DNA of 64,000 nucleotides from Metaphire vulgaris (taxonomy: Eukaryota; Annelida; Clitellata; Crassiclitellata; Megascolecidae). The notes below the pieces were generated by a model, which saw only the letters and a program-made list of their open reading frames with translations, ran no database searches and had not been told where the DNA came from. The stretch is taken from assembly GCA_018105865.1 (NCBI GenBank), contig CM030862.1, positions 8,164,479-8,228,478 on the forward strand, in the 5' to 3' direction. Made by a program: the position numbers and the translations under genes. Of the stretch, positions 1-64,000 are shown in pieces (position 1 is the stretch's first letter; each line of letters starts with the position of its first letter).

Positions 1-226
1 TGATAAATGATTCTCCTGTGTACACTGTCTGGCTCAATCTATGCAATTCACCCAGAAAGATAAGACTTCTTCTAACTTCTAATAGGCTTTGTAGTAAACA
101 GATTGAAAATCAAATATATTTTATAAAAGATGTATGTATGCACGTATGTATTCACGCGTGCATGTGTGTGTATTATATACACACATACATACATACATCC
201 TATCTTTCATAAATACATACCCGGTA

Positions 227-1205
227 CAGGGTGTAAAAGTGAAAAGGGCACCCCTTTATGATATTTAATATCCCGGCTGAGTGTATAGCGATTTCAATGA
301 AATTTATAGGCCATATACCTGGGAATGTTTTTGATGCAATTGCCAAATTTCATGCTGATAGCTTTAGAGTTTGCTAAAATATGGTCAAAAAACTAAAGAG
401 ACCCAAATTTTAAAATTGACAAACAGAAGATAACGTCATAGTAATTTGTATCGTTTTTAAGTCTAAAATTGCGTCGTTGTCATTGCGCCAGACAAGGTCA
501 AGGGTTACTTACGACCAACAGATAAACACAGCAGCATTATGATTGGCTGCAGGACTGTCATGATATGCTTGGAGAAGATTTCATATTCCAGCAAGACGGA
601 ACACCTGCCCACTCTGCTCTCAGGACCCAGAATTTTCTGTAGCAACATTGTCCAGATTTCATCAAGAAAGATGACTGGCCACCCAACTCCCCAGATATCA
701 ATCCACTTGACTTCCACGTCTGGGGAATCATGCTCGACAGATATCAAAAGTATCAGCCAAAGCCACAGAACATCACGGAGTTGAAGACTGCTGAAGAATA
801 TTTGGGAGAGTTTGCCTGAGAAGTGAGAACCAGATCAAGAAGTCGATATTGTCAATGAAGAAGCGCTTGTCGGCATGTGTGAAAGCTAAGGGTGCATGGG
901 CATTTTGAGCACCTGCTCCATAACAAATCATCTGAAACCCCCTTTACGTTCAGGGCCAAAAAAAACTGTTTAAAATATTTTTATCACTTTATTATGACGT
1001 TATATTCCAATGTCAATTTCAAAATGTGGGTCTCTTTAGTTTTTTGGCCATATTTCAGCAAACACTAAAGATATCAGCATGAAATTTGGCAATTGCATCA
1101 CAAACATTCCCAGGTATATGGATCATAAATTTCATTGAAATCGCTATACACGCAGCCGAGATATTAAATATCATAAAGGGGTTCCCTTTTCACTTTTACA
1201 CCCTG
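227..1205. mobile_element. Mariner-type DNA transposon with long terminal inverted repeats
   Basis: The ends begin CAGGGTGTAAAAGTGAAAAG and continue as inverted repeats of about 195 bp (227-420 against 1011-1205, with scattered mismatches). A TA dinucleotide flanks each end (225-226, 1206-1207), the Tc1/mariner target duplication. The interior holds a broken transposase fragment (separate entry). At 979 bp with a damaged coding region it cannot be autonomous. Confidence 0.85.
540..935 (+). pseudogene. Mariner transposase C-terminal fragment, broken
   Basis: One plus-strand frame reads FQQDGTPAHS, then after an in-frame stop (TAG near 652) DDWPPNSPDINPLDF and HVWGIM. These are the second and third acidic catalytic blocks of Tc1/mariner DDE transposases. 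A later frame reads KKRLSACVKAKG, like the family C-terminus. The N-terminal DNA-binding domain and first catalytic Asp are absent; the stop and frame changes make it a pseudogene. Confidence 0.75.
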
Positions 1206-1638
1206 TACATATACACAGTACAAACTGTTTGGTTATAAAAATAAAGAATTAAATACAGGTTTTAGAGATTTTGCTTTAAAATGTTTCATACAAGAGAAAA
1301 TGCAGTTCAATAGCTAAAAAACATTTTCACAGGCATAAAGCTGTTTTAATATTTAACATTCTAAGGAAGCAACTCTGTCAAACAGACCACAAACTGTGTC
1401 TGAACTCACTCAGAAGGAGGCTAATGTTTGGAAACAACAGCTTCTGTGCAATGCCAAAGACTGAAGCACTCTGCAAACCCAGACAAACTAGTTCTGAAGT
1501 CAGCACTAATGGAACTGAATACATAAGTTAAAAACTTTGTAAAAATCACTGCTCAAGGAATGCTTGCTATGTGTGACTACAATAAAGAAACGTATACCAC
1601 AGACCGGTGTTTTGGTGGATTTCATATGGTGTCTGACT

Positions 1639-1827
1639 CAGTGGCGGCTCCACAGGGAGACTGGGGGGGGGCATGCCCCTATTGTGAATGCCTGGTCCCC
1701 CAGTGGCTCCCCTGATTGGACCCTATACTTAATACTACATACCTAACAACAAATGGTTGGCTTCCCATGATTAGAAGTTGCCACCCAATGGCCACCCCCC
1801 ACTTGCCAAATCCTGGAGCCGCCACTG
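1639..1827. mobile_element. hAT-type MITE, family A (CAGTGGCGGCTCC)
   Basis: Ends CAGTGGCGGCTCC / GGAGCCGCCACTG, flanked by the 8-bp duplication GTCTGACT (1631-1638, 1828-1835). No coding capacity. The sequence between 1208 and 1638 shows no recognisable gene. Confidence 0.88.
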
Positions 1828-2081
1828 GTCTGACTTGAAAATAGGATCATTGATATTGACAAATTAAAGGTTTGCCTATGTTGTGATCAGAATGGGAGAT
1901 ATCTTCAAAACCTGATATCTCATATCCATTGAAACAGAATTAATTAATGGAACAGATCATTGTAAATAACTTTGAAAGTTCAAATATAAATTTAAATTAA
2001 AGTCTTTGATATTACCGGTAATTGCATAGCAAATATTTATGTGACAGTTACAGAGGACACAGTATCTCAACCCTAAAAATG

Positions 2082-2160
2082 TTAACCCCTTAACTGGGTA
2101 TTTACTGTAACTCAATGTAAAATGGACGGATATATCCGGGATTCCCAGTTAAGGGGTTAA
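2082..2160. mobile_element. piggyBac-like mini-MITE, copy 1
   Basis: TTAA, then CCCCTTAACTGG ... CCCAGTTAAGGGG, then TTAA. The internal core TGTAACTCAATGTAAAATGG is shared with the copies at 7.3, 32.6, 36.1 and 54.1 kb. The TTAA duplication plus a CCC-starting inverted repeat is the piggyBac pattern. Confidence 0.7.
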
Positions 2161-2284
2161 TACCAGGATGCATAAACTCTTGTTTCAAATAAAAACCAGT
2201 TTCTGTTAATCAGAAGGCCATGTAAGCAGAAACCATCAAGCCTGTCATATCAAGCACCAAAAAGTACAGCAAGGGGCAGAAATC

Positions 2285-2420
2285 AGCAGAGTGGTAACAA
2301 CGTTGACAGGGAGATCTGACGGTCGTGGGTTCGATACCCGCCCTAAGGTTGACTCAGCCTTCACTCGCTAGAGGGCAGTGACAAAATGAGTAGCAGTGGC
2401 AATGCTGCACAAACAGACAA
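2285..2420 (+). repeat. tRNA-derived SINE-like fragment
   Basis: An A-box-like segment (GCAGAGTGGTAACAACG) is followed about 30 nt later by a B-box-like segment (GGTTCGATACC). There is no cloverleaf. It runs into LINE-like sequence, so it reads as a tRNA-derived SINE head rather than a tRNA gene. Confidence 0.4.
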
Positions 2421-2955
2421 TGCTATGTGATATACTAGCCACATGGATGAAAGACAATAGACTGGTGAAGAAGATCATGCTGGGAACAATGGATGGAGAA
2501 AAGATGGAGACAAATTGTGAATCAGGCTGTCGACCAGTGGCGTAACGTGGGGGGGGTGGGGGGGCACTTTGTTGACTGCCCCCCGGGCTGGGGGGCCCCC
2601 AAAGAGGGGTCTAAGCTAGGGTTAGGTTAGGGTTAACCCTAATAATCCTAGAAATGAACGTGCTGACGACCTTTTTTTTTTTTTTGCTCGTCATGATAAA
2701 AAAGGAGGTGATGAGGTTTTTTTTTTTGCTCGTCAGGATAAAAAAGGAGGTGATGACGTTTTTTTTTTCTTTTTGCTCGTCAGCACGAAACTTTGGGGCC
2801 CCCGTGGCAAACATGCCCCCCGGGCCCCCAAAAGTCACGCTACGCCACTGCTGTCGACACCTACAGGCACAGCACCCATGGCTCTGGATGATGATGATGT
2901 TACTAGCCACATACCCATTGCTAGGATTGATTCTGATTTTATGCTTATGCTACAA
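2420..2955 (+). repeat. LINE 3'-end-like fragment split by a MITE
   Basis: Degenerate coding-like sequence lies on both sides of the MITE at 2535-2850. Removing that insertion and one copy of its target duplication joins the two sides into continuous text ending in a GATGATGATG run. The exact LINE class is not identifiable. Confidence 0.4.
2535..2850. mobile_element. hAT-type MITE, family B (CAGTGGCGTARC), with three internal motif copies
   Basis: Ends CAGTGGCGTAACGTGG / CACGCTACGCCACTG, flanked by the 8-bp duplication CTGTCGAC (2527-2534, 2851-2858). The interior has a GGTTAGGGTTA tract and three tandem variants of the T-run/GCTCGTCAGGATAAAAAAGG motif near 2671, 2717 and 2766. Confidence 0.85.
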
Positions 2956-2999
2956 CATTCAAAAAATGGCTTTCATACACGTTAGGTGAGCAACATTTA

Positions 3000-3245
3000 A
3001 AAAAAGGCAAAGTATGTTATTATGGACACGTCATGAGAAAACAAGGCTCCTGTCTGGAAAAAGAACTAATTCAAGGAACATTATCCAGAGGACGATCACG
3101 TGGAAGACCAAGAACAGTCTGGCTAGATAACATAACAACATGGTCTGGACTCTCGTTTCAAAACATGATTCGGAAAACAGAAGAACGACAGACATGGAGA
3201 GATGTGATACATAGTGTAGCCCAACCTCACATCGAGGATGGCTAA
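3000..3245 (+). repeat. LINE reverse-transcriptase C-terminal fragment
   Basis: The frame reads SRGRSRGRPRTVWLDNITTW, then ERQTWRDVIHSVAQPHIEDG and a stop. The RGRP-x-x-x-W-x-D block followed by a W-R-x-x-x-H tail is the usual C-terminus of APE-type LINE ORF2 proteins. No reverse-transcriptase core is present. From 3246 to 3754 I see no gene. Confidence 0.6.
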
Positions 3246-3762
3246 AGAACAGAACAGAACAGATGAACGAAATGAAACACGCATAAATGCTGCGACGGAT
3301 ACGTTCAGGTGAATTTTAATTACAAAGGATTCTCAAAAATAACCTAATTTCTCCTCTTACCATCATAATGATTCATGATTCAGCAATGTTTTAGCTGGTA
3401 TATTCAGTTATTCACTGCACTCTGAAATACAATTAAATAGAGAAGATTGATTAGCTTCACATTAGGCTTCAGTTAAAACTCAAACTATATATAAACAGAA
3501 TATCAATTGAAAAACGTTTCAAGCAAAGATCACTGGGTTGTTGAAATTACAGCACAAACTACTTGGACTAATATTATTTATCAGCTGCATATGTAATATG
3601 ACCCTCCAACGACATTGAAAATGCAAGTGATTCAAATCTCAGACACAGTAATGAAATTTACAATAAAATTAAATGATTATTTCAGGCTCCAAGTTTAAGA
3701 AGATTCCATAATTGAATTTACAAATATAAAATAAAATAAATTCCAACATAACTGGTAAAAAC

Positions 3763-4152
3763 TAGTGCTGGTTTTTTAATCGTGATTAACTCGCAATTAA
3801 CGCGTTAATCTGTTAATCACAATTAATATTTTTAATTGCGATTAAAAAATTAATCGCATCATAATTAATCACATCATATTTCTCTAAAGAAATTTTAAAA
3901 AACTGAGCTTGAAAGTGATAACGTCACGAGTTTTTGTTTAAAGTTGACTAAAATGGATAGTGCATTATGTTTATAGGCCTACTAGTTGCAATTCTGAAAG
4001 CCTGTTCTGCAACTGGTGCATTGTTTATTTCAATTTAATTACTACTTCGGGACCAGAATAATGTTGCTAAAGAAAAATGCGATTAATCGCGAATAATAAT
4101 TTTAATTGCATGATTAATCGCGATTAAATAAATTAGTCGTTGAACGGCACTA
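3763..4152. mobile_element. hAT-type element with reiterated TTAATCGCGATTAA subterminal repeats
   Basis: Ends TAGTGCTG / CGGCACTA, flanked by the 8-bp duplication GTAAAAAC (3755-3762, 4153-4160). Both subterminal regions are packed with palindromic AATCGYGATTAA units, likely transposase binding sites. It is non-coding. Confidence 0.75.
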
Positions 4153-4541
4153 GTAAAAACTAAAATAATTACAAGGTCAATTTCTAGTACAATGCTGCAG
4201 AAGTTCTGACATATATTCTGTGTTCTGTTTACAATACCCATCGATTCATTCATTTATGGCAAGAAGGATTTTCATCTTAGTTTAACATTTTTAACAAAGC
4301 CTTCAGCAGGTTCAGGCTTAATTTATCATCATATCAGATTTTAATCAAATTCAGTAATTATGTAAGGTATCATGTTAATTAATTGTAAATTACGACTCAT
4401 TATCCCTGCAATGTTTAACACGTCATGTCTTACAATGTCCCAGCACATGTCAACATGTGCATATCATTAGCCAACAGTTACCGCAGTCTCAAATTTCCTC
4501 ACTAGGTGTCAAATATTTCAACAAAGTATTTCAACAACAAC

Positions 4542-4585
4542 AACATTTCAACTGTCCCCAACTAAATGGGGACAGTTGAAATGTT
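4542..4585. repeat. Perfect 19-bp stem hairpin
   Basis: AACATTTCAACTGTCCCCA and its exact complement are separated by ACTAAA. The surrounding 4.2-5.6 kb has no gene; a CA run lies at about 5123-5145 and an AAT run near 5197. Confidence 0.7.
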
Positions 4586-5587
4586 ATACACTGATATCAT
4601 GGAAATATTTCAATGCTTTTCCATATCAATTTTTCAACACATCAAGATAAACCATCCTTGGCGTAGATGGCCAAAAACAATTCAGATATAAAAGTTTGAA
4701 TTTCAACATAAGAGTTTTTAACAGATCAACAGTAACAGATATATATTTATTTATAGATCTCCAATTGATTTGAATCTCATAATAACCTTTGCCTAAAGCA
4801 CAAGAAGCAGTCATAACATCATTAAGGCAAAATTACCATGCCAATGATATTTAAAACCAGAGCAGCAAAGCTCATCTTTGACTCCTTTGACTTCATATCA
4901 TTTTCATCCCAAAAGTAACATAAGATTAACACCTACATATGCTTGTGAAATAATGGAGGAAGTTGGTGTGGGTGTTACTGCAGAGAACAAATCGTAAGTG
5001 ACCCCGGTTGACCCCAGTGTGTGTCCTGGTACCACAATGAGATACAGTCATGGCTCATATAGACATAGTCATTGTTGATTCCACAGACTGCTAAACATAC
5101 AGTAGTACAGATATATTTACACAAACACAAACACACACACACACAGTGCGTGCGTGCAAAAACAAAAACTGATCTTAGCAATTAATACATCCTTTATAAT
5201 AATAATAATAATAATAATATGATTTCAAGTGGTCTAGGAGGCTAAGTTAGCCTGTGTGAAAACCACCGTAATAACTCCCTACATTTAATAACCTAGTTTT
5301 CTCAGATAATTTATGAACCCTTTGTTTCAACCGTTACTGCCTATTCGTCCAAACTGAGTTCTATTTGTCCACAACCCGTACAATAAAAGATTTTCTTTCT
5401 TGGTCCCATCCTCTGCTAGAACAATTTGCATTTGTGGCCTCTTGTGCTGCTATAGTGTGCTAATGCAAAGAATCGAGGGATCAATATGTTTTCAGCGCAA
5501 ATAATCCTGAACAGAAAAAAAGAACAAAAACTGGAAACAGTACATGCAGGACAGTATATCTTCTCTCTGATCATCTTACTGTATCAT

Positions 5588-5762
5588 CAGGGATATTTTT
5601 ACACCCCCGTAACATCCCTCAACACCCCTTAATTTGAGACCGACACCCCCCAATTTCAGCTATACGATGTCCTTCCCTTTTTTTGCTTGTCAGACTCTTT
5701 TGGTATGGGATCCCCAGAATTTACCGACACCCCCCAAATTGACAATAATAGAAATAGTCCTG
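5588..5762. mobile_element. hAT-type MITE, family J (CAGGGATATTTTTAC)
   Basis: Starts CAGGGATATTTTTACACCCC and ends ATAGAAATAGTCCTG, with duplications TGTATCAT / TGTATCGT (5580-5587, 5763-5770; one mismatch). It contains the CCTTTTTTTGCTTGTCAG motif at about 5680-5695. Confidence 0.75.
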
Positions 5763-7291
5763 TGTATCGTGCTCTGTAAACTTTCAATTCAAGGCTCCCT
5801 CCTCTAAAAAATTGATCAAATTTAGACCCTGGAGGTTGCTAGACATTGAGCAGCTTCAGATGCAAATTCTTTCTTCGCCATTATTTACTTTCAAAACAGA
5901 ATCTGTTACAGAATATGCAAAAAAATTTCAAAATGTTGTATGTACTAGTATTTTGGATGATCTTATCCCTGAGGAACCAAAATTGTTACTGATAGACCTT
6001 CACAATCCTAGGTTAAACAAATATATTTCTGATGCACGTCAGTGTAAAAGTAGATTAGAATGAGCATGGCATCATTCTAAACCGCCATCACACCTTAAAC
6101 GGTTTAGGAAGCAATGTCACTATGTTTGAAAGCTATGGTAGTCAATAATGCCAAAGCCCAGTTTTTTTTCCAATCTTTTAAAAGATAATCTAAATTCGCC
6201 AAAAACCTTATGGAATTCCTTTTGCATCAAGATATAAAAATTGCACTACCTCAGTCAAATTCACCTCAACAGCTAGCAGACAAATTTCTACAATTTTTCT
6301 CAGATAAAATATCTGGCATCAGGCTCAAATTTCCATCATATCCCACAGAAGACAACTTCTTGCCGAAAATTCCTCCCCCAATATTCACAGCATTCCGCCC
6401 CACCAATCTGTCTGAAATACGCCAAATTATTTTCTCTTTGCCGAATAAACAGTGTCTGTTGGATGTTATTCAAACTCATATCCTTAAACAATGTTTTGAT
6501 GCGCTTGGGTCAGTAATTACCCGTTTGGTTAACCTAACTCTGTCGTTAGGTATCTTTCCACCAACCTGTACTAACACTCTCGCCCACCCATGCTGAAAAA
6601 CCAACACTCGACCCAAATGATTTTTCTAGCTATAGGCCAATGTCAAATTTAAATTTTATATCTAAACTTGTTGAACGCACTGTGCTTAGTCAAATATATG
6701 TACATCTTTCATGGCATAATCTTTTATTGCCTAAACAATCTGAATATAGAAAATTTCATTCAACTGAAACTGCTCTTCTGGTTGTTCATGATTGTACTTT
6801 TGTCTGCTATGGATAATGGCAAGGTAACTGCACTTATTTTACTAGACTTGTCTGCGGCTTTTGACACCATAGATCATGCGATCCTTCTCCATAGACTTGA
6901 GCATTGGTTTGGTATATCGGGTGTTGCATTGGAGTGGTTTAAATCCTACCTCCAACATTGCAGTCATACTGTTTACTGTAACGGTGCTCAGTCATATTCA
7001 GTTACTCGTAAGATAGATTTTTTTGTTCCCAGGGATCTGTTTTAGGCCCTCTCCTTTTCACTTTATATACAAGGCCCATTGGATAGCTTCTTTCACATTT
7101 CTCTGCAGACTATCATTTCTATGCTGACAGTACACAGTTAATCATTGCCTTTGATAATAAAAGTCACTAGTCACCAGAGTCACTAGTACACTAATGTACA
7201 CTAATCCGTTTGGTGATTCAGTCTTGAATGTTTAGTAATAAGCTTGCATTAAATCCTTCAAAAACTGAGCTTTTGCTTCTTGGTACATCAT

Positions 7292-7371
7292 TTAACCCCT
7301 TAACTGGGCATTTAACTGTAACTCAATGTAAAATGGATGGATATATCCGGGGTCCCCAGTTAAGGGGTTAA
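7292..7371. mobile_element. piggyBac-like mini-MITE, copy 2, inside the LINE
   Basis: TTAA-CCCCTTAACTGG ... CCAGTTAAGGGG-TTAA with the core ACTGTAACTCAATGTAAAAT. It interrupts the LINE reverse-transcriptase region, so it inserted after the LINE did. Confidence 0.75.
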
Positions 7372-8042
7372 TTTAGGTAAATTTGAAGACATATATGCCT
7401 TTAAATTTCACAACATTTCAGTTAATCAGTCAGTCTGCCTGCAACTTAGGTGTAATATTCCATAAAACCTGTCTTGTAATGGTTATATAAATAAGGCCAG
7501 CAGAGCTGCTCATTTGCAAATCAGAGATATTCGATGAATTTGTGATTTTGTGCCCAAACCTACTCTGATTCCTCTTGCCAATGCCCTTGTCAGCAATAGA
7601 TTTGATTATTGCAATTCCCTTTACAATGGTATGACCAAATCTAATATGCAAAAGCTTCAAGGGATTCAGAATTCTATTGCCAAAACTCATATGCATGATC
7701 ATATTAAACCTGTTATTCAAAAGTTACACTGGCTACCGGCAGAACAGAGAAATCTATTCAAAACTTGTCTCTTGGTTAAAATACTGCAGTCTGGCCAACT
7801 TCAATATTTAAAATATACGTTAAAACATCTGAAACTGTCATTCAATGACAACAAGGTTTGCTAATTCATTGCTAAATGTACCTAGTACCAACACTCAAAT
7901 TGGTAAGAGAGCTTTTTATAATTCTTTGGCCGAAAATCTGGAAATCTCTCCCTCAGATTTTCCAATAAACTGAGTATTTCCAGATCAAAACTTAGAACAC
8001 ATCTCTTCCAATTAGCATTTCCTCCATAGTCTGTGTTGCTGT

Positions 8043-8120
8043 TTACCTATGACTGATCTCTGGAATGACCTGGTCTTTTGCAGATGGATTTGAAGTACCA
8101 TCAATTGATGCCCTTGTGCA
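8043..8120 (+). repeat. LINE 3'-UTR segment shared with other copies
   Basis: GACTGATCTCTGGAATGACC and the following 55 bp recur at 43199-43262 and, more diverged, at 40162-40265 and 42430-42535. All end in a GGCGCTATA-like box, so these are 3' tails of one LINE family or of SINEs sharing its tail. From 8476 to 9305 there is only AT-rich non-coding sequence. Confidence 0.6.
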
Positions 8121-9159
8121 GTGCTCTTTTTCAGTGGGATGCACAGGAACGGCGTTCCCACACCCAACCCCAGATTCTCTTATACATTGATATGCAATAG
8201 TGTATGTTTTACCTACACAGTCGGTTTTTTCATCAGTTGGTTGCATTTGATCACGTGATGCGCATAAAAAGAACTTAACCACTTTTTGACACTTGATGAG
8301 CACAAAAAATCATCGTCATCGCTAAAAATCTTTAAACAATTCGTAACTTTTAGGTGCCCGTAGGAATTTCTCTCGACGGCCCTGGAAATGAGTTCTCAAA
8401 CATTTTTCCTAGAAAAGACATTGCCCTTGGGTAATTCAATGGCGCTATAAAAGTGCATTATTATTATTTAGTAGTAGTAGTATTAGTATTATTATATTCA
8501 CACCGACCAATAACTGCTCATCGCCGCTAACACATCCAAGCAAGCGAAATGTGACACTTCACGCACACCATTTTAACTTCCACTTCGTGTGTGCGGAAAA
8601 GCGCCTGCCAGCGAAATAAAATCTCCGACCTTCCTAGATCGAACACAGACCGAAAGATAATCCAGGATAGAACTGGCGCGCAAAGGAGACGCGCTTCAAC
8701 AGCAGAGGAACGCAAGCAAGAAGCACGAAGCAACGAATGAAACAGAACACTTGAAGTCAAATATTTAAAATAAAACCACAAATAAATAAATAATAAATAA
8801 AATAAAGTCAACAAACCTTCGCACCATCCTTGTTTACATTCTTTCCTTTGCGTCGATTCGTCGACGACTCAACCGGATGTGTGCTAAACTGTCTACTATT
8901 TATGTGGCGCAATATTTTTATATGCAGTGTGATTAATGAGGACCTTCGCGCGTGTGGCGTGTTCCTCTAAAATTTCTAAATAACGCAAACCTTCAGTTTA
9001 ATGGCCAGTTTGAAATTTAATGCGTCGGCTTACACGGCGGGCCGAACGAGTCTTCAAGAAATCCAATGCATCATTTTGGCTATAAATGCTCCTATAAATA
9101 CTACCTTATGTTTGGAGAAAATCAAATCATAAATACTTGTTATTAAGCAGTCAAAAGCA

Positions 9160-9240
9160 GTGTTTCCCAAACATTTTGGAACCGCGGCCCACCTCAGCGA
9201 CCCTGATTATGTAGCATGTAATATTTATTTTTAAAATGCA
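9160..9240. repeat. hAT element end fragment (CAGTGTTTCCCAAA)
   Basis: CAGTGTTTCCCAAACATTTT followed by GGAACCGCGGCCCACC matches the end of the larger hAT element at 17970-18967. Only one end is recognised here. Confidence 0.5.
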
Positions 9241-9305
9241 TTAGGAAAGACTACAGAGTGCTTAATTAAATAATGTGGATTTATTCAAAAGAGAAAAATA
9301 CAATT

Positions 9306-9387
9306 CGACGAGGATGGGATTCGAACCCACGCGGGGAGACCCCAATGGATTAGCAGTCCATCGCCTTAACCACTCGGCCACCTCGTC
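9306..9387 (-). tRNA. tRNA-Ser (anticodon GCU)
   Basis: The reverse complement reads GACGAGGTGGCCGAGTGGTT ... GGACTGCTAATCC ... GGTTCGAATCCCATCCTCGTCG. It is an 82-nt class II tRNA with a 7-bp acceptor stem GACGAGG/CCTCGTC, a long variable arm, intact A and B boxes and anticodon GCT. A T5 pol III terminator lies just downstream on the minus strand (plus-strand A run, 9294-9298). It looks functional; no CCA is encoded, as is normal for eukaryotes. Confidence 0.96.
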
Positions 9388-9696
9388 CCACAATATGTAC
9401 TGTCCAAAATATTCTATTAGTCATGTGGCATGCCTTCAACCGCCTTTTTGTCAAATTTTTTGATAATGGCAAATGTCTATTTTTAAAATAGTACGTAAGT
9501 AGCATTTCTTACTTGATCTGATTCAAATATATACAAGAATAATCGAAAATGCGCATATCTGCAAGCCATTTGTAGTACTTTTATTCGCTAGGTGTCGCTA
9601 TAAGGCAAAAGCTCCTCATTTTGGCGTCACTCGTGTCTTTCAAGATGTCTTTTTGTCTTGTCTTCAGCCATCCTCCCTACGAATCATAGACCTTTT

Positions 9697-9896
9697 CAGT
9701 GGCGTAGCCACGGGGAGGGGGTTGGGGGTTAAACCCCCCTCTTGGACGGCGAAAAAAATGTTTTAAACGTATTCCCATGCAATTTTTATTTTTTGAGGCG
9801 ATTTTTGGCAATTGTTTAGGTGAAAACCCCCCCTTGGCGGCTATTGACGAAATTTTTTTTCAACCCCCCCTTCCGGAAATCTTGGCTACGCCACTG
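9697..9896. mobile_element. hAT-type MITE, family B
   Basis: CAGTGGCGTAGCCACGGGGA ... GGCTACGCCACTG with a perfect 8-bp duplication GACCTTTT (9689-9696, 9897-9904). It is closely similar to 12825-13019. Confidence 0.9.
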
Positions 9897-10105
9897 GACC
9901 TTTTAAAGTAAGGACTGACGTCAGCCATGCTCGGGTCTGCGAACTTGGGTCCATTGAGTCTTTAACACCATAGAGTCTATTAACTGCCCCAACTGAAGTT
10001 TGCACAGTGATACAGCTATGAAATTTGGTAGTCACGCTCAGAAATGAACTCTCTACCGACTCTACGCATTTCAAGTGACCGGAAGTTGATGACGTCATTA
10101 CACTG

Positions 10106-10160
10106 CGAAATACATCGATTTAAAACGGTATCATTTTAAAATCAATGTATTTCGCATACA
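10106..10160. repeat. Inverted repeat around TGCGAAATACAT
   Basis: TGCGAAATACATCGATTTAA and, after ACGGTATC, TTTTAAAATCAATGTATTTCGCA form a stem of about 22 bp with a few mismatches. No gene is seen between 9905 and 10615. Confidence 0.55.
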
Positions 10161-10615
10161 TTGGACGCTGCTGATCTAGGCCGAATATATAGGCCTAGTA
10201 ATTTGCATCGGAATCTAGTAGGCAAGAATTCGGCTTTAGGCCTATATGCGTTGAGTAGAATCGCAACATCATTACTTGGAATATAGTCCAGTGGTGTAGC
10301 CAGGATTCCGAAATAGGGGGAATATGTAGAATGTCGGGTAAAAAAGGTTCGTCAAGGAGTTATTCACAAATTCAGGTGTTCTTATCGATCATGATAGGCC
10401 TACCTACCCCTCCCGGAAATTTCTCAACGGTCTTGCCAAAATCCCACGGCCGGGGTCCCTGCCAGAATAAGGGCCGATACTCCCACGTGGGTTGGGTTAA
10501 CCATGGGTTGGATTAGGTTGATTTGGGTCAGACCTTTTCAAATCCTGGAAACGCCACTTTGTATTCCTTATTGGAATGGGCAGTACAATTTCAGTTAGGC
10601 GAAGTGCGCGAGGTT

Positions 10616-11018
10616 CAGGCCCGCCGAGAGGGGGCAGGGGACAAATGCACATAGGCCGGGCGATCTGTAGGGGGCCCGGGCGGGTTAGGTTAGGGCTAGG
10701 GTTAGATGGGGCTGATCGAAGGCATTGCTTGCTGACGCTGACAAGCAAAAAAGGTCGTCACCAGATTTTAAACTTTCTAGGGGCTCCGCGGGCACTCTAC
10801 ACCAGGGTTTAATCTAGGCCATTTCCGGGGGAAAATTGCCCTCCCCCCGGAAATTTCAAATCCCCCCCCCCGAAAATTTTGGCATACTACATCAACTAAC
10901 AGCAGCCCCCTAGCTGACTTCCTCGATCCCCGGCTTTGTCAGTTCCCCCTTCCGGAGTCCAGAGTCTAGATTAAACACTGCTCTGGACAGGGGCCCGCAA
11001 TTTCTCTCGGCGGCCCTG
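10616..11018. mobile_element. hAT-like MITE, family F (CAGGGCCGCCGAGAG), carrying a nested MITE
   Basis: Left end CAGGCCCGCCGAGAGGG, right end TCTCTCGGCGGCCCTG. The interior has a GGTTAGGTTAGGG tract and GCTGACAAGCAAAAAAGGTC (10738-10757). The MITE at 10803-10980 sits inside it. No clean target duplication was found. Confidence 0.65.
10803..10980. mobile_element. hAT-like MITE, family G (CAGGGTTTAATCTAG), nested
   Basis: CAGGGTTTAATCTAGGCC ... GTCTAGATTAAACACTG with flanks CTCTACAC / CTCTGGAC (6 of 8 identical), inside the family F element. Confidence 0.65.
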
Positions 11019-11380
11019 ACTATAGGTATACTTGCCATGATACGATTTAAATTATTACAAATAAGAATTTAATTCAAAAACAATGGTTACATAAACCAGT
11101 CTATGTTAATCGCACGGAAGAAATAGACAACATAATTAATATGTTTAAAGTTCCATTCAAAGCAATGAATTTAATTAATTGTTGATTAGCCACATTGTCT
11201 GTCTATAGCTTTCATAATTTCTTGGGCTCTTGGCTAACTTAATTATAAAACAGTAGGCCTTTGACATTAGACATAGGCCTATGTAACTCAGTTCAATTCA
11301 GTTCTTGCAAAAAAATAAAGAACTAACTAGGGCCTATGGTAAAAAAATAGTGCATTCCACAAATTTCTAAAAACTGAGAC

Positions 11381-11563
11381 CAGTGGCGGCTCCAGGATTT
11401 GGCAAGTTGGGGGGGAGCGTTGCGGTGACAACTTCTAAGCATGGGGGCCAACCATTTGTTGATAGGTATGTAGTAGTAAGTATAGGGTCCCAACAGGGGG
11501 ACACTGGGGCCGGGCATTCAATAGGGGCAAGGGTCCCCGGACCCCCATGTGGAGCCGCCACTG
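11381..11563. mobile_element. hAT-type MITE, family A
   Basis: CAGTGGCGGCTCCAGG ... GGAGCCGCCACTG with a perfect 8-bp duplication ACTGAGAC (11373-11380, 11564-11571). No gene is seen in 11019-11372 or 11572-11960. Confidence 0.9.
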
Positions 11564-11963
11564 ACTGAGACAATGTCTGATTTAATCCGATAAGCCTGTT
11601 GAGTCCATAAGTTCAATGTACAGTATAGGCTGCACTTTAATGGCCTAAGTATACCGGTAGTTACGAATGTTGTAATGGAAGAGTGGAAAACAGATGCGCT
11701 ATACTTGATGGCGGGTCGTGCCAAGATACTGCACAGGTACTGGAAAAGCCAGATCAAGATTTAATCTCCGCGCAATCGCTGATCAGAAACGAGCCTAGAA
11801 AGTTCACTTCTGATCTCTGAAATAAGTCACAAAACACAGAATATTTGACACGTCTAAAACGCACAACTCTCTACCATGACATTGCAAAATAAATTATTAG
11901 TTTTAAACTAGACTTTTATTCACTAAATGGTTCACACTAAGATCATATAAGAAAGAAAAGGTC

Positions 11964-12225
11964 AGACAGACAGACTGACTGACTGACTGACTGAATGAAT
12001 GAATGAATGAATGACTAAATGACTGACTGAATGAATGACTGAATGTCTGACTGACTGAGTGAATGAATAAATGACTGACTGAATGAATGACTGCCTGACT
12101 GAATGACTGAATGACTGACTGACTGACAATGAATGAATGAGTGACTGCCTGACTGCCTGACTGACTGGCTGACTGACTGACTGACTGACTGACTGACTGA
12201 CTGACTGACCGACTGACTGAAAGCT
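11964..12225. repeat. Tetranucleotide satellite (GACT/GAAT)n
   Basis: Interspersed GACT and GAAT units over about 260 bp, ending in a pure GACT block at about 12163-12218. Open frames across it are repeat artefacts. 12226-12824 contains no gene I recognise. Confidence 0.9.
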
Positions 12226-12824
12226 AGGATAACAGCTTGTGCAAATTCTAACGTGGTTAACTAACATAAATGCCGTAATGAGAAACTGAAAATCTTCCCG
12301 GACGACAAAACTTATAACCTTCTGCAGCGGGCAATTTTTCCACATGCCTTGCAGTGACTTCTGCTAAACAGCATCGGTTAACTCTCTCGCCCCTATTGGT
12401 CTTGGGCGTCCGTTCCATAAACCCTGGCCTCCTGGGGGAAATTATGGGGATGCTTGGCGCATTTCTTACATTGTTCTGAAGCACCTGCCCATATGTCACA
12501 CAATTCAGCAACGAACAATGGTTTGCTGTTTTAGCAGAAGAGCATTGGACAACTCTGGAATTTTAGAGTGTCCAATAGCATCGACCCTATCGCCGCCTCC
12601 CTGGCGTTATATTCTTTCACTGAATTCTGTTCCCAGAGCGTCACATTCTTTCTGAAGGAACATACCAAACAATGCCCCTATTCAGGCGTGCCCGCCTCCC
12701 GATTTCCCGCTAGTCATTCTTTCCCGAGATATCCCTTCAGGGCAAAATGGGTTTATGGGCAATTATTCGACACCTGCTATTAGTATCATGTTAACGTTAC
12801 TTGTTTGCTGGTATGCCTTCACGA

Positions 12825-13019
12825 CAGTGGCGTAGCCACGGGGAGGGGGTTTTGGGGGTTAGGACGGTTAGGTTTGGACGGCGCGAAAAAATATGTTATG
12901 TACGTATTCCCAGGCAATTTTTATTTTTTGAGGCGATTTTGGGGTGAAAACCTCTCCTTGGTGGTTATCGATGACCTTTTTTCAAAACCTCCCTTCCGGA
13001 AATCCTGGCTACGCCACTG
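12825..13019. mobile_element. hAT-type MITE, family B
   Basis: CAGTGGCGTAGCCACGGGGA ... CTGGCTACGCCACTG with a perfect duplication CTTCACGA (12817-12824, 13020-13027). Confidence 0.9.
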
Positions 13020-13261
13020 CTTCACGACAATTCAATCACTTCAGATGCTGAAAGGGGCATTTCAAATATGCATGTATACAATAAGCCACCAGAAATAAGA
13101 AATACAAAAAGTTATTTGAATCCATTGTAAGTTTAGACACCTGACGAAATCAAATATGCATGTATACAATAAGCTACAAGAAATAAGATTGTTCCGAAGA
13201 TCAGAGTTTCCAGCAACTTATTGGGCGACCAGTACCACTTCTGGTCGAAAGCGGGTTTCCC

Positions 13262-13286
13262 TATATATATATATATATATATACCG

Positions 13287-13337
<51 letters not shown>

Positions 13338-13378
13338 TATTATAATGTAATATGATTTGATATAATATAATATAATAT
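13262..13378. repeat. (TA)n microsatellite followed by a TATAA run
   Basis: Two TA blocks are separated by CCGTATAA, followed by a TATAATATAA-type run. No gene is present between 13028 and 13515. Confidence 0.9.
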
Positions 13379-13592
13379 AATTCGTGGCCGCTTTGGCGCA
13401 GACGGGATGTCACTATTCCGGCGAAATTTAGACATATTTATTATTATTTACGCTGGATAAATTATGCCCGCCAACGAACTGAGTTTACTTCCAAGCATAG
13501 TTAGTGGCTTGAGCTCAGGGCGCGATTTGTAGGGGGAAGGGGGAATTCCCCCACTGCCCAACTGCACCCCCTACTGCTGCATCTTCCAACAA

Positions 13593-22185
<8,593 letters not shown>

Positions 22186-22473
22186 CTGCACGAAAATCAG
22201 TCACATAGATCGATAAAAGTTTTTAAGCTTGTTTGAGAAAATCTGTGTTTTTTATTTTGCCAACGTTTTTATAAAACCATAAAAAACGTCAGAAAATATA
22301 AAACACGTTTAAAAACGTAGAAAATGTGGGGGAAATAAAAAAGTCGTAAAAAACGTGTATTACATCTATGGATAAAACTGAAGTCGTATATTTATTACGC
22401 GCAGCAAAACGTTCTTAGAATAAGACTTTACAAGCCTGTCTGTCGTAAACTGAAAATCAGACGAACTTACTGG

Positions 22474-22890
22474 CAGAGGCGTAGCGTCCCAATGGCTACT
22501 ATGGCTCTAGCCACGGGCAGTGTTTGTTAGGAGTTACCTCAAAATCCCCCCCCCAAAAAAAAAATCCAGAACTTACTTTTGCATTGATGCAAACTTTTCC
22601 CCTTCAAACAAGTCGATTTCCCCCGAAAGCCTCAATTTCCCCCCAAAGGCCTGGAGTCTGGATAAAACACTGGCCATGGGCGGCACACACGAAGGTGGTG
22701 GCAAATTTTGGAAGCAACCTTTTTTTCCTTGTCGGCGAGTTTTGGGAAAGGGCGGCAAAGTTTAGAGGGGGCGGCAAATTTAGCGGCGATGACCTTTTTT
22801 TGCTTGTCAGCTGCGACAAGAGTGAATTTTGGGCGGCGGATTTGCCAGGAGCCATGGGCGGCACGAATGCGCGCTGCGGCTACGCCACTG
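22474..22890. mobile_element. hAT-type MITE, family B, carrying a nested MITE
   Basis: CAGAGGCGTAGCGTCCC ... GCGGCTACGCCACTG with a perfect duplication CTTACTGG (22466-22473, 22891-22898). GATGACCTTTTTTTGCTTGT occurs at 22788-22807. Confidence 0.85.
22518..22672. mobile_element. MITE, family H (CAGTGTTT...GGATAAAACACTG), nested
   Basis: CAGTGTTTGTTAGGAG ... GAGTCTGGATAAAACACTG with flanks GCCACGGG / GCCATGGG (one mismatch), inside the family B element. Confidence 0.7.
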
Positions 22891-23406
22891 CTTACTGGAT
22901 CTGACAATGGACTATATCAGTGTTTTATACATGCCTGATAGGGGAGAATTCCCCAACCCCGAAAAATAAAACTACAAAAGCCTCTCAAGAAATTCCACCA
23001 CTGACACAAATTTTGCACTGAGCTGTGTTCCTTCCCCTCCAGCTAAGTCAATTTGCCCCCCTCCCCTCAAAGGCCTGGGGTCCCACTGGGTTAAAATATT
23101 ACGCCTGGGGTCCAAATGCAATAAAATGACACTGGGTTTTTGAATCGAGAGTTCTCAAAACTATAATATTGCGATTTTACTTTTCCAGTTTTCCAGTCAG
23201 TGTTTTATATATGCGACTAAAAAAATAAAACAAAAATGCATGCATCAGTAAAATGGCATTATGGAAGTTCGATTCTTTGCAGCCTGCATGCCTTCCCTGA
23301 CATCTCTCCTCTTCTGTCCGTAATCTTGGCATAGCTGTGGACTCATGGTCTTTATGAAACATACTAATTTTTTGTATTGCCTCCCCCAGCTCAGAGTCAT
23401 TCGGCG

Positions 23407-23578
23407 AAGGGGCGTAGCGACGGGGTGTATATCGATATACATGTATATACCCCCAAAATCAGACTACCTTAAAAATTTTAATGTGTTTTTTAAGATTTTC
23501 TAAGTTTTTAAAGATTCATACCTCCCCCATCACATTATCCCTCCCCCAAAAAAAATTAATTTCCTGGCTACGCCCCTG
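23407..23578. mobile_element. hAT-type MITE, family C (AGGGGCGTAGCGACGGGG)
   Basis: AAGGGGCGTAGCGACGGGGT ... CTGGCTACGCCCCTG with ATTCGGCG / ATTCCGCG flanks. Relatives are at 57465-57664 and 57882-57938. Confidence 0.75.
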
Positions 23579-23669
23579 ATTCCGCGTAGGTCTACACTTG
23601 ACATATCATCTGCATGCTTCTACCGAGATTCATGCTTTTTCTGCATGCGCCATGCTTACTTACTGGTTT

Positions 23670-23843
23670 TCACTTCCCGCTGGTCTTCCATTGGCGGGAC
23701 GCGGTAAAATCCAGAATCCAGATGGTTCTTCGTTCGGCAGCCATGGCGATTATAATTGGCATCGCAAAACAATATAACAACAGTGCGTATGTGAAGAACG
23801 CTATGCCGACTGCCTTAATATTCCATCCGCGTTGAGTTTCGTG
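23670..23843 (-). other. Candidate exon encoding a transmembrane-like segment
   Basis: In the minus-strand frame that closes at 23670, WNIKAVGIAFFTYALLLYCF and AMPIIIAMAAERR form a credible membrane helix with a basic C-terminal flank. A strong donor-like sequence GTAAGTAAG occurs just downstream, but in that frame a TGA comes first; donor GAA|GTGAAA would keep it open. The 5' side runs straight into a family A MITE. No homology recognised; it could be chance. Confidence 0.2.
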
Positions 23844-23852
23844 TCTTGAAAG

Positions 23853-24046
23853 CAGTGGCGGCTCCACAGGGTGTCCGGGGGGCCCGTGCCCCCTATTGAG
23901 TACCTGGTCCCTCCAGTGGCCCTCTGTTGGGACCTTACTATACTTAATGCTACATACAGTACATAACAACAAATGGTTGGCCCCCATGATTAGAAGTTGC
24001 CACTCCCAACGCCCCCCCCACTTGCCAAATCCTGGAGCCGCCACTG
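23853..24046. mobile_element. hAT-type MITE, family A
   Basis: CAGTGGCGGCTCCACAGG ... GGAGCCGCCACTG with a perfect duplication CTTGAAAG (23845-23852, 24047-24054). Confidence 0.92.
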
Positions 24047-24109
24047 CTTGAAAGCTGTTGGACTTTCTCTTCTTAATAGTGCTGCTCCATGATCGCATCT
24101 AACAGAGCT

Positions 24110-24400
24110 GCTCCGTGATCCAAACTCTATCCCTGGCAGGCCATGTCTTTGATCCCCTTCTCAAGGCCCCCCATTGTGCCCCAAGTCACGAACCTCCTTA
24201 TTTCCTGAAACGAGGTTTCGAATCAGTTGGCCCATATCTTCTGGAACGCTCTTCACACCAGAATACGTGATTTAGCCACAGTTGATTCTATGGTCCTCTT
24301 TTTGAAATGACTTAAAACTTTTCTCTTTGTCGACATGCAGTAATCATGCACAGAAGGATTGCTTCTGACCGATTTTCAAGAAGAGGCGCTATATAAATAT
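24110..24400 (+). repeat. CR1/L2 LINE 3' end fragment
   Basis: A frame near 24240 reads WNALHTRIRDLATVDSMVLF then LKTFLFVD, the usual last residues of CR1/L2 ORF2. It is followed by a 3' UTR ending GAGGCGCTATATAAATATT (24387-24405). Confidence 0.65.
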
Positions 24401-24878
24401 TCTTGTGCATTTCACACTGTACGTTGTATTACATTAGGCCCTACAGACTATAGGCCTAGTTGTGATGTGCGTGCAAAAACGATTAGAAAAATGTTTACCG
24501 AGAAAGTAGGCTACTGTAAATCGTCAGCAAAATTGCTCCAAAGCTAAATTTTGCGTCTGGGGACCGGGTATCCCACGATGCTCCCCAAGGCCCCAAGTTG
24601 GACTGTAAGTGATGTGGCCGCCCATTCTGGACACTATAACATATCAACTATTGAACATGCGAGAAAGCAACGTGCAGTCTTCAATAAAAATAAACCTGCT
24701 TGAAGCTGCTTCTAACACTTTGGCGCAAACTTGGATGAAAAAGTGGGGGCTCACCCAACCCCTATACTTTCCCCTTCCCTATGGTAGCCTCTCAAGAGGT
24801 GTTAGGGTTTCTCTTAGGCCGGGATGCCTAAGAGAAGTTTACGCCTACGTTCTAGCACACTTTGCTATCTAATCCTTC

Positions 24879-25076
24879 CAGTGTTTTATCCAGGCCTGTT
24901 AGGAGGGGAGATCCCCAAAAAAAGCCTCAAAATTCCCCACACAAAAAAATCCCAGCACTTACCCAAATTTTGCATTGAATTGTGTCTTTTCCTCTCCAAC
25001 CAAGCAAGTCGATTTTCCCTTCCGAGAGCCTCAATTTCCCCTCCCCCCAAAGGCCTGGAGTCTGGATAAAACACTG
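24879..25076. mobile_element. hAT-type MITE, family H (CAGTGTTTTATCC)
   Basis: CAGTGTTTTATCCAGGCC ... GAGTCTGGATAAAACACTG with flanks AATCCTTC / AATCCATC (one mismatch). Confidence 0.8.
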
Positions 25077-25351
25077 AATCCATCGATTGTCACAACTATT
25101 TTCGGCCTATTAAGAAGCTTATGACAATGTGACGTGATGTGACCATAGTATTATGACTCTATGAGTCTATGAGTCGGTCTAAAAGACTAAATTAAAACTA
25201 TTAATTCGTTTAGCGCAATCATAGATCCCTATTTTTGCAATCTGGTGTCTCTAATCGGCATAATACTCTATGTGGCTGTGGAAGATTTAATCTTTAAGAT
25301 AGGCAGAAAACGCTTCGAAAAGTTTTTGATGCTAACGCTTTCTAGTTTCAA

Positions 25352-25836
25352 CTGTCATTGGCGAAGCCACGGGGTGGGAGCAGGCCTGAGGAGAGGGGGT
25401 GCAGCCGGTACATTGTACCGAGGCCCATGGAGTTTTCAGGGGCCCAGATCCGGTGACAACAAGGTTTTTTTGCTTGTTAGGTTTTTCGGAGACTTGATAA
25501 ATTTTTCTTAAGGGCCCGCAATTTTTTTTGTTCCGGGGCCCGGAATTTCTCTCGGCGGCCCTGGGTGGGAGGAGGTCACGAAGCAATTCTGGATATGCGC
25601 AAAACCGTTGAGTGGCTGGGGGGTGATGATGGTGGTGGTGGTGGGTGGTGGTGGCTGCGGTTGTGGTGAGTAGTATTATGAGATCGAGGAGAATGGGTGA
25701 AAGGTCAAACCGATTGAACCGAAGAGGGGTTTTGCTCATCAAGATTTTGATGAAGTTACACCCGTAATGCCGATGTACCATGTATCTCCCATCCCACCCG
25801 CCCCAATCCCCATTCCGGAATCCTGGCTACGCCACT
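25352..25836. mobile_element. Composite MITE region (family B ends, family F core)
   Basis: A left end like ATTGGCGAAGCCACGGGG and right end CCTGGCTACGCCACTG enclose a segment (25383-25561) that recurs inverted at 58024-58255, with TCTCTCGGCGGCCCTG at its edge. A GTG/GGT microsatellite lies at 25620-25660. Confidence 0.55.
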
Positions 25837-25895
25837 GTCAGGTATATGGTCGAATTGATATTCACTCACGGATTCTGACTGCCGTTCATTGTCAC

Positions 25896-25974
25896 CTTCG
25901 ATCTTCGACGAAACTCTTTCCAGGCAAGTGATAATATCCGACAATCGATCAATTATTCCGTTCAGACCCAACAT
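25896..25974 (-). CDS. Candidate upstream coding exon (possible Ena/VASP first exon)
   Basis: The minus strand opens with ATG and reads MLGLNGIIDRLSDIITCLER then VSSKIE, ending in phase 1 at a good donor GAAG|GTGACA. The leftover G plus AA from the first EVH1 exon would regenerate the Glu of EQSII. The phase fits, but the peptide is unlike the short MSE start of vertebrate Ena/VASP, so it may be an alternative 5' exon or chance. Confidence 0.28.
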
Positions 25975-26710
25975 TCAGAAAAGTGTCCGCGTCTTTACCG
26001 AGTCGAGATTACTGCTTCTTGGAAGTTAGAACGGGTATCAAGACGCACGAAATAGTCACCAAAGATCCGTCAAAACAGAAACACAACTGGGTCCAGTACA
26101 GACAGACAGACAGCCAGGCAGGCGACCCGAGCTCTTTTAAAAATGCAGTAGCAAACGCAGTCACAGCGCGCATCAACAGGTATAGCTCATAAATACGTCT
26201 GACAAGTACAGTATAGGAAACGTTGAGTAGGCCTACACCTGTAGAGCTATTATCCCGATAGCCTCTCGTAGGCGATATAGACGTTGGCCAGGTGAAAAAC
26301 AGGCCTGGTTATCAGTAATCGATGACACGGCCGCTTAAGACGGGGCATAGGGCATATAGACGGGCCGACCGTCCCAAGAGACCGTCAAAAGCCTTTCGAA
26401 GGCCCAGCCGACGGATGGCCTGCGTAGTGATGCGAACAGCTCTGGCTTAGCTCTCCATTCAGAACGCACAACAACTCTCATGATAATGACGACGACGACG
26501 ACGACGATGATGATGACACACGGCGATTACAGAATTAGCAATCCGTTGTTCTGATAAAAAAATTTCCTTATATGACTGTCACGTGATAAGACATATTGTA
26601 GTAGAGGCGTCACTAGTCAGTCACTAAAGTTGGCGTAACCCAGTGCGGTAAAGCCATGGTGTACCCCCCCCCCCAAAAAAAAAGAAGTTACACCATGGAC
26701 CTGCCTGAGT

Positions 26711-27416
26711 TTAGTGATGGGCAACTAGTTAACTAATTAGTTACTAACTAAAAGTTTAACTACATTTTTTAGTTATCTTCATAGTTTAATTAATATGAAT
26801 TAATGTTAGTTTATGTTATGTAAGTTAATTATGTTAGTTTAGTTAAAATGCTAGTTTAACTGACAAATTTTAGTTAATAACTAAATTGTTTAACTGAAAC
26901 GTGTTAGTTGGTGACTTGGTGTCTCAATAACAGTACCTTTTTCATCAGTTATCTTTCCTTTCTGGTGGCGGCTCAAGAGGGGACCGTGCCCCTATTGAGT
27001 GCCTGGCTTTTCATCAATGCTATCATTTTTGCCTCCATGATTAGAAGTTGCCACTTGCCAAATTCCGCCACTGCTTTCTGGGTCATTTTTTCCAAGCAAA
27101 CAAACTTGACAAACTTGTGTTCCTGCAGTCCAGACTAACTAAGACTTAAATATTAAATATACAGTGACTAATAAATTGAATTCAATGGTTTATTGATTGA
27201 TATGTTCATGTTGCGGGCATCGTCTATATTTTCGTGAACACATACCTGATACCTGGAAAATAGTTGTAAAATTAGTTGCAAAAAGTTTAACTATATTTTT
27301 TTAAAGTTTAGTTAGCCATTTTAGAAAGTTAGTTTGCAACTAAAAACTTTACTACTTATATCTAGTTTAAATTTTGCTGTAGTTCAACTAATGTTTTTAG
27401 TTAGATTCCCATCACT
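26711..27416. mobile_element. hAT element with AACTAA-rich subterminal repeats
   Basis: TTAGTGATGGGCAACTAG ... GTTAGATTCCCATCACT with a perfect duplication GCCTGAGT (26703-26710, 27417-27424). Both arms are full of TTAGTTAAC-like words. A decayed family A MITE is nested at 26966-27073. Confidence 0.75.
26966..27073. mobile_element. Shrunken hAT-type MITE, family A, nested
   Basis: TGGCGGCTCAAGAGG ... GCCAAATTCCGCCACTG with CTTTCTGG on both sides (26958-26965, 27074-27081). It has lost about 80 bp internally relative to other copies. Confidence 0.75.
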
Positions 27417-27677
27417 GCCTGAGTCCTCCTGTACCAGTTCATACTTCATACGTACAAATGGAACCGCTTAGCCCACCCATATTTAATTTACAAACACCAA
27501 TGTTTTGGTGTCACCCCTTGAGATGTTGTAATTGACGACACCTGGTCCGGTCCGCACCCCCACCCTTCGCACCTCTATGGCGACGTCACTGAGCCATAGC
27601 CATAGCCTTTAATTGCGTTATTGGCAACTTTGGCAAAAATCCATTAAAAGATCAGTTTCAAACCGCTGGGTCACAGC

Positions 27678-27860
27678 CAGTGTTTTCTCCAGACTCCAAG
27701 CCTTTGAGGAGGGGAGGGGGATGGAGGAGGGGGAGGATATTACTTTGTTGGATGGGAAGAGACACAGATCAATGCAAAAATTTGTGTCAGTGCTGGGATT
27801 TTTGTGGGGGGATTTTGTGAGGCGAATCTCCCTTAATTTAACAGGCCTGATAAAGCACTG
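27678..27860. mobile_element. MITE, family H
   Basis: CAGTGTTTTCTCCAGACTCC ... GGCCTGATAAAGCACTG with flanks GTCACAGC / GTCTGAGC. A (TA)n run follows at 27871-27926. Confidence 0.65.
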
Positions 27861-27867
27861 GTCTGAG

Positions 27868-27928
<61 letters not shown>

Positions 27929-28161
27929 CCTACCTTTACAAAAGTATGGTCCATAAGTAATAAAAAACAGGTAAATTGAAAAGAAGACGTTTGCAGAATA
28001 TTTCGTAGGCATTGGAAAGTTACTTATCGTTTCAATATCTTCGCGGGCCAATTCACACCCTTTGGCGGTACGGATCTCGCCCGCTGGTCGCCATTTGAAT
28101 AGCCCTGTTGTGATTATACGAGACCATAACGTGTATATGATAATGATTTCTGAACGCTTGC

Positions 28162-28166
28162 AAAAA
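28162..28166 (-). terminator. Pol III T5 terminator of tRNA-Sec
   Basis: Five A on the plus strand, i.e. TTTTT on the transcribed orientation, 10 nt past the tRNA 3' end. Confidence 0.7.
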
Positions 28167-28175
28167 TGTTTGTTT

Positions 28176-28262
28176 CGCCCGAAAGGTGGAATTGAACCAC
28201 TCCGACGCTAATCGGCTACAGGTTTGAAGCCTGCACCCCGGACCACCGAGGCTCGTTCGGGC
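28176..28262 (-). tRNA. tRNA-Sec (anticodon UCA)
   Basis: The reverse complement reads GCCCGAACGAGCCTCGGTGG, CCGGGGTGCAGGCTTCAAAC, CTGTAGCC ... AGTGGTTCAATTCCACCTTTCGGGCG. At 87 nt it has the long acceptor stem, extended D-stem, long variable arm and TCA anticodon (28225-28227) of animal selenocysteine tRNA, matching the vertebrate molecule nearly base for base in the anticodon and T arms. Its presence implies the genome decodes UGA as selenocysteine. It is single and apparently intact. Confidence 0.97.
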
Positions 28263-28286
28263 ATTATAATATAGCCTTCGGATCAA

Positions 28287-28292
28287 TTTATA
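28287..28292 (-). promoter_or_regulatory. TATA box of the tRNA-Sec gene
   Basis: TATAAA on the minus strand begins 30 nt upstream of the tRNA 5' end. Animal tRNA-Sec genes are known to use an external, U6-like promoter with a TATA element near -30. I could not identify the proximal sequence element with confidence. Confidence 0.6.
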
Positions 28293-28552
28293 CATGGATA
28301 AACGGAATATCGTATTTAAAGGTATTTAATGTTTCCTGGTTTATTCATATATTTGGAGAAATATTTTTCTTACTTTGCTATTTCAAACATATAGGAAAGG
28401 CCCTAGAGTTTTTATAAAACGTTTCGGCAAGCATTACCTTGTAATAATTTATGACGATGTGTTTTAAAAGCTTACAAATTAAAATCATAATTTTTATAGT
28501 ATTCACTAGATGTCGTGGAACCGCCTCTGCGTCTGTCTACCTGAATCTACAT

Positions 28553-28742
28553 CAGTGGCGGCTCTAGGATTTGGCAAGTGAGAGGGCCGTTGGGGTGGCA
28601 ACTTCTAATCATGGGGGAACCATTTGTTGTTTAATGTATGTAGCATTAAGTATAGGGTCCCAACAGGGAGGGGCCACTGGGGGGCCAGGCATTCAATAGA
28701 GGGGGCACGGGCCCCCCTGTGCCCCCGGTGGAGCCGCCACTG
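28553..28742. mobile_element. hAT-type MITE, family A
   Basis: CAGTGGCGGCTCTAGG ... GGAGCCGCCACTG with a perfect duplication ATCTACAT (28545-28552, 28743-28750). Confidence 0.92.
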
Positions 28743-28765
28743 ATCTACATTCTACAACCTTGACC

Positions 28766-28954
28766 TAGTGGCAGCTCCAGGATTTGGCAAGTGGAGGGCC
28801 GTTGGGGTGGCAATTTCTAATCATGGGGGCCAACCATTTGTTGTTAGGTATGTAGTATTAAGTATAGGGTTTCAACAGCGGGGGCCACTGGGAGGGGCAG
28901 GCACTCAATAGGGGGCACGGGCCCCTCGGACCCCCTTCTGTGGAGCCGCCACTG
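28766..28954. mobile_element. hAT-type MITE, family A, adjacent second copy
   Basis: TAGTGGCAGCTCCAGG ... GGAGCCGCCACTG with flanks CCTTGACC / TCTTGACC, 23 bp from the previous copy. From 28963 to 30580 I see no gene; a 5' untranslated exon of nucleobindin could lie here unseen. Confidence 0.85.
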
Positions 28955-29246
28955 TCTTGACCACCACGGACTATGGACAGGGAGGCTATGGATTACGGAC
29001 TATGGATTTTCACCCAGATTGAACGCTCATGAATAAGCTGGTGCCACCGTGCCAGAGATGTAGTCAAGACCAGCAGTTCCGAGACCAAGACAAGACCATG
29101 CAGGTTCTTGATATCTAACATATTTTTGGGTTTCTGTGATGTTTGTGCCACCGAGTCTGTGTGTCCGAGATAAAAAAATAGTTGGTACGTATGATTCCAT
29201 GGAATATAATTTTACTATGTATGAATTCTATGATGATTCCACCAGT

Positions 29247-29305
29247 TGTGTATACCATAGACTTTAATATCATAAATTCATAATACTAAATCTATGGTGT
29301 ATACA
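29247..29305. repeat. Inverted repeat around GTATACCATAGA
   Basis: TGTATACCATAGACTTTAAT and its near complement (ATCTATGGTGTATACA) enclose ATCATAAATTCATAATA, giving a near-palindrome of about 57 bp. Confidence 0.6.
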
Positions 29306-30584
29306 GCGCTGTCATTTATATCATATGTAGCGGTTTCGTGGTAATAGTATTCTCTAGTCACTACAGAGCAATTAGTCAATTATTTTTTCTTACATGGTAT
29401 ATATTCTATTTTTTTACATAAAATACGTTTAAGCACTGAATGCAAGCCTGTCTTTTTTCCAAAGGCGGAGAAACGCTTTACAAGCAGTGTTACGTATGAT
29501 TTAAACGCCATATGTCAGTAGCAATCTGCAATCTTGTACGAGTATTTAGTTTGAATTAAATGAAAAGTAAATAGTAAAATCTGAAAAAGAGCGGAATGTT
29601 TTGGTTGTTTTTCTTTTTGATGTGAACATATTTCAGTTGTTTTAGTACAGCTGCCTGTTTAAAAGGTTGTAGCATCTATTTGTTAATTTATGTAGCACCT
29701 TTAGATAAACAGCATAATGCTACCCTCACCATCATTTTCATACTTTGATAACTATTAAATTTGAAAAGGCTCACGTAAATTTTACCTTATTGTTTTTGCC
29801 ATATGTGGTTCACTTAACTGATTTTATTTGCTGCTTTTTTGCTGCTTTTTATACATTAGAATGTTCATGCTCACATTCCCGGTGACATAAGGTGATAGTA
29901 GCCCCCATCTTTTCATCCCACAGTCAGGCAGGAAACCTTTTCTTTTGTTAGACTGGATATTTGGTCTCCTGTATCCACGTGTGATCATTGCCATGTTTCC
30001 CAAGTATTCACCGCTTCCATTTGCTGACCTTCAGGGTTCCTGTGAGCCTGACCGCCTCGTGTAGTGTCCTAGGTCATACTTCAGCCCTAAGACCTTTACC
30101 GTTGATGGCATACAAAGTAGTGTTATTGCATATTGTTGAGAATGTTTAACCAAAGTAGATGGCATCTGCATAACGTTAAGAAGAAGAAAATTACTTTTTC
30201 TAATGGTAAGGCAATTGGTGCCCAATAGAAGTGGGCATAATGATTAGAAAGATGGACAGCAGTTCTCTGGAGAACTTCAAAAGTCATGTATACTAAAATC
30301 CCGAAAGTATGCAGTTAACTGTCTCAAATTGGAAAAGTTAAGCAGCAGTAGCAGAACCAGAAATTTTGAAATGGGACTGAAGGCCTATGATGACAAGTAA
30401 AATGTCCTCAATTAAATATTTTACGTTCAAATAATATTCTGTTCTCTCTAGATCAGTGGTGCTATGATGTTAAAACTGCAAGTTTTGGATTTATATTACT
30501 TGCTTATGAGCTTTTGTCATAGTTTCATTTCTGGAACCAAGTTGGTATGTTTTTAAATAGTTGAGAAAAATGAAATGTACCGGA

Positions 30585-30790
30585 TACTTATTCAGAATGG
30601 AAGAAATAAGAAACCCAAAACGATTTTTCAATTACATACTAGAGTGGGAAAATCTAAAGAAAGACCGAAAAGATGATGGGTGGATGGTTTGGAAGAAGAC
30701 CTGAACATGGCAAGACTGAATCTTGATGGAAAAACTGACGGAAGACACGATAGCTGGACACAGCTGGAGAATGAAGACTTGACCTGGCCT
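30585..30790 (+). repeat. LINE ORF2 C-terminal fragment
   Basis: The frame reads KSKERPKRWVDGLEEDLNMA followed by a DGRHDSW segment, resembling the RGRPKxRW-x-D-x-x-x-DL end of LINE ORF2. A similar relic lies at 39290-39580. Confidence 0.45.
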
Positions 30791-30905
30791 GACCTATTAT
30801 GGCCTGACCTATTTAATGATTATTTTGTTGTGAGTTTCGGATTTTCAGACAATGGTCGTGATTTTGGTTTAGCTTTGTAAAAGACACTCGTTTCATTATT
30901 TGCAG

Positions 30906-33900
30906 TGTAAAGTTGATATGCTGTCGTCTGCAGACGTCTTCATTTTTCTGATTGTTGCATGTCTGGTCAACAGCATTATTTGCCCACCTGTTACTGAAAA
31001 ACCAGATGAAAATCTTCAAGATTCAAACATTGGGGAGGATGTGGTAAAATGTTCTAGTTAAATTACAGATGAGAAGATTGTTAATGAATTTACCTAAGGT
31101 GACCATATTTCTGGAAGCTAAATATTGGGTACCCTTTCTTCTCTCCAAAATCCCATTGCTTGCTTGGCAATCTCGTCTCATTTATTGTTGTTGTAATGGG
31201 GATTCCACATTCCATGACTTCATTAGATTCCTTTGACAAAGAGGTTTCCAAACCACCGACCGCGGGTAACTTGTGGCCCACCAATTCTCAGAAAGTGACC
31301 TGTGATGCCTAATTAAGTAGGTCTTCAAAGCGGCAATTTATATGAGGCAAAAACTTGATGTAAAATGAAAAACGGGACAAAGCGATATCCTGTTTTATAT
31401 AAGAAATTTCTCGGACAAACGCCAGAAGAGTGGGGGCGTCCCAGAAAAAATCTGAATGAGTGGTCACCTTAATCTTACTGTGTTGAGTCATTCAGTTGTA
31501 TAATCAAAACAGAGTAATTTCTTCTTGATAGCAGCTTCTCTAGCAACTGTAATGATTTTCATAGTGTTAATGGTCTTATGCAAATCTGTGGCTTTTCATT
31601 TATAGCATAGCCATAGGCTAACTTAGAATAATTATTGTGTACTTTACGATAATTTTACCATATAGTAAGATAGTTAACAATATTCTTGATATGGATTAAA
31701 ATTGTTACTGCTTTGATTTCATTATGTTCACTGTGAAGTATCAATTCTTAATACTAAGATGCTAACTTGCATTTATATCAGTCGACATCAATTTACCCCA
31801 AATACTACTGCATTTATTTTTAGGAATATGGGCTTCAGTATGAGAAATACCTCAAAGAGGTTGTTAGTGTTTTAGAATCAGATGAGGCTTTTAGGAAGAA
31901 GCTTCAAGAGTCAAATGAGACTGATATTAAGGTAATTTGGGTGACATTGTTAGTTGCCTAACAGCTTAAAAGTTCCCTGCATGGCCAACAGTTGCAAATG
32001 ATGGTCGTCTTGTAACTCTTGTTGTCGTTGCTTTCTTGTGGCTTTGGGAATGTTTGCCATCAATGTTGTTTTGTATATCGGAGTTTCTTCATGTTGACCG
32101 CTAGATAATTATCTGTGTTGAATACATGCCTGCAATATTAAAAATTTAATATTAAATATTTAATTTAAATCTTGTAAAAGATCTTCAGAATTATTTTTGC
32201 AATTTTATAAAATTAGAAATTCGCTATTGTGGAAACCAAGGCACAGTTTTGATAGAATTTTTATTGACTTGCATGTTTGTGGCATGAATTGTTATTATTT
32301 CTGTAGATCTGACCAAAAATTTTGCACTGACAATAAATGAATTTTAAGTAAAAGTAGCTTCACGTGCTTGAAGCCGATAAGATAATTCAAGACTTAACAT
32401 CTTTTTAAAAGTTTCAAATGAGAATTGTTTCACTGGGTTGCAAAGTTGAGCGAGATCTTGAGAGTTTTTTCATTTATTTGGCAATTTATTTGACTGAAAA
32501 TGCAGACAGCTGACAAGGAGATGCAGGAAAATTTTTAAAGTTTCATGTTACTTAACCCGTTAACTGGGCATCCCGAGTAACGCTCATCCATTTTACATTG
32601 AGTTACAAATAGTTGCCAGTTAAGGGGTTAAAGTGTGAACAAATGATGCTGTCAGAGTATGCAGATCTATGTTTTCCACAGAAATCAGCCAATGGACTTG
32701 TGCCGTTGGGGTTTGCATCTTTAAAACAATAACAATAGAGAAATTTGAAGGCTGTATTTTGATTGGTTTTGTGTAGATTGATCAGCTGTCCTACCAGAAA
32801 TATCTGCGTGAAGTGATAGCTTTGCTTATGTCAGATTCAGAATTTTCTCGGAGAACGGTTTATGCCAGTCAGAACATTTCACAGCAGGTTCAACGCTAAC
32901 TTCAGTTAAATATGTATGCATACAGGGCTGCCGAGAGAGGAGGCGCACAGGGGAGGGCAAATGCCCAGGGACCCAGTGATCTGTTTGGGGCCCGGGCAAG
33001 TTAGGTTAAGGTTAGAGTTAGGGTTTGGGCTAGGGTTACTAACTCTATAGACGTCAAAAGGCATTGCTTGCTGATGCCTACATGCAAAAAAGGTCATCAC
33101 CACTTTTTACTACTTGATTTATTCCTCCAGAGTCTTGAAAAGTCTGAGAAGCAAGAAATAAAAGAAAGGTTGTCACCAGATTTTAATCTTTCTAGGGGCC
33201 CCGTGGCTACTCTGCCCAGGAGCCCAGAATTTCTCTCGGCAGCCCTGTATTCATGTACAGTATATTCATATTTTGAAATGTGTCACATTCACTAGAGTCA
33301 CCCTGGATTCAACTGGGTCACTGCACATTTGGCTGCTTCCATTTTGTAGTTGTTGATCATATCAGCATTTACAAAATTTAGCTACTTCTGTGTGTGTGTG
33401 TGTTTGTGTTTGTGTATGTGAGTGAGTATGTGTGTGTGTGTGTGCTTGAGAAATTAACAATTCATAGCATGTAACAGAACATTGGAAGTAAGCTGGAGAA
33501 GCCTTGCTCAGAAACTGTTATTTCTTTGAACTTGAGCCAACATGCAAGTCCCAATCTTGGACCAAAGTGCCATTAGGATCAAGTCTGAAGTTTTCACAGA
33601 CCATTTTTCAATCCATCATGTTTGCATAAATGCATTACATTCAGTTCAATGAGTCACAGATCTCAGCGGCCACTTCAATCTTGTCTCTGGGTAATTCTGA
33701 TAAAGTGACGTATTATTCTTATGCAGTTATAACTTATGTAGCGGAAATAATAATAATTATAACCTTAGCAGCCATTTGATAATTAATTTGTAGTTATTGG
33801 ACAGCTCATGACATGTAGGGTCGCCTTTTGAAGAAGGGTAAGTTGTATTCTCTCACCCTGACCATCTATTCTGCCCTTCTCAAATCCACCACAAGCTCAA

Positions 33901-36900
33901 CTACCTAACCCATGTATCTCACTTAACCCCCTTTCCCACCACATTGGTCACTAGCCAGTCCAGCCTATCCAACATGTCCAAGACCACTTCAAGCTTTCAC
34001 GTCCAAATCAATAAATTGTTTGAAAATCCAGACCAGGGGTGATGACCTCTTTTTGCTTGTCAGGCTTTTCATGATAGATGATTTGCCCATGAAAAAATGG
34101 ACCCCCTGCTAAAAATGTGTTCCAACTTACCTGATCCAGACTGAATTTTCATGCTGAATTTTTGTGTTTTTTTTCAGAAAGTTTGTTTATAACATAATTT
34201 ATAACATATATGCTTATTATATTTTACTGTAGACTTTTGCACTTCATACTTTCCCAGTTAATTTTCCTGCTTTTTGTAGCATTTGCCTATTAAATTTTAA
34301 TCGCAAAAATTTCCCAATGAAAAATTTCTACCGAATTTTGTGGCATAAAATGGCCCCATCGGTCTTTTGTTGACTAGCTGCTCTGACTTATGTGGCAGCT
34401 GTCTCTGTTTTATTGCAGCAGCAGTAGTAGCTTGCAGAGGGGAAATGTGGCCTTGGGTGCCAACCAGAGGCGGGTGTCAAAATTGACCTGGCGACCTTTT
34501 TTTATGGAGGTGCCGAAAAATGTTGGGCCCCAGGCGCCCACCACTCTCTGCACGCCACGGTGCAGCAGTTGCATTATGTAAAGTGAAAAACATATTTTGC
34601 ATAGGACTTGGTAATATTTCAAGACTTTTTAATTTGTACATATTCAGTGCATTATGGAAATTCAGTGTTTTTGACTGTATATTAATTGACTGATGTTTAA
34701 TTGCTTTTAGTCCTTATTTATGTATTTATTATTAAAATGATTTGATTTGTACTGGAGATACTGTATTCCTGTAGTTGTGTACATTTATACCTATGAGTGA
34801 TGCTTGCCATTTTCATCTTGCTTGTAGGATACATAATTCTCCTAAAGGCCTTTTTACTGTCTATTTTAGTTGTACATTATGTGAGTGGGCATTATATGCT
34901 TTAATATTTGGTGATGGTTAACATAGTGCATGTGGCTTTGGAGACCAAATTCTCAAGGCTATGACTTTCATGCATGTTATACTTCAATCATTAGTCAATA
35001 TTAAATTAAAGTCTTGGTTTATAGGCCTATGACTAGATTTTTACAAATTTATAGAGGTGCAATGTTCTGATGGGTTTTGATGAATGTAATTGTGTTAAGT
35101 TAGCTATAGGTTTAAATTTTATCTGCAGGCTGTATTAAAATAATATCAAATGATTAAAATGAAATTTGTCAGATAAAATATTTGCATGCAACTGTAAAAA
35201 CAGGCCAGAAGCTTTGAGATCCATTTTGCTTGCCGTACCAACAGCCTGAATTTTCTCTGTTTTGGTATTTCAGTTCTTCCTATCTCTTTCAATCGGCATA
35301 TCTCTTTTTCAATTAGCATTTATTTTGAATTAAACAATTGTCTGATGTTAAAACTTAATAGCGGTCTTATTTTTCTAAAACTGTCTCTTCTTGCTATGTA
35401 TTACTATCCACATTGATGACAAAGATTTAACATTCATCACTTGATGAGCTATCTAGATTGCACAGACATATTTCATGTCGCATTTGCTTCTGTCTGACAG
35501 TGCCAGATCGTCTGGTCTTAAATTTAAGTTGCTGTTTCACTGGTGTATAAATAATTATTGACTTGAGTGTGGAAATTTCAAATTTAGAGCGGAGAGATAG
35601 CCAAACATCTCGACTTTGTCGGCCATGGCATTCGAACAAAACTCGACGAGTTGAAGAGAAAAGAACTCGATCGCTTGAGGTCCATCATGAGGCTGCAAAG
35701 TCAGTTCCTATCTGGTAACTAACTTTATGGTGATGTTGAATTTATTTGCAGCTTTTGAGCTTGAAAAAGTGTCATCCCTCCACAAGATATATATTGAATT
35801 TGGCGGTGTTTGTGTGAAGTCTCCAGATGTTTTTTCCATTCATGCTTGACTAGCCATGTGATTATATGTGTATATATATAGATCTTTGTAGATTTTCTGA
35901 TAGTATATTGCCTTGACAGTTTGTAGGCTGTTGTAATCTGTTTTACACTCATGTTTGTGTGTGTGTGTGTGTGTTTGTGTGTGTATCTGTGTTTATGTGT
36001 GTATATTTGATTTGACCAGTGCACTTTTGCAACTTTAGGATCATGCTTTTAAACCCCTTAACCGGGCGTGATGGCTCAGAGCCATCCAGTTTACATTGAG
36101 TTACAGATTTATTCCCCAGTTAAGGGGTTAAAGGAAGTGCTCTGATGAATACACAACTTAATTGCTAATCAATGTCCATACTGTTGTGCTATTACATTAC
36201 CTATAAAGGTGCTTGCATGTTTTCTTCTTTTTGGTTATGTTCTTGCAAGCACTGTAAGTTGGTCATCTGGTAAAAAAATTAAACTGTATTTGTGGTAAAA
36301 TATTGGTCTTTATGCAAAGAACGTGTTTATCTTTAGCTGTTTTTCTCTTGCATTTGTGATGTTATCTTTACTACTATATTTGATATGTGCTAGCATAAGT
36401 CTTTGTCTTGTTTGCCTTTTTTTATTAGCACTCTGGTTTCTCATGACCCTGTTCACTCCAGTTTTATTGTCTTTTTGCATTTATGTTTGGTTTCCTCTTG
36501 TAGAAATTGCTAATTGGCTGGCAGAAAGAGTTACTTTTGTTAGCTTTTTCTTAAACCAGGAGTCTCCAAAGTACGGCCCGCGGGCCTGATACGACCCGCC
36601 AAGACCTTTAATCTGGCCCGTGGCAAGAAATGAGGATGAGGATCACGCGTAAATCTTTTATGGGAATCTCTTTTTTCGCCATCTGTGTCATAGAGACACA
36701 GACTTCAATTATAACTTGCTTCAACTTTCAGCTGTCTTATTCTTACCATAGTATATATTGGCTATGCTATCACACTGACTCAGTCATCACCAATTTCATG
36801 ATTTCCCAAGGAAAATTGAATCTGAATTTCCAGACTACCTTACCAAACTTTAGTGAGATGGTTTAGTTGTGGGAAAGCCATGATTCAATTTTTGATCTTC

Positions 36901-39142
36901 GAAGTGAGGTTGAAATATTCTTAAATGACAGGAACCATCCACTGGTGTTGCTAACAGAAAGCGAATAGCTTTGGAAATTAACATTTCCAGCAGATCTATT
37001 CATGCATCTTAATGATTTTAATATTCGAATACATGGTCAAAGAGCATTCATCAGTGATTTGTACCTCAGCAATAAATAGTCTGTTATTGTCTGTTATTCA
37101 TTCATTGTATGCTGTATTCTAATAAATTTAATTCCTTGTGCATGTGGCCAGCGGAGCCGTCAGAAGTCAGCAACGTGGCACGCGGCTGAAAAGCTTGACC
37201 ATTGACTTAAAGCGATTTATTATTCATTGTTTTTAGGCCAGGGTTTGCCTTTGCCGAATTCTGAGGTTCTCATTCAAGCCCTTGAGAAAGAGAGACTGTT
37301 AGCCCACCTGGACCACAACAACCCGCACAGCTTTGAAGTGTCGGATCTGGCAAAACTCATTCAGCAGGTTCAGTCTTCACAAAGTATAGATCCATGTGTA
37401 GATTAAATTGATCGCTGTGTGTTGCCGCTTCAATAACAGTATTTGCATTTGTAGAAAATTGGGTTTTACTTGACATTAAAAGGTGCTGTTCGTGATGAGG
37501 TTTCAAGGTGGTTTCACGATCTACAATATAAACTTTCTGACATCCTAGTCTGCAGTTAAATAATCTGGTCTTCTTGTGATATTTCTTTTCTTAAAGCCAA
37601 CCTGAGCCAATAGAGTTTGTTAGAGTTTAGAGTGAGATCTTATTTCTTGCTCTTTATATGACAACAAGTAATGTTCCTCGACTGCTTTTGCAGAGAAGTA
37701 TTTCTGTTGTTTACTTTTCTAGTTTCAGTCTTAGAACATTTCGATTATGGCTTATTGTTTCTATTTGAAATGGTTCTTCTCAGAAGATTGAGTATTCTGT
37801 TAACTGTAGGCATCTAAAGACTTGGAAGATATTGATAAGAAACGACGAAATGAATTTAAAAAGTATGAAATGGAAAAAGAGGTTACGAGATTGGAACAGT
37901 TAAACAAACTGGATGAAAAAGAACGCGCAGAAGCGGAAAAGAAGTTTCAGGAAATGCAGCAGAAACACGGGGATCATCCAAAACTTCATCATCCAGTTAG
38001 TTGAATAAATCTATGGCCTCAACATTCCACTTTAGTCTCATAGTTTGAATGCAGAATCCATTCGGTGTATAGCAGTATTAATTTTCTGAGGCTAGGCTGA
38101 GATACTTAGGGGCGTGGCAACCACACACCTTTAGAAGAAGTTGTTATGAAAAGCATGGCAGTGTGAGGGTTAACTGAAATATAGTGTATTTTTTCAGATT
38201 TCTTCTGCATGATTATTAGTTTTTGCAGTAGAAATGATGACTGGATAATGGATATAATGATAGGGTTTTGTTTCATTTTTTTAAATTTATGTACCGGTAT
38301 GTACTGTTTTAGGGCAATGAGGCTCAGCTGAAGGAGGTTTGGGAAGAAAGTGATGGATTAAATAAGGAAGAGTTTGATCCCAGAACTTTTTTTATTTACA
38401 TGGTATGCAGACTGACATATTTATAGTTTCTCTTCTGATTTTTGATAAACATTTTAGTGATTGGTAATGTTATGGTCTAAATTCTGTGAATGTTTAAAAA
38501 TGTAATGTTTCTATAGGTGATGCATTAGGGGTGTGGTGGAGTAGTGGTGGGGTTCTTGCAATGCGTTCGAAAGGTCACCAGTTCGATTCTGATCCTAGCC
38601 ACTGCCTAGTGTCCTTGGACAAGTTCTTCACTCTAATTGTATGCAAGGAAGGCAATGGGGAAACCACCTCATTATTGCTCCCCAGGTGCTGAAAAACTGG
38701 ATAGAGTGAACCTTGGGGCAGAGAACTCAACCAGATGCCTAGTTATGGCTTAAAGTCAGATTATGTGGCATTATATTTTGGTGGATGTAGGTGATAATTT
38801 TGGTGGTGTAGGATGATAATTTTGCTGAATTATTGACCAATTTGTACCCTTTAAAACTTTTCTATAGATACCAACAGTGATGGTGTCCTGGACCAATCTG
38901 AAATTGAGGCTTTGTTTCAGAAAGAGGTAAATGATTGTATCATTTTATTCAAAGCTAAATTATTTGACTTGCATATGGAATTAAATATAATATAAGATTT
39001 GTGTAATAATGGAAGATAGTGTGAACAATGTTGCCAATCTTAGGAATATGATACAAGGACCTTATTTGCTTGTCAAGACATTTTGGGGAGAAGTTGGAGG
39101 TACAATCCCTCTTTTTCCCCAGGTGCTGGCAACCCCTTTATT

Positions 39143-39191
<49 letters not shown>

Positions 39192-39224
39192 AATTATATA
39201 TAGAGATAGAAATTATAGAGATAA

Positions 39225-39273
<49 letters not shown>

Positions 39274-42200
39274 GAACAACCACAAATCAATGACTTCATC
39301 AAGAGAAGAGGATGGAATTGGTAGGTCAAATTCTGAAGATAGATGACAACAGAAACCCCAAAATGAATCATCAAATACAAACCAGAATGGAAAAGAGCAG
39401 CGGGAAGACCAAAAGGAAGATGGATAGATTGTCTTGACGAGGACCTCAAAGCCAGTGAAATGCCTATTTACGGGAAGACAGAAGCAAGGACAGGGATTGA
39501 CTCATTAGGAAATAGCCAGAGACTGAGGATGATGGAAGGATGTCATGGAGAAATCAGTGGCTGAAAACAGCCAAAGGATGACGACATGGCATTTATAAGT
39601 TTTCTGTTTATTTGTTTGATTTGCAGTTGGACAAGGTCTACAATCCTTACTTACCAGAGGATGACATGACCGAACGATATGAGGAGATGAACCGCATGAG
39701 GGAGCATGTGATGAATGAAGTTGACAAGAACAAGGACAAGATGGTCAGTTTGGATGAGTTTCTCGAAAGCACAAAGAAGGAGGAGTTCAAACAAGATGAA
39801 GAGTGGCAGGTGATTTCACGTTCACATTCTCTGTTCTGTGTTGTTACTTTGAAAGTTTTAAAACCGATTCAAATGAGCGGAGTATCGTTATTTCTAAATC
39901 ACTAATTATCAGAAGCTTAATTTTCTTCACAAAAGATTTCCCAAAGCTGATTTGTTGCGGTGGATATTTGTAAGGTTTCTTGCATGGAGGCTTTTCGTAA
40001 TGCATTTAATTGCATGAAAGTTGTTCATACCCTCGTTCTTTAGCTTATTTTGAACAATGAACAAATTCTTAGTTTATGCATATCTGGAAAGATGGAACAT
40101 TGTGACAGACTAGCTAAATTGTGTCTGATTCATCTCTTTATTTTGGAATGTAGTGATTGTTGACTATTGACCTGAATCTTTAATTATTTGGATTTGATGT
40201 GCCATCGGTTGATGCTCCTGTGCATTATGAAGTGGCGCTATAGAAGTTTAAGATTAGATTAGATTAGATGAGTAAATGAAATGGATAACAAACACACTCA
40301 CATGTAAATGCACATCTTGATTTCAAAGCTGTTTCGCTCTGGTTATTCTTTCATTCTCATATCACAAGCGAGTTATGTTGTTCTCATTTTTATTCTATCC
40401 AATTTTTCTTTCAGACTTTGTGGCAAATGCTATAGTTTCATTATGATACATATATCATGTTGCTTTTCACACAAGCCTCATAAATGTGACATATGATATA
40501 TAATTATTAGCGTCTCTATTGCATATTATAGTACTGGCTGTCCACATTTCATTTATGAGTCATTGTCACAAGCCCAGCTCCACCATTGACACATGATATA
40601 TTTAAAATACACCAGATGGTGTGCGCTCTTTTCCACCTTGCTCCATTCATCTGAGCTTGCCAATGTCTTGTTGTATCAAATATATTTAATGGTAAAAATA
40701 CATACGACTCTACCCGTTGACATCCTAGAGACTTGATTCTAGCTGTGACCTAATTACGGCCTGCCACCTGGTGTTCATAGCTAGAAATATGAGATCGTAT
40801 AATACATTTAGAGCAAGACCTTTAAACTGCCAATTGTTATTCTCATGTTATGAATTATGGCATCGTATATTATGCATAAATTCCTATAAAGCGGAATTTA
40901 TAAGTAGAATTGCTTTCCTATCTGACACATGTGATTCGGTCCAAAATGAGCCATTTGATTTTTCTCATATACATTATACTGAGTTGTTTTAATCTGTGTG
41001 CCATTTGTTACCCCAGGTGGTACTGTGTTTGACCTGTTTCCAGGGTGCGATTTGTAGGGGGAAGGGGGAATCTTCCCCCCCACTGCCCAACTACATCCCC
41101 CCTACTGCTACATCCCACACAGCTACATCCCCCACTGCTACATTTCCCCAACAACTACATCCCCCAAGCTCAACATGCCCCCACTGCTCCAGAACACAAA
41201 TCGCACTCTGAGGTTGTTTCGCGAAATGAAGTGTTATATAAATTCTTACTATTAAGTATATTTGGTTATACAGTAATAACCCATTTTCCCACCCATATCC
41301 GCCCGGCGTTCTATTTTGGCGAGGGGCAGGGCGGCCACATAATGAGGGCAAGTCAATCGAGTACCGGTAATCCATTACAGAGCAGTGTTAAACTGTATGT
41401 CTACCCTTCAGTCATAATGCTGTAGGGCTACAGTACGGTGGGCCTATATTGCAGGCATTAGCACATGCACAGTTCAGATGAGCATTGTTACAATAGTTAT
41501 TCAAAAGGCGAGTATGGAGTAGGCCAGCGTAAGTACTCCTTAATAGTAGCCTGTCTTTGAGAAGCTAAATGCATGGATTCCACCCTGCGTTTAACAGCTG
41601 GCAGCGACTGCATGTCATCTGGGATGGCCAGGTCTGATTGTTCAAAGTTGGCAAGAAAACGAAGGGCGAGATAACCGGGTTTGACTGTATGTTAATGTTA
41701 ATATCCTGGATCATGTACCACTCTCACACAGCATCGTCATTCTGAGCAACTGGACCCTCTGTCTGGAATTGGTTGTCTCCATCTACTTATGCCTCTCTTC
41801 TTACTCCCCACGCTCAGTCCATCGTGAAGACTATGAGTATCATTTTCTTATCAAGCTACTCTAAAGCCAGGAGCGCCTCAAATTGGTGTTATAAAAGGCA
41901 CTGTATAAGTCCTTTATTTCACTACTGGTAGTCTCATGATGAAGAACGAATAATCTATGCTCAGTATCCTATGTCTTATCTATCCTTTAATGTCTAGTGA
42001 TATCTAAGGTATCCAGATATCCAGAACATTGATCGTTGTAGGATATACTGTTTGTTTTTTTAGTTGTAAGGTGTCCTAGTAGTACTTGTACGATATGCCA
42101 CCATAATCAGTTCATGATTATTATTATTATTATTATTATTATTAAGGTGTGGTATTTATTGAGTCCAAATGTTGGCACCACTTGATATTGCTGAGTGGAG

Positions 42201-45200
42201 ACATCGCCTGTACTGTGTACACATCTCGTGCTGCCTGATGGAGGCCACTGAAATTAAGAAAATATCGGATTGAAAGTTTAAAAGCAATGCACTATAACCT
42301 TAAGTCAGTTTTTGAATTGATGTTTTATACTGGTGTAGATATATTCATCTGAATTCTTGAATTAATTTTAATGGTTGCGCTCATGCATCGTATACCACCA
42401 TAGACTGTCACCCGTTTGTCCGGCCGGATACCCTGGATTTGACCTGGATCTTTAATGATTGGGATTTGGTGTGCCATCAGTTGATGCTCCTGTGCATTAT
42501 GAAGTGGCGCTATAGAAGTTTAAGATTAGATTAGACTTTTGTTTCTTTATTTTAACTATTTTGGTTTTTTAATTTATTTAATTCTTTTATTATAAAGTAA
42601 AAAGGCATGTAAAACAAAGATTGTTTCTGATTTTTTATTAGACACTTGAAAAAGAGAAAGTTTACAGCGATAGCGAATTGGAGGAATTTCGAAAGCAGTA
42701 CAAAGAACACGCAAGGCAGCAACAAATTAAGGTTTAAAATATGAAAAAAACTGGAAACCATTTTTAATTTGATTGTTCTGTCATGTTATTTTTGCATGTG
42801 CTGAACCTGTACCTGATTGCTGAAACTGAGTGAATAAATGTTATATGGTTAAGTTACTTAACCCCTTGACTGCAACATGGAAATGTTTTCTCTGCTCTAC
42901 TTACATCTGGGCACTAAACTTGCCAGACATCACTGATGTCACGTGGTTTCCAGCCAGGCATCGCTGCTCACTTGTCAAAAAATATCTATTCAATACTATG
43001 GACTTCAGGCAATTCACTACTGCAGCCAATCAGAAAAATTGCACACTGAATAAAGTTAGCATTGAATTGCCACTACTGTACTTGTAAACACTGATGAAAT
43101 GGCTGTATAAAGAGAGAAAACCATAGTGGGATGAGTAGAGATTGATAATCTCCAAGATATTTGGAGACTAGATTTAAAATGTCCATCACTTTTCCTTCTG
43201 ACTGATCTCTGGAATGACCTGGTCTTTTGCGGATGGATTTGAAGTACCTACCATCGATTGATACCCTTGGGTATTAGAACTGGTGCTATAGAAGTGCATA
43301 ATTATTATTATTATTATTATTGTCATTATTATTACTGGTATTTATACGAGAGTCATTTTTGGCCGAAAGGTTGCAAGGAGTAATATGGCAGTATGTACAA
43401 TATGCAGTACCGGTATGTATATACATATGCAGTATGTATGTATACAATAGGCAGTATGTATGTCTCATGTACAAATAGTGTGCATGGATGTTGCCTTTGT
43501 CAAGGTCTTTGTCTTTGTCAAGTTGGAAGTGGGAATTTTATGATACTGTTGGCTGACTGCTAACATTTCTGAAGTTTCAGGATTTTTTCCAGATGAAATG
43601 CCAGATAAGCGTCACTGGGGTCTTTTATCAGGGGCTTGTAGTTGTACAGTATTAGTACAGAGTTTATTACATTACTTTGTTAAAGTTTTCTTGTTTGTTA
43701 CTTGACCATTACTGCTTGTTTATTTTTAAATTTCTGTTTAGATTATCTTGTAGATGGTAAAATTAACTTTAATTTAAATTTGGTATTTTCTATTTATGTC
43801 TTTAATTTAGCAAATAATAAGGGATAGAGTTTATGATGTGGAGAATCGATTAGACCAACCTGTCAAGGTGATGCAACAACAGCCGAACAACATCAATGCT
43901 GATGATCACCGCCAACGAGGTTCATACTCATCTTAAAAATTCTCTTCTTGTTTCCTTAGGTTACTGATTTCAACACATCTATATAATTCTATCTCATGTA
44001 TTAATTGAGCAGAGCTGTAGCTACAGGGGTAGGGGGGCAAGCTGCCCCGGGTGCCGACTGGTGGGGGGGCGCATTTTGGAGGTTAAAAATATATAAAAAA
44101 CAACTGTGCCGAATAAAAGAAAACGGTCTTTTGTGAAAAAAAGTCATCAGCCCGAAAATGAATAACTAAACTTCATGACGATTTTTTAAAAAAAGGTCAT
44201 CGCCGTATTTAGAGGCGCAAAATGTAAATCTTGCCCCGGGCGCCGAAAATCCTAGCTACGGCTCTGTAATTGAGAGATTAATACATTTATTTTAATACAG
44301 TCTGAAATTCAAGACTGAGTGAGGCATGAATTTTGAACAATTTTACTTGCCTAAGCCATTTCACTCTTAGTGTTGCTTAAGTTATTTGTGCAATTTCAGA
44401 TTTGTTACAAGCATTCTATAACATTTTTCTATTTTTCTTGTTTGCTTGTTCATCAAAAATTTATTTCCTCATTCAGTTACTACCAGTATTCTATTCTGTT
44501 TTGTTTATAAGTTCTAACTATATTGTATGGTTTCAGTTTAATTGTGTGATCATGGTAAGCAATTACAATCATATTTGGTTTGCTTTTCTTTAATTGGAGT
44601 TATTTTAAAATGAGTCACTAAGTTATAAAATTTTCTATTACATATACGGTCGGATTTGTTTGATTTAAATTACCTCACAAATAGGTGTTGAAAATTATAC
44701 AGTTTACATAAACAGATAACTGATAGTGGGTACTTAATATTTTGCTGAAAACTAATTACCAGTTTGTAAAAATATGTGAAGATCTTTGAATGAATAGTGT
44801 ATTTTGAGATTTATTTGTTGAGTGGATAAATATGGTGACTCAAGTTAATTGGGCAAATTATGTGAAATTATATGTATGTGTAATGTGCTGAAATGTCCTT
44901 TTTATCATTCTCTTTAAATGATTGACCATTTTTTTGACCATTTTGAAATTTTAAAGCGCTTAAAATTATTCCAGGTGTGTGTGTGTGTTTGAAAATAAAT
45001 TGATTTATGTCGAATGTTTGGTACGGCTCTTTTAAAAATGAAGTCTAATATATTTTGTTATTATGTATGGCATATGTAAATGTTGATTGGATAAAAGTGT
45101 TATTTGATTTTAATGATTTGAGATTTTTGAAATAGCTCTATTTATTTGGGATTTTTGTTCCTTGCATGCTGAGCACGGCTAATCGTTATCAATAATCCCA

Positions 45201-48200
45201 TTATGTGCTTTTACTTATAAGTGTTGTAACTGCATGTGTTGGCATAAATGTGTGGACTAGTAAGCTTTTTTGCATGGGATTCATCATTGAAGTTTATTTA
45301 TGAAAACAATTTTATTTATGAACTCTAAGACTGAATGGGTCAGAATTAATGTGTTTTGTCAACTAACCACTGAATGTAAAGACAACAAACAACTTGGCTG
45401 TTTATAGAAATAGTGTTTCTTGGGGCCTTGACATGAAATATACATGTATTTGTTTGTGCACGTAAAATAACTAAAATTATATCAGGCGTCCATAAAATAC
45501 ACAATCTTCAGCCTGATTTCTCCCATTTCTATGCTTTGTCAAATTGCATATTACAGGTTTTACAACATCTAATATGCATAGAACATTTTCTCGAGGTTCA
45601 ACTGTGTTATAATACGACATTATTTATTACAGATTTGATTTGGAGTTTTGATGATGCCAGTTATATATCTCCTCAAATTGAGTTTTTTATGCCTCATTGA
45701 TGCATTTTAACCATTTTTATGTTTGTTTAATTATCATTGCCCTCGTGTCCATGAATTCTCCTGTCATTGCTTAGCAGTCTGTGAACAGAATATATTCTTT
45801 GTGGTTTAGTTTTTTTTTATTTGCTTTTACGCATCTTTTTAATTTTGCTCGCTAAGCAATTGCTGTCTTGCAATTTATTTATTGGCTGCTATGAGGGGTG
45901 CTTTTTGTTAGTTCTTTTACAATATCTCTTCTTTTTTAAAATCAGAAATCACTTTTAAAATGTTGCTCTGTTTTGGTTAAAGCCTGCTAAATGATTGTGT
46001 CAGCTATAATTGTGTGCGTATTGGTGACTTGCATTTTGTTGATATCTGTTGAGCATGAGATGAAGCGTAGACGAGGGGTTTTGAATGTTCTTAGTCCACT
46101 TGGATTCTATGCTTTATTCTGTCGTTGGTCAATCATATATCAGTGCTTTTCATAAGTAACTGTTTCTGCTTCAAATGTTGTCGGTATCTAGCATTTGTTA
46201 TTTCACCTGCAGGGTGCTAGTGACAGTGGCGGTTCCAGGATTTCTTGGTGGGGGATGAAATGAATTCATGGGAAGTTGGTGGGGGGATGAAAAGAGAAGG
46301 AAAAAATCAATAAACTTTGCCGAAAAAGGCTGACAAAAGGGATTTTTGTCTAATTTTACTACACTTTCGCCGAAAAATAGGTTGACAGACAAAAATGGGT
46401 CATCCGCAGTTTTACTAGACCTTTACCCAAAAATAAGTTCGACTAGCAAGAAAAGAAGTCTGGTGGGAGGATGCATCCCCACCCAGCCCCCTCATGGAAC
46501 CGCCACTGGATAGTGATAATTAACTGTCACATGCTTGGTCTGTATTCATATGCACTGATGCATTTGATGATTATTCATTGCCAAATTTTTATGCATTTTG
46601 CATGTGCTGCAAAGCACTTGACTTTCACGATATTTTTTGCACACCCACAAAATCACTAAGACTTGCATCGTATTTGTTTTATTACTGAAAACGTTTTACA
46701 TTAATTGGTCTTGTGCATCCCATTTTCGTCACAGTGTTGCTCGCTGTTTGCTGGTATATGTGGCTATATTCTTCAAAGGAGTTAATTTAATTTCTCACAT
46801 TACAATTGGCCACAATTGGTGCTCTTGTCGTGTTGCATGAAGTTCGCTGTCTCATTTTGCATGAAGTGCATACTGCTATGAATTTGCGGAATTTCGTGTA
46901 CACATTGCGTTTTGCATCTTGGCGCGTGACGTCGGTTGGCATTTGCATGAAGCGCGGCATTTACCATCTAGTTGTTAACATGTTCAGTTTGCTTTGGAGT
47001 GTTATTTAAGGGGGGTTGTTGTGATTTAACGGGCTATTTTCCTGACGAGGCATTCTGTCGCTGTATTCGTTTCCAGCTGAACAAAGTGACCGGCTTAAAA
47101 CCCGTTACGCCGCCCAGGACCAGAACATTCAGAGACAGCCACATCACCTCGAGAGCCTCCCCGATACCTGAAGCTTTGGAAATCAACTGCTCATCACTGA
47201 CTACTCACTAACATTCAACTTCACTCGGTTTTAGTCTAATGATTCCATGCTGATTGGACGTTTGGTTTTTGTTAATGTTTGCGTTGATTCATTCCGTTTT
47301 TGTTGGTTTTTGGACAATTATACTTTATTAATGAAGTTCTAATGCTTTCATAAAAAATATGCTAAAATAATTTTTCTCTAACATTACTTGTTGTGTATTT
47401 TCTTGTGTTCTGTGAATCTGTAATATTTAGATAGATACACTGTGAGCCATAAAATCCAAACCCATTTTATTTTGGCAATTACTAAAATTTTGACCAAACT
47501 TGATAAAACTCAGCAGCAATGTAGCTGAACGGATTTTCCAACACATTTACCGGTATGTACAAAATGCTCACCAATATATTTGTAGCAACTGTGTTTCACA
47601 AAACAAAACACAACTTAATTATGCATTTACTACATAGTATATATACATTTGGCATCATTAAACGTAGCATTAGTGACAAATATGTACGGACACAACCAGC
47701 AGACTGTTTATCTTTCAGCAGGACAGTGCACCTGTGCTCTTGAAACAGTGGCTTTCCTTTCCCAAGGGATGCCCAAATACATTGGTCCAGATCTGTGCTG
47801 ATTACTAGATCTGGGCATTTATGCAGGAGGGAGCAAGTGTACAAGTCACCTTTATTCGATAAAGGATGTGTGCAACCTGAAGCTGCTTTGATTGAAGCAT
47901 GGTTTTGACATGGCTGTTGATGAGTGGTACATTTGCCTTTGCTTATAGGCATTGGCTGAAGGCGGGCAGTTTGAACACACTCCATGACTTTGTGACATTG
48001 TTGATTTCTACTTAGGACATTGTGTTTTACAATTTGGCTGGTTTTTCTGTCTGCACACTTGCTGCTAACACCATGGTTACCGTTTCCAAATTTATACCAA
48101 ATAAATGTATACTTTGCTTCGTAGAATACAGTTGTTACAAATAATGCATATACCGGTAGTCAACATTCTGTACACAAGTGTATTGGACATTCCCTCGGCT

Positions 48201-49771
48201 ACACTGTTGCCGAGTTCAATCATGATTGGTCAAAATTTGACAAAATTATTGCCAAAATAAAAAGGGTTTGTTTTTTTATGGTTCACAGTGTAGTTCTGAA
48301 ACTGTATTTTTCTGAATGATCACTGTTTAATATTGGTTTTTTGGTTTAGTCATGTGAATAAAAAAATGTCTCAAACTTCATCTGGCTGTCATTTAGTATG
48401 TTATAGATAATTCATCATTTGGTATTGTTTACGTACATGAGCTGCATATTTGCGTCCCATTTTGAAAAGCTAACTGCTTCATAGAAGCCCAGTTTGGATG
48501 GTTGGGTAACTGCTTATTTTGGGTTTCTGCTTCATCTTTTAGCCGACAATATTTTCACCAGCTATAAAGAATAACGGCGTAGAGGCGCGTCCCCCGGGTG
48601 GCGGATGGGGGGAAGTCCTGGGCTGGGAAACCTCCTGGGATTGCACCGAATAATACGGAATAAGGTGCCGTGGACCAACTGTACCAGAAGACAACGGCAG
48701 GGATGGTGGATGTATTCAACTGAAGAGTATGGAAGAACAGCATCACTGGCGGAAGATCTTCGTACGCTGTCGTGCCAGCAGAGGGCGCGTGTCCAACTAT
48801 ATGGGGCATTGCGGCCAGCTCGATATACCGAGAAATCATGACCAGTGCTCGGCGAAAACAGGGTCATGGAAGGACACAAGACGGGAACAGGAGGGGGATC
48901 AACATTCTGTGTCTCGCTATTGCCGCTGAAGAGCTGGCAGAGGGCAGGATGGTGACGATGCCTCTTGGAAATGTCTTGTGCCCAGCTATTGCCACCAATG
49001 GGTTGGCAGAAAGCAATGATGATGATGATGATGATGAAAGAATAACGAGAAATGTCATTGTTACACCACATATTTGTGCATAAGGGGTTTTCTTTTGTTA
49101 TTTAACATATTTCATAAAGTTACTGGTTATTATTTTGAACGTTGATCAAATAATCGCATGTAAATCATTCAGTTTGTCAATGGCTCGGGTAAGAATCTGA
49201 TATAAAGAGTGTTGACTTTTTCCTGAAATAAAATTGATAATTCCAAGAAGAAATGACATAACTTATTGCATGCATGGTTATCTTACACTTATCGGTGATT
49301 TCTTTGTGTGCGAGTCCTCATTGGTAACAATTTTTGATTTGAATTACCATTTGCTTATTGTATTTTAAAGTTGAATTGATTTTACTTTGAAAAATTTGAA
49401 CCAAGTTTTATGTTGAGTTAGGACCATTGTCATTTTCTTGCTTAAAAGTGTTTCGTTTTCTCTTAAATCAGTTTTTATTTGGGTACATCAGCTGTATATG
49501 AAATTTATAGAAGCATTTTCCAGTAGTTTACTTGGATCAGCTTATGTTATATCATGTCACATATAAAAAAATGGAAATGATTGACTAATTATGTTTGTCT
49601 TTTGTGGCAGTTAATGGAGTGAAGCATCCTCGTGCATGGCAGCGATCAGTGCAAAGTGCCCAGGCACACTTTAGAAGCACTCTTCACTCGAATCTGCAGC
49701 AGCCAATTTGGAATCAACAAGGTCAGGGTCAGGATCAAGGACAACTGGATCTGAGCGGCCGTAGTGTTTGA
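30906..49771 (+). CDS. NUCB: Nucleobindin (NUCB1/NUCB2 family) gene, multi-exon
   Basis: Nucleobindins are secretory-pathway Ca2+-binding proteins (Golgi lumen, secreted and cytosolic pools) that also bind G-alpha-i. The NUCB2 N-terminus is processed to nesfatin-1. I trace coding exons at 30918-31043, 31824-31931 (or 32777-32887), 35588-35714, 37237-37367, 37810-37995, 38313-38402, 38868-38926, 39627-39809, 42642-42731, 43811-43919 and 49611-49771. An alternative last exon lies at 47077-47171. The product is about 455 residues, close to human NUCB1/2. Domains in order: signal peptide, nesfatin-like segment, basic helix [18 protein letters not shown], acidic coiled-coil region, EF-hands [12 protein letters not shown] and [12 protein letters not shown], Glu/Gln-rich helix, and Q-rich tail. 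VSLDEFL in EF-hand 2 sits where vertebrate NUCBs carry the G-alpha-binding GBA motif. All phases agree except at exon 6, which has a one-base deficit. Confidence 0.95.
30918..31043 (+). CDS. NUCB: Nucleobindin exon 1 (coding): start codon and signal peptide
   Basis: [20 protein letters not shown] is a typical signal peptide (hydrophobic core [11 protein letters not shown]), followed by [20 protein letters not shown]. Donor GTG|GTAAAA, phase 0. The exon begins at about 30906 after acceptor TTCATTATTTGCAG, 12 nt before the ATG, so at least one untranslated exon lies upstream. I chose this ATG because it directly precedes the hydrophobic core. Confidence 0.85.
31824..31931 (+). CDS. NUCB: Nucleobindin exon 2a (nesfatin-1 core, version a)
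   Basis: [20 protein letters not shown] then [16 protein letters not shown], 36 codons, phase 0-0, acceptor TTATTTTTAG, donor AAG|GTAATT. It matches the vertebrate LYYDEYLKQVIDVLETDKHF segment and its following REKLQ. This is the conserved version and the likely default. Confidence 0.92.
32552..32631. mobile_element. piggyBac-like mini-MITE, copy 3 (inverted core)
   Basis: TTAA-CCCGTTAACTGGG ... GCCAGTTAAGGGG-TTAA. The core is inverted (CATTTTACATTGAGTTAC). It lies between the two alternative exons. Confidence 0.75.
32777..32887 (+). CDS. NUCB: Nucleobindin exon 2b (diverged duplicate of exon 2a)
   Basis: [20 protein letters not shown] then [17 protein letters not shown], 37 codons, phase 0-0, acceptor GGTTTTGTGTAG, donor CAG|GTTCAA. 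It aligns with exon 2a at Y-x-KYL-x-EV and SD-x-x-F, then diverges. It is stop-free with both splice sites kept, so an alternatively used exon is more likely than a relic. Its donor is weaker than that of 2a. Confidence 0.78.
32923..33247. mobile_element. MITE, family F
   Basis: CAGGGCTGCCGAGAGAGG ... CTCTCGGCAGCCCTG with flanks TATGCATA / TATTCATG, beginning 36 bp after exon 2b. A TTAGGTTAAGGTTAG tract and GCAAAAAAGGTCATCACC are inside. The rest of this intron (33248-35587) shows a GT run (33392-33450) and MITE scraps, no gene. Confidence 0.7.
34041..34100. repeat. Solo copy of the GATGACC-T-run-GCTTGTCAG motif
   Basis: GATGACCTCTTTTTGCTTGT then CAGGCTTTTCATGATAG, with no terminal inverted repeat recognised around it. 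A related hAT-like scrap occurs at 34466-34562. Confidence 0.6.
35588..35714 (+). CDS. NUCB: Nucleobindin exon 3
   Basis: [20 protein letters not shown] then [20 protein letters not shown]. It corresponds to vertebrate [24 protein letters not shown], the basic region of nucleobindin. Phase 0 in, 1 out; donor TCTG|GTAACT. Confidence 0.95.
36049..36131. mobile_element. piggyBac-like mini-MITE, copy 4
   Basis: TTAA-ACCCCTTAACCGGGC ... CCCCAGTTAAGGGG-TTAA with the inverted core TTTACATTGAGTTACAG, in intron 3. Confidence 0.7.
36557..37195 (+). pseudogene. hAT transposase relic (ZBED5/GTF2IRD2-like)
   Basis: It starts CAGGAGTCTCCAAAGTACGG with GCCCGCGGGCC, a common hAT terminus. A broken frame at about 36885-37070 reads [20 protein letters not shown], then [20 protein letters not shown] and [11 protein letters not shown]. 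These match the C-terminal part of hAT transposases and the domesticated GTF2IRD2/ZBED5 type. Stops and truncation make it non-functional; it lies in nucleobindin intron 3. Confidence 0.65.
37237..37367 (+). CDS. NUCB: Nucleobindin exon 4
   Basis: [20 protein letters not shown] then [20 protein letters not shown] and LIQQ. It aligns with vertebrate LLKQFDHLN-x-x-x-x-x-FE-x-x-DL-x-x-LI. Phase 1 in, 0 out; donor CAG|GTTCAG. Confidence 0.9.
37810..37995 (+). CDS. NUCB: Nucleobindin exon 5
   Basis: [20 protein letters not shown] then [20 protein letters not shown] and a charged helix ending [11 protein letters not shown]. It is close to vertebrate EEFKKYEMMKEHERREYL ... KKHENHPKVNHP. Phase 0-0, donor CCA|GTTAGT. 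Confidence 0.95.
38313..38402 (+). CDS. NUCB: Nucleobindin exon 6, with a one-base frame break
   Basis: [20 protein letters not shown] then [10 protein letters not shown] up to donor ATG|GTATGC. The vertebrate text is PKTFFxLHD. The next exon needs a phase-1 join, but this exon ends in phase 0. One more T in the run 38387-38393 would restore both the family LHD sequence and the phase, so the window carries a 1-bp deletion here (assembly error or real). Confidence 0.85.
38525..38770 (+). repeat. tRNA-derived SINE
   Basis: GTGGTGGAGTAGTGGTGGGG (A-box-like) and AGTTCGATTCTGATCC (B-box-like) are followed by a conserved-looking body (CCTTGGACAAGTTCTTCACT, GGGAAACCACCTC). It is in intron 6. Confidence 0.45.
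38868..38926 (+). CDS. NUCB: Nucleobindin exon 7 (EF-hand 1 loop)
   Basis: [20 protein letters not shown]. The loop has Asp/Asn/Asp/Gly/Leu and a final Glu at the canonical EF-hand positions. Phase 1 in, 0 out; donor GAG|GTAAAT. Confidence 0.95.
39149..39272. repeat. (TA)n and (GACA)n microsatellites
   Basis: TATATA blocks at 39149-39202 and 12 GACA units at about 39225-39272 in intron 7. LINE C-terminal-like sequence follows (39290-39580). Confidence 0.9.
39627..39809 (+). CDS. NUCB: Nucleobindin exon 8 (EF-hand 2)
   Basis: [60 protein letters not shown]. It is highly similar to vertebrate LEKVYDPKNEEDDM ... [25 protein letters not shown]-hand 2 has Lys at the usual Gly position, as in vertebrates it has Arg nearby. 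Phase 0-0. Confidence 0.97.
40162..40270 (+). repeat. LINE/SINE tail repeat, copy 1
   Basis: GTGCCATCGGTTGATGCTCC ... GAAGTGGCGCTATAGAAGTT ending in a short AGATT repeat; nearly identical to 42430-42535. Confidence 0.65.
41041..41210. mobile_element. MITE, family L
   Basis: CAGGGTGCGATTTGTAGGGG ... CACAAATCGCACTCTG, with an interior of CTACATCCCCC repeats; second copy of 13516-13653. It is in intron 8. Confidence 0.7.
41720..41910 (+). repeat. CR1/L2 LINE 3' end scrap
   Basis: A frame reads [20 protein letters not shown] and onward, then a GTTATAAAAGGCACTGTATAAG tail resembling GGCGCTATAAAAG. Confidence 0.4.
42430..42535 (+). repeat. LINE/SINE tail repeat, copy 2
   Basis: GTGCCATCAGTTGATGCTCC ... 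GAAGTGGCGCTATAGAAGTT, about 90% like 40162-40270; both are in the same intron. Confidence 0.65.
42642..42731 (+). CDS. NUCB: Nucleobindin exon 9
   Basis: [20 protein letters not shown] then [10 protein letters not shown]. It matches the vertebrate W-ET-x-x-x-x-x-YTEEELR-x-FE segment after EF-hand 2. Phase 0-0, acceptor TTTTTTATTAG, donor AAG|GTTTAA. Confidence 0.92.
43199..43330 (+). repeat. LINE 3' tail copy with ATT microsatellite
   Basis: ACTGATCTCTGGAATGACCT, as at 8044, ending GGTGCTATAGAAGTGCATAATTATT. Confidence 0.7.
43811..43919 (+). CDS. NUCB: Nucleobindin exon 10 (last shared exon)
   Basis: [20 protein letters not shown] then [16 protein letters not shown]. Phase 0 in, 1 out; donor CGAG|GTTCAT. 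Conservation to vertebrates is weak here, as expected for the C-terminal tail. The splice sites and phase chain support it. Confidence 0.85.
44010..44266. mobile_element. hAT-type MITE, family D (CAGAGCTGTAGCTA)
   Basis: CAGAGCTGTAGCTACAGGGG ... CCTAGCTACGGCTCTG with a perfect duplication TAATTGAG (44002-44009, 44267-44274). From 44275 to 46215 the intron is AT-rich with nothing recognised. Confidence 0.9.
46224..46508. mobile_element. hAT-type MITE, family A ends with a different core
   Basis: CAGTGGCGGTTCCAGG ... CATGGAACCGCCACTG with flanks GCTAGTGA / GATAGTGA (one mismatch). The core has GCTGACAAAAGGGATTTTTG repeats rather than the usual family A interior. Confidence 0.8.
47077..47171 (+). 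CDS. NUCB: Nucleobindin alternative terminal exon 11a
   Basis: Acceptor CTGTATTCGTTTCCAG. Joined in phase 1 to exon 10 it reads [20 protein letters not shown] then [11 protein letters not shown] and TGA at 47169-47171. The stretch is GC-rich and Gln/Arg-rich against an AT-rich intron, which supports coding. It would give a C-terminus of 31 residues in place of about 53. Confidence 0.55.
48541..49050 (+). repeat. Retroelement-like 3' fragment with GATGATG tail
   Basis: A GC-rich block (GGAAGAACAGCATCACTGGC, GAAGAGCTGGCAGAGGGCAG, GTTGGCAGAAAGCAATGATG) recurs degenerately at 56000-56200 with the same order and the same GATGATGATG end. Open frames of 78-169 codons here on both strands lack splice or homology support. 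Confidence 0.55.
49611..49771 (+). CDS. NUCB: Nucleobindin terminal exon 11b
   Basis: Acceptor GTCTTTTGTGGCAG. Joined in phase 1 it reads [53 protein letters not shown] then TGA (49769-49771). The Gln-rich end resembles the Q-rich tails of nucleobindins. The 3' UTR runs on from 49772; no clear AATAAA is seen before the MITE at 50206. Confidence 0.85.
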
Positions 49772-50205
49772 GATGATTTTCTATCGGTTCAACCTCTGGA
49801 ATCCACAGAATTGCAGGCGCATCTGGCAGCGAAATCAGCAGATTTGGCAAAAATGTGGTGTGAATGAAAGAAATGGACAGTTATCTCTGCTGATCTAAGA
49901 TATTTAAGGGTTTTCACCGTCAAGGGATTTGTATTGTGTATTTGCTGTGGTGTGAATGAAAGAGTCTTGCATAGACTGCAGGATCGGTATGTTTTCAACA
50001 TATTATTGACGCTGTTACCTTTTTAAAGATTGTGTTTGAGGTTATTACATATTGTTTGACAGAAATGTTTAAGATAAACTTGTGTCATTGCCAAAATGTA
50101 TCTAATGGTAACATCTATGAGTGCAGATTTGACCTATTGTTGGTTTCATTCCTATCAAATATTGTGCTTAGTTGTCTGCAGTTTCATTTGATGTTTTACT
50201 CGTTA

Positions 50206-50616
50206 GGGGCTGTCCATTAATTATGTCAACAAATTAGGGGGAGGGGGTTTGAAAAAGTTTGATAGTTGTTGACAGGGGAGGGGTCAAGAGAAGTTGACGT
50301 CAACAATTTCATTTTTTTATGATAAAAAATAGGAAATTTCATGGAATACTTTTTAATACAATGGAAAAAAGCCTGACAATCAAGACAAAAGGCCATCACC
50401 ACCACATTATGATGCTTGATGAACAAAAGAAAGGGAAAAGGTCTCATCGCTGCAAAAATAATAACCTTCTAAACTTTTTAGGGGGACCCATCACTGGTCT
50501 TAGTGGAGGGGGTCAAAAGTTTTTGACATAATTATAGGGGGATCACTGAAAGTTGGCAGTTGTTGACAAGGGATGGAGGGGGTCTAAAATTGTTGACTTA
50601 ATTAATGGACAGCCCC
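50206..50616. mobile_element. PIF/Harbinger-like MITE (family K)
   Basis: GGGGCTGTCCATTAATTATG ... TAATTAATGGACAGCCCC with a 3-bp TTA duplication (50203-50205, 50617-50619), the PIF/Harbinger signature. Related copies are at 15735-15968 and 60310-60782. The interior carries the complement of the GCTTGTCAG-like motif at about 50370-50402. Confidence 0.75.
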
Positions 50617-51121
50617 TTATTGTTGTTTTTTGCTTTATTTTGCATTTTGAAACCTATTCTTTCATATGTTTATAATAATATTGTTGGCTTTAGAACCACT
50701 CGAAGTTGCATCACGGAACATGTTTTTGGGAATTTTTACTAATTTTTAATATTTTGTTGGATTCTGAACTAAATTTGCAACATAACAATTCAGGTTTCAA
50801 AGATATGAACCATTGAAGAGTGATATCCATATATTTCATTAGCATTAGCTAATTTAGCAGTATTTAGCTAATTAGTAATTAGATAATTAGTAATTAGCTA
50901 ATTTAGCAGTAATTTAGCATTAGCAGTATACTAGACATTACTATAAAATGGTTACACCTTTGCATATTAAGTGACTGTAAAAATTTGTATCATTTATGGA
51001 AGTTAGGTTTGATTGAATAAGGGAGTGAGTACCGGGTAATGCTATCATTGTGTGGCATTGAATTTAATGCTTTGAAGTTTGAGAAGTTTTCCACCGCTGT
51101 CGAATCCAGTGTGGATGTCAT

Positions 51122-51484
51122 CAGGGCAGTGGCGGCTCTAGGATTTGGCAAGTGGGGGGCCGTTGGGGTGGCAACTTCTAATCATGGGGCCAACCATTTG
51201 TTGTTTAATGTATGTAGCATTAAGTATAGGGTCCAAACTGGGGGCAGGCACTCAATAGGGGCACTGCCCCCCCCCCCCCGGTGGAGCCGCTACTGCAAAA
51301 GGAGCGGCGCTGGGTTTTGTTGACTGGGTGGGTCTAATGCAATCTACACAGCCAGGACTCGGCTCAGACTACCCCTCACCCCCCAATCAAAATTTCTCTG
51401 GGTATTTGCACGATTTGCTTTGGTGCCCCTGCCCGAGGCTGGTTGGGTCCGGACCCGCTGACCCACCCCCTAGCACCGCCCCTG
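51122..51484. mobile_element. hAT-like element split by a family A MITE
   Basis: The outer element begins CAGGG and ends GCACCGCCCCTG, flanked by the perfect duplication GATGTCAT (51114-51121, 51485-51492). The family A MITE 51127-51295 sits 5 bp inside its left end. Confidence 0.6.
51127..51295. mobile_element. hAT-type MITE, family A, nested
   Basis: CAGTGGCGGCTCTAGG ... GTGGAGCCGCTACTG. Its own duplication is not evident. No gene is seen from 51493 to 52568. Confidence 0.75.
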
Positions 51485-52568
51485 GATGTCATGCTGTGTT
51501 CTCAAAGTGGGAAATTGTTAAAGAGTTCTTGAATGAACAATATGTAATGCTTCATTTTCTGTTTTTATAGATGATTTATTTCTAAGTCACTTTATGTGTT
51601 CAAGTTTTACATGTGCAAATGACATTAGCCTATTATTTTTATTTAATAAGTTATTCTGTTATATTTCTATTATAAGTTATCAAGTTATCTTGACTGTCTT
51701 ATTTATTATACAAGTATGTGTGTGTGTTTATATTGACCTTTGTTTGTCATTAAAAAATTATAAACTGCAAGCATGTAGGCCTATGGTTTTGACAGTATTT
51801 TACAGTATTTATATATTTTCTCTCTCTCTCAGGCTCGACTTGAAATCTAATCCCGTCTCTTTCCACTATCAAAATTCCCAAAATGAAGTCAATAACTTGT
51901 TTACTCACATGTTTAGTTTTGTTTACCTCATTATTTGATTATTATTTTAAGTTTAAGTCTTATTGTCCATTTTTGCTATTTAATTCTGGAAGCTGAGTCC
52001 GTCTCTAGTCACTGGCTTGTCGAGCGAGTTACTATATCGAATTATTTTATATTATTTAGACTATCCCTACAACTACTACTATAATACTATTAGATTAGAG
52101 TGCCCAACCTGAAGGCAGGGCCATATTAAGGCGGGGGCTGTTAGCCCCCCGGCCCATCATGAAAATAGGCCCACCGATTTTCGAGATACTGTAACCTTTT
52201 TTGCTTGTCAGAGATTTTCAGTATAGGCGACGGCCTTTTTTTCTCAGGCCCCCGGCCCACTCGGACCTTAATCCGGCCCTGCCTGAAGGCGGTGACTCTG
52301 AGAGGATCATTTTAGACCTACTGCTTCCCACGCGGTCTAGCGATTTTGCGTGTCGAGAGCCGCAACCTATAGGAACATTTCGCTCGCTTCCAAATCCACG
52401 TTGGTTGTAAGTTGTAGAATAGTTGTTCTGTTCGAAAGCTGCGACATTTTTTGTTTTGTTTTAAGAAATGCTTTGTTCACAGTAACCATGACAAGTTAAT
52501 GCGCAAAACTGGAACGATAAACATTTGGCGAAGTTGTACTGATAAATATGATGCTTGCATACGGATAC

Positions 52569-52727
52569 AGTGGCGACAAACTTTAGGAGGGGCCACATGG
52601 GCGGAATGAGTGCAAGCTACGTACGCCTCTGGTGCCAAAAACCCTAGATCCGCCTCTGATATGATTGAATTTGGGGCGGTGGATTAGCCATGAGCCATAG
52701 GCGGCCAAAGTGCACGCTACGCCACTG
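52569..52727. mobile_element. hAT-like MITE remnant (family B)
   Basis: CAGTGGCGACAAAC ... GCACGCTACGCCACTG; diverged, no target duplication. A separate motif copy (AACCTTTTTTGCTTGTCAG) lies at 52193-52211. Confidence 0.45.
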
Positions 52728-53259
52728 CCCAGACCATGTTCAATCTATCAACCCTGCAGTGGGACTAAGTAAACACGGGAAGTAGTGAAGAACTAAACAC
52801 CGCACTTGAACTCAAGACTTCAAGTAAACGCAACGAAAGTTGGCGATGAAAATGTTTACTTGTAACGAGACGTGAAAGATATAATGTCATGAAATAAAAG
52901 TAGCCTACTAATATCTGCATAAAAGCTTACTTCGTTACAAGTAAACAGTACTGTGTAACTTGAACTTGTGTACTTCGCTGACAGTGCGAAGTACTCAGAA
53001 TTGTACTTAAGTATTGTAACGCGCTACTTCTACTTTGTTACCGCACAACAATGGAGCCAGGCGTGTCCTTAATTGGCTAATTGCAAATAATTAAGTTTCG
53101 ATTAAGTCACCCAGTACACCCGTCGACGGAACGACAGAAGTTTATCATCGGGTCCTTTATCTCGATATCAACTCCAGACGCACTTCGACGTGTCTGCAGT
53201 CTGCACTCGAATGATATAAACTGATAATTATTATTATTATTATTATTGGATCCGCGTTA

Positions 53260-54060
53260 GAACCAGATCGCATCTCACCGGCGAATTACGACTACTGCGA
53301 GGCCCATAAACACAAAATGAGTCCTCGGCGGTGTCGGAGAAAAGTGTCTTTAATCACGAAAGAACGTATGGGAACGGACGGCGTGAACCCTCGGCGATTG
53401 TCAATTAGGCATTGTTTCCTGGTGAAACGGCAGACTTCGTCGTAAGTCGAAAACGACGTTTGCCCGGTCGTTGGGTCGGTCGGTCGTCGAGAGGCAGGCT
53501 CTGCTGCGTACGGGCGTCAAGTACAGGCTTTGTTCTCGCCCTCAACAGGCAAGAAAGACGGCGGCGGCGGCGGCGGCGGCGGCGATATCGACTTCTTTGC
53601 GGAAACGGAACACGGATTCGGTTTCAGTCGTACGCAAGATGCACTCCGCTTGCAGAACACACTCTGTCTGTCTGTCTCTGAAGTTTCTCTATCTCTCCGT
53701 CTGTCTCTGTCTGTCTCTCTCTCTCACACACACACACGCGCGCGCACCGGTTTCCAACCACTACAGGATCTGAAGGCGCGAGGGGAAACACGGACAAGAA
53801 GCATCTGTAGACGTTTGCACCGAGCGAGCTGGTCTATCGCCCCCTCTCTGTCTCTGCCTGCGTCTCTGTGTCTGTCTGTCTGTCTTTCTTTCTCTGCCTG
53901 TCTGTCTGTCTCTCCCTCTTTCTCTCGGGCCACGAGTGGTCAAGGGGGAGAGGCGAAGAGATAATAGTCGTCGGTTTTAAGTGACATTTTGTCTGTTGTG
54001 ACATTTTGCACTTTCGTCGGCCATGGAACTCAGTCGACGGAGTGCGGCTCTTGTCGTATA
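53260..54060. other. GC/CpG-rich block with (GGC)n and (CT)n microsatellites, gene content unresolved
   Basis: This is the most GC- and CpG-rich interval of the right half. It has a (GGC)8-like run at about 53560-53585 and CTGT/CTCT repeats at 53660-53735 and 53850-53930. Several open frames overlap it but none shows a recognisable domain. It could be a promoter or first exon of a neighbouring gene, or old repeats. Confidence 0.35.
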
Positions 54061-54103
54061 ACGTCAATTAGATCCTGGGTTATTTGGCGGATGAAACCTG
54101 ATA

Positions 54104-54184
54104 TTAACCCCTTAACCGTGTATTTAACTGTAACTCAATGTAAAATGGACGGATGTATCCGGGATCTCCAGTTAAAGGGGTTAA
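54104..54184. mobile_element. piggyBac-like mini-MITE, copy 5
   Basis: TTAA-CCCCTTAACCGTG ... CTCCAGTTAAAGGGG-TTAA with the core ACTGTAACTCAATGTAAAAT. Confidence 0.75.
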
Positions 54185-54271
54185 GGACGTCGTGCAAGTG
54201 GAAATTTGGAACTGTCGTCTGGCAAATGGATCGATCGGAAAGACCGATTGTAAGATTATCTCTCAATGGCC

Positions 54272-54453
54272 GATATGCACTATAGACGCCTTTCCAGTTG
54301 CTATTCTCGCTCTCATATAATCTCATCCAGGAGTCATCCTTATCTCGTAATACTTTCTATTTTATCCTATCGTTTGCTCAGACCGCATCCAGTCTCGGAT
54401 GTTATTAACTCAGTATGCTACAGTGTAATTTCATTTGAGTGGATGGTTAGAAA
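54272..54453. repeat. Direct repeat, left copy (about 180 bp)
   Basis: GATATGCACTATAGACGCCT ... GAGTGGATGGTTAGAAA. It recurs at 54693-54868 with only a few differences, flanking the palindromic element between them. Confidence 0.9.
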
Positions 54454-54463
54454 GGTCTACATT

Positions 54464-54680
54464 AGTATGCGCACCAATAGTTTGCGCACATGGGAGTATG
54501 CGCACTAGGAATTTGCGCACCAGGATCGTACCAGGGTTAGGATTAGAGTTAGGGTTAAAGTTAACTCTCAACCTAACTCTAACCCTCACCCTAACCCTAA
54601 ACCTAACCCTTACCCTAACCCTGGTGCGCAAATTTCTAGTGCGCAAACTCCCAGGTGCGCAAACTACTGGTGCGCATACT
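54464..54680. mobile_element. Palindromic element with GCGCA arrays and a TTAGGG-like core
   Basis: AGTATGCGCACCAATAGTTT ... AACTACTGGTGCGCATACT. Each arm has four GCGCA units spaced about 17-20 bp. The centre is degenerate GGGTTAGG on the left and CCCTAACC on the right. Confidence 0.65.
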
Positions 54681-54692
54681 ATGCTACACTCT

Positions 54693-54868
54693 GATATGCA
54701 CTATTAGACGCCTTTCCAGTTGTTATTCTCGCTCTCATATAATCTCATCCAGGAGTCATCCTTATCTCGTAATACTTTCTATTTTATCCTATCGTTTGCA
54801 CAGACCGCATCCAGTCTCGGATGTTATTAACTTAGCATGCTAATTTCATTTGAGTGGATGGTTAGAAA
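54693..54868. repeat. Direct repeat, right copy (about 176 bp)
   Basis: GATATGCACTATTAGACGCC ... GAGTGGATGGTTAGAAA; partner of 54272-54453. Confidence 0.9.
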
Positions 54869-55283
54869 TTGAGTTCCCAATCGGACTGAAATCTCTCTGT
54901 TTTTGAAATCTTTAAATGTGATCGATATCCAAGACACAGGACCATGGACGTCCGCAGAAATTTTTCCAGGGTGTGCAAAACAGGGTCCTGTGACGAAAGA
55001 AATTAACTAAAATTTCCGGGGAGGTGCTAAACAAGGTTTTGTGACGAAAGAAGCAAGTAATTTTACTTTTTTCATAACTCCACAATTTCTCCAGGGGGTG
55101 CAATTGCACACTCTTGCACCCCCCTCCGGACGCCCATGCACAGGACACGACTTAACGCGCACCCATTAGGCTTAGTGCTTACTCACCCACAGAGATAATC
55201 TTATCGCAATGGACTGGAGATCTTGAAAGACAGTAAAGACGACGACGACGACAATGAGGATTACGATGATGACGACGACGATG

Positions 55284-55477
55284 CAGGTGCGGTTCCACAG
55301 AGGAGGGGTTTCAAAGGGTTCGTTGAATGCCTGCCCCACCCAGTGACCCCGTAATTTTGTGCACTCATTCTAAGCAACCAGACGGGTCCAAGTTGATGAA
55401 AAATAGTTGACTCTATGCTTATAAGTTGCCACTCCAACATCCCCTCCCCAACTTGCCAAATCCTGAAGCCGCCACTG
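55284..55477. mobile_element. hAT-type MITE, family A (diverged)
   Basis: CAGGTGCGGTTCCACAG ... CCTGAAGCCGCCACTG with a perfect duplication CGACGATG (55276-55283, 55478-55485). It inserted in a GAC/GAT microsatellite. Confidence 0.85.
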
Positions 55478-55697
55478 CGACGATGATGACGACAAAGACG
55501 ACGACGACGAATATGATGATGGTGGTGGTGGTATAGTGGTGGTGTTCTATGCCTGACTCTTGATCATCATCATCGTTGTCGTCGTCGTCATCTTAGTAGG
55601 CCTATAGAAATGCCAGAAATCATATTTACATTTTACAGGGTCTAAAAATATAAAAACGATGGCACCTAATTGCTAGAAGTCTATATTAGAAGAGAGG

Positions 55698-55698
55698 A

Positions 55699-55780
<82 letters not shown>

Positions 55781-55797
55781 GTGTTATTAGTATTATT

Positions 55798-55874
<77 letters not shown>

Positions 55875-55915
55875 CATCATCATCATCATCATCATCATTA
55901 TAATTACTACTACTA
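55698..55915. repeat. (ATT)n / (ATC)n microsatellite
   Basis: About 175 bp of ATT with a short GTT interruption, then CATCAT and ACTACT runs. Confidence 0.95.
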
Positions 55916-56584
55916 CTACTACTATTTTTTACTCACATACTTCTAATATTATAGTACTCTAACGATATCAATCGATGATAGGTCCACTCCAAATCCATAG
56001 TTCACGCCATGGAAGAACAGCATCACGTAAATCTTCGTACTCGTTAGCAGCCTCTAGGCTCGAGGTCCCACTTTTTGAGATACTGTAATAGAAAGGGGAT
56101 GGTATAGGCCGCTATTGCCGCTGCTGAAGAGCTGGCAGGGTTCGCACCTTGACACTTTTTCGCCCAAGTTGGCAGAAAGCAATGATGATGATGATGAGTG
56201 CATGTCGCAATAGGCCCCACACTTTTTCGCAATTCCGGAGATCAGTCGAAGAAAAGAGGAGACGAAATAGTCAGAAAATGAGAACTCAAGGCGTGCGAAC
56301 ATGCATTTCCAGGCCTGTTCCGAGCGATAGGGCCTACTTTGTCTAATTTAATCTATTTATTTCTTCGTAAACTAATTTAATTTCTTACTCTGTAAACGAA
56401 TACGAAAAACAATAATAACAACAATTAACAACGGACCCTTTGACGCCTTTAATAGTAACACATACTACATTGTCCTTTGCAAAACGTCATCTGATACATG
56501 TATTTGTGAAGAAAACGTCTGTATTGTTTAACCGGATGATGTGGCATTTGACAGATTAGATTAGATCTCATTGTAATCCACGTT

Positions 56585-56586
56585 AA

Positions 56587-56627
<41 letters not shown>

Positions 56628-56628
56628 C
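56585..56628. repeat. (CA)n microsatellite
   Basis: ACACAC run with one AAAC interruption. No gene is seen from 55990 to 56935; retroelement scraps related to 48541-49050 lie at 56000-56200. Confidence 0.9.
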
Positions 56629-56937
56629 GGAGCACAATATGCCAGTGTACTCGGTGACCCTGTTCCAGTCGCCATTGTGCAGCCATTAAGAAGGCGGACA
56701 CAATGACCCTATATTCCTATTTTCCGATCTTTTAAGCGCCTGTCTGACGCTGATCGAGTGATGGGTTAATGAGTGCGTTGTAACGGCGGCGCGCTTTTCC
56801 CCCGTTGAATTTTTGATAGTAACACGTGTGGGGGTCACTGAGGAAGCAGAATTCAATAGGGCAACGACCCTCCCCTGTGGGACCGCCTCTGCTTTACCCG
56901 TGTGCCATCTAGGATCCCACAGGCCTGCACCGTCACG

Positions 56938-57166
<229 letters not shown>

Positions 57167-57464
57167 TTATAATAGTGGTTCAAATAATAATAATCTAATA
57201 ATGTGTGTAATAATAACCATTAGGCATTCATTCCTGATTTAATTGAAATTTACTGAGAACGGATGTCATGTTTTCACCCAGTCATTCCTGATTTAATTGA
57301 AATAGTATCAGAATAACAACAACAACAACAAAAATAACAGGGTTTTAAGTGGCTCAATAGGATCTGCTCCTATACTGAGAGGCTTTTGAGTGTTGCGCTT
57401 TTCTGGACCATCTCCTAACTTAAATCGTATACGCCTAATTCAGAGACACTGCTATTGCAAAAAT

Positions 57465-57664
57465 CAGGGGCGTAGCGACGGGGAGAGGGGGGGTTATCGG
57501 TACATATACCCCCCAAAATCAGTCTACCTTAAAGTTTTTTATGTGATTTACATGTGGTTATATGTGATTTCTATGGTTTATCTGGTCTATAGGCCTACTT
57601 TATAGTTAAGATGTACAGTATACCCACCCAAACTATTTATACCCTCCCAAATCAAATTCCTGGC
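57465..57664. mobile_element. hAT-type MITE, family C, right end lost
   Basis: CAGGGGCGTAGCGACGGGG ... AATCAAATTCCTG flanked by GCAAAAAT on both sides. The usual right terminus GCTACGCCCCTG is missing. Confidence 0.6.
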
Positions 57665-57881
57665 AAAAATGTGTTGCTGTTTAGGCAGATATGTTGAAGG
57701 CATTAGTGTGGACGAACTGTTTCTAGTCTCTTCGTGCCGTCACTATTTCTCAGACTCTGGTCTAAATTTTGATGCTCGTTAGTTTTATTCGTTAAAAGAG
57801 AGAACAGCTTACAATTGCTTCGCTTAACAGGCGTATATCCACGCACATCCTGAGATGAGTGGGCGGACCCCCGCCCCTAAA

Positions 57882-57938
57882 CAGAGGCGTAGCGACGGGG
57901 GTTATATCGGTATATACCCCCAATCAGGCTACGCCCTG
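57882..57938. mobile_element. 57-bp minimal hAT-type MITE
   Basis: CAGAGGCGTAGCGACGGGGG ... CAGGCTACGCCCTG with a perfect duplication CCCCTAAA (57874-57881, 57939-57946). Confidence 0.75.
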
Positions 57939-58023
57939 CCCCTAAACTATCTGCTTTAGAACCGCCCGCACCAATGCACCCAGCTGCAAACGACGGTGGC
58001 ACGCGAGTGTCGTAACGCTATTC

Positions 58024-58255
58024 AGGGCCGCCGAGAGAAATTCCGGGCCCGGAACAAAAAAATTGCGGGCCCTTAAGAAAAATTTCTCAAGTCTCCGAAA
58101 AACCTGACAAGGAAAAAAAAGTTACCAACTCTCCAAAAACAGCCTGACAAGCAAAAAACAACGAAAAACCTTATCGTCACCGGATCTGGGCCCCTGAAAA
58201 CTCCATTGGCCCCGGTACAATGTACCGGCTGCACCCCCTCTCCTCAGGCCTGGCG
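58024..58255. repeat. MITE family F copy, inverted relative to 25383-25561
   Basis: CAGGGCCGCCGAGAGAAATT ... GTACAATGTACCGGCTGCAC. It contains two copies of the CTGACAAGSAAAAAA motif (58106, 58151). AATTAATTAAGTC repeats lie at 58356-58430. Confidence 0.65.
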
Positions 58256-58882
58256 CTATTATTTTTAAAGCGCCAACCTTCCAAATTCACCGGCAATCCA
58301 CGCAGCAGTAACATAGCCTATTGAGATCGCACTGCGCCTCTGTATGTATGGATAATTAATTAATTAAGTCAATTAATTAAGTCAATTAATTAAGTCTATT
58401 GATTAAGTCTATTGATTAAGTCTACTAATTAATAGATTCTAGCAGTGGTGAGGCTGAGCATAGGCGTAAAACTTCTATTAGGCCCCTAAGACTGGAGCCC
58501 CCACTTTTAAGAGGCTGTCAAAGAGAAGGGGAAGGCACAGGGGTTGGACTCCCCACTTTTTCATCCAAGCTTATGTCAACGGGGCTGGGAGAAAGCGACG
58601 ACCTCCACGAATTCAGTGGGCGCTGGTTGCACGAATATCGATTCAAAATTTGTAAAATGGGGGGGTTCTCCCACCCAAATAGACCGTTTGGTCACTCGGG
58701 GAAGTTCTCCCATACTGACTGGGAAAGGGACGCTAGACATTGGCGTAACCACGGGGGACAGAAGGGGCCGGACCCCTATTTTAGCTGGAAGCAGTCGTAT
58801 ATGATATATGCAAGACCGTTGAGAAAATATTCTGGGGAGGGTGGAGGGTAAGACGATCGGAACAGAAACGATACATTATAAC

Positions 58883-59176
58883 GGTGACCCGTCAAATGCG
58901 CGAACGACATTTGCGCGCCGACATTTGCGCGCCGACATTTGCGCGATATTATATAATAATACGGGTTAGGGTTAGGGTTAGAGTTTGGGTTTGATTTTGG
59001 GTTATGATTAACTTACTATAGTTACTAAAGCACGGATGACTTTTAATTTATAGCACAATTCGTGCTTCCTCGAAATACGCGCTAATATCGGCGCGCAAAT
59101 GTCGGCGCGCAATTGTCGATTTTACGTTCGCGCATTTGTCGTCGCGCAAATGTCGGTCGCGCAAATGTCGGTGAAC
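58883..59176. mobile_element. Palindromic element with GCGCG arrays and a TTAGGG-like core
   Basis: Flanked by CATTATAAC on both sides (58874-58882, 59177-59185). Arms carry repeated GACATTTGCGCG units. GGGTTAGGGTTAGGGTTAGA is near the centre. A 9-bp duplication would fit Mutator-like elements, but no transposase is present. 59186-59765 shows nothing except a CAA run (59625-59655). Confidence 0.6.
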
Positions 59177-59768
59177 CATTATAACAACGATAAATTCTCA
59201 TACAGGGCCGACCCTACCACCCAATTTCTATATGTCTGCGGACAATTATTTCATAAGTCCCTCGGGAACAACGAAGTACCGAAGGCATAACGAATATAAG
59301 TGGACGTGAATGTAAGAAGAAATCTTTGAAGATCTTTTTCCTTGAAGACTTTCTTCACTCGATCGAAGATGGTGCTGCACTCGCCCCCTCCTTTATTCCT
59401 GAACCATGGCTGCTCCACAGGCATTAGACGCCTCTCCTCTCAGTGTCTGAAATGCTTAGAATTCGTCAAATATTTGACCGATGGTAATATCATTTAGCAG
59501 GATGCTGCGTATTTCATCGCATAATAATAATAATTCACGAATGGATACGTTGAAAATCGCTTTCCCGGCGTCCGTGTTTAAATCATCGCGTAAACTTCAA
59601 CTGTTGATAAGACAATAACAACAACAACAACAACAACAACAAACAACAAACAACACTCGGATCCTTTGGATCGATGTTACGACTGATTAGATCCGAAGCA
59701 AGTTAATTAGCCTCTGCAGAATTTGGGGGAGTCTAGCTTTTTAAAGAATTTAATATATATATATATAT

Positions 59769-59779
59769 AGACATTTATC

Positions 59780-59839
<60 letters not shown>

Positions 59840-59850
59840 GATAAATGTCT
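59769..59850. repeat. Perfect hairpin built on a (TA)n microsatellite
   Basis: AGACATTTATCTGTGCATAT and its exact complement flank about 40 bp of TA. Confidence 0.9.
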
Positions 59851-60058
59851 TGTCTTAACCATACTCGTGTGCTGAGACTTGGCTTCTCGTGGACCACTCT
59901 TCTGCGTGTAATCCTTTCATTTGTCAATCTCGTTGCTGCTTTCAAAGTCAATCCGGTCCATGATTGGATGTTTCCTATTCTAGTCATTGCGGTCTGCCTC
60001 TTCTCCTTTTTTCTTCTTCTTCTCCGTCTTCACACTCTTCTTTTTTTTTTTCTTCCAT

Positions 60059-60187
60059 CCTCCTCCTCCTTCTTCTTCTTTTCTTCTTCTTCTTCTTCTT
60101 CTTCTTCTTCTTCTTCTTCTTCTTCTTCTTCTTCTTCTTCTTCTTCTTCTTCTTCTTCTTCTTCTTCTTCTTCTTCTTCTTCTTCTT

Positions 60188-60250
<63 letters not shown>

Positions 60251-60285
60251 GTAGTACTACTACTACTACTACTTCTTCTATTTCT
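60059..60285. repeat. (TTC)n then (TAC)n microsatellite
   Basis: TTC units from about 60070 to 60190, then TAC units to about 60272. Confidence 0.95.
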
Positions 60286-60309
60286 TCTCTTTCTTTTTGG
60301 GCAATTTTG

Positions 60310-60782
60310 ACCCCTTCCCCTTGTCAACAACTGTCAACTTTCAGTTACCCCCTATAATTATGTCAAAAACTTTTGACACCCCCAAAATCAATGACAGGTC
60401 CCAATAACAAGGTTATTATTTTTGAGGTGATGACCGTTTTATCCCTTTTTTGTTCATCGAGTGACAAAATGTGATGATTACCTTTTGCCGTGCTTTTTCC
60501 ATTGTAATAGCCTAAGTAGTATTCCATGAAATTTCCTATCTTTTGATTATTTGTAAAAAGTGAAATTGTTGAAATTGTTGATTGACCCCCTCCCCTCAGT
60601 GGCAACTCCACCGAGGGCCAGATTGAGTGGCCCCCAGTTGGGACCCTATACTTAATGCTACATACATTAAACAACAAATGGTCATGATTAGAAGTTGCAA
60701 CTGCCACTTGCCAAATCTTAGAGCCGCCACTGCAAACCCCCCTCCCTTTCCTAAATTGTTGACATAATTAATGGACAGCCCC
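60310..60782. mobile_element. PIF/Harbinger-like MITE (family K), inverted, with nested MITE
   Basis: Complementary to 50206-50616 (TTGTCAACAACTGTCAACTT, ending TAATTAATGGACAGCCCC). The family A MITE 60597-60732 lies inside, with a small deletion at the insertion point. Confidence 0.7.
60597..60732. mobile_element. hAT-type MITE, family A, nested
   Basis: CAGTGGCAACTCCACC ... TTAGAGCCGCCACTG; shortened, no clear duplication. Confidence 0.7.
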
Positions 60783-61043
<261 letters not shown>

Positions 61044-61310
61044 CGTTTCACAGGAGGCGCAGAGAAAAAATCGCCCGTTGACTTAATTTCTGCACGAAGC
61101 AGCTTTCACGAAATTCTCACGACCTCTGAACGCCCGCCTGCCAGTCGTGAACCCCAGACGCACTGGCGGAGTATTCGCCACCGTTGTCTAACTTATCTCT
61201 TCCAAATCTAATCTCGTTTGTACCTGAGACGGCGTCGATAACTCCTTTGTAGGCCTATTACTAATCGTCGAGTCATACCAAGTGGCTCCCGTCGACCATT
61301 CGCCTGTGAT

Positions 61311-61336
61311 CATAGCCTCCTCTAGAGGAGGCTATG
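61311..61336. repeat. 26-bp perfect palindrome
   Basis: CATAGCCTCCTCT and its exact complement, adjacent with no spacer. Confidence 0.95.
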
Positions 61337-61837
61337 CTGTGTTCCCGTCCGTGGGAAAAACTTCTGGTCGCTAATGAAAATGCCCGTATAAACCACGCCC
61401 ATAAATACGTCAAACGTCGCTAGCCACGCGCTGCACGTTGCTGCCATTTCCGACGTAGCTAATCACGGCGAAAGGATGAATAATTATAACAAACGAGTCA
61501 TTTTAAAAAATTCTCGAATCCGAGTTTGAATAGGCCAAGTCTGGGACCAAGTTTTAGGCAATTAGGCTATTATTATTATTATTATTATCGTAAAAAATAT
61601 CCTTTGTCAGTCAGAGAGGAGTTGGTCTGTGGCCATTAATTAAAAGCGCCATTTTTAAATTTTTGAAGGATTTGGGGATAGTATATAGGCATAGCTGGAA
61701 TCGCCTTCCTAATCTCACAAAGTCTCTCTTTTCGTGTGGATGTAGACAATTAGTTCATTCTCACCCCCATTTGCTGCATTACAAGCCCTCGTCATTGCTT
61801 ACGCGGTGACGGTTCCACCATGTTGATGACTGGGGAT

Positions 61838-62026
61838 CAGTGTTTAATCTCGACTCCTGAACTCGGGGGGAAACTGAAAAATCCGGGAGAAATCGACAAA
61901 GCCGGGGTAATTCTGCTATTGGGCTGCTGTTAGTTAATGTAGTATGCCCAAATTTCCGGGGGGAAGTAAATTTAAAATTTCCGGGGAAGGGCAATTTTTC
62001 CCGGAAACGGCCTAGATTAAACCCTG
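61838..62026. mobile_element. hAT-type MITE, family G (CAGTGTTTAATCT)
   Basis: CAGTGTTTAATCTCGACTCC ... GGCCTAGATTAAACCCTG with a perfect duplication CTGGGGAT (61830-61837, 62027-62034). Confidence 0.88.
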
Positions 62027-62089
62027 CTGGGGATGCATCCCTCATCGGGGTTCCGGATAACCTTTTATTGCTTGTCAACGGGAGGCAAC

Positions 62090-62286
62090 TGCACAGAGGC
62101 CCGGCGGTCGGGGGGGCGGGCCCATGATGAATACGTATAATTAAAAATAATATGGATAATAACACTAAAGTAAAGGGGGCCCGGCGAGGAAAAGGGGGCT
62201 CCGGCGTGAAAAGGCTGACAAGCAAAAAATGGTCGTAAAGAAATTTTAATCTGCACAGGGGCCCGGAATTTCTCTCGGCGGGCCTG
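62090..62286. mobile_element. MITE family F remnant
   Basis: It ends GAATTTCTCTCGGCGGGCCTG and contains GGCTGACAAGCAAAAAATGG (62215-62234). Confidence 0.5.
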
Positions 62287-62556
62287 CATGGGTCCATTTA
62301 GAACCCCCCAGCCCATTATGATTCAGACCCAGCCCAACCAGCCGTAATACTAATACATTACAATTTCTTAAATCATGACTTATTTTCTTACCCAACCCAC
62401 CACAAACCTGGAAATTTCTAACCCAACCTGATCGAACCCAGTGGCATAGCCAGGATTTTCCGAAGGGGAGGAGGCTATGGTTACCATCCACATGATTTCG
62501 ACTTTGAAAAATCATGACAAGCAAAAAAAGAAGTAGTAAACTATTACTTTGCTTTA

Positions 62557-62609
62557 AAAAGTGTGAATTATAGGTCTATGGACTATATAGACCTATAATT
62601 CACACTTTA
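62557..62609. repeat. Near-perfect hairpin
   Basis: AAAGTGTGAATTATAGGTCT and its complement, separated by about 9 bp. Confidence 0.9.
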
Positions 62610-62929
62610 TAGGTACATGCAGGCGCCCACATTATGGGGGAAAGGAAGCAAATGATCCTAGAAAACTTAGGGGAGGAAAATCCCCCTGAGTTTTGGTAGC
62701 ATATTAATTCGATAAGCCCCTAAATGCCTGTGCAAATAAATTACTGGTTTTACTACAGTGCAAAACTTCGTATACGCTTACCGGTACTAATTCAAGTTCA
62801 TTATTATCAGGCATTCATAAAATTTTATTATTATTATCACTTTTACGTACAGTCATTCTAATGATGCAGAATGTAAACTTCAAGTGAAATATAAATAACT
62901 TATAATAAACCAATAGACTCACATGAAGT

Positions 62930-63130
62930 TTACATTCAAAATTAGACTACTGCAACTCCCTCCATTATAGCCTTTCAAAGACCTCCATCAACAAATTACA
63001 ATCCATTCAAGACTGTGAAACAGTGCAATTAGATATTGTTAATAACTTGTTACAGTCAGCTGCCTTACGTCTAGTTATCCCTTTTGCAGTTGTTGCAGCT
63101 TTAATGCCTCTAAAAATGATGGGCCTAGGT
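62930..63130 (+). repeat. LINE reverse-transcriptase fragment
   Basis: A frame reads DYCNSLHYSLSKTSINKLQS then IQDC, matching LDYCNSLLxGL-x-x-x-x-x-KLQ-x-VQN of CR1/L2 elements. Confidence 0.55.
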
Positions 63131-63477
63131 GTGGTTGTTGGAGAAATCTAATTTTTAAACTAAATACTAAACAAAATAGACAATTTTCAGGTAATTTTGA
63201 ATAGTTTGCCAGCGCAATTACTGCGATATCTCTCTAGTTTCAACTTACATCTATCTAATAGTCCTTTGTGGCTGTTGGAATTTTCCAGAAATTGAGAATT
63301 AGAAGTTACTGGTATGAGACCTATCCTGGCGCACCAAAGTGTGCAATGTAATGTCCAAAATGCACTGAAACCCACTATGAGCATCTATTGATTTCAAAAT
63401 TTTCCGCCGACCCCAGGCTTTTTTCCCATAAATTTGCGGTGGGGTGCCAATATCCAGTGTTATACTGCTAGTTTTTC

Positions 63478-63478
63478 G

Positions 63479-63528
<50 letters not shown>
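63478..63528. repeat. (AAT)n microsatellite
   Basis: About 16 AAT units. Confidence 0.95.
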
Positions 63529-63529
<1 letters not shown>

Positions 63530-63783
63530 TTTTATATTATGGTAATAATGTGATGTAGATAAATCCTGCCGAATCCCCGTTTAGGTGTAGGAGAGGCAAG
63601 GGAGGACAGGGAAGGGGGAAGCTGCTTCCAGCGGCCAGGGGATGGGCGCCCCTGGGTACATGATCCCGCGCATGCAGCTACTGTATATACGCAATAAAGA
63701 ATGTTGGTCGAACAGCCAAGGGGAGCGTTTTAAACCCCCAACCTCTGGCTACGCCACTGATCCAACCAATGGGTGGACCCAAC

Positions 63784-63985
63784 CAGAGGCGTAGCGAGGG
63801 GGCAGGAGCATATGCTCTCGGGCGCCGAGGTGGGGGCGCCAAAATTGGGTATTTGGGTAAGCGAAATGCATAATAATAAAGAAGAAGAAACATGTGCGAC
63901 GACATCTTTTTCCCTCGTCAGCAGTGTCGGGGGCGCCACGGGTAGACGTTGCCCCCGGGCGCCGGATACCCTCGCTACGCCTCTG
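63784..63985. mobile_element. hAT-type MITE (CAGAGGCGTAGCGAGGG)
   Basis: CAGAGGCGTAGCGAGGGGGC ... CCCTCGCTACGCCTCTG with a perfect duplication GACCCAAC (63776-63783, 63986-63993). ATCTTTTTCCCTCGTCAGCA (63904-63923) is a divergent copy of the shared internal motif. Confidence 0.88.
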
Positions 63986-64000
63986 GACCCAACCCATGCC

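Follow-up and report, generated by a model that had tools for sequence, protein, structure and literature searches.

The locus analysed here raises the question of whether a single nucleobindin gene of Metaphire vulgaris encodes two versions of the nesfatin-1 mid-region and, if so, how the second version is used. The gene lies on the forward strand of a 64-kb stretch of genomic DNA, hereafter the window, and two short coding exons, 2a and 2b, sit side by side between its first and third exons. The appetite-suppressing activity of mammalian nesfatin-1 has been assigned to residues 24-53 (Shimizu 2009, cited in the available text of PMC2997068), and the accessible part of PMC9004410 describes the nesfatin-1 receptor as not yet known at that time. 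A second mid-segment separates positions that the fold requires, common to 2a and 2b, from changed positions that possibly set the target, and it places a peptide-hormone precursor among the genes that tandem exon duplication has diversified. On the human sequence, residues 24-53 are nearly the 2a exon.

Gene structure and exon map

That the host gene is a nucleobindin is borne out by two of its parts. The predicted N-terminal part matches the Pfam family NUCB1_N (PF25434) from residue 25 onwards with 140.2 bits (E 7e-41, cut-off 27), and the EF-hand region encoded by exons 6-8 (junction masked) matches the structure of human nucleobindin 1, 1SNL (1snl_A, E 6.7e-34). Exons 2a to 8 were placed by tblastn with a human NUCB2 query, and exons 1 and 9 to 11 were set from splice borders and frames. 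The coding part of exon 1 (30918..31043, all exons being on the + strand) holds the start codon, an N-terminus that is hydrophobic by eye and a variable N-terminal part, and ends in phase 0 at a GT. It is followed by exon 2a (31824..31931; 36 codons, 108 nt), the canonical nesfatin-1 mid-exon, by exon 2b (32777..32887; 37 codons, 111 nt), and by exon 3 (35588..35714), which encodes the remainder of the nesfatin-1-like region and closes it with a KR site after KLDEL. The introns after exon 1 and exon 2 are both phase 0, so that the mid-nesfatin exon stands between two phase-0 introns.

Further downstream, exons 4 (37237..37367) and 5 (37810..37995) and the EF-hand exons 7 (38868..38926) and 8 (39627..39809), the latter two within the 1SNL match, rest on tblastn together with splice borders and frame. 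Exon 9 (42642..42731) was set from frame and splice sites and has a counterpart of 53% identity in the paralogous gene C39 (see below), as does, weakly, the probable exon 10 (43811..43919), which was set in the same way; the probable terminal exon 11 (47077..47171) follows from frame and acceptor only and ends in TGA. Between exon 6 (38313..38402) and exon 7 the reading phase is off by one base at the canonical borders, which are the only ones that fit and lie beside a run of T (38380-38410, 38860-38870). The 1SNL relative reads through at this point, and the exon 6 match in C39 shows an irregularity too, in the form of five extra residues. An assembly slip or a real frameshift would each be sufficient to produce the mismatch, which leaves exon 2 untouched.

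Exon 2b as a second version of exon 2a

The original prediction described 2a and 2b as phase 0-0, stop-free exons bounded by AG/GT, and a re-check of coordinates, phases, frames and borders agreed with it throughout, as it did with their position between exons 1 and 3. Open AG/GT stretches of 90-129 nt are common, with 34 within 31044-35587 (both exons counted) and 928 window-wide (452 on the + and 476 on the - strand), and therefore the evidence for 2b is protein similarity, not borders and frame. In a tblastn search of the window with 2a, 2b is the next match after self (E 4e-5), and 11 of the 23 residues of codons 4-26 are identical in the two exons. When the 918 open stretches outside 2a were scored against it, three turned out to be frames of 2b, with a top score of 65; the top score among the remaining 915 was 40. 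The proposed homology of the two exons is well founded on these values, and the identity of 2a as the nesfatin-1 mid-region exon follows from tblastn, from NUCB1_N and from its recurrence in all four nucleobindin genes of the genome. No further exon copies were found in the window by tblastn at E values up to 10, and the likeness of 2a and 2b at the DNA level is not above chance, with 124 of 200 shuffles scoring at least equally high.

Alone, 2b reaches 22.5 bits on NUCB1_N (E 1.5e-4), under the curated cut-off of 27. Within the N-terminal part of the window gene, the score is 143.9 bits with 2a, 108.7 bits with 2b and 79.5 bits without either exon, and a form with both exons reaches 145.9 bits in two stretches. 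Exact shuffles of 2b in the same position gave 76.1-81.6 bits in nine out of nine cases. Moreover, 2b and exon 3 together are collinear with NUCB1_N at 71-74 bits in 3/3 genes.

Paralogous genes in the same genome

The species' own genome assembly (G000, 728 Mb, 246 contigs) was searched for relatives of the window gene. Exon 2a DNA matches at three places, and the proteins of exons 3 and 8 have four matches each, one in the window itself (C31) and the others on C17, C39 and C10. With five candidates scored per search, the genome thus holds at least four nucleobindin genes, and further, very divergent ones could exist. All four bear introns and are not retrocopies; they fall in two pairs, and silent sites between the genes are saturated or close to it. 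In the one locus (L001) obtained from a viral_contigs scan, no nucleobindin was found.

Paralogue exons were sought by tblastn in 20 kb around each gene (L005-L014). Exon 2a is present in 4/4 genes, and in two of the three paralogues it is followed, ahead of exon 3, by 2b. The C39 copy (L011:2728-2618, - strand) is 65% identical to the window 2b and the C17 copy (L009:7737-7847) 51%; both have 37 codons, are stop-free and AG/GT-bounded, and contain no indel. C10 holds a remnant (L013, about 7722-7816) that keeps pieces such as QYEKYLQDVV and is broken by several indels in comparison with the C17 copy. The expectation that relatives of 2b should be free of stops and indels, applied here to paralogues rather than orthologues, thus holds for C39 and C17 and fails for C10. 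As the C10 copy is recognisable yet broken by indels, 2b does decay without selection. An open AG/GT frame that resembles 2a by accident, conceivable given how common such stretches are, has a negligible probability and was rejected, as paralogues carry a counterpart in the same position, no unrelated stretch in the window comes near its score and its shuffles add nothing to the profile match.

Selection on exon 2b and age of the duplication

A dN/dS test of 2b, proposed along with the prediction, was run as pN/pS among the three intact paralogous copies and came out in its favour, with ratios of 0.29 (C31-C39), 0.34 (C31-C17) and 0.36 (C39-C17), obtained with a custom script and rough in value because silent sites are saturated or nearly so (an uncorrected pS of 0.75 or more amounts to saturation). 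None of 2,000 bootstraps reached 1 in any of the three pairs, and despite the roughness of the values their purifying direction, as read from these sequences, is not in doubt. For the same pairs in the same order, 2a gave 0.50 (a wide interval, 132 of the 2,000 bootstraps reaching 1 or more), 0.39 and 0.17, and exons 3, 5 and 8 together gave 0.17, 0.23 and 0.21. In two pairs pN was higher in 2b than in 2a (0.29 and 0.30 vs 0.18 and 0.13), and in the third it was 0.18 for 2b vs 0.21 for 2a.

The ratio between 2a and 2b within the window (0.24-0.74) would, taken alone, still allow for a 2b that drifts neutrally while 2a is constrained, so that simulations and the comparisons between 2b copies carry the case against neutrality. 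For the window exon alone, 0-23 of the 10,000 neutral runs at each of seven divergences ended in the state observed, compared with 1-376 of 2,000 at omega 0.3. Another simulation used a third-position criterion of 0.654 over all 36 codons (observed 23/36 = 0.639); here the state arose in 0-2 of 2,000 neutral runs and, at omega 0.1, in as many as 756 of 2,000; both neutral simulations are of substitutions without indels. An unused 2b, left over from an old exon duplication, would resemble exactly the remnant in C10 and would fit the weak donor of the window copy (see below), but these simulations and the low pN/pS among the intact copies make such decay very improbable, and it was set aside; a very recent loss in the window copy alone is possible. 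Exon 2b is thus almost certainly a working coding exon, and selection has kept it intact in three of the four nucleobindin genes.

A FastTree phylogeny unites the three 2b exons (support 0.995) and resolves the genes into two pairs, C31+C39 and C17+C10 (0.98). Since the 2b exons cluster by type, the exon duplication is older than the gene duplications, and C10 lost its 2b after the split from its sister C17.

Conserved core and changed residues

Ten columns are invariant across all seven genomic exons (L4, Y6, Y9, L10, E12, V13, L17, D20, F23 and N31 in 2a numbering). The invariant N opens an N-x-S/T motif in 7/7 exons (NET, NMT, NIS and NIS in the 2a exons; NIS, NFS and NVS in the 2b exons). 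In an ungapped alignment of the window pair nothing is common after codon 26; when all seven exons are aligned, the tails of 2a and 2b line up on this common motif. The human segment is not known to carry N-x-S/T at that position, and the motif near the end of exon 2 may be a lineage-specific glycosylation site in the nesfatin-1 region.

From 2a to 2b of the window, acidic residues decrease from nine to four and basic ones from six to four, and RKK in 2a is replaced by RR in 2b. This RR pair is not conserved, the C39 and C17 copies having QK and RK. An extra predicted cleavage site inside nesfatin-1 is described for a brittle star and for Drosophila in the available text of PMC5627052. Single-sequence AlphaFold models, which carry little weight, predict one helix for 2a (residues 2-35, pLDDT 88.9) and two for 2b (3-19 and 21-36, pLDDT 81.4). 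Amphipathic moments were uninformative, being reached by 841 (2a), 1524 (2b) and 1165 (human segment) of 5,000 shuffles.

Splicing signals

Transcripts with 2a, 2b, both or neither would all stay in frame, and any exclusivity would therefore need regulation. Scored with matrices of human splice-site frequencies and ranked among GT sites, the 2a donors of all four genes lie at the 97.7-98.7th percentile and the 2b donors at the 63rd (C31), 71st (C39) and 91st (C17), below 2a in 3/3 genes. Weak donors also occur elsewhere, at exon 4 of the window (72nd percentile) and exon 5 of C17 (61st). The donor contrast is a hint, not proof, that 2a might be the default exon. A second possible in-frame acceptor of 2b lies nine bases in (start 32786, 34 codons), and alternation between 32777 and 32786 could add or drop three residues.

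The intron between 2a and 2b measures 845 nt in C31, 1,054 nt in C39 and 655 nt in C17, which is too long for steric exclusion. The 300-nt flanks of 2a and 2b resemble each other no more than shuffled sequence does (52/200 and 155/200 shuffles reach the scores), and no selector-like sequences common to the flanks of both exons, of the kind used in competing RNA structures, were recognised. Between C31 and C39, conservation is seen in the upstream flank of 2a and the downstream flank of exon 5 (0/300 shuffles each), and no clear conserved flank was detected beside 2b, where 66/300 and 24/300 simple base shuffles reach the scores.

How the two exons might be used

Nucleobindin genes with 2b can probably make two protein forms, given their exon structure. 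The account that we favour, with a confidence somewhat better than even, is an old tandem duplication of the mid-exon with 2a as default and 2b swapped in. The nesfatin-1 mid-exon would have been duplicated in one nucleobindin gene before this gene was copied into four; 2a would have retained the ancestral sequence and strong donors, and 2b would have persisted as an additional coding exon in three genes and disappeared from the fourth. Exon 2b shares with 2a the fixed spacing of its core residues (L, Y, YL, E, V, L, D and F) and the N-x-S/T motif but presents a different surface, and would so occupy the same place in the protein, and the order exon 1-2b-3 would be chosen over 2a in some tissue or stage. 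The outcome would be an alternative version of both the nucleobindin N-terminus and the nesfatin-1-like region, with the ends kept and the middle changed. Against this account speak the frame compatibility of every splice combination, the lack of a conserved flank beside 2b, the faster change of 2b than of 2a in two of three pairs, the occurrence of weak donors at exons other than 2b, and the one gene of four that does without 2b. The accessible part of PMC5740500 asks of swapped exons that they be similar, have a common frame, differ by no more than 20 aa in length, contain no stop and be bounded by GT-AG, and the pair shows all of these features.

Joint use is a less probable alternative that still deserves serious weight. 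Both exons would be spliced in, always or often, 2b being an ordinary or a cassette exon, and the protein would gain tandem related helices in a longer N-terminal region. The compatibility of all combinations in frame and the steady selection on 2b agree with this, we found nothing that enforces exclusivity, and the form with both exons scores equally well on NUCB1_N, so that the profile favours neither swapping nor joint use. What makes substitution for 2a likelier is that 2b keeps the same core and terminal N-x-S/T in all its copies, as expected of two exons that share one slot. The weaker 2b donors also argue against joint use, and the loss of 37 constitutive residues in C10 would presumably have been a larger change than the loss of an alternative exon.

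The swapping of 2b for 2a might extend to the hormone itself. Regulated exclusive splicing would then yield two nesfatin-1-like hormones per gene in at least three genes of one animal, presumably secreted and different in activity, with core and glycosylation site constant and the surface changed; on present sequence evidence we consider this doubtful. Under such a switch, the RR pair of the window 2b form could be cut to give a shorter peptide. If true, the switch would offer a natural map of which peptide face sets the target, and to our knowledge it would be the first splice-switched nesfatin.

Comparison with known systems

The window gene resembles bilaterian NUCB1 and NUCB2 in NUCB1_N, the EF-hand region, the KR site and the mid-nesfatin exon between phase-0 introns, the last being the single gene-structure feature common to bilaterian nucleobindins according to the available text of PMC9004410. 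The mid-region is also retained in the oyster precursor (available text of PMC8398477). In contrast to other nucleobindins, a second mid-exon follows the first in three of four genes here, and the four genes differ from the single precursor in the invertebrates covered by the accessible part of PMC5627052. The prediction had named no precedent, and none was found in the openly accessible literature either: the accessible portions of PMC9004410, PMC5627052, PMC8398477, PMC5700172, PMC9031102 and PMC4992253 contain no nucleobindin with two mid-exons. One skipped-exon event in mouse NUCB2 is listed in the available text of PMC9031102, and a silkworm nucleobindin carries the label 'isoform X1' in that of PMC5700172.

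Tandem-duplicated alternative exons are a well-known kind. According to a figure cited in the accessible text of PMC9013439, about 10% of animal genes have been reported to contain tandemly duplicated exons. With such duplication this common, the novelty lies in the place, a nucleobindin, and the window gene is a new case of a tandem-duplicated exon in a peptide-hormone precursor. Like the mutually exclusive pairs described in the available parts of PMC5740500, PMC9741552 and PMC9013439, 2a and 2b are homologous neighbours of the same phase and near-equal length, stop-free, able to join the same neighbouring exons, ancient and conserved. Unlike those, the present pair is known as genomic structure, joint inclusion keeps the frame, and no competing intronic elements were found in its flanks; the accessible text of PMC5740500 itself warns that many similar neighbouring exons are not exclusive. 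Calcitonin-type precursors (available text of PMC5627052) likewise combine one peptide-precursor gene with alternative exons for different peptides; there, however, transcript variants have been seen, whereas the present case comes from genomic structure.

Other features of the window

Two short elements, MITE-like by eye, are related to each other through their AACCC...GGGGTTAA ends and a common middle; they lie at about 32554-32632, upstream of 2b, and at about 36052-36132, in the intron after exon 3. The window further contains a selenocysteine tRNA gene (28176-28262, - strand) some 2.7 kb ahead of the nucleobindin start codon and a tRNA-Ser (gct) gene (9306-9387, - strand). Frame-broken reverse-transcriptase pieces at 6550-7042 (+ strand; RVT_1 matches of 21.0 and 23.6 bits, short of the 29.6-bit cut-off) are the remains of an old mobile element.
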